A stretch of 39,628 bases of DNA. Origin: an uncultured bacterium. GTDB taxonomy: Bacteria > Cyanobacteriota > Vampirovibrionia > Gastranaerophilales > Gastranaerophilaceae. The notes under the pieces were generated by a model. The model searched no databases. It had not been told where the DNA came from and saw only the letters and a list, made by a program, of their open reading frames with translations. The DNA lies in NCBI GenBank assembly GCA_949286885.1, contig CASEEG010000089.1, positions 1 through 39,628 of the forward strand, read 5' to 3'. This document shows, in pieces, positions 1 to 39,628 of this stretch. Numbering within the stretch: the stretch's first letter is position 1; every line of letters starts with the position of its first letter. The translations under genes were made by a program, and so were the position numbers.

Positions 1-1
1 A

Positions 2-607
2 TCTATAAATAAGGCTCTTGTAATTTTAGGTATGATGAAGGCAAAAAATATTATTATGAGCCTTGCTTTAAAACAAATGATGACTGCGCAAGGTTCAAGA
101 GAATTATGGGAGCACTCTACAAAGTGCGCTATAGCTTCAGAGATGTTGGCAGAAGAATATAAAGTAATTAACCCTGATGATGCTTTTGTTATCGGATTTT
201 TGCATGATATCGGCAAAATTTTGTTAAATGCAAAAAACCCAATTAAATATTCCAAAGTTCGTTATATTGCACAGCAAAATCAAGCTGATTTAGTTGAAGT
301 TGAAGATTCGTTTTTTGGTACAAATCATTGCGTTTTAGGTGCGCTTGTTTCTAAAAAATGGCAGTTGCCTGTTATTTTGACAAATTGCATCAGGTACCAT
401 CATAATCCGGTACAGTCTTCGCTTCCGGTTGCTTGTGGCATAGTTTATATTGCCGATAGATTGGTTCAGTCAAAAATACCAACTCCTATTTTAGATCCAA
501 AGATAATGGATAGGCTTGATATTCAAATTAGTGACCCTATCGCACTTAGGGAAAGTATTTTAGCACGTGCATCTATTTTCTTAAAAGAAATGCAAAGTCC
601 AACTTAA
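2..607 (+). CDS. HDOD-domain protein, 5' end cut by window edge
   Basis: The frame is open to the first base of the window (reading [10 protein letters not shown] before the first ATG at 32), so this is the C-terminal part of a longer protein, not a 191-residue protein starting at 32. The [20 protein letters not shown] stretch is the core of an HDOD domain. It is followed by HD-type residues ([23 protein letters not shown]). HDOD proteins are signalling or regulatory relatives of HD phosphohydrolases and often lack catalysis. This one does keep an HDIGK motif, so activity cannot be excluded. The missing N-terminus may carry a receiver or other sensor domain. Its stop overlaps the 3' end of convergent ruvB by 4 bases. 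Confidence 0.85.
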
Positions 608-1695
608 TCAAAAAGCCCTATTTGTCCGTTTTGGTCTAAATATTTTATACCAAGATGTTGATAAGCAAGCTTTGTTGCTCTGCGACCCCTGTTTGTTCGA
701 GCAAGCAAGCCTTTTTGCAATAAAAAGGGCTCGTAAACATCTTCAATTGTTCTAATGTCTTCACCAAGGGCAACAGAGAGTGTTTCAACACCCACAGGAC
801 CGCCATCGTAATTTTTAATTATCAACTCTAAAAGCGCTCTGTCTGTGTTATCCAGACCTAAATTATCGATACATAGCGAATCGAGTGCTTCTTTGGCTAT
901 TTTTTGTGTAATTTTGCCGTCATATTTTACAAGAGCGTAGTCTGCCGTTCTTTTTATTAACCTGTTTGCAATTCTGGGTGTTGCTCTTGAGCGAGAAGCT
1001 ATTTCTTTTGCGCCATTATCATCAATTTTTATATTTAAAATTTTTGCGCTGCGTTTTATTACTTGTGCAAGCTCGTCAATTGTATAAAATTCCAACCTGT
1101 GAATAATTCCAAATCTGTCTCGCAGTGGACCGGATAGCGCTCCTGCTTTTGTTGTTGCACCAATGAGTGTAAATTTAGGTACAGGTACACGCATAGTTTT
1201 TACACTTTGACTTTTTCCTGTTGTAAGGTCAATAAAAAAATCTTCCATAGCAGGATACAAAATTTCTTCGGCAACTTTATTTAACCTGTGAATTTCGTCA
1301 ATAAAAAGTATTTCGCCACCCTTTAGCGACATTAATATACCTATAATATCACGTGGTCGCTCAAGTGCCGGTGCTGATGTGATTTTTATATTTACACCAA
1401 TTTCATTTGCAATAACTCCGGCAAGAGTTGTTTTGCCCAACCCTGGGGGACCATAAAATAAAAGGTGATCAAGCGGTATGTTTCTTTTTTTGCTTGCTTC
1501 AATTGTTATTTTTAATGTTTCTTTGAGCGCACTTTGTCCTATGTACTCATCAAACGTTTTTGGACGTATGTTTTTTTCATAAGTTTTGTCAAATTCTAAT
1601 TCTTTTGTTTCTAAATCTTGAGATTTGCACTTAGGCGCACCGTTTGATGCGCCTTTGTGATTATTATTTTTGTTGTTATCGTCTGATATTATCAT
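604..1695 (-). CDS. ruvB: Holliday junction branch migration DNA helicase RuvB
   Basis: RuvB is the AAA+ motor that, with RuvA, drives branch migration of Holliday junctions in recombinational repair. Visible motifs are Walker A ([13 protein letters not shown]), Walker B (LFIDEIHRL), sensor 1 ([11 protein letters not shown]), the RDRFG arginine-finger region, and a C-terminal winged-helix domain with the GGPVGVETL and [12 protein letters not shown] signatures. At 363 residues it is slightly long because of an Asn/Lys-rich N-terminal extension of about 40 residues before the usual [12 protein letters not shown] start. The start codon directly abuts the stop of the upstream transporter gene (TAG-ATG) with only a weak ribosome site, so translational coupling is likely. 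ruvA and ruvC are not in the window. Confidence 0.97.
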
Positions 1696-3015
1696 CTATC
1701 TTAAAAATCTTAAGTAAATATAAGCAGTACTCATTAATAATGCTACCATGGTTGTTAGCGCACCATATTTTAGGTAGTACATAAATGAGATTGGATAACC
1801 ATGTTTTGCAGAATTTTCACTAACAATAACGTTTGCTGCAGCGCCAATTATTGTTAAGTTTCCGCCTAAACAAGCACCTAATGATAGACACCACCATAGC
1901 GGATGAGCGTATTCATGTCCCATTGTTTGAGATATTGTAGCTAACATTGGCGCCATTGTTGCGGTGTATGGGATATTATCAATAATACCCGATAAAATAC
2001 CTGATGCCCAAAGTATAATCATTGCTGTTGCACTTTGAGAACCGTTTGTTACTTCAAGCAACCAGTTTGCCATTAGTCTTATACCACCTGAAGCCTCAAG
2101 TCCGCCGATTATTATGAATAAACCAATGAAGAAGAAAATTGTATTCCATTCAACTTCAACAAGGATTTTTGCAGGTTTTTCAAATATCAAAAGAATACTT
2201 GCACCAATCATTGCAATTAAAAATGTCGGAATGTGTGTAATGTCATGTGCAATAAAGCCAAGAATTACAAGTAACAATACAATGCCTGAGCGCCAAGCAA
2301 GAAGTTTATCTGTAATTGTATTTGAATTATCAATATCTGCAACAGATGCCATTTTTTCTGGCGTACTTTTTAATTGCTTTCTGAACATAAAGATTAAAAG
2401 ACCTGTGCATACAAGGAAAATGTAGGCTACAATGTCTGTTAATTCTTTTATAAAGTCCATAAAGCTAAAGCCTGCAGCTGAACCTATGATAATGTTTGGC
2501 GGGTCGCCAATAAGTGTTGCTGTACCACCAATGTTAGAGCAAATAATTTCTGTAATTAAAAATGGTACAGGATTTAAGTCCAGTTTTTTGCAAGCTGCAA
2601 ATGTAATTGGCATAACTAAAATTACCGTTGTTACGTTATCTAAAAATGCACTTGCAATAGCTGTAAATGTAGCTAAAGAAAAAAGTACCAGTTTTGGTTT
2701 ACCTTTTGTATGTTTTAAAATTTCATATGCCAACCAGGTAAACATGCCTGATTTAGCTGCAATGTGAACAATAATCATCATTGAAACCAAAAGGAATATT
2801 ACGTTAAAATCAATAAAATTTGTAAAATATTCACCCAATGCCTGAGGGTTTTTTTCTGTTTGCAACAGACCTAAAAATAAAGTAAGACATGCGCCTAAAA
2901 GTGCAATAGTTACTTTTGATATTTTTTCCCATGCTATAAAGATATAAGCTACAATTAAAATGGAAGCTGATATTATTACGGCATTTTGGTCTGTTAGAGC
3001 ATGTAAATGTTCCAA
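1696..3015 (-). CDS. ArsB/NhaD-family membrane ion transporter
   Basis: This is a 439-residue, highly hydrophobic inner-membrane protein with roughly 11-12 predicted helices. It has two pseudo-repeated loop signatures typical of the ArsB/NhaD branch of the ion-transporter superfamily: GGTATLIGDPPNIIIGS near residue 165 and GGNLTIIGAAANVIVSE near residue 390. Family members are Na+/H+ antiporters or oxyanion exporters; the sequence alone does not decide the substrate. No arsenate reductase or arsR-like gene is nearby, which makes a housekeeping cation role more likely than arsenite export. The start codon is TTG at 3013-3015, well supported by a strong AGGAGG ribosome site a few bases upstream. 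It leads a two-gene unit with ruvB. Confidence 0.85.
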   Translation of the reverse strand: MEHLHALTDQNAVIISASILIVAYIFIAWEKISKVTIALLGACLTLFLGLLQTEKNPQALGEYFTNFIDFNVIFLLVSMMIIVHIAAKSGMFTWLAYEILKHTKGKPKLVLFSLATFTAIASAFLDNVTTVILVMPITFAACKKLDLNPVPFLITEIICSNIGGTATLIGDPPNIIIGSAAGFSFMDFIKELTDIVAYIFLVCTGLLIFMFRKQLKSTPEKMASVADIDNSNTITDKLLAWRSGIVLLLVILGFIAHDITHIPTFLIAMIGASILLIFEKPAKILVEVEWNTIFFFIGLFIIIGGLEASGGIRLMANWLLEVTNGSQSATAMIILWASGILSGIIDNIPYTATMAPMLATISQTMGHEYAHPLWWCLSLGACLGGNLTIIGAAANVIVSENSAKHGYPISFMYYLKYGALTTMVALLMSTAYIYLRFLR

Positions 3016-3048
3016 AATATCCTCCTCTCCAAAATGATAACTAAGCTT

Positions 3049-3076
3049 ATTCTATCGAATAAAAATTATTAGTCAA
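3049..3076 (-). promoter_or_regulatory. Promoter of the transporter-ruvB unit
   Basis: Read on the minus strand, a TTGACT -35 (3071-3076) and a TAGAAT -10 (3049-3054) are separated by 16 bases. The AGGAGG ribosome site and TTG start follow about 35 bases downstream. This is one of the best sigma-70-type matches in the window. Confidence 0.65.
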
Positions 3077-3105
3077 AGGCACAATAAATATTTTTTATGT
3101 TTTTG

Positions 3106-3114
3106 TGATAGTAT
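3106..3114 (+). promoter_or_regulatory. Extended -10 promoter of secA
   Basis: TGA followed by TAGTAT forms an extended -10 element with no clear -35 at the usual distance. A purine-rich ribosome site (AGGAGAG) precedes the secA ATG at 3146. The 130-base gap 3016-3145 therefore holds two back-to-back promoters. Confidence 0.45.
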
Positions 3115-3145
3115 TTATTTAAAGGGAGAAATTCAGGAGAGTTTA

Positions 3146-5974
3146 ATGAGTTTAGTTAATATTCTTTTAAAAATTTTTAAAGATCCAAATGAGCGTAAAA
3201 TAAATAAAATTATGCCGATTGTCGAGCATATAAACGCTCTTGAGGAGGAATTTTCTAAACTTACTGACGATGAACTGAAAGCAAAAACTGCTGAATTTAA
3301 AGAAATTTTATCCAAGCGTGAAACTTCAAGTGATTTTAAAAAAGATAGAGAATTGGAAAAAGCAGCTCTGGATTCAATTTTACCTGAAGCCTTTGCAACT
3401 GTTCGTGAAGCAGGTAAAAGAGTTTTAAATATGCGCCACTTTGATGTGCAGTTAATTGGCGGTATATTTTTGCATAACGGTCATATTGCACAAATGAGAA
3501 CAGGTGAAGGCAAAACCCTTGTTGCAACTTTGCCTGCTTATTTAAATGCTCTTACAGGCAAGGGTGTTCATATAATTACGGTTAACGATTACCTTGCAAA
3601 ACGTGATAGGGACTGGATGGGTAAAATCTATGAATTTTTAGGTTTGTCTGTCGGCGTTATACTATCTCAAGGTTCCGGGCACAATGATTTTGAGTCAAAA
3701 AAAGCTGCTTATGCTTGCGATATAACTTATGGTACAAATAATGAATTCGGTTTTGATTATTTGCGTGATAATATGTCCTCCTCGCTTGAAGCACTTGTTC
3801 AAAGACCCTATAATTACGCTATTATTGATGAAGTTGACAGTATTTTAATTGATGAAGCAAGAACGCCGTTAATTATTTCAGGTCGCCTTGAAAAATCAGC
3901 TCAAACGTACAAATTGATGGCACAAATTGCACCACAATTGAATAAAGTTGAACATTACGAAGTTGATGAAAAAAACAAGAATATTATTCTAACCGAAGAT
4001 GGTATAGATAAAGCATGTGAGCTTTTAGGTGTAACTGATTTATTTGATATGCAAACTCAATACGCTCACCATCTTTTGCAAGCATTAAAAGCTAAAGAGC
4101 TTTTTATTAAAGACACTGATTACGTTGTAAAAAATAACGAAGTAATGATTGTAGATGAGTTTACGGGTCGTATTATGGAAGGCAGACGCTGGAGTGAAGG
4201 TTTACACCAAGCAATTGAGGCAAAAGAAGGTGTACCCATTCAAGACGAAACACAGACTTTAGCAAGCATTACTTTCCAAAATTTATTTAGACTTTATCCT
4301 AAGCTTTCGGGTATGACAGGTACTGCAATGACAGAAGAAGCCGAGTTTGGCAAGATTTATAATCTTCCCTGTACAGAAATACCAACAAATAAACCCGATA
4401 TTAGAATTAATTATCCTGATGTAATTTATAAAACAAAGGAAATGAAATATCAAAAAGTTGCGGATGAAATAGAGAAAATGGCAAAAATGGGCAGACCAAC
4501 TCTTGTTGGTACAATAAGTATTGAAAAATCGGAATATTTATCTGCAATTTTAAAAAGACGTGGCATTAAGCACAATGTCTTAAATGCTAAAGCCCATGAG
4601 CGTGAAGCTTATATTATTGCGCAGGCAGGCAGAGTAAATGCCGTTACAATTGCAACAAATATGGCAGGTCGTGGTACCGATATTCTGCTCGGCGGTAATC
4701 CTGAGTATCTTGCAAAAGAAGAACTGGATAAAATGGGTGTAACTGTTGATTCGCCTGATTATGAAGCCCAAAAAGAGGCTGCGCTTGCAAGAGCAAGAAA
4801 AATAACTGAAGAAGAACACGCTAAAGTTGTGTCTCTGGGTGGTTTGCACGTAATTGGTACAGAACGGCACGAATCAAGGCGTATTGATAACCAATTAAGA
4901 GGTCGTGCAGCCCGCCAAGGCGATCCAGGGTCTACTAAATTTTTCTTGTCATTGGAAGATGATTTAATGAGGATTTTTGGCGGAGATAAAATATCTGCTC
5001 TTATGAATATGCTTAATATTGAAGAAGATATGGCGATTGAAAACCCGCTTATTACCCGTCAAATCGAGTCAGCTCAAAAGAAAGTGGAAACTTATCACTT
5101 TGATATAAGAAAAAGTGTTCTTGAATACGATGATGTTATTAACATTCAAAGAGAGAAATTTTATATTCAAAGGCGCAAGGTTCTTGCTTCAAAGAGCTTA
5201 AAATCTGATATTGATTATATGATTAACCTTGAAGTAGATAAAATCTTAAAACAGTATATATCACCTGATATGCCACCTGCAGAGTATGTTAGAGATGACA
5301 TTAAAATGCTAACAAATGAAATTCATTCAGTATTCCCTCAATTGAGCGATGTTACTCCGGAAGATTTAATAGAAAAAAGATACCAAGATATGTCTGATTA
5401 TCTTAAAAACCTTGTTAATCATGCATATAAAACAATGGAAGAAACATCTGTTGAAGGTTTTAACGATGTTATGGCACGTTATGGTTCGCCCGATACCCCA
5501 AAACAAGAGGCGTTTTCTGACAATAATGTTATGAGAACGCTGGAACGTGATATTCTTTTACAGGTTATTGATTCAAAATGGATTGACCATTTAAATAATA
5601 TTGACGCACTTAAGGATTCTATCGGACTTGTAGCATACGGACAAAAAGATCCTCTTATTGAGTATAAAAAAGAAGCGTTTAATTTATTTAACGCAATGAT
5701 GTCGGATATCCAATCGGAAACAGTAAGACACTTGTTTAGAGCTCGCTTTGGTATTCAAATTATCGATGAAAATCAAAATGCTCTTGAGGATATTCCATTT
5801 ATGGATGAAGATTTTGAGCGTGAAACAGAGCTTACACGTGCACTTAAAAATTCAACCCCAAACTATGTAGATGAGCAGCCGCAGGAAGATATGCCAAAGG
5901 TCGGTAGAAACGATTTATGCCCCTGTGGTAGCGGTTTAAAGTATAAAAAATGCTGCGGTAAGGGTAAGATTTAA
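3146..5974 (+). CDS. secA: Preprotein translocase ATPase SecA
   Basis: SecA is the ATPase that pushes unfolded preproteins through the SecYEG channel. At 942 residues it is full length. The N-terminus (FKDPNERKINK) is followed by DEAD-type motor 1 with MRTGEGKTLVA (Walker A, about residue 115) and DEVDSILIDEARTPLIISG. The preprotein-crosslinking domain and motor 2 follow, with TIATNMAGRGTDILLGGNP and QLRGRAARQGDPGS. The C-terminal tail carries a zinc/SecB-binding motif (CPCGSGLKYKKCC). The ATG is preceded by an AGGAGAG ribosome site. Monocistronic, it converges with the next gene across only 13 bases and no obvious terminator. Confidence 0.99.
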   Translation: MSLVNILLKIFKDPNERKINKIMPIVEHINALEEEFSKLTDDELKAKTAEFKEILSKRETSSDFKKDRELEKAALDSILPEAFATVREAGKRVLNMRHFDVQLIGGIFLHNGHIAQMRTGEGKTLVATLPAYLNALTGKGVHIITVNDYLAKRDRDWMGKIYEFLGLSVGVILSQGSGHNDFESKKAAYACDITYGTNNEFGFDYLRDNMSSSLEALVQRPYNYAIIDEVDSILIDEARTPLIISGRLEKSAQTYKLMAQIAPQLNKVEHYEVDEKNKNIILTEDGIDKACELLGVTDLFDMQTQYAHHLLQALKAKELFIKDTDYVVKNNEVMIVDEFTGRIMEGRRWSEGLHQAIEAKEGVPIQDETQTLASITFQNLFRLYPKLSGMTGTAMTEEAEFGKIYNLPCTEIPTNKPDIRINYPDVIYKTKEMKYQKVADEIEKMAKMGRPTLVGTISIEKSEYLSAILKRRGIKHNVLNAKAHEREAYIIAQAGRVNAVTIATNMAGRGTDILLGGNPEYLAKEELDKMGVTVDSPDYEAQKEAALARARKITEEEHAKVVSLGGLHVIGTERHESRRIDNQLRGRAARQGDPGSTKFFLSLEDDLMRIFGGDKISALMNMLNIEEDMAIENPLITRQIESAQKKVETYHFDIRKSVLEYDDVINIQREKFYIQRRKVLASKSLKSDIDYMINLEVDKILKQYISPDMPPAEYVRDDIKMLTNEIHSVFPQLSDVTPEDLIEKRYQDMSDYLKNLVNHAYKTMEETSVEGFNDVMARYGSPDTPKQEAFSDNNVMRTLERDILLQVIDSKWIDHLNNIDALKDSIGLVAYGQKDPLIEYKKEAFNLFNAMMSDIQSETVRHLFRARFGIQIIDENQNALEDIPFMDEDFERETELTRALKNSTPNYVDEQPQEDMPKVGRNDLCPCGSGLKYKKCCGKGKI

Positions 5975-5987
5975 TCTAAACTCAATA

Positions 5988-6935
5988 TTATTTTTGCATC
6001 TTTTGGGACTGCTTGTCCTCATATTTTGCCTGCAAGTTGTCTTTAATTTTAACGGCAATATGCATTCCAAGACCGGTTGCCAATGCTGTAATTGCATAGC
6101 TTGCAAACGACATAGCGTTTGTTAGTTTTACTTTTTTCAACAAAATCGGCGCTTCTTGAAGTACTTTGTTTGCAATTTTATTTCCTTTAAGTGATGCCAT
6201 GCCTTCTTCTATAACTGCAGGTAGAAATGTTGCTACCCCAAGAATTCCTGCATTGTTTTTTATGAATTGTCTTACGCCTTTTTTCTTCTCTCCGTTCTCA
6301 TCGACCTCATTTTTCTTGTCTTTGAGGCTTAGTACGCTGAATAAAATTATAGCAGGACCAAATATTATAATCGGATTTCTTATTTTTTGCAGAATTCTGC
6401 TTGCTTTTCCTAAATTATGATTTATTGCATGCCCCATTTCGTGAAAGTTTGCAAGTTGCAGACCATTTTTTTCTCCGGGGAGTATTATTCTTTTTATTAC
6501 ATTTGAGTAAAAGGCATTTTCACCATCTGTGACTGTTTGTAAAATACTGGAGAAATGTAATTCTAAGCCAAAACTTAGAACATCTTTATTAAAAAAATTG
6601 CTTAATTTTTTCCCGTATTTCGTATTAAAAACAGCTTCTGTTAGTTCTTTTGACACTTCATCTATATTGTCTTTGGTTATTTTTATAATTTTTACTCCTT
6701 TTTCTGCAAGAGTGCTATCAAAAAAAGCTTTTTCAAATGCATTATTTAAAATTAAAGTGTCTTCCGGTTTGATTGAAGAAGAAATTTTTTTTATAGCGGG
6801 CAGAAGTACTTTTTGTGTTATTGGTGCTGCTGCATTTGATACTAAACAGCCTGCAACCAGACCTGTAATTACACCTTTGTTGCGTTTCTTTTTTTGTGCA
6901 GGTTTTTCTACATTAGTGCTGAAACTTATTTTCAT
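5988..6935 (-). CDS. Predicted membrane-embedded zinc metallopeptidase (HEMGH), unknown family
   Basis: This is a 315-residue protein I do not recognise by name. It carries HEMGH at residues 165-169, an HExxH-type zinc site. Glutamates at 243-244 (VIEEGMASLKG), about 75 residues later and followed by an Ala-Ser/Gly pattern, could supply the third ligand as in gluzincins. Hydrophobic segments at about 21-40, 187-204, 226-242 and 272-294 suggest a membrane protein; the catalytic site sits just before the second. A longer frame reaches 7055, but that start would run through a terminator hairpin (7002-7030). The ATG at 6935 instead has a good AAGGA site. Protease function is inferred from motif geometry only. 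Confidence 0.6.
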   Translation of the reverse strand: MKISFSTNVEKPAQKKKRNKGVITGLVAGCLVSNAAAPITQKVLLPAIKKISSSIKPEDTLILNNAFEKAFFDSTLAEKGVKIIKITKDNIDEVSKELTEAVFNTKYGKKLSNFFNKDVLSFGLELHFSSILQTVTDGENAFYSNVIKRIILPGEKNGLQLANFHEMGHAINHNLGKASRILQKIRNPIIIFGPAIILFSVLSLKDKKNEVDENGEKKKGVRQFIKNNAGILGVATFLPAVIEEGMASLKGNKIANKVLQEAPILLKKVKLTNAMSFASYAITALATGLGMHIAVKIKDNLQAKYEDKQSQKMQK

Positions 6936-7001
6936 ATTTTTCCTTCCGCGCGAATTTTGTACACGCATATAATGTGCATAAATAATAAAATTTGCTATTA
7001 A

Positions 7002-7030
7002 AAAAAGAGCCCGTGCGCTAGGCTCTTTTT
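7002..7030 (-). terminator. Rho-independent terminator of the yhcC-type gene
   Basis: A perfect 10-bp stem (AAAAAGAGCC / GGCTCTTTTT) with a 9-base loop lies 13 bases past the stop of the minus-strand radical SAM gene. On the minus strand it runs into a T-rich tail. It separates that gene from the downstream peptidase gene. Confidence 0.85.
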
Positions 7031-7042
7031 TATTTTCGTATC

Positions 7043-7960
7043 TTAATTGGCGCACTCCGGTAAAAATTTTACCCCTTGTTTTGTTTTTCGTTTTTCAAAA
7101 ATTTCATCAATTAAATTTAGTGTTTCAAATTTGTTATTTACCCATTTTGGCGCAATAAGTGTTTTTGAGTAACCACTGCCTGCAAGCCTGTGAATAGTTG
7201 TTTCAGGTGGTAAAAGCTCTAAAAAATCACATACAATTTCGCAATATTCCTGCATAGTAAGTAATTCAAAAGGTTTTTCTTTATATATTTTTGCAAGCGG
7301 TGCATCTTCAAGCACTGTCAGCATGTGAAGCTTTATGCCATCTATTTTAAGTGCGGCAAGTCTTTTAGCACTTTCCAATATCATTTCTTGTGTTTCATTT
7401 TTAAATCCTAATACCATGTGCACACAGATGTTAATATTTCTTTCTTTTGCGAGTTTGTATGCCTTTAAAAAACATTCGTAGTTGTGCCCTCGATTAATTT
7501 TTTTAAGCGTTTCATCGTGCGTGCTTTGCAAACCAAGCTCAAGCCAAGGGTTTTTGTATGTGGAAATTAAATCCAGCTTTTTTTCATCAATGCAGTCAGG
7601 GCGTGTACCTATTGAAATACCTAAAATTCTTTCATCGCAAAAAGCTGCATCGTAAATATTTTTTAGTTTTTCAACAGGGGCATACGTATTTGTAAAGGCC
7701 TGAAAGTATGCAAGAAATTTTTTTGCGCCAAAACGCCTGCTAAGAGTATTAATGCCTGTTTTTACCTGATTTTTGATATCCAGTTCACTAGGGTGGGCTT
7801 TTGAAAAGCTGCCTGATTCATCGCAAAAAATACATCCACCCTTTGATATTGTGCCATCTCTGTTTGGACAGGAAAAACCAGCATCTATTGTTATTTTGTA
7901 GACTTTCTCTCTATATTTATTTTTTAAATATTCACTGAAAGCATTGTATGCTTTGTGCAT
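7043..7960 (-). CDS. TIGR01212-family radical SAM protein (YhcC type)
   Basis: This 305-residue radical SAM enzyme matches the YhcC/TIGR01212 family. The N-terminal block holds FSCPNRDGTISKGGCIFCD, where the cysteines spaced as in the family bind the 4Fe-4S cluster. Later family signatures include GISIGTRPDC, WLELGLQSTHDETLKKINRGH and VHMVLGFKNET. Members are related to the elongator-type (Elp3-like) radical SAM group; the substrate is not settled, and an RNA-modification role is often assumed. The ATG has an AGGAT ribosome site. The gene ends at a clear terminator, so it is monocistronic. It is divergent from surE. Confidence 0.88.
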   Translation of the reverse strand: MHKAYNAFSEYLKNKYREKVYKITIDAGFSCPNRDGTISKGGCIFCDESGSFSKAHPSELDIKNQVKTGINTLSRRFGAKKFLAYFQAFTNTYAPVEKLKNIYDAAFCDERILGISIGTRPDCIDEKKLDLISTYKNPWLELGLQSTHDETLKKINRGHNYECFLKAYKLAKERNINICVHMVLGFKNETQEMILESAKRLAALKIDGIKLHMLTVLEDAPLAKIYKEKPFELLTMQEYCEIVCDFLELLPPETTIHRLAGSGYSKTLIAPKWVNNKFETLNLIDEIFEKRKTKQGVKFLPECAN

Positions 7961-7992
7961 ATAATCCTACCCTCTCAATACTAGATTGTATT

Positions 7993-7998
7993 ATTATA
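7993..7998 (-). promoter_or_regulatory. Probable -10 of the yhcC-type gene
   Basis: On the minus strand TATAAT lies about 32 bases upstream of the ATG at 7960, leaving room for a short leader with an AGGAT ribosome site. No convincing -35 was seen. Confidence 0.35.
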
Positions 7999-8028
7999 AT
8001 TTCCTTTTGGCAAATTATTTAAAAAACA

Positions 8029-8037
8029 TGATATAAT
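8029..8037 (+). promoter_or_regulatory. Extended -10 promoter of surE-thiS
   Basis: TGA plus a consensus TATAAT (8032-8037) makes an extended -10. A TTGGCA at 8007-8012 is a possible but over-distant -35 (19 bases). The predicted start of transcription leaves a leader of about 26 bases with AGGTGG before the surE ATG at 8070. Confidence 0.6.
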
Positions 8038-8069
8038 TGTATATAACTATAGAATATTTAGGTGGATTT

Positions 8070-8882
8070 ATGAGAATTTTAATTTCTAATGATGATGGTA
8101 TAGCTGCAGTCGGTATAAAGGCTCTTATTACAAGGTTATCGCAAGAGCATGATGTATACGTTGTTGCACCCGATAGGGAAAGAAGTGCCGCAGGACATTC
8201 TCTAACCTTACATACACCCTTAAGAGTTGAAGAACTGGAGTCTCAATATGGTGCAAAAAGGGTTTGGGTTACATCAGGTACCCCCGGGGACTGTATAAAA
8301 CTTGGAATTTGTGCAGTATTAGAACAGGGTGAACTCCCCAATATTGTAATCTCCGGTATTAACCATGGCCCAAATTTAGGCACTGATATTTTATACTCAG
8401 GTACGGTAAGTTGTGCTATGGAAGGTGCTATGCTTGATTATCCAAGTATTGCTGTTTCTCTTGCAAGTATGACATCTGACCCTATGTACTTTGATGTAAC
8501 TGCTGATTTTATTGCTAAATTTCTACCTAAGATTAAAAAAATAAGCTTTCCTAAGAAAACTATTTTAAATATTAATACGCCCGCACTTGAAGAAGAAGAT
8601 ATTGCAGGTGTTGAAATAACTAAACTCGGTACAAAAATGTTTACTGACAGTTACGAAAAGCGCATTGACCCAAGAGGTAAAGTTTACTATTGGATGGCTG
8701 GTGAACTTACAACAAAACATGAGGAAGATGGTACTGATATAAGCGCAGTTCGTGCAAACAGAATCTCAATTACGCCTGTTACTTTTGAGATGACTCACAA
8801 AAGTATTATGGCAGATTTAGAAAAAGAATTTTGTAAAGACGGTATTTGCGACTGGTATGGCTATGGTTCAAATAATTCTTAA
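8070..8882 (+). CDS. surE: 5'/3'-nucleotidase SurE
   Basis: SurE is a metal-dependent survival-protein phosphatase acting on nucleoside monophosphates and short polyphosphate. The N-terminal MRILISNDDGIAAVGIKAL carries the paired acidic metal ligands (NDD). PDRERSAAGHSLT and SGINHGPNLGTDILYSGTV complete the family signature. From the ATG at 8070 the protein is 270 residues, normal for the family, and starts in register with homologues. An upstream in-frame start at 8037 would overlap the promoter and is rejected. The last 26 bases overlap the ThiS-like gene. Confidence 0.96.
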   Translation: MRILISNDDGIAAVGIKALITRLSQEHDVYVVAPDRERSAAGHSLTLHTPLRVEELESQYGAKRVWVTSGTPGDCIKLGICAVLEQGELPNIVISGINHGPNLGTDILYSGTVSCAMEGAMLDYPSIAVSLASMTSDPMYFDVTADFIAKFLPKIKKISFPKKTILNINTPALEEEDIAGVEITKLGTKMFTDSYEKRIDPRGKVYYWMAGELTTKHEEDGTDISAVRANRISITPVTFEMTHKSIMADLEKEFCKDGICDWYGYGSNNS

Positions 8883-9063
8883 TGGAATTAAAAAAGAAAT
8901 TCCTGAAAATACAACTCTGGATAAGCTTTTAAGCAATATGGAGTTGCCGAAGTTTTTTGTTGTTGAAAAAAATATGAATATAATATACAAAGAAGATTTC
9001 AGCAATGAAATTCTAAAAAATGGCGATAATATCGAAGTAGCAACTTTTTGTGGCGGCGGCTAG
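8857..9063 (+). CDS. thiS: ThiS/MoaD-like sulfur carrier protein
   Basis: A 68-residue protein of the ubiquitin-like ThiS family, ending in a Gly-Gly-Gly tail (VATFCGGG) like the Gly-Gly terminus that is adenylated and thiocarboxylated by ThiF-type enzymes. The N-terminus (MVQIILNGIKKEIPENTTL) matches the usual beta-grasp start. It probably delivers sulfur for thiamine thiazole synthesis. No thiF, thiG or thiH is in the window, so a role in another sulfur transfer pathway is open. It starts inside the end of surE; ATG 8857 and ATG 8863 are both possible and neither has a good ribosome site, suggesting coupling to surE. Confidence 0.8.
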   Translation: MAMVQIILNGIKKEIPENTTLDKLLSNMELPKFFVVEKNMNIIYKEDFSNEILKNGDNIEVATFCGGG

Positions 9064-9080
9064 AATATTTAAAATGCTTG

Positions 9081-9089
9081 TGCTAAAAT
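9081..9089 (+). promoter_or_regulatory. Extended -10 promoter of purH
   Basis: TGC plus TAAAAT lies about 27 bases upstream of the purH ATG, with a TGAGG ribosome site between. No clear -35 was found. Confidence 0.45.
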
Positions 9090-9116
9090 TCTTGCGTAGA
9101 TTTGAGTGAGGATTTT

Positions 9117-10622
9117 ATGAAAAAACGAGCATATATAAGCGTATTTGACAAAACCGGAATTGTTGAACTTGCAAAAAAGCTGGTCTGCAATGGATGGGAA
9201 ATTGTCTCAACGGGTAATACATGCAAGGTTTTAATTGATAATGGTATAAATGCTCTAGAAAGTTCAACTATTACAGGTTTTAGCGAACTTTTAAACGGCA
9301 AAGTGAAATCTTTGCATCCTAAAATTTTTGCTCCAATCCTTGCAAATGAAGATGAAATAAAAACTTTGGATAGTGAACCCTTTTCGCTTGTTGTTGTTAA
9401 TTTATACCCATTTGAGGATTATAAAGGCAAAAATACTGATATTGATACGCTTTTAAAAAATATTGACATTGGAGGTGTTGCGCTTTTACGTGCAGGTGCA
9501 AAAAATTATAAAAATGTTACTGCTATTTGTGATACTTGTGATTATAACCTTGATTTTGACAATATTGATGAAATTACAAGACAGAAGCTTGCCCTAAAGG
9601 TTTTTGAAAAAACTTCCGAGTATGATTATACAATATTAGAAGAGCTTTCTTATAATTTTGGCATACAGGAGAGTAATTCTTTAAATGATATAAAGGCTTT
9701 ATATTTAAATAAAATAAATGATTTAAGATATGGCGAAAATCCTCACCAAAAGGCTGCTTTGTATTCGTATGATAAGCAGCTGGACTATGAAATTTTAAAC
9801 GGTAAAGAAATGTCTTATAACAATATACTGGATGCAACTGCTGCAGTTAATATTGCTGCAGAGTTTTTTGATGTAAATTGTTGTGTTATTGTAAAACATA
9901 CAAACCCATGCGGGGTTGCTCTGGGTAAAAGCATTGAAGATGCTTGGAAAAAAGCACTGGATTGCGACCCTCTAAGTGCTTTTGGCGGAATAGTTGCCTT
10001 TACAAAAGAAATAGATGATACTGTTGCTAAGCATTTAACGTCTATGTTTTTAGAAATAGTCATTGCGCCGTCTTATTCGCAAGCTGCGCTTGAGATATTA
10101 AAAACAAAGAAAAATTTGAGGGTTATAAAAATAAATACGCCTTTGGAAAAATATACAAATTTTGTATCACAAGAGGTTAAATTAACTCCCTTTGGCGTAC
10201 TTGTTCAGGAAAAAGATACACTTGAGCTTGATCCTGATAAATTTAAGATTGTTACAAAACAAAAGCCCACACAAGAACAAATCGAAGATATGGTGTTTGC
10301 ATTTAAAATTGCAAAACATGTTAAATCTAACGGTATAGTTGTTGCTAAAGATTTACGCACTTTAGGTATTTGTGGCGGACAAACAAGCAGGGTCGGTGCT
10401 GTTGAAATTGCTATAAATCGTGTTTGTGATTCTCCAAAAGATGCAATTCTTGCAAGCGATGGTTTTTTTCCTGCTGTTGATAACATACACCTGGCAGCAC
10501 AAAATAGAATTGCTGCAATTATTCAGCCTGCAGGTTCAATTAAAGATAAAGAGGTAATTGAAACTGCTGATAAAATGGGTATTATTATGGCAGTAACGGG
10601 GATTAGACACTTTAGACACTAA
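9117..10622 (+). CDS. purH: Bifunctional AICAR formyltransferase / IMP cyclohydrolase PurH
   Basis: PurH carries out the last two steps of de novo purine synthesis, AICAR to FAICAR to IMP. The N-terminal cyclohydrolase (MGS-like) domain, about residues 1-190, shows VSTGNTCKVL, VKSLHPKIFAPILA, VVVNLYPFE and IDIGGVALLRAGAKN. The C-terminal transformylase shows RYGENPHQKAALY, NNILDATAAVN, VKHTNPCGVALGKS and the terminal GIRHFRH. From ATG 9117 it is 501 residues, a little compact but complete. A TTG at 9102 in the same frame is rejected because the TGAGG ribosome site lies between it and the ATG. The MFS gene follows after 18 bases, probably cotranscribed. Confidence 0.98.
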   Translation: MKKRAYISVFDKTGIVELAKKLVCNGWEIVSTGNTCKVLIDNGINALESSTITGFSELLNGKVKSLHPKIFAPILANEDEIKTLDSEPFSLVVVNLYPFEDYKGKNTDIDTLLKNIDIGGVALLRAGAKNYKNVTAICDTCDYNLDFDNIDEITRQKLALKVFEKTSEYDYTILEELSYNFGIQESNSLNDIKALYLNKINDLRYGENPHQKAALYSYDKQLDYEILNGKEMSYNNILDATAAVNIAAEFFDVNCCVIVKHTNPCGVALGKSIEDAWKKALDCDPLSAFGGIVAFTKEIDDTVAKHLTSMFLEIVIAPSYSQAALEILKTKKNLRVIKINTPLEKYTNFVSQEVKLTPFGVLVQEKDTLELDPDKFKIVTKQKPTQEQIEDMVFAFKIAKHVKSNGIVVAKDLRTLGICGGQTSRVGAVEIAINRVCDSPKDAILASDGFFPAVDNIHLAAQNRIAAIIQPAGSIKDKEVIETADKMGIIMAVTGIRHFRH

Positions 10623-10640
10623 GAGAAGGTATTAACAACA

Positions 10641-11828
10641 ATGAAAAATGCAGATAAAAAAGCAATCGTCGGATTATGCAGCGGACATTTTATGGTGGAT
10701 TGGTATGCTTCAATTCTTGTGCCGTTGTATCCTGCTATTACGGCTAAATTAGGCATTTCACTTTCTTTCATAAGTACGATTATTGCTTTTGGACACATGC
10801 TATCTTCTATGTTGCAGCCTGTTTTTGGGTATATTTCTGATAAACTCAAGCACAGAACTTTTATGTTTTGGGGTCTTGTTATGACTTCAGTTTTTATACC
10901 CTTAACAGTAGTTTCAAACTCTGCAAAATTTTTAGCTTTATTTTTGGTACTTGGTATGTGTGGCAATGCTTTTTATCATCCTCAAGTTACCTGCCTTGTT
11001 AATACTTTTTGTTATAATAACCCTAAACTTTCAAAGTATATGGGTATGTTTTTGGGCTTAGGAACTATAGGTTATGCAATTGGTCCTGTTTGTTCTTCTG
11101 CTGCTCTTGCTGCCTTTGGAGAAAATTCCTTGCTGTTATTTTCTATTCCCGGGATATTAACAGCATTGTTAATCTATTTTGTTGTTCCAAAAATTCCTGC
11201 GGAAACTGTATGCCAAAGAAAAGAAAAATTTTTGCCCATTATGAAAGAAATTTTAAGTTCTAAAGTTATTCTGGGACTTGTGCTTATTTCTGTTGTAAAA
11301 TCGGGAGTTAGCATAAGTTTTGGTACTTATATGCCATTTTTGTTAGAAAATAACGGCTTTAATTTAAACCAAATTGGTCTTGTTGTTACCTTATTTTTTA
11401 CCATAAGCGGGATTGCAACAATGATTAGCCCTAAAATCGAAGAAATAATTGGTGGAGCAAATGTAATCAGGCTTTCTTTCTTTTCAATTTTACCACTTAC
11501 CTTGCTTACGCTTTTTGTGATTGAAAAAGCACCATACCTTGCTGCTGCCCTGTTTATCTTAACAGGCTTCTTTATTTTGCTTTCAGTTTCTGTTACACTC
11601 GTCAGTGCACAGAAGTTGGTTAGCGAAAATAAAGGTGTCATTTCCGGAATAATGCAAGGTTTTAGCTGGGGTCTAGGCGCGCTTTTCCTTGCACCAATGG
11701 GTTTTGTCGGACAATATTTCGGCGTTGATAAGATACTTATTATAATGGGTACAGTTGCATTTTTGACTGGTATTTTTGGTATTTCAAGAGAACTAAAAGA
11801 AGTTTTTGAGTGTGAGGCTCATCTATAA
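10641..11828 (+). CDS. MFS transporter, fosmidomycin-resistance (Fsr)-like
   Basis: A 395-residue inner-membrane transporter with about 12 helices. The N-terminal segment (HFMVDWYASILVPLYPAI), the loop after helix 2 (QPVFGYISDKLKHR) and FYHPQVTCLVNTF resemble the Fsr subgroup of the major facilitator superfamily, which exports small drugs such as fosmidomycin. The natural substrate cannot be read from the sequence. It sits 18 bases after purH with a moderate AAGG site, so it may be read through from that promoter. Confidence 0.8.
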   Translation: MKNADKKAIVGLCSGHFMVDWYASILVPLYPAITAKLGISLSFISTIIAFGHMLSSMLQPVFGYISDKLKHRTFMFWGLVMTSVFIPLTVVSNSAKFLALFLVLGMCGNAFYHPQVTCLVNTFCYNNPKLSKYMGMFLGLGTIGYAIGPVCSSAALAAFGENSLLLFSIPGILTALLIYFVVPKIPAETVCQRKEKFLPIMKEILSSKVILGLVLISVVKSGVSISFGTYMPFLLENNGFNLNQIGLVVTLFFTISGIATMISPKIEEIIGGANVIRLSFFSILPLTLLTLFVIEKAPYLAAALFILTGFFILLSVSVTLVSAQKLVSENKGVISGIMQGFSWGLGALFLAPMGFVGQYFGVDKILIIMGTVAFLTGIFGISRELKEVFECEAHL

Positions 11829-11859
11829 TTGTTAAGTTTTGTTAATGCACAATTATTTT
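11825..11859 (+). terminator. Weak AT-rich hairpin after the MFS gene
   Basis: ATAATTGT (11825-11832, including the stop codon) can pair with ACAATTAT (11849-11856), followed by a short T run. The stem is almost all A-T with a 16-base loop, so termination would be weak. Confidence 0.3.
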
Positions 11860-11861
11860 GA

Positions 11862-11890
11862 TTGGCAATTTTTCTCTTAAAAAATACTTT
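11862..11890 (+). promoter_or_regulatory. Possible promoter of the 88-residue gene
   Basis: TTGGCA (11862-11867) and TACTTT (11885-11890) are 17 bases apart. TATAAA starting at 11890 is an alternative -10 at a poorer distance. A leader of about 40 bases with GGGAGAG precedes the ATG at 11938. Confidence 0.35.
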
Positions 11891-11937
11891 ATAAATGTAC
11901 GGAATGGGAATTAAAACTAAATTTAAGGGAGAGAAAT

Positions 11938-12204
11938 ATGGCAATAGGAGCTAAGGACAAAATTGATGCACTTTTGGTTAAAAAATATCAAGGATTAAAA
12001 GTAGATAATCCGGTTATTCAAACATCAATGATTGATCCTAACAGAATGCTTGATGCTATGAATGATTTTGCAATGGTTCAAATGAATGCTTTAAATCTTC
12101 ATCAACAACTTAAATCTACATGTATCAAGGCAATTTCTCTAAATATTCAATATCGTAAATCAAGAAATTTGAAATCTAAAAAAGCTGTTCAGGCTGCTCA
12201 ATAG
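11938..12204 (+). CDS. Small hypothetical protein, unknown family
   Basis: An 88-residue basic protein with no signal peptide, membrane segment or motif I recognise. The middle (DPNRMLDAMNDFAMVQMNALNLHQQL) looks helical and Met-rich; the C-terminus is Lys/Arg/Ala-rich (YRKSRNLKSKKAVQAAQ). It is probably a real gene. It has a strong GGGAGAG ribosome site, its own possible promoter, an ATG start, a frame filling the whole gap between the MFS gene and maf, and codon use like its neighbours. A small cytoplasmic or nucleic-acid-associated protein is possible, but nothing shows it. Confidence 0.6.
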   Translation: MAIGAKDKIDALLVKKYQGLKVDNPVIQTSMIDPNRMLDAMNDFAMVQMNALNLHQQLKSTCIKAISLNIQYRKSRNLKSKKAVQAAQ

Positions 12205-12208
12205 TTTG

Positions 12209-12217
12209 TGTTATAAT
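12209..12217 (+). promoter_or_regulatory. Leaderless-type extended -10 promoter of maf
   Basis: TGT plus consensus TATAAT (12212-12217) ends exactly 6 bases before the maf ATG at 12224, so transcription should begin at or next to the A of the start codon. There is no ribosome site between. Confidence 0.6.
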
Positions 12218-12223
12218 TCTGCA

Positions 12224-12832
12224 ATGACATTTTACAATGAAAAAAGAATTATTCTTGCTTCAAATTCGCCACGCAGAAAGCAGATACTTTCAGTTTTTGG
12301 TTATAATTTTAATGTTTGTAAATCGTATTATAAGGAAGATAAATTTGAAAAATTTTCGTATGAAAATATAAAAAAGAATTCTCTGGGTAAGGCATTCGAT
12401 GTTGCACAAAGAATTTCTTTTGATGCAATAGTTGTGGGTGCTGATACCATGGTGATCCTCGATAGTGTGTGTTTGTTAAATAAGCCTCAGAATTATAATG
12501 AGGCTTTTTTTATGTTAAAAAATCTGAGTGCTAAGACTCATTGTGTAGTTACGTCTATATCGATTGTTGAGTCAAGCAGTTTAAAAAATCTGACTGAATT
12601 TACAAAAACTATTGTTACTTTTAGGAAATTAGATGATGATGAAATTATTGAGTATTTAAAAGTAAAAAATCCCATGGATAAAGCAGGCAGTTATGGTATA
12701 CAAGATTTTCTTGACGAATCTAATTATACAAATCCCCCGAAGGAAAGTTTTATAAAAAAAATTGAAGGAGATTATTATAACGTTGTCGGCTTTAGCCCTT
12801 ACACGTTTGAAAAAATGCTTAAAAGCTTTTAA
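12224..12832 (+). CDS. maf: Maf-family nucleoside triphosphate pyrophosphatase
   Basis: Maf proteins hydrolyse non-canonical or modified nucleoside triphosphates (dTTP/UTP or m7GTP depending on subtype) as house-cleaning enzymes. The signatures are IILASNSPRRKQIL at the N-terminus, VVGADTMVIL (catalytic Asp region), DKAGSYGIQDF and GDYYNVVGFSP at the C-terminus. The 202-residue length is normal. A TTG at 12206 is in frame, but the ATG at 12224 matches the family N-terminus and sits 6 bases after a consensus extended -10 with no ribosome site, so a leaderless mRNA is likely. Confidence 0.92.
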   Translation: MTFYNEKRIILASNSPRRKQILSVFGYNFNVCKSYYKEDKFEKFSYENIKKNSLGKAFDVAQRISFDAIVVGADTMVILDSVCLLNKPQNYNEAFFMLKNLSAKTHCVVTSISIVESSSLKNLTEFTKTIVTFRKLDDDEIIEYLKVKNPMDKAGSYGIQDFLDESNYTNPPKESFIKKIEGDYYNVVGFSPYTFEKMLKSF

Positions 12833-12898
12833 AAAACTTTACTTTAGTTTGTTTGTGTAGTTTAATTAATGTGTGGCAAGTTAGCGGATTTGGTTTGG

Positions 12899-13849
12899 AT
12901 GATAGAGATTTTAAAAACACAAGATAATAACGAACTTGTCGAACTGAGCATTTCTGAGGCACAGTGTGGTTCTTGGTTTAATCTCATTGATCCGACCTAT
13001 GAAGAGATACAAAAAGTTTCCCTTGTTTTAAATCTCGATGAAAGTTTTTTAAGAAATTCTCTTGACGTTGATGAGCGCTCTCGCATGGAGTACGAAGATG
13101 GACATTTGTTGATTATTACAAACATCCCGGTTATGGAGGATGAGGGAGCTTTTGATACTTTGCCGCTTGGTATTATTTTTACTCCAACAAGCTTTATCAC
13201 TGTCTGCTCAAAAGAAAACAGAATTATAAGTTCGTTTAATAAAGAAACAGCAAGTTTTTTTGACACAAGGAATAAGACAAGATTTTTGCTAAATATACTT
13301 TTTCGATCAACTAAATACTATTTGAGATATTTAAATTTCATAAATAAACAAACTGATAAAATTGAAGATAATTTAAGAAAAACAATGAAAAACAAAGCTC
13401 TTTTCCAGTTGTTTGAGGCTCAAAAATCTCTTGTTTATTTTACTACTGCGTTGAAAGATAACTATATTGTTCTTCAAAAAATTATGCGTATTACTAAAAC
13501 TGCACCGGTGTCGCCATTAAAATTTAATGAGGATGATATTGATCTGCTTGAGGATGTCATTATTGAAAATAAACAGGCGCTTGAGATGGTTGAAATGCAT
13601 AGAAACATCCTTGAAAATATGATGGATGCTTTTGCCTCAATTATTTCAAATAATTTAAATATTGTTATGAAATTTTTGACATCAATAACGATAATTCTTG
13701 CTATACCAACCATGTTTGCAAGTTTTTGGGGAATGAATGTCCACTTGCCGTTTGCTGCTCATCAATTTGGTTTTGTAATTGTAATATTTATTTCAGGTAT
13801 TGCTTCGATGCTTGCTGCGGCACTTTTTGCGAAAAAAGGTATGTTTTAA
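12899..13849 (+). CDS. corA: CorA-family Mg2+ (divalent cation) transporter
   Basis: CorA forms a pentameric inner-membrane channel for Mg2+ (sometimes Co2+/Ni2+). The long cytoplasmic alpha/beta domain is followed by a coiled helix and two membrane helices near the C-terminus, with the diagnostic GMN filter motif (FWGMNVHLPF). The start is uncertain. ATG 12899 (MIEILKTQ) matches the usual CorA N-terminus, while ATG 12869 adds ten residues. Neither has a ribosome site; a TGTAGTTT stretch just upstream of 12869 could act as a weak leaderless promoter. The last 62 bases overlap the convergent flavoprotein gene. Confidence 0.92.
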   Translation: MIEILKTQDNNELVELSISEAQCGSWFNLIDPTYEEIQKVSLVLNLDESFLRNSLDVDERSRMEYEDGHLLIITNIPVMEDEGAFDTLPLGIIFTPTSFITVCSKENRIISSFNKETASFFDTRNKTRFLLNILFRSTKYYLRYLNFINKQTDKIEDNLRKTMKNKALFQLFEAQKSLVYFTTALKDNYIVLQKIMRITKTAPVSPLKFNEDDIDLLEDVIIENKQALEMVEMHRNILENMMDAFASIISNNLNIVMKFLTSITIILAIPTMFASFWGMNVHLPFAAHQFGFVIVIFISGIASMLAAALFAKKGMF

Positions 13850-14897
13850 TTCCCTCCGCTGCACAATAACCGCTACTCCAGCAGTTCTGCAGGTTATACC
13901 CCCCGCAAAATCCGTCAATATTCATTACTTCCCCGCAAAAGAATATCTTAGGATTAATTTTTGATTGACAGTTATTGTTAATCTCTTTTAATTCAATTCC
14001 GCCGCAAGTAACAATTTCACCTTTTCCGTCAGTTGAAATCACATTGAAAATTATGCTTCCAAGTTTTTCTATATCCTTTTTGCTTATATTTGCACAATCT
14101 TTGCTATAATTTTCTACAACTACCCGAGCAAGTGATTTTGGTATGAATTTTGAAACAATATTTCCGAAACTTTTTCTGGGATTGTTTTTGACTTCTTGCA
14201 TAAGTTCAATTGTGTTAATCAGTGGGATTTCTATTTCATAAGGGAATTTTTTTCTAGCATTAAGTGAAGATATTTCGTATATTAACGGGCCCGAAATACC
14301 ATCTTTTGTAAATAATATTTCTCCTCCTTTGGTATTTAGGACAACGCCCTCGGGATATTTCGGACTTTCGGGACTTAATTTTAGCCCGCATAGTGACGCT
14401 TTAGGTTCAACTATTTCATGTCCAATTTCTTGTATTGGCTTGTAGCCGCTTTTTGATCCTGTTGAGATGACTATAGCATCATAGTCTGCAACTTCTTTTA
14501 TGCTCTTTATTTCTTTTTTAATTATTTTTGCGCAATTTAGAGCTTTAAGCATTTTTTTGCGCATATCTTTTGCACTGTTTGATGTTGGAAAGTATCTGAA
14601 ATCCTCTTGCATGTAAGTTTCTATTCCTATACTCTCAAAGAATTCCAGAGTTTGACACACAAAATGTTTTGAAAAGATTGAATATAGAAATTTTTCTCCT
14701 CGCGGGTAGTTTTTTGCAAACTCTTTAATATCGTCTCCGAAATGGGTTAAATTGCATCTGCCGCCGCCTGTTGCCAGTAGAGTTTTAAGAGGTATATCTT
14801 TTTCAAAGATATCAATTTTTATATTTTTAAACCTTTGTAGCTGAAGTGCACAGTATATGCCCGAAGGCCCCGCGCCTATGATTGCCACTTTTTTCAT
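13788..14897 (-). CDS. HI0933/BaiN-family FAD-dependent oxidoreductase
   Basis: A 369-residue flavoprotein. The N-terminal Rossmann motif VAIIGAGPSGIYCALQLQ binds FAD. LLATGGGRCNLTH is the family hallmark, and GEVMNIDGFCGGYNLQNCW near the C-terminus closes the FAD site. Members are called NAD(P)/FAD-dependent oxidoreductases or aminoacetone oxidase-like; physiological substrates are poorly defined. It starts within a 4-base overlap with the end of folK, so the two are cotranscribed. Its 3' end runs 62 bases antisense into corA, an unusually long convergent overlap for bacterial genes. Confidence 0.9.
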   Translation of the reverse strand: MKKVAIIGAGPSGIYCALQLQRFKNIKIDIFEKDIPLKTLLATGGGRCNLTHFGDDIKEFAKNYPRGEKFLYSIFSKHFVCQTLEFFESIGIETYMQEDFRYFPTSNSAKDMRKKMLKALNCAKIIKKEIKSIKEVADYDAIVISTGSKSGYKPIQEIGHEIVEPKASLCGLKLSPESPKYPEGVVLNTKGGEILFTKDGISGPLIYEISSLNARKKFPYEIEIPLINTIELMQEVKNNPRKSFGNIVSKFIPKSLARVVVENYSKDCANISKKDIEKLGSIIFNVISTDGKGEIVTCGGIELKEINNNCQSKINPKIFFCGEVMNIDGFCGGYNLQNCWSSGYCAAEGIKTYLFSQKVPQQASKQYLK

Positions 14898-15409
14898 TTA
14901 TTTGCTTCCGGTAATATTGTACCATAAAGAAAAACATCCTCGGGATTTTCAAGCGCCTCGTGCATTTCAATAATTGTTTTGTTTAAAATAGGGTGTGTGT
15001 AATTCGCATTTACTTCAATCATTGGAACAAGTGCAAATGCTCTTAGATGAACATATTTATGTGGTATTTCAAGAATTTCATTTTTAAAAACTAGATCATC
15101 ATAAAATAATATGTCTATATCAATAACTCTTTCGCTCCATTTTGGTTTGCCTTCACGTATTCTCCCCAATTTTGCCTCGATATTTTGACATACCCTTAAA
15201 AGTTCTATAGGTGAAAGTCTTGTATCTACGGCTATCGCTGCGTTTACAAACCAATTTTGAGAACTTAGTCCCCAAGGTTGTGTTTCATAAAAAGAAGACG
15301 CACGCAAGAGTGTTATATTATTATCGTTGGTCAAAAGTCTAACCGCCTGTTGTATATTTGACAGTCGATCACCTAAATTTGAACCCAGTGACAGATAAGC
15401 TTTTGACAT
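14894..15409 (-). CDS. folK: 2-amino-4-hydroxy-6-hydroxymethyldihydropteridine pyrophosphokinase FolK
   Basis: FolK transfers pyrophosphate from ATP to 6-hydroxymethyl-7,8-dihydropterin in folate synthesis. AYLSLGSNLGDRLSNIQQAV, YETQPWGL, WFVNAAIAV and WSERVIDIDILFYDDLVF are the family signatures (the last includes the catalytic Asp pair). The start at 15409 is chosen over an in-frame upstream ATG at 15430 because an AGGAA ribosome site lies between them and the family N-terminus begins here. At 171 residues the length is normal. Its promoter appears to share a palindromic -10 with divergent ftsH. Confidence 0.95.
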   Translation of the reverse strand: MSKAYLSLGSNLGDRLSNIQQAVRLLTNDNNITLLRASSFYETQPWGLSSQNWFVNAAIAVDTRLSPIELLRVCQNIEAKLGRIREGKPKWSERVIDIDILFYDDLVFKNEILEIPHKYVHLRAFALVPMIEVNANYTHPILNKTIIEMHEALENPEDVFLYGTILPEANK

Positions 15410-15423
15410 ATATTTATTCCTGA

Positions 15424-15452
15424 TTAACATTTTATTATTCTTTTGCTATAAT
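15424..15452 (+). promoter_or_regulatory. ftsH promoter
   Basis: TTAACA (15424-15429), a 17-base spacer and TATAAT (15447-15452) preceded by TGC give a near-ideal promoter with an extended -10. The ftsH ATG follows at 15486 with an AGGGG ribosome site. Confidence 0.8.
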
Positions 15453-15456
15453 AGCA
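15448..15456 (-). promoter_or_regulatory. Opposing extended -10 for folK
   Basis: On the minus strand the same bases read TGC plus TATTAT because TTGCTATAATAGCAA (15443-15457) is a perfect odd palindrome. It is correctly placed to drive folK with a leader of about 30 bases. A convincing -35 for this direction is not visible. Confidence 0.5.
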
Positions 15457-15485
15457 ACAGTAAATATTTTGTTACAGGGGTAAAG

Positions 15486-17381
15486 ATGAACAAAAATCAG
15501 TCAATGGGAGTTTATATAATTGTAGGAATCATTGCCTTATTGCTAATAGTAGTTGCTTTTGCTGGTCCAACAACTACAAGCAGTGAGCTTTCGTATTCAC
15601 AGTTTTTAGAAAAAGTAAGAGCTGGTGAAATTGAAAGTGTTACTATTTCTAAAAATCTTGTAACTGCTATTCCAAAAGACGATGTAAAAACTGAAAAAAA
15701 AGAAATTGAAAAGCCAAAAACTGATATTGTTGGGCTTTCTAATGTCAATCAGCCTGCAACTTTCCAGTATAAAATCCAAATCCCTGATAATGACCCAAGC
15801 CTGCTTTCAGTTCTTGAGCAAAATAATGTCGAAATAAATATTAAAAAGCCCCAAGAGGGCTCTTTGTTGGGTACTATAGGTTCACTGCTTGTCCCTATAT
15901 TTTTTATTGGTTTGATTATTTTACTTTTGCGTGGTATTCAACAGGGCGGCTCGGCTGCAATGAATTTTGGTAAATCACGCGCAAAAATGATGCAGGAAAA
16001 TAAAGTAAAGGTTACCTTCAAAGATGTTGCAGGTATCGACGAAGAAAAACAAGAATTAGAAGAAATTGTTGATTTTCTTAAAAATGGAGATAAATATACA
16101 AAACTTGGTGCAAAAATTCCAAAAGGTGTTCTTTTAGTTGGTGTTCCGGGTACGGGTAAAACGCTTATGGCAAAAGCTGTTGCCGGCGAAGCAGGTGTAC
16201 CTTTCTTTTCAATTTCGGGTTCTGATTTTGTAGAAATGTTTGTTGGTGTTGGTGCCTCTCGTGTACGTGATTTGTTCGAACAAGCTAAAAAGCACCAGCC
16301 TTGTATTATCTTTATAGATGAAATTGATGCGGTTGGTCGTCAAAGAGGTGCTGGTATGGGTGGCGGTCATGATGAGCGTGAACAGACCCTTAACCAGTTA
16401 TTGGTTGAAATGGATGGGTTTGATGAAAATGTTAATATAATTGTTCTGGCAGCTACAAACCGTCCTGATATTTTAGATAATGCACTTTTACGCCCAGGCA
16501 GGTTTGATAGACAAATTATAATTAATCGACCTGACATTTTAGGTCGTGAACAAATACTAGCAGTCCATGCAAAAAATAAACCTTTAGCAACGGATGTTGA
16601 TTTAAAGGTGCTCGCAAAGCGTACTCCAGGTTTTACCGGTGCTGATTTGCAGAATTTGTTGAACGAAGCTGCACTGCTGAGTGCAAGATATGACAAAAAC
16701 GAGATTTCAATGGAGCATATTGAAGAAGCAATTGACAAGGTTATGGCAGGCCCTGAAAAGAAGTCGAGAATTATTTCTGATGAAGAAAAAGAAAATACTG
16801 CCTATCATGAAGTCGGACATGCTTTGCTTGCAAGGCTTTTGAAGGATTGTGATCCTCTTCATAAAGTTTCTATTATTCCTCGTGGTATGGCGCTTGGCAT
16901 TACAACCGTATTACCCGAAAAAGATCATTTGACTCTTAAAAAGTCTCAGCTTTTGGATAGAATTACCATGATACTCGGTGGCAGAGTAGCGGAAGAATTG
17001 ATATACGGACCGGACTCTATTACTACAGGTGCTCAGAATGATTTAGAAAAAGTTTCTGCACTTGCCCGTAAAATGGTTACAGTATATGGAATGTCGGAAA
17101 AAATGGGTAACTTGGCTTATGGCACAAGTCAAGAGCATGTTTTTATGGGCAGGGATTTTGGTCATCAGCGTGATTTTAGCGAAGAAATTGCTGCCGATAT
17201 AGATAAAGAAGTAAAGCGCATAGTTGATGAACGTTATAATCTTGCAAAGCAATTGTTAAGTGAAAACGAAGATATGCTTAGAAAAATTGCAAAAGAACTT
17301 CTTGAACGCGAGACACTGGATGAATCCGAATTTAGTGAAATCATGAATAATATTATGGAACAAAGGGGGCAGCAAGCATAG
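15486..17381 (+). CDS. ftsH: ATP-dependent zinc metalloprotease FtsH
   Basis: FtsH is the membrane-anchored AAA+ protease that extracts and degrades membrane and short-lived cytosolic proteins. There is a first membrane helix at about residues 9-27, a periplasmic domain with [20 protein letters not shown], and a second helix at about 127-147. The AAA domain follows with GVPGTGKT (Walker A), [15 protein letters not shown] (Walker B) and RPGRFDRQI (second region of homology). The peptidase has the HEVGH zinc site at about residue 437 and a third ligand region near GAQNDLEK. At 631 residues it is full length. Its TAG stop overlaps the GTG start of acsD by one base, tying the protease to the corrinoid protein genes in one transcript. 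Confidence 0.98.
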
Positions 17382-18244
17382 TGTTGTTTGATTTTGATTT
17401 AAAAAGCGAAAAGCTTTCAAGACCAATTTTTGGATTAGAATTTCCCATAGAGCCAAGTGAGAGCTATTCGCCTGTCCTTAAGCAATATTGGGGTGATGTA
17501 GTTGGTAAGCCTGTAGAGTGGTTTTGTTTAGTTCAAAAGAAAGCTCTGGATCTTGGTGCTGCTTTTATTTGTCTTTACTTCAATTTGCAAGAGCCCGACT
17601 CTGTGTCAAAGCCATCAGTTCTTTTAAGGTGTGCTGATATTACATGTGAGATTTTAAAGAATTGTTCCATGCCATTAATGATAAAATTGAGTTCTCATGC
17701 CCAGTGGGATTGTGAGATTTTTGAGGCTATAGCTAAGTTTATCGACAGAGAAATTATAATTTCCCCTCTTCAAGCTACAAACTACGAAAAAATTATAAAA
17801 GATGCAAAAAACACAGGCTTAAAACATAAATTTGTATTAAGGACTCCTATTGATATTAATCTGACAAAAGAGTTGAATATATTATCAATTGATGCGGGCT
17901 TGTCGGATGATCAAATATTAATTGATCCTGACATGGGTTGCATTGGCTACGGTATCGACTATGGCTACAGTATTATTGAGCGTATTTGTCTTGCCAGACG
18001 TGCCGGTGATAGAATGCTTGACATGCCAATTATTGTATATGCCGGCGAAGAATCGTATAAGGCTAAAGAGTCAAAGAGTACTGATTTTGCCCCTTCATGG
18101 GGTGAGTTAAACAGTCGTGCAAAAATGTGGGAAATTTCGAGCGCTTCTTCTTTAATTGCTGCAGGTACAAATATTGTTGTTTGTTGGCATCCTGATGCTT
18201 TATGTGTGTTAAAAAAACAGTTTTGTGAGGTTATATGTCATTAG
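17381..18244 (+). CDS. acsD: Corrinoid iron-sulfur protein small subunit (AcsD/CdhD-like)
   Basis: This 287-residue TIM-barrel-type protein matches the delta subunit of the acetyl-CoA decarbonylase/synthase complex (small subunit of CFeSP). The clearest block is TPIDINLTKELNI, then ILIDPDMGCIGYGIDYGYS, IIERICLARRAGDRMLDMP and YAGEESYKAKES. With AcsC it binds a cobamide that carries methyl groups from methyl-tetrahydrofolate. It starts with GTG overlapping the ftsH stop, with AGGGGGC upstream; a TTG three bases later is possible. It overlaps acsC by 10 bases. No acsA, acsB or acsE lies beside it, which is unusual for Wood-Ljungdahl gene sets. Confidence 0.85.
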   Translation: MLFDFDLKSEKLSRPIFGLEFPIEPSESYSPVLKQYWGDVVGKPVEWFCLVQKKALDLGAAFICLYFNLQEPDSVSKPSVLLRCADITCEILKNCSMPLMIKLSSHAQWDCEIFEAIAKFIDREIIISPLQATNYEKIIKDAKNTGLKHKFVLRTPIDINLTKELNILSIDAGLSDDQILIDPDMGCIGYGIDYGYSIIERICLARRAGDRMLDMPIIVYAGEESYKAKESKSTDFAPSWGELNSRAKMWEISSASSLIAAGTNIVVCWHPDALCVLKKQFCEVICH

Positions 18245-19368
18245 GTGCAATGGATATATTTAAGTTTTTACCTGCAGGTAAAAAGGAAGCAAACGCCAAT
18301 TGTAAAAAGTGTGGTTGTGCAACATGTATGATGTTTGCAATTAAGCTTTCCAAATCTCAAACTGAGCCCGGCAGCTGTCCTTTTATTCCTGCTGATTTGC
18401 TGGAGAAACTTGAGCATAATAAAAAAGTACAACAAAAGACTCTTATGTGTGGTAATTTAAAAGTCGGTGGCGAGACTGTGTTGTACAGGCATGAAAAAAC
18501 TTTTATAAATCCTACCTTGTTAGTTGTTGAATTGGATTCTAAAAATAGCGATTATGCTGACAAATTAAAACGCATATTGGATTTTGAATTTGAGTGTGTC
18601 GGCGAAAAATATCATATCGATGCGATTCATTTTTTAAATCCTGTAAGTTCTGATGTTGATTTACTAAAGCAAAGAGGTATTGAGATTATTGATGATACTT
18701 TTCTTTCAAAGTTACATGAGGTGCACTTTACGACTTTGCCGCAAACCGTGGATGAACTTGTTAAAATTAGGTCTTGCGCAATTTTGAATAGGGATGAAAA
18801 TTATTCTGACCCGACTTTTGTGAGATTAGACGGCACTGATTTTGTTTCTTTATCTTCAATTGCATCCGTACTTATTTGTAAATATGCAAACGCTATAATT
18901 TTTGAAAATTTTGATGAGGCATTATTTGCAAGTTTAATAACTCTTAGGCTTAATATTTTTACTGATCCGCAAAAACCTTTGCAAGTTGAATCTAAGGTAT
19001 ATGAATTTAATAATCCTGACCAGGACGCTCTTGTTTTCTTGACTACGAATTTTGCATTGAGTTATTTTGCGGTAGCTAATGAGCTATCATCGCTCAAATG
19101 CGGTTCTTTTCTTGTAATAACACCAAGTGAGGGCATGAGTGTTTTAACTGCTTGGTCCGCCCAAAAAATCACAGCTGAGATTGCTTCAAAAGTGGTAAGC
19201 TCAAACGACATTTTGAATAAAGTAAAAAATAAAAGAATTATAATACCGGGGCTTTTATCGGATCTTAAAGATGAATTACAAGAAGCGCTTCCGGATTGGA
19301 AAATTATCGTAGGAACCGCTGAAGCTTATAAAATACCTGACTTTGTAAAAAAACTCCAAGCAGTTTAA
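18235..19368 (+). CDS. acsC: Corrinoid iron-sulfur protein large subunit (AcsC/CdhE-like)
   Basis: A 377-residue partner of AcsD. The N-terminus MSLGAMDIFKFLPAGKKEA leads into the 4Fe-4S motif with Cys23, Cys26, Cys31 and Cys48 (CKKCGCATCMMFAIKLS, then PGSCPF). This is the cluster that reductively reactivates cobalt. A barrel domain follows. The C-terminal cobamide-binding part is recognisable from MSVLTAWSAQKITAEIAS, RIIIPGLLSDLKDELQEA and WKIIVGTAEAYKIPDF. It is shorter than typical bacterial AcsC (about 440 residues) but keeps both cofactor ends. The ATG follows GTGAGG inside the end of acsD. Its last 4 bases overlap a convergent acyltransferase gene. Function as a methyl carrier is likely; its partner enzymes are unknown. 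Confidence 0.85.
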   Translation: MSLGAMDIFKFLPAGKKEANANCKKCGCATCMMFAIKLSKSQTEPGSCPFIPADLLEKLEHNKKVQQKTLMCGNLKVGGETVLYRHEKTFINPTLLVVELDSKNSDYADKLKRILDFEFECVGEKYHIDAIHFLNPVSSDVDLLKQRGIEIIDDTFLSKLHEVHFTTLPQTVDELVKIRSCAILNRDENYSDPTFVRLDGTDFVSLSSIASVLICKYANAIIFENFDEALFASLITLRLNIFTDPQKPLQVESKVYEFNNPDQDALVFLTTNFALSYFAVANELSSLKCGSFLVITPSEGMSVLTAWSAQKITAEIASKVVSSNDILNKVKNKRIIIPGLLSDLKDELQEALPDWKIIVGTAEAYKIPDFVKKLQAV

Positions 19369-20027
19369 TTTTTGATCAATTTTTTAAAATCTCTTTTGAC
19401 CATTTCATATTGTTCTTTCATTCTGTCTTCAAGTAATTTTCTCTTGTTTTCAATTTCATCTGTGTCGGCATCAGAACTTACATATATTGGTTCGCCATAG
19501 TACATAACCATTTTTCTGCAAAACAAAGGGAACCTAAATTCATCCCAAGTTTTTAACTTTATATATCCTTTTGAGGGTGAATACCAAGTTATTGGAACTA
19601 TGGGTACTCCGGTTAATTTTGCAATTTCAATAATGCCTTTTTTTACAACCCTGTTTGGTCCTTTCGGTCCATCTACAGTTATAGCACCATTATCACCGTT
19701 TTTAATTCTATCAATTAATTCTAATGTGGCGCTTGCTCCTCCTCTTGTAATTGAGCCTCTGACTGTTTTTAAGCCCATAATTTCTGCTGCCCGGGCAATT
19801 ATTTCACCGTCTTTTGAACGACTTATCATAACGTTTGTCTTGCTTCGTCCTTCAAGGGAATATAGCCCGCACTGATGTGCATGCCAAAGCGCAAATATAC
19901 AGGGCTCTTTAGGGTAGTTAACATTTTTGCACCAATATGTAAACTCTTTTAATTTAAATGCCAATGCTGCCAGTAGTGAGAAAATCCTGATTTGTACTCT
20001 CTCGTGTTTTTTATATTCAAATCTCAT
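19365..20027 (-). CDS. DUF374 / LPLAT-family acyltransferase
   Basis: A 220-residue protein of the DUF374 group in the lysophospholipid acyltransferase superfamily. FALWHAHQCGLYSL provides the expected histidine region. ISRSKDGEIIARAAEIMGLK, TRGGASATLELIDRI and ITVDGPKGPNRVVKKGI are DUF374 hallmarks, and GVPIVPITW is the typical LPLAT beta strand. Such proteins resemble lipid A late acyltransferases and are found in bacteria with outer membranes; the exact acceptor is unknown. It starts within the last 11 bases of hisD, with an AAGGAG ribosome site inside hisD, so it is the last gene of the pfkB-csaB-his operon. Confidence 0.85.
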   Translation of the reverse strand: MRFEYKKHERVQIRIFSLLAALAFKLKEFTYWCKNVNYPKEPCIFALWHAHQCGLYSLEGRSKTNVMISRSKDGEIIARAAEIMGLKTVRGSITRGGASATLELIDRIKNGDNGAITVDGPKGPNRVVKKGIIEIAKLTGVPIVPITWYSPSKGYIKLKTWDEFRFPLFCRKMVMYYGEPIYVSSDADTDEIENKRKLLEDRMKEQYEMVKRDFKKLIKN

Positions 20028-21291
20028 TTATTCTCCTTAAATCGCTTGCAAGTTTATGCGCCATTAATCCTTCTTGAAAAGCCATTTCTGATGCTATTGG
20101 TGTTAATTTATTAGCATAGCTGCCAGATAGCATTTGATATGTCTGAATTTTTATAAAGTCAAAAACGCTGAGTCCTCCGGTATAGCGGGCTGCTCTGTTT
20201 GTGGGTAATACATGGTTAGTGCCCGAGCAGTAATCTCCAAAAACCTCCGCACAATTACTGCCTATAAACAACGAACCGTAATTTCTAAACTTATGTGACA
20301 TTTTTTCTGCACCGTCAAACATCAATTCTAAATGCTCAGGAGCTCTTAAATTTGATATCTTAATTGCTTCATCTATATTATTTGCAACAATTATTACCGA
20401 TTTTTCGAATGAAACTTCCGCTATATTTTTTGTTTTAAGACTTTTTAATTGTTCCTGCGCACTTTTAATGACATCGTCTGCAAATTTTTTGCTGAAACAA
20501 ATTAAATACCCGCGGGCATCTTTGTCATGCTCGCATTGTGCCAATAAATCTGCACTTACCAGTTTTGGATTCTGTTTGTCGTCGGCAACGATAAGCACTT
20601 CTGACGGGCCTGCCAAAAAATCAATATCACACTGTCCATAAACATATTTTTTGGCCAACATTACGTATTTATTGCCGGGACCAACTATTTTATCCACAGG
20701 TGATATTGTTTCTGTGCCATAGGCAAATGCGCTTATAGCTTGTACGCCACCAATTTTATATATTTTGTCAGCACCTGCAAGTTTTGCGGCAACAATGGTT
20801 TGAGGCTTTATTCTGGGTGAAGTTAGAGATATTTTATCCACACCTGCTACTTTTGCAGGTATGGTTGTCATAAGTGCCGATGAAGGTAAAGGGTAGTTGC
20901 CGCCAGGTACGTAGCATAAGACACTTTCTAACGGTATGAGCCTGTGTCCAAGGTGTGAGTCATTGATTGTCAAATCAAGACTTTTTATGCATTTTAGTTG
21001 TTCGGTTGAAAAATCAGTTATATTTTCTATACAATCTTTAATTGCAACTATTGTCTTTTTTGATGTTAGGCTGAATGCCTCATCTATTTCATTATCGCAA
21101 ACCAGAAAATCTTTTGCACTACAAAAATTTCCATCTTTATAGTCATTTGAATACTTAATTACGGAGCTGTCACCATTGCTTTTAACGTTCTCAATTATTT
21201 GTTCTACATTCTTTGAGTCTTCATATACGAAAGTTTTATAAAAATCATGTTTATTGTTATTGAGAAGCTCTTGTGATTCAATTATTTTCAT
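20017..21291 (-). CDS. hisD: Histidinol dehydrogenase HisD
   Basis: HisD performs the last two oxidations of histidine synthesis (histidinol to histidine) with NAD+ and zinc. At 424 residues it is normal length. Signatures are YVPGGNYPLPSSALMTTIPA, GGVQAISAFAYGTETI, KIVGPGNKYV, DFLAGPSEVLIVAD, LLAQCEHDKDA (zinc-ligand region Q/H), RAPEHLEL and FGDYCSGTNHVLPT (zinc/catalytic region), with EGLMAH near the C-terminus. The ATG shares one base with the stop of the HisA-HisIE fusion (TAATG), so the two are translationally coupled. Other his genes are not in the window. Confidence 0.97.
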   Translation of the reverse strand: MKIIESQELLNNNKHDFYKTFVYEDSKNVEQIIENVKSNGDSSVIKYSNDYKDGNFCSAKDFLVCDNEIDEAFSLTSKKTIVAIKDCIENITDFSTEQLKCIKSLDLTINDSHLGHRLIPLESVLCYVPGGNYPLPSSALMTTIPAKVAGVDKISLTSPRIKPQTIVAAKLAGADKIYKIGGVQAISAFAYGTETISPVDKIVGPGNKYVMLAKKYVYGQCDIDFLAGPSEVLIVADDKQNPKLVSADLLAQCEHDKDARGYLICFSKKFADDVIKSAQEQLKSLKTKNIAEVSFEKSVIIVANNIDEAIKISNLRAPEHLELMFDGAEKMSHKFRNYGSLFIGSNCAEVFGDYCSGTNHVLPTNRAARYTGGLSVFDFIKIQTYQMLSGSYANKLTPIASEMAFQEGLMAHKLASDLRRINEI

Positions 21292-22520
21292 TATTTAGTC
21301 CTTGATGAGAGATTGTTTATTAAATCGTTGAAAGTTGTATTATGCATTGCCATAAATACAAGCAAATGATAAAGCAAATCGGCAGATTCCCAACTTAGCC
21401 CGTCACCTTTTTCAAAATTAACGCATTCAAAAGACTCTTCCATTATTTTTCTTTTTAAATAGAATTCATCTTTAAAAAGCTTTGTTGTGTATGACTTTTC
21501 GGGAAGCTTTTTCTTTCTGTCCATAATGAGCTCATAAAGTTCATTTATACAAAATTCTTTATCTTCAAAGCAGCTGAATCTGTCAAGATGACATGCGTTA
21601 CCTTTTTGGTTTACTTTGAAAAGTATTGCATCTGCGTCACAATCAAATCGGGCAGTTATTAGTTCTTGTGTGTTACCGCTTGTCTCACCTTTTGTCCACA
21701 GTTGATTTCTTGAGCGACTAAAATATGTTGCTTTGCCATCTTGTAGACTTTTCTTAAGTGAATCTGGATTTGAATATGCCAACATTAAGACTTGTTTAGT
21801 TTTTATATCTTGTACTATGGTTGGTACAAGATTGTTACACTTTTGAAAATTAATAAGTTCCAAAAAAGCATCAACAAGGTCTATTTTACCTGTATAAATT
21901 GACATTCCCAGTTGTGATGAGATGTTCATTTTCTCTAATTCTTTAATTTCTTCTATACTTGTAATTCCGCCAGCTGCCACAATTGGTTTGTCAGTAATTG
22001 CCCTTATTTTTCTAAAGGCCTCTAAGTTAGTTCCCTCCAACATGCCTTCTTTTTCTACTATCGTATAAAGGAAGCCGCAACAGTAATTTTCAAAACGTTT
22101 TACATATTCTTGAGTTTTAATTTGTGTGTTTTTTTGCCAACCTTCAAGCGTTATGTTGCCAAATTTCGAATCAATTGCCACAATAACCTTATCTGAAGGC
22201 AACTCTGACAAAAATTCTTCATTTGCCGCTGTTCCTATTATAATTTTCTTTGCGCCGAGTGATAAGATTTTTTTTGCTTTGTCTTTACTGCGAATTCCTC
22301 CGCCGACTCTACAAGGTGCTATTTTACATATTTGAGAAATCAGCTCTTCGTTGTTTTTGCCTGTATTCATTGCCGCATCTAAGTCAATCACGGCAATTTC
22401 TCCAAATCTAGCATAATATTTTGCCAATTCTAAGACATCATCTCTCTCAAGTACTTTATCTTTACCTTGTTTTAACTGTACTGCTTTTGAATCCATTAGA
22501 TCTATACTGGGAATTAGCAT
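21291..22520 (-). CDS. hisA-hisIE: HisA-HisI-HisE trifunctional fusion
   Basis: One continuous 409-residue frame carries three histidine-pathway enzymes. Residues 1-225 are HisA (ProFAR isomerase, TIM barrel): LIPSIDLMD with catalytic Asp7, VGGGIRS at 72-78, Asp117 in VAIDSKFG, and VAAGGITS. Residues 230-320 are HisI (PR-AMP cyclohydrolase): YFSRSRNQLWTKGETSGN (266-283), FDCDAD (292-297) and Cys310-His311. Residues 325-409 are HisE (PR-ATP pyrophosphohydrolase): RKIMEESFE (358-366) and ESADLLYHLLVFM. HisE, HisI and HisA perform consecutive steps, so the fusion may channel intermediates. HisIE fusions are common; fusing HisA in front is unusual. An AGAGG ribosome site precedes the ATG. Confidence 0.93.
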   Translation of the reverse strand: MLIPSIDLMDSKAVQLKQGKDKVLERDDVLELAKYYARFGEIAVIDLDAAMNTGKNNEELISQICKIAPCRVGGGIRSKDKAKKILSLGAKKIIIGTAANEEFLSELPSDKVIVAIDSKFGNITLEGWQKNTQIKTQEYVKRFENYCCGFLYTIVEKEGMLEGTNLEAFRKIRAITDKPIVAAGGITSIEEIKELEKMNISSQLGMSIYTGKIDLVDAFLELINFQKCNNLVPTIVQDIKTKQVLMLAYSNPDSLKKSLQDGKATYFSRSRNQLWTKGETSGNTQELITARFDCDADAILFKVNQKGNACHLDRFSCFEDKEFCINELYELIMDRKKKLPEKSYTTKLFKDEFYLKRKIMEESFECVNFEKGDGLSWESADLLYHLLVFMAMHNTTFNDLINNLSSRTK

Positions 22521-22569
22521 TGTTTTTCCTCTTAAAGTATTGCTTATATATTTTACGATAAAAAGAAAT

Positions 22570-23577
22570 TTATGACATAAATTTATCTATCACATGCCAT
22601 TCAAAATACGTTTGTATATTTTCATCTGTACTGTTTTGTACAAAATCCGTAAATTTTGAATTAATATCTTTTGCAATTGAATCAACATTTAAACTTTGCA
22701 ATTTAAATTCGTTTGCGAGATACTCAACCTTTATGTCATAAGGAAGGGCAAAGACTTTTATTCTGTATTTTATTCCTAAAAGGCAAGCATGGAAACGCAT
22801 TGCAAATAAGTATTCCAGATTTGAGAAACCTTGAACAATTGAGTTTATTGAGTTATCAGTCCTTATTTCATATTTCATCTCGGGCCATTGGCTTTTTAAT
22901 TCTTTTTCGAATTTGTAACAAATTTTCAGGTCCTGCGGATTTTGAAAAGAAAAAACTATAATTTTTCTGTCAGAAAAATATATTCCTAAGTATTTTACAA
23001 AAATTTTTATAAAATCGGGGTGCATTTTTGGATATTCCCTTAGCTGTACACCGACATACCCCCTGTTTTCTCTGACAATTGTCGGTATATCCCAAGCAGG
23101 ATCATCTAAAAGTTTTGATTTAATATTCCATTTTTTTAAAAGGTTGTAGCTTTGTGTATCTCTTACGGTCACTAAATTGCATACTGACAGGGTAATTTTA
23201 GTTAGAAACTGCCAAAAATTACCATATATTGGACCTATACCCTGAGCAAAAATTATTACTTTTTTAAACATTATTCTTGCAAGCAGTATTATGAGTATAT
23301 AGTAAAGCAAGCTCAAATTGCTTGTGGCATTTTGCAACAAGCTTCCGCCGCCACTTATTAAGTAATCGCATTTTGAAATAGCTTTTATTATCTTCAGCGG
23401 ATTTTTATAATCGTACGCACTAATCTTGAATTGTTTTTCCGTTTTTTCGGGATTAGCAGACAAAGTTCTTACATTAAAACCTTTTGCCTTGAGATGTCTT
23501 GTTAGCATTGCAAATATTACATCGTCGCCGAAATTTGAAAAACCTATATATCCGGATATTAATACATTTTTAGCCAT
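22570..23577 (-). CDS. csaB: CsaB-type polysaccharide pyruvyl transferase
   Basis: A 335-residue PS_pyruv_trans family enzyme that adds ketal-linked pyruvate to a cell-wall or surface polysaccharide, typically the anchor for S-layer proteins. Signatures of the CsaB subgroup are VLISGYIGFSNFGDDVIFAM at the N-terminus, YLISGGGSLLQNATS, IFAQGIGPIYG, VTVRDTQSYNLL and FAMRFHACLLGI. Its start overlaps the end of the PfkB-family gene by 8 bases, and the HisA fusion follows 49 bases downstream. No S-layer or SLH-domain gene is in the window, so the acceptor glycan is unknown. Confidence 0.88.
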   Translation of the reverse strand: MAKNVLISGYIGFSNFGDDVIFAMLTRHLKAKGFNVRTLSANPEKTEKQFKISAYDYKNPLKIIKAISKCDYLISGGGSLLQNATSNLSLLYYILIILLARIMFKKVIIFAQGIGPIYGNFWQFLTKITLSVCNLVTVRDTQSYNLLKKWNIKSKLLDDPAWDIPTIVRENRGYVGVQLREYPKMHPDFIKIFVKYLGIYFSDRKIIVFSFQNPQDLKICYKFEKELKSQWPEMKYEIRTDNSINSIVQGFSNLEYLFAMRFHACLLGIKYRIKVFALPYDIKVEYLANEFKLQSLNVDSIAKDINSKFTDFVQNSTDENIQTYFEWHVIDKFMS

Positions 23578-24508
23578 ATATTTCGTTAAATAATTTTTCT
23601 GTTTCTACTCTTGCGGGTATTGATTTTATTGCCCCGACATCACGAATTTGGAGTAAACAAAGCGCATTTGCGTACTGTGTACATTTTAAACTTTGATAAC
23701 CTTTTAAATAATAATTCAGAAAACAACCATTGAATGCAGCTTCCCAACCTGTTGAATCTATCACTGTGCTTTTTTTGTACTCAAGATAGTTGTAATTTCC
23801 GCAACTCAAAATATGGTAGCCTTTTTTGTGTTCCCTAATTATACTTGTGCCAATAGCTTTGTCTGAGAGAATTTTTTGAACTTTGTCTATACTGCATGTG
23901 TCAAATAGTGCTTGTGTATCGGCTTTTGTGTTTAGGAAAATTATGTCTACATAATTACTTATTTCATCAAAATATTCCCTTGCCTCTGCCTGCGTGCTTA
24001 CCTTTGGTGAAAAATTAGGGTCATATGCCACACAAATTTCATTTTCTTTTGCAAATTTAAATATTTCTCTTACTACTTCTCTTACGCTTAAGGATAGAGA
24101 TTGTACAAAACCGGTTGCATAAACGCATTTTGCATTCTTTATGTAGTCAAAGTTTATATCATCAATGCAAAGTGACATGGCAGCTGTTTTTCTTCTGTAG
24201 AATACAAATTCACTTTTACCTTCTTTTTTACCTACAAAATACAGTCCGTTCTGCCCCTGTGTAAGTTTAATCTGCGATATATCTAGCCCTTCAGAATCCC
24301 ATGCATCGAGTAAATATTCACAAAAGTTATCATTACCCAACTTTGTTATATAGCCTGCCTCCGATCCGCTTCTAAGAGCAGCTATAGCGGTGCACAGTGA
24401 ATCACCGCCGTAGTATTTGTCAAATATTTGAGCGTGCTTTATTGAAGTATTACTTGAGAGTTCTATCAGACCCTCTCCTATTGTTACTATGTCTAAGTTC
24501 TCGTACAT
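23570..24508 (-). CDS. PfkB-family carbohydrate kinase homologue lacking catalytic residues
   Basis: The 312-residue protein has the ribokinase fold and resembles 2-keto-3-deoxygluconate kinases: YYGGDSLCTAIAALRSGSEA near residue 35, KLGNDNFCEYL, YRRKTAAMSL and AYDPNFSP. The usual C-terminal DTTGAGDxF signature reads DSTGWEAAF here (251-259). The catalytic-base Asp is replaced by Ala257 and the anion-hole GAG is altered. The Mg-linked NxxE motif is also degraded (NTKA at 193-196). It may be a pseudokinase with a regulatory or binding role, or an enzyme with changed chemistry. It is the first gene of the csaB-his-acyltransferase operon and has a leaderless-type promoter. Confidence 0.75.
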   Translation of the reverse strand: MYENLDIVTIGEGLIELSSNTSIKHAQIFDKYYGGDSLCTAIAALRSGSEAGYITKLGNDNFCEYLLDAWDSEGLDISQIKLTQGQNGLYFVGKKEGKSEFVFYRRKTAAMSLCIDDINFDYIKNAKCVYATGFVQSLSLSVREVVREIFKFAKENEICVAYDPNFSPKVSTQAEAREYFDEISNYVDIIFLNTKADTQALFDTCSIDKVQKILSDKAIGTSIIREHKKGYHILSCGNYNYLEYKKSTVIDSTGWEAAFNGCFLNYYLKGYQSLKCTQYANALCLLQIRDVGAIKSIPARVETEKLFNEIYG

Positions 24509-24514
24509 AACTCT

Positions 24515-24543
24515 CTTTTATCATATAAAGATGTTTTGGTCAA
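24515..24543 (-). promoter_or_regulatory. Leaderless-type promoter of the pfkB-csaB-his operon
   Basis: On the minus strand: TTGACC (24538-24543), 17-base spacer, TGA plus TAAAAG (24515-24520), then 6 bases and the ATG at 24508. The 6 bases (AGAGTT) contain a short purine run, but a start site at the ATG is predicted. Confidence 0.6.
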
Positions 24544-24575
24544 AATGTTAAGAATTAGTTTTTTTCTTTAGTTTA

Positions 24576-24584
24576 TGTTAAATT
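24576..24584 (+). promoter_or_regulatory. Leaderless-type extended -10 of the SDR gene
   Basis: TGT plus TAAATT (24579-24584), then 6 bases, then ATG at 24591. No ribosome site is present. The hexamer is only a moderate match and no -35 is clear. Confidence 0.45.
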
Positions 24585-24590
24585 CTCTGT

Positions 24591-25391
24591 ATGGGTAAGA
24601 ATGTTTTGGTAATTGCCGGCAGTTCGGAAATTGGTACTGAGTTTATAAATCTTCTTCTTTCGGAAGGATATTGCGTGTTTGCAACATATAGAACTCCTAT
24701 AAATATCGAGCATACAAACTTGCAAAAGTTGAGATTGGATGTGTGCTCAAATGATGACTTTTTAGAATTGTTCGAAAATATAAAAGGGCATAATTTCAGG
24801 GCTATTGTTAACTGTGCAGGATGCGTTGTTGCTTCTCCGGTTGAATTGCTCGACGAAGCTGAGCTGTCGCGACAACTTGATGTTAATTTGTTTGGTCTCT
24901 TAAGAGTTATAAAAAATTTGTCTGTTTTACTGGAATACGACGGAAGGATTATTAATGTCAGTTCAATGGCTTCATATGGTGTATTTCCATTCATTTCTCC
25001 GTATTGTATTTCAAAAATGTCCTGCGACATTCTTTTGAGAGCTTTTTGTAATGAATCTGGGATTAAGTGTGTATCTGTTAGACCTGGAGTTATCCAAACG
25101 AAGTTTTGGACTGAGGGTATTGAACAAAATAAAAACAATTTTAAAAATTTTACCGGAAAATACGAAAAAATTGGCAATTATTTGGTTGAGAATGCTAAAA
25201 AAAACTCTGTAAAATCACTAAAACCTGTTCATGTTGCGCAAGCAATCTTTAAGGCAGTTTGTAAATCCAACCCTGCTCCAGTAATTAATGTTGGTGCGGA
25301 TTCTTTTTTATGTGCCTTTGCAGTAAGGTTTTTGCCCGAGTTTTTACTAAATAGTATTATTAAGATAGGAATAGAGTTTAAATCAAGATGA
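24591..25391 (+). CDS. Short-chain dehydrogenase/reductase (SDR)
   Basis: A 266-residue classical-type SDR that would oxidise or reduce a hydroxyl/keto group with NAD(P). The Rossmann glycine motif is present in a variant form (VLVIAGSSEIGTEF). NCAG near residue 81 stabilises the fold. A Ser (NVSSMAS) and SPYCISK give the Ser-Tyr-Lys catalytic set, and VSVRPGVIQTKF is the usual post-catalytic loop. The substrate is unknown. Its stop overlaps the radical SAM gene (ATGA), so the two are coexpressed. It diverges from the PfkB-CsaB operon, and both units may serve the same glycan. Confidence 0.88.
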   Translation: MGKNVLVIAGSSEIGTEFINLLLSEGYCVFATYRTPINIEHTNLQKLRLDVCSNDDFLELFENIKGHNFRAIVNCAGCVVASPVELLDEAELSRQLDVNLFGLLRVIKNLSVLLEYDGRIINVSSMASYGVFPFISPYCISKMSCDILLRAFCNESGIKCVSVRPGVIQTKFWTEGIEQNKNNFKNFTGKYEKIGNYLVENAKKNSVKSLKPVHVAQAIFKAVCKSNPAPVINVGADSFLCAFAVRFLPEFLLNSIIKIGIEFKSR

Positions 25392-26794
25392 ATGAAAATA
25401 ATATATACCTTATATATCCGCCATCACCTGTGATGAACAGAGAAGACCGTTGTCAACAGCCTACTGATGATTTAATTGTTATACCTCCATTGCCGCCGAC
25501 AGATTTGCTTTATTTGGCCTCTATTTCAAGGAAAAGAGGTTATAATCCTCTTGTGAGAGATTATTCTTTTTTTAATGAGGATATCGAAAAATTTAAACAA
25601 GATTTACTTAATATCAAACCTCGGTATTTGATTGCCAATATTACTACAACAAATTTGAAAGATGATCTTGAAGTTTTAAGAATTGCAAAATCTCTCTTTC
25701 AAGACAGTATTATTACAATAGCAAAAGGGGCTCATTTTAATTTTCTTGCAAAGGATACACTTAGCGAATACGGTTTTATTGATATAGCATTTTGTTCCGA
25801 GTGTGAACTTATACTGGATGATTTGCTTGCAGGTCGCAGACTGAACGATATTAAAGGAATTTGCTTTCGTGATGCAGACAAAATAATTGAGACCCAAAGG
25901 CGTCCGTTCAATGATGAACTTGATTTGTTGCCTTATCCTGCAAGAGATTTAGTTAATAATTCTCTTTATGTTCGTCCCGACAACAATCAACCTCAGGCCG
26001 TTATAAAGGTTTCGCGCGGGTGTCCTTACCACTGTTTTTTCTGCCTTGCAACACCACTAAACGGCAGAATTGTGCGCAAAAGAAGTCCTGAAAATATAAT
26101 AGGCGAAATTAAGGAATGTATTGAAAAATACAATATTAAAAACTTTATATTTTGGTCGGATATATTTAATCTTGACAAAGATTGGGTTAGGGACTTGTGT
26201 CAAAAAATCATTGATGAAAACTTAAAAATTACGTTTTCAACCAATACCCGTGCAGACAGTGCAGATACTGAGACGGTAAAATTAATGAAAAAGGCCGGAT
26301 GCCGTCTTGTTTCAATAGGTGTGGAGAGTGGCTCTCAGTATATGCTTGATAAAATGGGCAAAAAGATTACCCTTTCGCAAATTAAAAATACTGTAAAAGT
26401 TTTCAAAAAAAATGGTATTCAAATTTATGCATATTATGTAATCGGTTTGCCATGGGAATCAAGGGAAACTATTTTTGAAACAATTAAATTTGCTAAACTG
26501 TTAAATACTGAATATGTAAGCTTTTACACTGCAGCTGCGCTGGTCGGTACCAGATTTTATGAGTATGTCGAAAACAATTCACTTGGTGTTTTAAATTATA
26601 CACGTCCTTATTATTATCCGAGCGTTAGGACACATAGTTTAACTGCTGATGAAGTTTTTGAATTACACAAAAAATTGGTAAGAAGCTATTATTTAAGAGT
26701 GCCTTATATTCTAAAAATGTTATTCTCTATCAGGTCTTTTACTCAATTCAAAAATTATTTAAAAGCAGGTTTTAAAATATTAAAGCGGCATTAA
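25388..26794 (+). CDS. B12-binding-domain radical SAM protein
   Basis: A 468-residue enzyme with an N-terminal cobalamin-binding-like domain (about residues 1-150; LIYPPSP, PPTDLLYLASISRKRGY, IAKGAHF) and a radical SAM domain with the cluster motif SRGCPYHCFFC (CxxxCxxC, about residues 208-218). Later signatures are FIFWSDIFNLD, FSTNTRAD, GCRLVSIGVESGSQYMLDKM and YYVIGLPWE. Class B-type members methylate unactivated carbons or rearrange substrates; the classic cobalamin DxHxxG motif is not evident. The basic, hydrophobic C-terminal tail (PYILKMLFSIRSF...KILKRH) may touch the membrane. It is coupled to the SDR gene by a 4-base overlap. Substrate unknown, possibly a lipid or glycan. Confidence 0.85.
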   Translation: MNENNIYLIYPPSPVMNREDRCQQPTDDLIVIPPLPPTDLLYLASISRKRGYNPLVRDYSFFNEDIEKFKQDLLNIKPRYLIANITTTNLKDDLEVLRIAKSLFQDSIITIAKGAHFNFLAKDTLSEYGFIDIAFCSECELILDDLLAGRRLNDIKGICFRDADKIIETQRRPFNDELDLLPYPARDLVNNSLYVRPDNNQPQAVIKVSRGCPYHCFFCLATPLNGRIVRKRSPENIIGEIKECIEKYNIKNFIFWSDIFNLDKDWVRDLCQKIIDENLKITFSTNTRADSADTETVKLMKKAGCRLVSIGVESGSQYMLDKMGKKITLSQIKNTVKVFKKNGIQIYAYYVIGLPWESRETIFETIKFAKLLNTEYVSFYTAAALVGTRFYEYVENNSLGVLNYTRPYYYPSVRTHSLTADEVFELHKKLVRSYYLRVPYILKMLFSIRSFTQFKNYLKAGFKILKRH

Positions 26795-26841
26795 GGAAAC
26801 AAAATTCTTCTCTGTGAGTCTTGTTTTTTGAGGAGAGTTTT

Positions 26842-27171
26842 ATGGATGACGTTTTAAATGCTTATGTTTACGAAATAAAAAAAGGTACTAAGCCTATGGC
26901 ATTGTTGACAGTACCTGTAGAGTTGAGCAAAAAAATTACGGATAAAATTAAAAAAAACGGTTTATCGTTTTGTGTCCGGGAAGTCGGCAAGAAACATAAT
27001 ATCTTTTTTGGCTCTGACGTTTGCATAGATATCGTGCGTAGTTTTCAAGATAAAAAATTGTCTGCGCTTTCACCACAAGAAGATTTTATACTCGGAATTA
27101 TGCTTGGTTATAATCGTGTTGAACAATGTAGTAGATATTTGAATAAAATACATTTACACCCAATCGGGTAA
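26842..27171 (+). CDS. DUF2023-like small protein
   Basis: A 109-residue protein from the ATG at 26842, chosen over an upstream TTG at 26821 because the GAGGAG ribosome site lies between them. YVYEIKKGTKPMALLTVPVE, FFGSDVCIDIVRSF, LSPQEDFILGIMLGYNRVEQ and CSRYL look like the DUF2023 family, whose members often lie next to flavodoxin or other redox genes; here a ferredoxin follows. I could not run a profile search, so the family name is tentative. No signal peptide or membrane segment is seen, and the function is unknown. Confidence 0.65.
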   Translation: MDDVLNAYVYEIKKGTKPMALLTVPVELSKKITDKIKKNGLSFCVREVGKKHNIFFGSDVCIDIVRSFQDKKLSALSPQEDFILGIMLGYNRVEQCSRYLNKIHLHPIG

Positions 27172-27232
27172 TACAATACTTGTAAATTATATTTTAATAT
27201 ATCTTGTGACATTGAGTGACAAGGAGACAAAA

Positions 27233-27415
27233 ATGATAGTTTCAATAATGGATGGTTGTACTGCATGTGGTGCTTGTGAGGCGATAAATCCGGAGGTTTT
27301 CCATGTGGATAACGTTGCCCATGTTGATGAATCCAAGATAAAGGGTAATGAGCAAGACTGTATTGATGCAGCGCTTATTTGTCCTGTAAATGCAATATGG
27401 GTCGAAGATATTTAG
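27233..27415 (+). CDS. Single-cluster 4Fe-4S ferredoxin
   Basis: A 60-residue acidic ferredoxin. DGCTACGACEAINPEVF supplies three cluster cysteines (Cys9, Cys12, Cys15) and LICPVNAI supplies the fourth. The extra cysteine in EQDCIDA could pair with another, as in some monocluster ferredoxins of anaerobes. It likely carries electrons for low-potential enzymes. ATG 27233 has an AAGGAG ribosome site; the earlier in-frame start at 27206 does not. The gene is followed by a hairpin terminator and preceded by the DUF2023-like gene. Confidence 0.92.
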   Translation: MIVSIMDGCTACGACEAINPEVFHVDNVAHVDESKIKGNEQDCIDAALICPVNAIWVEDI

Positions 27416-27416
27416 T

Positions 27417-27441
27417 TTTAGGAGGCATATAGCCTCCTAAA
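27417..27441 (+). terminator. Terminator-like hairpin after the ferredoxin gene
   Basis: TTTAGGAGGC (27417-27426) pairs perfectly with GCCTCCTAAA (27432-27441) across a 5-base loop. The following T-run is weak (TAGTTTATTTG), so it may be bidirectional or partial. Confidence 0.65.
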
Positions 27442-27473
27442 TAGTTTATTTGATTGATTTTTATTTGATGTAA

Positions 27474-27502
27474 TTGCGAATAATCCCATATGGCTATAAA
27501 AT
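27474..27502 (+). promoter_or_regulatory. Probable promoter of the secreted coiled-coil gene
   Basis: TTGCGA (27474-27479), a 17-base spacer and TAAAAT (27497-27502), overlapping TATAAA. An AAGGAG ribosome site lies at 27511-27516 before the ATG at 27526. The promoter is nested in a 10-bp inverted repeat. Confidence 0.5.
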
Positions 27503-27527
27503 AAAAAAATAAGGAGAATGGGATTAT
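27480..27527. repeat. Perfect 10-bp inverted repeat around promoter and start codon
   Basis: ATAATCCCAT (27480-27489) and ATGGGATTAT (27518-27527) are exact reverse complements separated by 28 bases. The interval holds the -10 and the ribosome site; the second arm enters the start codon. It could be an operator or, if transcription starts further upstream, an RNA hairpin at the start site. Confidence 0.6.
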
Positions 27528-27930
27528 GAAAAAAATTGTACTGGCATTATCGGTTTTTATGGCATTTTCTATGGCTGTCTACGCTGAAGACGCAGTATTT
27601 CAGTCTTTGGATAATGTGGAAGATGTTCAAAAAGTCAGCCTTGAACCTGTAGGTGATGTTGCGCCTGCTGCAAAGACTATCACTGGAAGCATCCAGGAAG
27701 AAAGTTTTAAAAAAGCCATTACCAATTTGGATGATGCGTCTGCTGAAATACGCGAGCAGCTAATTAATTATAATTCATTGTTGAGTGCAGCTCAGGCTAA
27801 AGAGGATCAAATTTCTGCTGAGATTAAGGGTCTAAAAAAGAACGTTAGTCAGACTAAAAAGAAATTGAAAAATATTGAAAAATCAAAAAAATACATTAAC
27901 TCAAATTTTGATACTCAAAATGATAAGTAG
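27526..27930 (+). CDS. Small secreted coiled-coil protein, unknown function
   Basis: A 134-residue protein with a clear Sec signal peptide (MKKIVLALSVFMAFSMAVYA, probable cleavage after residue 20). The mature part has an acidic linker (EDAVFQSLDNVEDV) and then a long Lys/Glu/Asn-rich helix from about residue 62, probably a coiled coil (EIREQLINYNSLLSAAQAKE). There are no cysteines and no anchor, so it is likely periplasmic. AAGGAG precedes the ATG. Its stop directly abuts the recJ stop on the other strand, and its terminator lies inside recJ. Function not recognised. Confidence 0.75.
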   Translation: MKKIVLALSVFMAFSMAVYAEDAVFQSLDNVEDVQKVSLEPVGDVAPAAKTITGSIQEESFKKAITNLDDASAEIREQLINYNSLLSAAQAKEDQISAEIKGLKKNVSQTKKKLKNIEKSKKYINSNFDTQNDK

Positions 27931-30273
27931 CTATTTCAAGCACAGTGACACAAGTTTATACATCTTGTCAAGATCGTCCTCGACAAGATGTTTTTTAAAC
28001 TCTGTAATTTTCAAAAATTCTTCTTTTATAATCTCATATAGCGTTTCTTTTGTTAGTTTGGCAAAATTTACTGGTTCTATGTAGCGTATTTTATCTATAT
28101 CCATAATTTCTATCGTACCGATATTTTCAAAAATTTCTAATGCCAACTGTATAAAGGTGTCACTTACGCCGCACGCATTAGCAAGTGTGGTTATGTCAAT
28201 TTTGCCTTTCTTGTGATTGTGTGCATATTTCAGCATTCCTGATAGTATCTTAAAGGTATTTTCTATACTTTCATCGCAGCTGTTATTCATAAGATGTATT
28301 TTGCTGGGTTTAATTTCTTTCAGTATGCGTTCAAGTTCATCGTAACTTGACGGGTAGTCAAAAAACATCATGCTCTTATGTCTGCTTTTTTTATTGTAGT
28401 ATTTACTTTGAATTTCGGGATATTTTTTTAATTTTTCCAGTGTCCTAATGTTTTTTGCCCATATAGTTATATCTAACCCGTCTTTTTTTAAATAGTCACA
28501 TATTTGAGAATATATATCGTCTTTTTTTCTGTGATCATATATTTTAACTTGTTCCGATTCTTTTTTGGCATAAGCATTACTATATGCATCAACAATTTCA
28601 AGCTGGATATTTTCTTCGTTGTTGTAAAAATTTAACTTTGGTGAAAATGCTATATCCAGGTTTGAGTTCTGTGGTATTGCAAATGAATTTTCGTTCCACT
28701 TTACACATTCAAAATCAATGTCATCTTTTTGACAAATCAATTTGAGGTGATTAGAGTTTTTTCCTATCACCCTTATGTCTTTTAAAATTGCACTTTGCAG
28801 GCCAAAAAGAGGTGCAGGATTATTTTGCCCAAACGGTTCCAAGAGGTTTATCTTGTTGATTAATTCTTTATTTATATCTTTTGCGTTGATAAACTTATCA
28901 ACCTCTATAATTTTTTCTTCTTGAATATCTGGGTTCATTTCATTAATGGTATCCAAAATTCTTCCTTTTATTTCTTCAAAAGAGTGCAAATTCATATCAA
29001 ATGAAAAGCCTCCGGCAAGAGAGTGTCCTCCATAACCGAGAAATAATTCAGAATTACTTTTTAGGATTTCATACACATTAAAATTTTTAATTGAACGCAC
29101 AGAACATCTGCCTATGTTATTCTCATCGGATGTCATCATAAATACAGGTTTGTAATAATCCTCCAAAATTTTTGAGGCCACTATTCCTATTATGCCTAAA
29201 TGCCAGTCTTTATTGTATAGTATAATTGCACTGTCATTTATTGAATCTTTCGCCATCTGACTTGCTTCTATGTATATTTGTTCGCACAAGCTCTGTCGTA
29301 TTTTGTTAAAGTTTTCCATCTTTTCAAGAATGAAATTAAGCGAGTTTTCGTTTTCTTCAATCAAGAAATTGAAAGCTAGTTCAGGCGTGCTCAATCTTCC
29401 TACGGCATTAATCCTGGGTGTAAGTATAAATGCAATGTCACTACTTGTTATATTATTTCTGCAATTATTTTTAAAAAGCATTGTTATGCCTTTGTGTTGA
29501 TTTTGATTTATAAGGTTTAACCCTTTTGTTACTATAGTTCGATTTTCACCAGTTAAGGGCACTACATCTGATATTGTGCCGACACATGCCAGTGGAAGTA
29601 ACTCATTATCTTCATTTTTATTTAGAAGTTTTAATCCTAATTTATATGCAACACCAACTCCTGCTAAGTTACAAAGGCTTTCTATTTGTCTTAGCCCTAA
29701 ATCATCTCTTAGAGAATTTGGTGCTTGAGGGTTAATAATTGCATATGCATCAGGTGTTTCTCCATCAAGTTTATGATGATCTGTTATTATAACATCCACA
29801 CCTAAAGATTTTAGCAACTTAATTTCTTTTACATTTGAAATTCCACAGTCAACCGTCAGTAATACCTTAACCTTGTGTTTTGATATTAATTCAAGTGCTT
29901 TTTTAGAGTTTATACCATGCCCGTGTTCTTCCCTGTCGGGTATAAAAATTTCAAAGTTTGCTTTAAGTCTTTTAAAAACATTGTGCATAAGTGCGCTTGA
30001 TGTTACCCCGTCTGCATCAAAATCGCCCCATACCAGTATTTTTTCTTTATTATTGATTGCTTTTTTTATTCTTTCTGTAGCTTTTTGTGCGTCACAAAAG
30101 ACATCAAGCGTTTCCAGTTTACAATTTACACTGTTTAAAAATTCAGAAGCTTCCTCTTTGCTGTTTATTCCTCTTAAAACAAGTAAATCACAAAGCAGAG
30201 TGTCGTCGATAAACTCAACTAACTCTCTGCTTTGTTCAGGCATTTCTTTTTGTAGTATTTTTTTATAGTTCAT
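27931..30273 (-). CDS. recJ: Single-stranded-DNA exonuclease RecJ
   Basis: RecJ degrades single-stranded DNA 5' to 3' in recombination and mismatch/base-excision repair. The DHH phosphoesterase motifs are WGDFDADGVTSSALMHN (about residue 80), VDCGIS, VIITDHHKL and the DHHA1-type GYGGHSLAGGFSFD. The OB-fold and a C-terminal extension follow. At 780 residues it is longer than the common 560-600, with about 200 C-terminal residues (including a TIWAKNIRTLEKLKKYPE region) of less clear role, as in some Gram-positive and cyanobacterial RecJ. It starts immediately at the stop of the Bax-inhibitor-1 gene (TAA-ATG) without a ribosome site, so it is coupled. Confidence 0.95.
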   Translation of the reverse strand: MNYKKILQKEMPEQSRELVEFIDDTLLCDLLVLRGINSKEEASEFLNSVNCKLETLDVFCDAQKATERIKKAINNKEKILVWGDFDADGVTSSALMHNVFKRLKANFEIFIPDREEHGHGINSKKALELISKHKVKVLLTVDCGISNVKEIKLLKSLGVDVIITDHHKLDGETPDAYAIINPQAPNSLRDDLGLRQIESLCNLAGVGVAYKLGLKLLNKNEDNELLPLACVGTISDVVPLTGENRTIVTKGLNLINQNQHKGITMLFKNNCRNNITSSDIAFILTPRINAVGRLSTPELAFNFLIEENENSLNFILEKMENFNKIRQSLCEQIYIEASQMAKDSINDSAIILYNKDWHLGIIGIVASKILEDYYKPVFMMTSDENNIGRCSVRSIKNFNVYEILKSNSELFLGYGGHSLAGGFSFDMNLHSFEEIKGRILDTINEMNPDIQEEKIIEVDKFINAKDINKELINKINLLEPFGQNNPAPLFGLQSAILKDIRVIGKNSNHLKLICQKDDIDFECVKWNENSFAIPQNSNLDIAFSPKLNFYNNEENIQLEIVDAYSNAYAKKESEQVKIYDHRKKDDIYSQICDYLKKDGLDITIWAKNIRTLEKLKKYPEIQSKYYNKKSRHKSMMFFDYPSSYDELERILKEIKPSKIHLMNNSCDESIENTFKILSGMLKYAHNHKKGKIDITTLANACGVSDTFIQLALEIFENIGTIEIMDIDKIRYIEPVNFAKLTKETLYEIIKEEFLKITEFKKHLVEDDLDKMYKLVSLCLK
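27961..27996 (+). terminator. Rho-independent terminator inside the 3' end of recJ
   Basis: CATCTTGTC (27961-27969) and GACAAGATG (27982-27990) form a perfect 9-bp stem with a 12-base loop, followed by TTTTTT (27991-27996). It ends the plus-strand secreted-protein transcript while coding, on the other strand, for the HLVEDDLDKM part of RecJ. Confidence 0.85.
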
Positions 30274-31005
30274 TTATCTATTTTTGCTCAGTTGTGCAAG
30301 GAGTCTTAACAGTTCCAAATAAAGCCATACAATTGTTACTAAAAGTGAAAATGCGCCAAACCATTCGAAATATTTTGGCACCATATTCCTTGCACCTTCT
30401 TCTATAAAATTGAAGTCCAGAATAAAATTCAGTGCAGCTACTGCACAAAATGCTATGCTCAAGCCTATACCCAATAGTCCGGTGTTCCAAACAGTTATAA
30501 AGTTTTGATTAAAAAAGCTTATTACTATACTGACCAAATAAAATACCATTATCGAAGCCGTAGCAGTAAAAATAACTTTTTTAAAAGTTTCTGTTGCTTT
30601 AATTATACCGGTTTTATAAAGAAAAAGCATCATAAATAAAGTTAAAAATGTTATCAGAGCTGCATTTGCAACAATACCTTTTAATTGCATTTCATACATT
30701 GCTGAAACGCCGCCAATTGCAAGTCCCTCGCACACGGCATATCCTACGGATAATATCTTTGCATTTTGGGGTTTAAAACGCATTATTATAGCAAGAATTA
30801 AACCTGCTATAATACCCACCCACATCAGCATAACCACCTTATCCATATATCCGTTAAAAGCCTGCGTCCAACTAAATACACCTGTTGCAAAGGTAATTAG
30901 TAAAAGTGCAATTGTCTTATTAATTGCTCCGGACACTGTCATTGGTTCGCCATCCAAAACTGCGCCTTCATAAATATTGCTTTGAGTCATTGGATTTGAT
31001 GTCAT
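30274..31005 (-). CDS. Bax inhibitor-1 / YccA-family membrane protein
   Basis: A 243-residue integral membrane protein with about seven helices, matching the Bax-inhibitor-1/YbhL family. Features are an N-terminal hydrophilic stretch (SNIYEGAVLDGEPMTVSGAI), repeated GL-rich helices (VCEGLAIGGVSAMYE) and the C-terminal LNFILDFNFIEEGA ... PKYFEWFGAFSLLVTIVWLYLE block. Bacterial members are suggested Ca2+/H+ leak channels or FtsH-interacting modulators. The ATG at 31005 is chosen because GGGAGGAG precedes it; an in-frame TTG at 31029 lies upstream of that site. It is the first gene of a two-gene unit with recJ. Confidence 0.9.
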   Translation of the reverse strand: MTSNPMTQSNIYEGAVLDGEPMTVSGAINKTIALLLITFATGVFSWTQAFNGYMDKVVMLMWVGIIAGLILAIIMRFKPQNAKILSVGYAVCEGLAIGGVSAMYEMQLKGIVANAALITFLTLFMMLFLYKTGIIKATETFKKVIFTATASIMVFYLVSIVISFFNQNFITVWNTGLLGIGLSIAFCAVAALNFILDFNFIEEGARNMVPKYFEWFGAFSLLVTIVWLYLELLRLLAQLSKNR

Positions 31006-31030
31006 TTTTACTCCTCCCATATAGTTCAAA

Positions 31031-31059
31031 TTGATTATACTACGTTTTTTGTATAAAAT
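31031..31059 (+). promoter_or_regulatory. coaE promoter, leaderless type
   Basis: TTGATT (31031-31036), 17-base spacer, TAAAAT (31054-31059), then 6 bases and the coaE ATG at 31066. A TG sits one base too far for a textbook extended -10. TATAAA at 31052-31057 is the alternative hexamer. Confidence 0.5.
31034..31039 (-). promoter_or_regulatory. -10 of the Bax-inhibitor-1/recJ unit
   Basis: On the minus strand TATAAT lies about 28 bases upstream of the ATG at 31005, leaving a short leader with GGGAGGAG. It overlaps the -35 of the divergent coaE promoter. Confidence 0.5.
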
Positions 31060-31065
31060 AAAGTC

Positions 31066-31614
31066 ATGATAAAGGTTGCTTTGACGGGTAATATTGCCTC
31101 AGGTAAATCTGTTGTTCAAAAAATTATTCTTGAGCAGGGCTTTGTTGTTTTAGACACAGATGACTGCGCCCATGAGTTACTTGCTTCAAATAAGCTTGTA
31201 TATAAACACTTTGGAACTTGCGACAGGTCTGAACTTGCAAAAATTGTTTTTAGTGACAAAAAGAAATTAAGCTTGCTTGAGGACATATTACATCCGTTAA
31301 TTAAAGATAAAATTGTCAACTTTTTCAATGAAAATTCAAATGAAAAAGTCGTTTTTGTTGCTGTACCTCAGCTTTTTGAAACAGGTTTTGATAAGCTTTT
31401 TGATAAAATTATCTTTGTTAGCGCTCCATACGATCTTAGGTTAAAGCGTCTGATAAGCAGGAATGGTTATGATGAAAAATATGCCAGATTAAGGCTTAAT
31501 TCACAAATGGACGAAAATTTAAAAATTCCAAAATGCGACATGGTAATAAATAATGACTCGACTTTTGAAGAGTTAAAAAATAGAACTAAAGAATGTTTAG
31601 AACTTCTCTTATGA
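31066..31614 (+). CDS. coaE: Dephospho-CoA kinase CoaE
   Basis: CoaE phosphorylates dephospho-CoA in the final step of coenzyme A synthesis. IKVALTGNIASGKSVVQKII is the P-loop, VLDTDDCAHELL the substrate-binding Asp region, and FVAVPQLFETGFDKLFDKII and RLISRNGYDEKYARLRLNSQ the lid and base-binding parts. The 182-residue length is slightly short but complete. No ribosome site is seen; the -10 is 6 bases from the ATG, so a leaderless mRNA is predicted. The last 29 bases overlap the convergent agmatinase gene. Confidence 0.95.
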   Translation: MIKVALTGNIASGKSVVQKIILEQGFVVLDTDDCAHELLASNKLVYKHFGTCDRSELAKIVFSDKKKLSLLEDILHPLIKDKIVNFFNENSNEKVVFVAVPQLFETGFDKLFDKIIFVSAPYDLRLKRLISRNGYDEKYARLRLNSQMDENLKIPKCDMVINNDSTFEELKNRTKECLELLL

Positions 31615-32422
31615 GCTTACAAGCAGTAGCTGTAGAAACTTTTGTAATGTCATAATCCGGTGCAAGTTCTACCACATCTGCACCAATTATGTTGTAATTT
31701 TTAAGCTCAACTATCCATTCCATTAGTTCTTTGTATGTTAACCCTCCTGCCTCAGGCGTACCCGTTCCGCTCATAATCGAAGGATCTAACACATCTAAAT
31801 CCAGCGTGACGAATATGTTCCGATTTTTAAACTTTTTTAATTCATTCAGATTGAATGCTATGGTAGAATATTTATCCATTAATTCAAACTCATCTTTTTC
31901 TCCAGAACGTATACCGATCTGCATTATATTTTCAAATCCAATCAGCTTAGCTATTTGCATCATTACACCCGAGTGTGTAAGTTCTATATCAAGATATTGT
32001 TCTCTCAGATCTGCATGTGCATCAAAATGCACAACAGCAATGTTCTTGTAATGTTTTAAAATTCCTCTTACTGTTCCAAGTGTGACAAGGTGTTCGCCAC
32101 CTATTCCAAGTATTTTTTTACCACAAGAATATATATCATTGACATTTTCTTCTATAATATCAAGTGCTTTTTTAGGTGATCCAAAAGGTAATTCAAGCTC
32201 TCCTGCGTCATAAAATTTCAAATCTGAAAGGTTTGTTTTAAAATAAGCTGAGTATTCCTCAATTCCTACGCTTTCAACCCTTATTTGCTGTGGTCCAAAT
32301 CTTGCGCCAGGCCTGTTTGTACAGGTTCCGTCAAACGGCATACCCAACATTACAATTCTTGAGTTATCAAAATTGTCTATCGCGCCAATAAAATTTCTGT
32401 CTAAAAAAGGTCCGCTAAGCAT
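31586..32422 (-). CDS. speB: Agmatinase-family ureohydrolase (SpeB-like)
   Basis: Agmatinase splits agmatine to putrescine and urea with a binuclear Mn2+ centre. Metal-binding motifs are GIGGEHLVTLGTV (His), VVHFDAHADLREQYLD (Asp/His/Asp) and TLDLDVLDPSIMSGTGTPEA (Asp/Asp plus the family loop). RPGARFGPQQIR near the N-terminus is also typical. At 278 residues it is normal. Agmatinase fits best, but guanidinobutyrase or other ureohydrolase activity is not excluded. There is no ribosome site; an extended -10 sits 6 bases before the ATG. It converges on coaE with a 29-base overlap. Confidence 0.88.
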   Translation of the reverse strand: MLSGPFLDRNFIGAIDNFDNSRIVMLGMPFDGTCTNRPGARFGPQQIRVESVGIEEYSAYFKTNLSDLKFYDAGELELPFGSPKKALDIIEENVNDIYSCGKKILGIGGEHLVTLGTVRGILKHYKNIAVVHFDAHADLREQYLDIELTHSGVMMQIAKLIGFENIMQIGIRSGEKDEFELMDKYSTIAFNLNELKKFKNRNIFVTLDLDVLDPSIMSGTGTPEAGGLTYKELMEWIVELKNYNIIGADVVELAPDYDITKVSTATACKLIREVLNIL

Positions 32423-32428
32423 ATTTAG

Positions 32429-32437
32429 ATTTTATCA
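32429..32437 (-). promoter_or_regulatory. Leaderless-type extended -10 of speB
   Basis: On the minus strand: TGA plus TAAAAT (32429-32434), then CTAAAT and the ATG at 32422. No ribosome site; possible TTGTAA -35 at a long 19-base distance. Confidence 0.6.
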
Positions 32438-32452
32438 CAAAAATTTTACAAT

Positions 32453-32481
32453 TTTACAAGTTTTGTTATAAATGTTATAGT
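32453..32481 (+). promoter_or_regulatory. Leaderless-type promoter of the TonB-C-domain gene
   Basis: TTTACA (32453-32458), 17-base spacer, TGT plus TATAGT (32476-32481), then 6 bases and ATG at 32488. Strong -35 and extended -10; no ribosome site. Confidence 0.65.
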
Positions 32482-32487
32482 CATGCT

Positions 32488-33069
32488 ATGAAAAGACTTA
32501 GGTATATAGCTTTATTGGTTCTGTTCTTATGTGCACAAAGTGTTTTTGCGCTGGAAAATTCCGAGATTTGGAATCCTTATCTTCAAAAAATAGAAAAAGA
32601 TGTAAAACAGTCGTGGTATAATGCTTCCGGTTTTGTCAGACATAACAATGAATGTAAGATCAATCTCTTCTTTAATGTAAAAAATACCGGTGAAATTTTA
32701 AATATTAAGGTCTTAAATTCCGATTGCAGTGTCGATATGAATAATTTGGCAATAAAATCTCTAAAGGACTGTGGGCCTTTTGCTCCTTTTCCAAAACAAG
32801 TCTATAATGTGGAAGAAATAAGCATTGATTTTATTTTTGATTACAGACTTTTGCCTGAAAATAAAAGACTCGACAAGGGAACGGAAAATGTCATAATGAG
32901 TCTTGGCAAAGATAATTCTACATCAAATAATTTAGGTATTGACAAGCAAACTGTGACTGTTGACAAGAAGGAAGTTAAGGATGACACCTTTTTAAGGTAT
33001 ATAACTGCTGCAATTATTTTGCTATTAACATTTTTATCTTTAGTATTTAAATCATTGCGCAAAAAGTAA
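32488..33069 (+). CDS. TonB C-terminal-domain protein with C-terminal membrane anchor
   Basis: A 193-residue exported protein. The signal peptide MKRLRYIALLVLFLCAQSVF is followed by a TonB-C-like domain at about residues 28-120 (IWNPYLQKIEKDVKQSW, then CKINLFFNVKNTGEILNIKV and SLKDCGPFAPFP). Three cysteines (56, 80, 95) are present. A polar Lys/Asp/Asn linker (125-168) and a C-terminal helix at about 170-187 with a basic end (KSLRKK) come last. Classical TonB has the anchor at the N-terminus and the domain at the C-terminus; here the order is reversed, so classical energy transduction is doubtful. No ExbB/ExbD is in the window. Confidence 0.75.
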   Translation: MKRLRYIALLVLFLCAQSVFALENSEIWNPYLQKIEKDVKQSWYNASGFVRHNNECKINLFFNVKNTGEILNIKVLNSDCSVDMNNLAIKSLKDCGPFAPFPKQVYNVEEISIDFIFDYRLLPENKRLDKGTENVIMSLGKDNSTSNNLGIDKQTVTVDKKEVKDDTFLRYITAAIILLLTFLSLVFKSLRKK

Positions 33070-33127
33070 ATTCCTGTCGTCTATTTATGTTTTACTTGTA
33101 AATTTCTTGTGCTTTTTTTTGCTTTTA

Positions 33128-33136
33128 TGTTATTAT
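33128..33136 (+). promoter_or_regulatory. Extended -10 promoter of the nonulosonate cluster
   Basis: TGT plus TATTAT (33131-33136) with TTGTGC (33107-33112) as a poor -35 at 18 bases. It drives pseB with a leader of about 22 bases and a GGAG ribosome site. Confidence 0.5.
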
Positions 33137-33164
33137 CAAATAAAAGTTTTGGAGAGTGAAGTTA

Positions 33165-34160
33165 ATGCTAAATGGCAAAACAATTTTAATTACGGGTGGC
33201 ACTGGAAGTTTTGGAAAAAAATTTACGGAAGTTGTTTTGAATAAATTTCCCGATGTAAAAAAAATAATTATTTTTTCACGTGATGAGTATAAGCAGTTTA
33301 TAATGCAGAATATGCCGGAGTTTAAGCCCTGGGCAGATAAATTGAGATTTTTTATCGGTGACGTTAGGGATAAAGAAAGACTCTACAGGGCTTTTGAAGG
33401 TGTTGATATTGTCGTACATGCCGCAGCTTTGAAACAAGTACCTGCTTGTGAGTATAACCCTTTTGAAGCTGTTAAAACTAACGTTATGGGCGCTCAAAAT
33501 GTTATAGATGTATCAATTGACAGAAGAGTAAAAAGAGTTGTTGCTTTGTCAACCGATAAAGCTTGTGCGCCTATTAACCTTTATGGTGCGACAAAGTTAT
33601 GCTCGGATAAATTGTTTATTGCTGGAAATTCGTATTGCGGAACAAAAGAAACTCGTTTTTCTGTTGTCAGATATGGTAATGTTGCAGGTTCTCGCGGGTC
33701 TGTAATTCCGTTTTTTCAAGAACTTGTTAAGGAAGGTGCAAAAGAACTCCCAATCACCGATATGAATATGACAAGGTTTTGGTTAAAACTTGAACAAGCT
33801 GTTGAAATGGTACTTGAGGCTATTAAAAGCATGCAAGGTGGCGAGCTGTATGTTAAGAAAATTCCATCCATGAGAATGCCGGATTTGGCTCGTGCAATTG
33901 CTCCCGGTTTAAAAATAAAAGAGATTGGCATACGTCCCGGGGAGAAAATTCATGAACAAATGATAACAAAGGAAGACGCTAGAAATACTATTGACATGGG
34001 CGAGTATTATATAATACTTCCAGAAATTAATATGGAACATATAAACTACAGATATTCCAATGCCAAGACTGTTGATGAAAATTTTGAGTATCATAGCGGC
34101 AATAATGACAGATGGCTCAGCGTTGATGACATGAGAAAACTTATAGAAGAGCTGCAATAA
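33165..34160 (+). CDS. pseB: UDP-GlcNAc 4,6-dehydratase (5-inverting) PseB
   Basis: PseB begins pseudaminic acid synthesis by dehydrating and C5-inverting UDP-GlcNAc. The extended-SDR NAD(P) motif is ILITGGTGSFGKKF. Other signatures are VHAAALKQVPACEYNPFEAV, a YGATKLCSDKL Tyr-Lys pair, RYGNVAGSRGSVIPFF and DMNMTRFWLKLEQAV. From the ATG at 33165 the protein is 331 residues. A GTG at 33156 overlaps its own ribosome site and is rejected. It is the first gene of the cluster, with its own promoter. Confidence 0.95.
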   Translation: MLNGKTILITGGTGSFGKKFTEVVLNKFPDVKKIIIFSRDEYKQFIMQNMPEFKPWADKLRFFIGDVRDKERLYRAFEGVDIVVHAAALKQVPACEYNPFEAVKTNVMGAQNVIDVSIDRRVKRVVALSTDKACAPINLYGATKLCSDKLFIAGNSYCGTKETRFSVVRYGNVAGSRGSVIPFFQELVKEGAKELPITDMNMTRFWLKLEQAVEMVLEAIKSMQGGELYVKKIPSMRMPDLARAIAPGLKIKEIGIRPGEKIHEQMITKEDARNTIDMGEYYIILPEINMEHINYRYSNAKTVDENFEYHSGNNDRWLSVDDMRKLIEELQ

Positions 34161-34206
34161 TAAACTTTTATAAAAGTATTTTTTGATAATGAACGGATGT
34201 GTCAAT

Positions 34207-35307
34207 ATGAAAACTTACAATTACGGTAAACAGCATTTGGATTTTTCAGATATAATGTCTGTAGTAGGGGTTTTAAGGTCTCCTTTTTTGACCTGTGGTC
34301 CTAAGGTGAAAGAATTTGAGTCTGCACTTTGTGCTTATACTGGTTCAAAGTATTGTGTTGCCGTTAACAGTGCAACTTCTGCTTTGCATATTGCAATGTT
34401 GGCGTTGGATATAAAATGCGATGATGAGGTTATTACAAGTCCAATTACTTTTTTGGCAAGTGCAAATTGTGCAAGATATTGCGGAGCAAAGGTTAAGTTT
34501 TGCGATATAGAAGAAACTACTGCAAATATTGATCCTTTAAAAATTGAGAGTTGTGTAACGAATAAGACTAAGGCAATAATTCCTGTTCACTTTGCGGGAC
34601 AGTCTTGCGATATGGAAGAAATTTACAAAATTGCTAAAAAATATAATTTAAAAGTTGTCGAAGATGCTGCTCATGCAATAGGTTCTGAGTACAAGGGAAA
34701 GAAGGTCGGTTGCTGCGAATTTTCTGACATGACAGTTTTTTCTTTTCATCCTGTTAAAACAATCACGACCGGAGAAGGCGGTGCTGTTTGCACAAATAAT
34801 GAAGAACTTTATAAAAAATTACTCGCTTTTAGATCCCATGGAATGCACAAAGATGGTGCTATGAAAAATAATTGGGAGTATGAGATGCGCGAGTTAGGAT
34901 ATAATTACCGTATGACCGACATTCAAGCTGCCTTGGGTGTTTCCCAATTAAAGAAATTAAACTTTTTCAAGAAGAGAAGACGCGAAATTGTTGATTATTA
35001 TAACAACAATCTTGGCTTGCCTCATCTTATCGAAAAAGAGTTTTCAAATGCTTGTTTTCATTTGTATCCGGTGATGGTAAGAAATCGTGCGGAATTTTAT
35101 AAGAGGGCCCGTGCCGAGAAATTAAATCTTCAGGTACATTATATCCCTGTTCACACTCAGCCGTATTATAAAGAGCAAGGTTACAATTGGGGAGACTTTC
35201 CTAATGCTGAAATATATTATAAAAAATGCATTTCTCTTCCCTTATACCCTGATTTAAAGAATTCAGATTTAGATGAAATAATAAGAAGGATTAAGGAAAT
35301 TTTATAG
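34207..35307 (+). CDS. pseC: UDP-4-amino-4,6-dideoxy-sugar aminotransferase PseC
   Basis: PseC aminates the PseB product at C4 using PLP and glutamate. It belongs to the DegT/DnrJ/EryC1 family. NSATSALHIAMLALD, SPITFLASANCARYCGA, VVEDAAHAIGSEYKGKKVG, FHPVKTITTGEGGAV (PLP lysine in HPVK) and NYRMTDIQAALGVSQ are the signatures. The ATG at 34207 gives a family-like N-terminus (YGKQHLDFSD) with a CGGA site; TTG 34183 and ATG 34189 in frame are less likely. It abuts the aldo/keto reductase gene with no gap. Confidence 0.94.
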   Translation: MKTYNYGKQHLDFSDIMSVVGVLRSPFLTCGPKVKEFESALCAYTGSKYCVAVNSATSALHIAMLALDIKCDDEVITSPITFLASANCARYCGAKVKFCDIEETTANIDPLKIESCVTNKTKAIIPVHFAGQSCDMEEIYKIAKKYNLKVVEDAAHAIGSEYKGKKVGCCEFSDMTVFSFHPVKTITTGEGGAVCTNNEELYKKLLAFRSHGMHKDGAMKNNWEYEMRELGYNYRMTDIQAALGVSQLKKLNFFKKRRREIVDYYNNNLGLPHLIEKEFSNACFHLYPVMVRNRAEFYKRARAEKLNLQVHYIPVHTQPYYKEQGYNWGDFPNAEIYYKKCISLPLYPDLKNSDLDEIIRRIKEIL

Positions 35308-36168
35308 ATGAAATTAGGATTAGGAACAGTTCAATTTGGTTGTAACTATGGTATTTCAAATACGAAAGGTCAAGTTGCTTTTGATGAAATACAAAAAATT
35401 TTAGATTACGCAATAGAGGTTGGTATTGACACTATAGATACTGCAAGTTTGTACGGCAATAGTGAAAATATTTTGGGGAAATTTGATTTAAGTAAATTTA
35501 ATGTAATTACTAAAACTATAAAAGTTGATAAAACACTCGACAGAAATACGAATCTGGAAAGATTTAAAGAGGCATTCTATAAATCTCAAAAAAACTTGGG
35601 ATATATAAAACTTTACGGATTAATGTTTCATGAAGCTAATGATTTATTAAGTCAAAATGCATATGAATTGTGGGATTTAGTATCTGACTTTAAAGATAAA
35701 GAATATGTTGAAAAGATTGGAGTTTCAGTATACACACCGGAACAACTAACTCAAATTATTGATAAATTTGATATTGATATAGTTCAATTACCATTAAATC
35801 TCTTAGACCAAAGATTTGTATACTTAATGAAAGAATTAAAACAAAAAAACATAGAAATCCATACACGTTCAACTTTTTTACAAGGACTATTATTGATGGA
35901 AAATCATGAGATTAATTCATATTTTGAAGAAATAAAACCTTTGTTGAAAACAATTCCTGAACCAAAATTAGCTTATGCATTACAATTTGTAAACAATATA
36001 AAAGAAGTAGATAAAATTATTGTAGGTACAACTTGTGTAAATGATTTAAGAGAAATAACTAAAGCTATAAAACAAGATATTAAATATATTGATTATAATA
36101 AGTATAAAACTTTGGATGAAAGATTTATTCTTCCTCAAAATTGGAAAATAAAACAGATGCAGAAATAA
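35308..36168 (+). CDS. Aldo/keto reductase in the nonulosonate cluster
   Basis: A 286-residue aldo/keto reductase barrel. The catalytic tetrad is readable: Asp44 and Tyr49 in DTASLYG, Lys69 in VITKT and His108 in LMFHEA. It would reduce a sugar keto or aldehyde group with NADPH. Such a gene is not part of the core six-step pseudaminic pathway but recurs in surface-sugar clusters, where it may tailor the sugar. The ATG follows the pseC stop by one or two bases without a good ribosome site. Base composition is far lower in GC than pseC (33 of 120 versus 44 of 120 in samples I counted by hand). Confidence 0.85.
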   Translation: MKLGLGTVQFGCNYGISNTKGQVAFDEIQKILDYAIEVGIDTIDTASLYGNSENILGKFDLSKFNVITKTIKVDKTLDRNTNLERFKEAFYKSQKNLGYIKLYGLMFHEANDLLSQNAYELWDLVSDFKDKEYVEKIGVSVYTPEQLTQIIDKFDIDIVQLPLNLLDQRFVYLMKELKQKNIEIHTRSTFLQGLLLMENHEINSYFEEIKPLLKTIPEPKLAYALQFVNNIKEVDKIIVGTTCVNDLREITKAIKQDIKYIDYNKYKTLDERFILPQNWKIKQMQK

Positions 36169-36208
36169 ATAAAAGATTATGTTACTATTAGATAATTAAG
36201 GAGAAAAG

Positions 36209-37234
36209 ATGGAAATTAGAAAATGTAAAAAATGTGGTTTTATTTTAGGAACAAGACCTAATATTTCTGACGTAGATGGTGTTTGTACACCGTGTATTAA
36301 TGCAGAAAAGAAAAAAAATATTGATTTCAAGAAAAGGCAAGCTTGGCTAACTCAATATATAAAAGATAATAAAGGAAATGGTGAATATGATTGCCTTGTT
36401 GCCGTTTCTGGCGGTAAAGATTCACATATGATTGTAAAACGTCTTGTTGAAAATCATGGTATAAAAAAGCCTTTGTTAGTTACATTAATGGACGAATTTA
36501 CTCCTACACAAGCTGGCATACACAATAGAAAAAATATATCAGAGCAGTTTGATTGTGATCATATTTATTATAGATTTTCACCAAAATCTTTCAGAGAACA
36601 TGCAAGAGAAGATTTTATAAATGATTGTTTTTCTCTTAAATGGTATGAGGAGAAAATTTACGCAAAGCCTTTTGAACTTGCTAAAAAATTTGGAATTAAT
36701 TTAGTTTTTTATGGTGAAAATGCTGAATTTGAGTATGGTGCAAATGAAGAACTCGAAATTTTTCATCCACTATCAGATGATGAAACAAAGGTAATATTTT
36801 TAGGCGCAATATATCCTTATAGCATTGATGATTCTTTAAAAGAAGCAAGGGAGGTTGGTTTTAAAGACTTGGATGATTTTAATGAATGGCAAAGAAGCGG
36901 ACAAATAGAAAATCATACTCAAGTTGATAGTATAGGTTATATTGTAGCGGTTTGGTTGAAGTTTATAAAGTTTGGTTTTCAAAGAGTTTCTGATATAGCT
37001 TGTCGCTATGTTAGGGATGGAAAATTAACTAGAGAACAAGCAGAATTGTTGATTAAAGAAAATGATTGGCAATTAGATAAAGCTGCAAAGCGTGATTTTT
37101 GTCAAATGGCAGGAATCACAGATAAAGAATTTGATGAAGTAATTGATCGCTTTGCTAATAGAGATTTGTTAATCAAGGATATAAATGGCAATTGGCGTAG
37201 AAAAGATTATTATGATCCTCAATGTATAAAATAG
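36209..37234 (+). CDS. N-acetyl sugar amidotransferase (PseA/WbpG-like)
   Basis: A 341-residue PP-loop ATPase of the N-acetyl sugar amidotransferase family. A four-cysteine zinc-type motif (Cys6, Cys9, Cys26, Cys29) precedes the SGGKDS ATP-pyrophosphatase loop at 67-72; YGENAEFEYG and VWLKFIKFGFQRVSDIACRY follow. Homologues (PseA, WbpG, LegG-like) use ammonia to turn an N-acetyl group into an acetamidino group on nonulosonates or uronic sugars. It probably needs HisH/HisF-like ammonia-supplying partners outside the window. AAGGAG precedes the ATG. GC content is low (32 of 120 in 36541-36660). Confidence 0.87.
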   Translation: MEIRKCKKCGFILGTRPNISDVDGVCTPCINAEKKKNIDFKKRQAWLTQYIKDNKGNGEYDCLVAVSGGKDSHMIVKRLVENHGIKKPLLVTLMDEFTPTQAGIHNRKNISEQFDCDHIYYRFSPKSFREHAREDFINDCFSLKWYEEKIYAKPFELAKKFGINLVFYGENAEFEYGANEELEIFHPLSDDETKVIFLGAIYPYSIDDSLKEAREVGFKDLDDFNEWQRSGQIENHTQVDSIGYIVAVWLKFIKFGFQRVSDIACRYVRDGKLTREQAELLIKENDWQLDKAAKRDFCQMAGITDKEFDEVIDRFANRDLLIKDINGNWRRKDYYDPQCIK

Positions 37235-37254
37235 CGAAGGTTGTTAGTTATTGT

Positions 37255-37827
37255 ATGATTTATAATAATGTATTGAACGGAAGTAAAATAAAATTACGTA
37301 TGGTTAAATTATCCGATTGTAATAGTTCCTATTGCAATTGGCTTAATGATATTGAGATAAATCAGTATCTTGAAACAAGATGGTCAATTCAAACAATAGA
37401 GAGTATTAAAGAATTTGTTAAATCAATAGAAGAAAGTTCTCATAGTTATTTATTTGCAATAATTTATGAAAACAAACATGTCGGAAATATAAAAATAGGC
37501 CCCATACAACCTATACATAAATACGCTGATATAAGTTACTTTATTGGTGAAAAGTCTGCTTGGGGTAAAGGAATCACTACTGAAGCAATAAGTTTAATTT
37601 GTGACTTTGCATTTAATATTCTTAAGTTAAATAAACTTTGTGCAGGAGTTTATGAGGATAATATTTCAAGTTCAAAAGTTTTGTTAAAAAATAAATTCAT
37701 ACAAGAAGGTATAAAAAGAAAACAATATTTAAGCGATAACTCAAGCAGTGATGGTGCTTCAGGAGTAGAGAGATACACAAATGTTTTAATGTATGGATTA
37801 TTGGCATCAGAATATCAAAAGGAGTAA
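37255..37827 (+). CDS. GNAT acetyltransferase, probable PseH role
   Basis: A 190-residue RimJ/RimL-like GNAT domain: LNGSKIKLRMVKLSDCNSSY, a WLNDIEINQYLETRW acceptor region, and ISYFIGEKSAWGKGITTEAI as the acetyl-CoA-binding loop. In pseudaminic clusters this position is filled by PseH, which N-acetylates the PseC product at the 4-amino group. That fits here but is inferred from context. ATG 37255 gives a family-like start; ATG 37222 in frame overlaps the upstream gene and neither has a strong ribosome site. Same low-GC block as its two neighbours. Confidence 0.8.
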   Translation: MIYNNVLNGSKIKLRMVKLSDCNSSYCNWLNDIEINQYLETRWSIQTIESIKEFVKSIEESSHSYLFAIIYENKHVGNIKIGPIQPIHKYADISYFIGEKSAWGKGITTEAISLICDFAFNILKLNKLCAGVYEDNISSSKVLLKNKFIQEGIKRKQYLSDNSSSDGASGVERYTNVLMYGLLASEYQKE

Positions 37828-37830
37828 AAC

Positions 37831-39159
37831 ATGAATGCTACAACTTTAAATAATAAAAAATCATTAGAATTACAACGAAAAGCAGTAAAATTGATACCGG
37901 GAATGACCCAACTTCTTTCAAAAAGACCGGACAGATATTCACGAGGGGTTTGGCCAACTTATTTTAAAGAGGCAAAAGGAATAGAAGTTGTTGATTTAGA
38001 CGATAACAGATATCTTGATTTTTCTATAGGCGGCATAGGTGCTACCGTTCTTGGGTATGCCGATGATGATGTTAATGACGCTGTAATTAGCGCGATCAAT
38101 AAGGGCAGTGCTTCAACACTTAACTGCTACGAGGAAGTTCAACTTGCTGAAAAATTATTAGAACTCCATCCCTGGGCCGATATGGCAAGGTTTGCGCGTG
38201 GCGGCGGGGAGGCAATGTCAATAGCAGTCAGAATTGCTCGCGTTGCTACAGGTAAGGATAAAATAGTATTTTGCGGTTATCATGGATGGTGCGATTGGTA
38301 TCTTGCTGCAAATTTGGGTAAAAAGGGTGCTCTTGATGATCAGTGGATAGCAGGATTAAATCCTAACGGTGTACCAAAGGGTTTGTGTGGCACGGCTATA
38401 CCCTTTTATTATAATGACATAAAAAGTTTTGAAGCTGCAGTTAATGAGGCCGGAGATGACTTGGCTGCAATAGTAATGGAGCCTATAAGGAATTTCTATC
38501 CCAACAAGGAGTTTATTGATGCAATCCATACTATGACAAAAACTAAAAAAGTCCCCCTTATCATTGATGAGATTTCGGCAGGATTCAGAATTTGCAATGG
38601 CGGTGCACATTTAAAATTAGGTTTTAATCCTGATATAGCAGTATTTTCAAAAGCGCTTGGGAATGGTTTTTGTTGTTCTGCCATAATTGGCAAAAAGCAA
38701 ATTATGGAATATGCCCAAGACGCTTTTATAACAAGCACAAATTGGACCGAAAGGGTGGGATCAGTTGCAGCTCTTGCCATGATTGATAAATTTGTAAAAA
38801 ATGATATGTCCTCACATCTGGTTAAAATAGCAGATATGGTATGGAATTGCTGGGATGAAGCAGCAAAAAAATATAATTTAGAAATTCATATAGGTGGTTT
38901 TAAGCCTATGATTCATTTTTCTTTTAATAAAAATCATGCCTGCAATATTGCCTATTTTACTCAAGAAATGCTTAAAAAAGGTTTTCTCGCAGGGAGTGGT
39001 TTTTATTCCATGTTTGCCCATAAAGAGGAACATGTTCAAAAATATAAACTTGCGCTGGATGATGTATTTAAGAGCTTATCGATTGCAATATCTCAAAACA
39101 AGGTTGAGGAGCTGTTGGAAGGCGCGCCGGCTGCAAGTGGTTTCCAGAGGATAAATTAA
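37831..39159 (+). CDS. Class III aminotransferase (glutamate-1-semialdehyde aminomutase-like)
   Basis: A 442-residue PLP enzyme of the subgroup-III aminotransferases. YLDFSIGGIGATVLGYAD, ARGGGEAMSIAVRIAR, YHGWCDWYLA, IIDEISAGFR (Asp246) and FSKALGNGF with the PLP lysine at 274 are clear. It resembles HemL, but the heme route would not need a gene here. In glycan clusters such enzymes aminate or transaminate a sugar intermediate. AAGGAG precedes the ATG. Composition returns to about 42% GC (50 of 120 in 38041-38160), unlike the three genes before it. Confidence 0.82.
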   Translation: MNATTLNNKKSLELQRKAVKLIPGMTQLLSKRPDRYSRGVWPTYFKEAKGIEVVDLDDNRYLDFSIGGIGATVLGYADDDVNDAVISAINKGSASTLNCYEEVQLAEKLLELHPWADMARFARGGGEAMSIAVRIARVATGKDKIVFCGYHGWCDWYLAANLGKKGALDDQWIAGLNPNGVPKGLCGTAIPFYYNDIKSFEAAVNEAGDDLAAIVMEPIRNFYPNKEFIDAIHTMTKTKKVPLIIDEISAGFRICNGGAHLKLGFNPDIAVFSKALGNGFCCSAIIGKKQIMEYAQDAFITSTNWTERVGSVAALAMIDKFVKNDMSSHLVKIADMVWNCWDEAAKKYNLEIHIGGFKPMIHFSFNKNHACNIAYFTQEMLKKGFLAGSGFYSMFAHKEEHVQKYKLALDDVFKSLSIAISQNKVEELLEGAPAASGFQRIN

Positions 39160-39161
39160 TT

Positions 39162-39628
39162 ATGAAAAAAATTACTATAATTCCTGCTAGAGGTGGCAGC
39201 AAGAGAATACCTAAGAAAAATATTAAAGAATTTATGGGCAAACCCATGATTGCTTACGCTATCGAAGCTGCACTGAATTCAAATATTTTCGATGAAGTTA
39301 TGGTCTCTACCGACAGTGAAGAAATAGCACAAATTGCGAAAAATTATGGCGCAAATGTTCCGTTTTTGCGTTCAAATATAACCGCAAGTGATACTGCCAT
39401 GACTTTTGATGTAATTGATGAAGTTTTGCATAAATACAAAGCGATGGGTAAGGAATTTGATTTATTGTGTTGTGTATATCCGTGCGTACCCTTTTTAAAG
39501 TCTAAAACCCTAAATGACGCTTTACAATTCATGTTAAAAAATGAAAGTGATGCTGTTATGCCCGTTTGCAAGTACCCCGTACCAATAGAATGGGCAATGA
39601 AAATTCAAAATGGAGTTCTTGTACCAAA
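39162..39628 (+). CDS. pseF: Pseudaminic acid cytidylyltransferase PseF, 3' end cut by window edge
   Basis: The N-terminal 155 residues of a CMP-nonulosonate synthetase. IIPARGGSKRIPKKNIK is the CTP-binding P-loop-like motif, and VMVSTDSEEIAQIAKNYGA, FDLLCCVYPCVPFL and DAVMPVCKYPVPIEWAM follow. PseF activates pseudaminic acid with CTP for transfer to protein or glycan; NeuA/LegF-type specificity is possible. AGAGGA precedes the ATG two bases after the aminotransferase stop. The C-terminus and probably pseG and pseI lie beyond the window. Confidence 0.9.
   Translation, partial: MKKITIIPARGGSKRIPKKNIKEFMGKPMIAYAIEAALNSNIFDEVMVSTDSEEIAQIAKNYGANVPFLRSNITASDTAMTFDVIDEVLHKYKAMGKEFDLLCCVYPCVPFLKSKTLNDALQFMLKNESDAVMPVCKYPVPIEWAMKIQNGVLVP

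What the first reader, a model, noticed from the sequence alone, without database searches (positions are those of the whole stretch)
35308..37830. Sharp low-GC block inside the nonulosonate cluster
Hand counts of G+C in 120-base samples: pseC 44 (34381-34500); aldo/keto reductase 33 (35701-35820); amidotransferase 32 (36541-36660); GNAT 34 (37561-37680); class III aminotransferase 50 (38041-38160). Composition drops at the pseC/AKR junction and recovers at the aminotransferase start. Codon use changes with it (more TTA, AGA and ATA). Three genes therefore seem to have a separate recent origin and were inserted, in frame with the operon, as a sugar-tailoring cassette.
Basis: seen in the sequence. 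Interest (0 to 1): 0.55.

Follow-up and report, generated by a model that had tools for sequence, protein, structure and literature searches.

The report
Swapped cassette in pseudaminate-type sugar operon
In one bacterium's operon for an acidic surface sugar, an AT-rich stretch of three genes marks a place where one enzyme gene was replaced by a distant look-alike and a sugar-amidating enzyme was added; gene swapping in such operons is well known, so this is a neat but largely ordinary case.

Summary
The low-GC block is real: all five hand counts are exact, and its genes form the lowest of 223 three-gene runs for synonymous GC3 in the sampled part of the genome.

Two corrections. Much of the overall GC dip is not foreign: the genes before the class III aminotransferase (AT3) dip in 7 of 7 relatives; only third-position GC is unusual. 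And it is not a three-gene insertion: all 7 relatives already carry an aldo/keto reductase (AKR) there, 3 of them a GNAT. The window holds a distant AKR (27-32% identical) instead; same-genus monophyly is rejected, p 5e-62. A PseA-like amidotransferase, in 3 of 383 family genomes, was added. GNAT ancestry is unresolved (p 0.30). AT3 has normal GC yet also conflicts with the pseB/pseC trees.

Best reading: cross-genus allele exchange in a modular nonulosonate operon, probably by recombination in conserved flanks, with an acetamidino-type product; the chemistry is inferred. In passing: PseG is not found above cut-off in 12 of 12 family genomes, whose clusters hold a TIM-barrel gene.

The parts
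33156..34160 (+). pseB, UDP-GlcNAc 4,6-dehydratase (inverting)
   Evidence: TIGR03589 529 bits, cut-off 407.75; tree with G002 and G007 of the same genus 99/95
34183..35307 (+). pseC, aminotransferase; left flank, nucleotide homology to the same-genus relatives ends at about 35294
   Evidence: TIGR03588 485 bits, cut-off 423.5; blastn to L037/L038 stops at 35294
35308..36168 (+). aldo/keto reductase, xenologous replacement of the family's own AKR; its ATG directly follows the pseC stop
   Evidence: PF00248; 27-32% to the AKR of 7 relatives, 59% to G227; tree and AU tests; residues read as the AKR catalytic tetrad D, Y, K, H (motif recalled) present in the alignment
36209..37234 (+). PseA-like N-acetyl sugar amidotransferase (PP-loop, four N-terminal cysteines)
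   Evidence: TIGR03573 203.3 bits, cut-off 203.2; SGGKDS 67-72 and C6/C9/C26/C29 invariant in 10 sequences; model pLDDT 87.8, best PDB match 8wex, TM 0.79, rmsd 8.5
37255..37827 (+). GNAT acyltransferase (ORF from 37222; probable start 37255, by comparison with relatives)
   Evidence: PF13302; PseH model 52.8 bits, below cut-off 93.1; 57-59% over the matched stretch to slot GNATs of G176/G007
37831..39159 (+). class III (glutamate-semialdehyde-aminomutase-like) aminotransferase AT3; right flank, nucleotide homology resumes at about 37847 (G007) or 37866 (G002)
   Evidence: PF00202; 75-81% to 7 relatives; blastn
39162..39628 (+). pseF, CMP-pseudaminate cytidylyltransferase, cut by the contig end
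   Evidence: TIGR03584 193.1 bits over 148 of 222 positions, cut-off 205.7
35201..37875 (.). maximum-likelihood limits of the low-GC segment
   Evidence: two-level composition scan

Best explanation
The block is one allele of a variable slot in a pseudaminate-type nonulosonate operon. The operon type in this bacterial family is pseB-pseC-AKR-(GNAT, methyltransferase or nothing)-AT3-pseF-TIM barrel-...-pseI. In the window's lineage the family AKR was displaced by a distant AKR, a PseA-like amidotransferase was added, and the GNAT came with them or was kept. The exchange probably ran by homologous recombination in the conserved flanks (pseC 3' end; AT3 onwards), from an AT-rich donor, possibly within the same family. 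Proposed chemistry: PseB/PseC make the 4-amino sugar; AKR and AT3 act as one redox/transamination unit, since every AT3 operon seen keeps an AKR in front of it even where the AKR gene was exchanged; GNAT acylates an amine; the amidotransferase turns an N-acetyl into an acetamidino group. Shown: gene content, families, composition, trees, predicted fold of the amidotransferase. Inferred: reactions, their order, the product, the recombination mechanism and the donor.
For: Seven of 7 relatives found through AT3 (8 of 288 family genomes hold it at E <= 1e-60, the window's included) carry another AKR, 68-99% alike among themselves. The window AKR used as query finds only itself in the window's assembly, although it detects the AKRs of G002 and G007 at E about 1e-31, so the old gene is gone from what is assembled. 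AKR tree 100/100 and AU tests against PseB 99/95 and PseC 94/92 with the same genus. Nucleotide homology to G007 breaks at 35294 and resumes at 37847, at gene ends. The slot contents differ among relatives: GNAT in G007, G176 and G097, methyltransferase in G002 and G117, nothing in G284 and G126. G117, of another genus, shares AKR (98%) and methyltransferase (97%) with G002, evidence of cross-genus exchange. The amidotransferase sits beside pse genes in 7 of 9 loci of other bacteria at 55-61%. Codon use of the block fits the AT-rich family member G126 best of 22 loci compared, with L051 (Mycoplasmatota) and G150 almost equal.
Against: GNAT ancestry is not resolved (AU p 0.30) and part of the GC dip is intrinsic to the slot. 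AT3 incongruence means the exchanged tract may be longer than the low-GC block, or that the same-genus relatives are the recipients. The pairing of AKR with AT3 holds in one direction only: AKRs of the window's clade occur without AT3 in nonulosonate clusters of G227 and G049. No donor with all three genes was found. No tRNA, Rfam element or strong repeat marks the edges. The assembly is fragmented (128 contigs, 88.7% complete, 5.7% contaminated), and the next contig overlaps with 3 mismatches in about 50 bases, so mixed strains are possible.
Confidence: 0.72

Rival explanations
1. The whole stretch from after pseC through AT3 and pseF came in together; the low-GC part is only its AT-rich portion, and AT3/pseF look native because their donor had ordinary composition.
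For: Window AT3 groups with other genera (91/95) and not with G002/G007; clade with G002+G007 rejected, with G117 added p 0.024.
Against: G002, G007 and G117 share nearly identical AKR and close AT3, so these may be the recipients and the window AT3 the resident copy. PseF tree unresolved.
Confidence: 0.3
2. No transfer: the slot is simply AT-rich because of the proteins it encodes and weak selection, and the AKR is a fast-evolving orthologue.
For: All 7 relatives show the overall-GC dip with the same GC12; GNAT fits the family.
Against: GC3 is low given the protein sequence. The AKR is closer to AKRs of other clusters (59% to G227) than to the slot AKRs (27-32%), which are 68-99% alike; AU p 1e-11 against a clade with all of them.
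Confidence: 0.06
3. Assembly artefact: the block belongs to another organism in the bin and was joined between conserved flanks.
For: Bin with 5.73% contamination; the contig end differs from its neighbour at 3 of about 50 bases.
Against: Two joins at exact gene ends would be needed, leaving an intact co-directional operon; the assembly holds no AKR of the family type detectable with this query.
Confidence: 0.07
4. The amidotransferase is a WbuX-type enzyme that works with HisH/HisF-like partners, not a PseA.
For: Only the WbuX family model passes, by 0.1 bit; no PseA model rang.
Against: The one HisH match in the own genome is on another contig (C42). G215 (96% complete) and G485 (82%) carry close homologues with no HisH match, while the distant WbuX-like gene of G029 has HisH next to it. 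This is not a clean divide: G030 and G031, with 35-38% homologues, have no HisH over the cut-off either. Seven of 9 loci with homologues at 55-61% hold pse genes.
Confidence: 0.15

Closest known systems
Pseudaminic acid pathway with acetamidino derivatives (Campylobacter jejuni, PMC3958885; Clostridium, PMC13317340; passages of both read)
   Same: pseB, pseC, pseF, pseI and an amidotransferase; PMC13317340 names PseA a CMP-Pse5Ac7Am acetamidino-synthase
   Different: AKR and class III aminotransferase added; PseG not found above cut-off in 12 of 12 family genomes; a TIM-barrel gene in the clusters
Vibrio sp. B9-25K2 nonulosonate cluster (PMC7371886; one section and passages read)
   Same: an aldo-keto reductase domain encoded directly after pseC in a Pse-type cluster; its di-N-acetyl product fragments unlike that of Moritella viscosa
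   Different: there the AKR is fused to an SpsF-like cytidylyltransferase, PseG is present, and no amidotransferase is described in the text read
Flagellar glycosylation hypervariable regions (Clostridium, PMC13317340, passages read)
   Same: patchy, horizontally exchanged nonulosonate genes whose tree does not follow the organism
   Different: here the exchange is followed gene by gene within one operon slot; no transposase or flagellar gene was seen among the eight proteins scanned around the block
N-acetyl sugar amidotransferase of Legionella pneumophila, PDB 8wex
   Same: fold (TM 0.79 by query length), PP-loop family
   Different: 22% identity over the structural alignment, rmsd 8.5

Membership tests
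Canonical pseudaminic acid (Pse) operon | PseB and PseC above curated cut-offs | tested here: met
   529 against 407.75 and 485 against 423.5 bits
Canonical pseudaminic acid (Pse) operon | PseI synthase | tested here: inconclusive
   own PseI homologue on contig C79, 70% to the G007 PseI; the curated model was run only on G284's copy, 481.8 against 340.25 bits
Canonical pseudaminic acid (Pse) operon | PseG UDP-sugar hydrolase | tested here: not met
   TIGR03590 over cut-off in 0 of 12 family genomes, 8 of 12 with partial sub-cut-off matches; control rings in 5 of 14 genomes, over cut-off in 2. The own assembly is 88.7% complete. Hence 'pseudaminate-type', not filed as a canonical Pse operon.
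PseH | slot GNAT above PseH cut-off | tested here: not met
   52.8 against 93.1 bits; other GNATs of pse clusters (L058, L059, L076) also stay below it, so the cut-off is strict
WbuX/PseA N-acetyl sugar amidotransferases | family model, PP-loop motif, four cysteines, fold | tested here: met
   203.3 against 203.2 bits; motifs; TM 0.79 to 8wex
PseA | acetamidino synthesis on (CMP-)Pse | not testable with these tools
   needs an enzyme assay; genomic context agrees in 7 of 9 loci
WbuX with HisH/HisF partner | adjacent HisH-like gene | tested here: not met
   the single HisH match in G000 is on contig C42; none in G215 or G485
Aldo/keto reductases | PF00248 and catalytic D-Y-K-H | tested here: met
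   E 1.1e-21; alignment, tetrad identity recalled
KidO | NF011432 cut-off 244 bits | tested here: not met
   92.6 bits
Glutamate-1-semialdehyde aminomutase | HemL equivalog cut-off | tested here: not met
   191.5 against 527.3 bits
Genomic island / mobile element | integrase or transposase, tRNA, flanking repeats | tested here: inconclusive
   no tRNA, no Rfam hit, only weak repeats in 34000-39600, no transposase among the eight proteins scanned; the other window genes were not scanned

The most novel reading that the evidence does not exclude
AKR and AT3 are a two-gene module that installs an additional amine (oxidation, then transamination) on a nonulosonate or its acyl group, and the slot between them carries exchangeable enzymes that finish that amine: acyl (GNAT), methyl, or acetyl plus acetamidino as in the window. 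In these genomes PseG is missing and the TIM-barrel protein would release the sugar from UDP. Together this would be an undescribed nonulosonate pathway whose end group is changed by gene exchange.
Probability: 0.2. Interest if true: 0.65.

Novelty: new variant of a known kind. Interest (0 to 1): 0.36.

Why it matters
It shows, gene by gene, how a surface-sugar operon is edited: a conserved core, an AKR/AT3 frame, and a slot whose tailoring enzymes change between species. It also warns that a GC dip alone misplaces both the extent and the kind of event. The missing PseG and the TIM-barrel gene make a testable biochemical question.

Tried and rejected
Simple insertion of three genes: rejected, since AKR (7 of 7) and GNAT (3 of 7) already stand in front of AT3 in relatives. 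GC dip as proof of foreign origin: rejected for overall GC, kept for GC3. Phage or plasmid carriage: no relative of AKR or amidotransferase in IMG/VR by the pattern scans, which find close relatives only; no phage record for the amidotransferase; 10 plasmid records, at most 36% identical; PHROGs gives an AKR match of unknown function and a general acetyltransferase family. Island marks: none found. Donor search: AKR best 59% in G227 (7 of 382 class genomes at E <= 1e-40, the window's own included); amidotransferase 63% in G215 and 60% in G485, there beside pse genes with no AKR or AT3 match in the stretches read; GNAT 6 of 288 genomes at E <= 1e-20, own included; no genome with all three among these hits. 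Literature for these gene sets; searches found no paper, one search found one (Vibrio), one on Legionella not pursued. Rows dropped: GNAT test without L035 and AT3 tests without L035 and L056 (long branches).

Full report
Observation. The window is contig C89 of a fragmented assembly (1.58 Mb, 128 contigs, 88.7% complete, 5.7% contamination). All five hand counts are right. The likeliest low-GC segment is 35201-37875 (27.7% against 34.5%). Against 285 genes (window plus 38 stretches of the same assembly, 7 ORFs with N dropped) the three genes rank 2nd (AKR), 1st (amidotransferase) and 6th (GNAT) lowest for GC3 given their protein sequence, and form the lowest of 223 three-gene runs, -6.9; the next non-overlapping run is -4.1. 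The background covers about 0.36 of 1.58 Mb, so other low blocks may exist unseen.

What part of the dip is unusual. In 7 of 7 related operons the genes between pseC and AT3 are also lower in overall GC than the pseB/pseC/AT3/pseF genes of the same locus (by 0.039 to 0.073; window 0.087), and first+second-position GC is the same (0.329-0.352; window 0.338). For G097 no pseC lies in the stretch read and G117's contig starts inside the AKR, so there the slot is AKR to AT3 and fewer reference genes were used. Third-position GC is what sets the window apart: 0.098 below the rest of its locus, against 0.006 to 0.034 in relatives. A vertical slot would therefore already look like a GC drop at pseC and a recovery at AT3.

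Genes. PseB and PseC pass their curated models; PseF is cut by the contig end. The AKR belongs to PF00248, and residues that I read as the catalytic tetrad are present. The amidotransferase passes TIGR03573 by 0.1 bit, keeps SGGKDS and four N-terminal cysteines across 10 sequences, and its model (pLDDT 87.8) matches the Legionella N-acetyl sugar amidotransferase 8wex at TM 0.79, rmsd 8.5. The GNAT lies below the PseH cut-off. The class III aminotransferase AT3 lies far below the HemL cut-off, so its substrate is open.

Relatives. AT3 was found in 8 of 288 family genomes, the window's included. In all 7 others an AKR of a different clade precedes AT3; these AKRs are 68-99% alike and 27-32% like the window's. 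In 5 of the 7 that AKR directly follows pseC; G097 and G117 are the exceptions named above. Between that AKR and AT3 stand a GNAT (G007, G176, G097), a methyltransferase (G002, G117) or nothing (G284, G126). None has the amidotransferase there; G007 has a distant homologue (28%) further along its cluster. G117, of another genus, shares AKR (98%) and methyltransferase (97%) with G002, so exchange between genera has happened at this slot. Nucleotide homology between the window and G007 ends at 35294 and resumes at 37847, with a weak 66% match inside GNAT.

Trees. PseB (99/95) and PseC (94/92) put the window with its genus. The AKR is separated 100/100 from the family slot AKRs; a clade with the same-genus AKRs is rejected at p 5e-62 and with all slot AKRs of the family at p 1e-11. 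GNAT cannot be resolved (p 0.30, 5 rows after L035 was dropped). AT3, which has normal GC, is rejected as a clade with G002 and G007 (p 1e-90), weakly so if G117 is added (p 0.024; 9 rows after L035 and L056 were dropped). The PseF tree is unresolved. Small trees and groups named after inspection make these p-values rough.

Amidotransferase. Close homologues (55-61%) occur in Mycoplasmatota, Victivallis, Lachnospiraceae, Campylobacter, Phascolarctobacterium and an unnamed bacterium, 9 loci in one pattern scan; 7 of the 9 loci hold pseB, pseC or pseI homologues nearby, L055 and L056 do not. In Victivallis a GNAT 47% like the window's follows it, the same pairing as here. Within the family it occurs in 3 of 383 genomes at E <= 1e-60, the window's included; in G215 and G485 it stands beside pse genes with no AKR or AT3 match. 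No HisH lies beside it, and G215 and G485 have no HisH match at all, unlike the WbuX-like gene of G029; but G030 and G031, with more distant homologues, lack a HisH over the cut-off too, so this is a weak divide.

Origin. No close donor was found in the genomes, plasmids, phages or viral contigs searched. Of 22 loci compared, codon use of the block fits G126, an AT-rich member of the same family, best, with the Mycoplasmatota locus L051 and family member G150 almost equal. That makes a family donor possible, not shown. No tRNA, Rfam element or strong repeat marks the edges. The simplest mechanism is homologous recombination in the conserved flanks; this is inference.

Continuation of the operon. 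Contig C79 begins with what looks like the missing end of pseF (about 50 bases of near-overlap, 3 mismatches counted by eye), followed by the TIM barrel, a GNAT-formyltransferase fusion, a PIG-L deacetylase and PseI. There is thus a second GNAT domain near PseI, which makes the slot GNAT more likely a tailoring enzyme than the PseH step. Adjacency of the two contigs is inferred.

Chemistry. That 8 of 8 AT3 operons of the family keep an AKR before AT3, even where the AKR gene was exchanged, argues that the two work on one substrate. Against it, AKRs of the window's clade also occur without AT3 in nonulosonate clusters of G227 and G049. Oxidation followed by transamination would fit, by analogy with two-enzyme amino-sugar routes (recalled, not tested). 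The amidotransferase most likely makes an acetamidino group, as PseA is described to do (PMC13317340, passages read). Comparable literature: an AKR domain after pseC in Vibrio B9-25K2, whose product has an unexplained fragmentation pattern (PMC7371886), and hypervariable nonulosonate loci in Clostridium (PMC13317340). Because PseG was tested and not found, I do not file the operon as a canonical Pse operon, only as pseudaminate-type.

Verdict. A real compositional block, partly explained by what kind of genes it holds. The event behind it is a gene displacement plus an addition within a frequently exchanged operon, of which the low-GC stretch is the visible part. As a kind of event this is well known; the particular gene set is a new variant.

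Noticed in passing
G000 contig C79 (L123:212-1036) and loci L035, L037, L038, L041, L052, L060-L064, L069, L075, L076, L131: PseG is over its cut-off in 0 of 12 family genomes (8 of 12 give only partial sub-cut-off matches). A PF01261 TIM-barrel gene stands in 15 of 26 loci scanned, PseG in 4 others (L051, L053, L054, L059), both in none, neither in 7 (small profiles built from 3 TIM and 2 PseG sequences of these same loci). The TIM barrel gives weak, sub-cut-off matches to endonuclease IV and the phosphodiesterase CbiR: a candidate replacement of PseG.
   Followed up: partly
L064:2-2832 (G117) and L037:1996-4916 (G002): AKR and methyltransferase are 97-98% alike between two genera, and AT3 is close too, so this segment probably moved between genera recently.
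   Followed up: partly
L070:5173-5994, L071:10148-10969, L072:4004-4840: A relative of the window AKR sits in a shared, non-glycan-looking neighbourhood in three genomes of genus g56, with the catalytic His position altered; it may be a pseudo-enzyme with another role.
   Followed up: no
L123:1134-2246 and L060:5582-7033: Gene fusions around the pathway: GNAT fused to a formyltransferase in the own genome, GNAT fused to PseI in G284.
   Followed up: no
window end 39579-39628 and G000:C79:1-50: The two contigs nearly overlap, with 3 mismatches in about 50 bases (counted by eye), which suggests strain variation at this operon in the sampled population.
   Followed up: no
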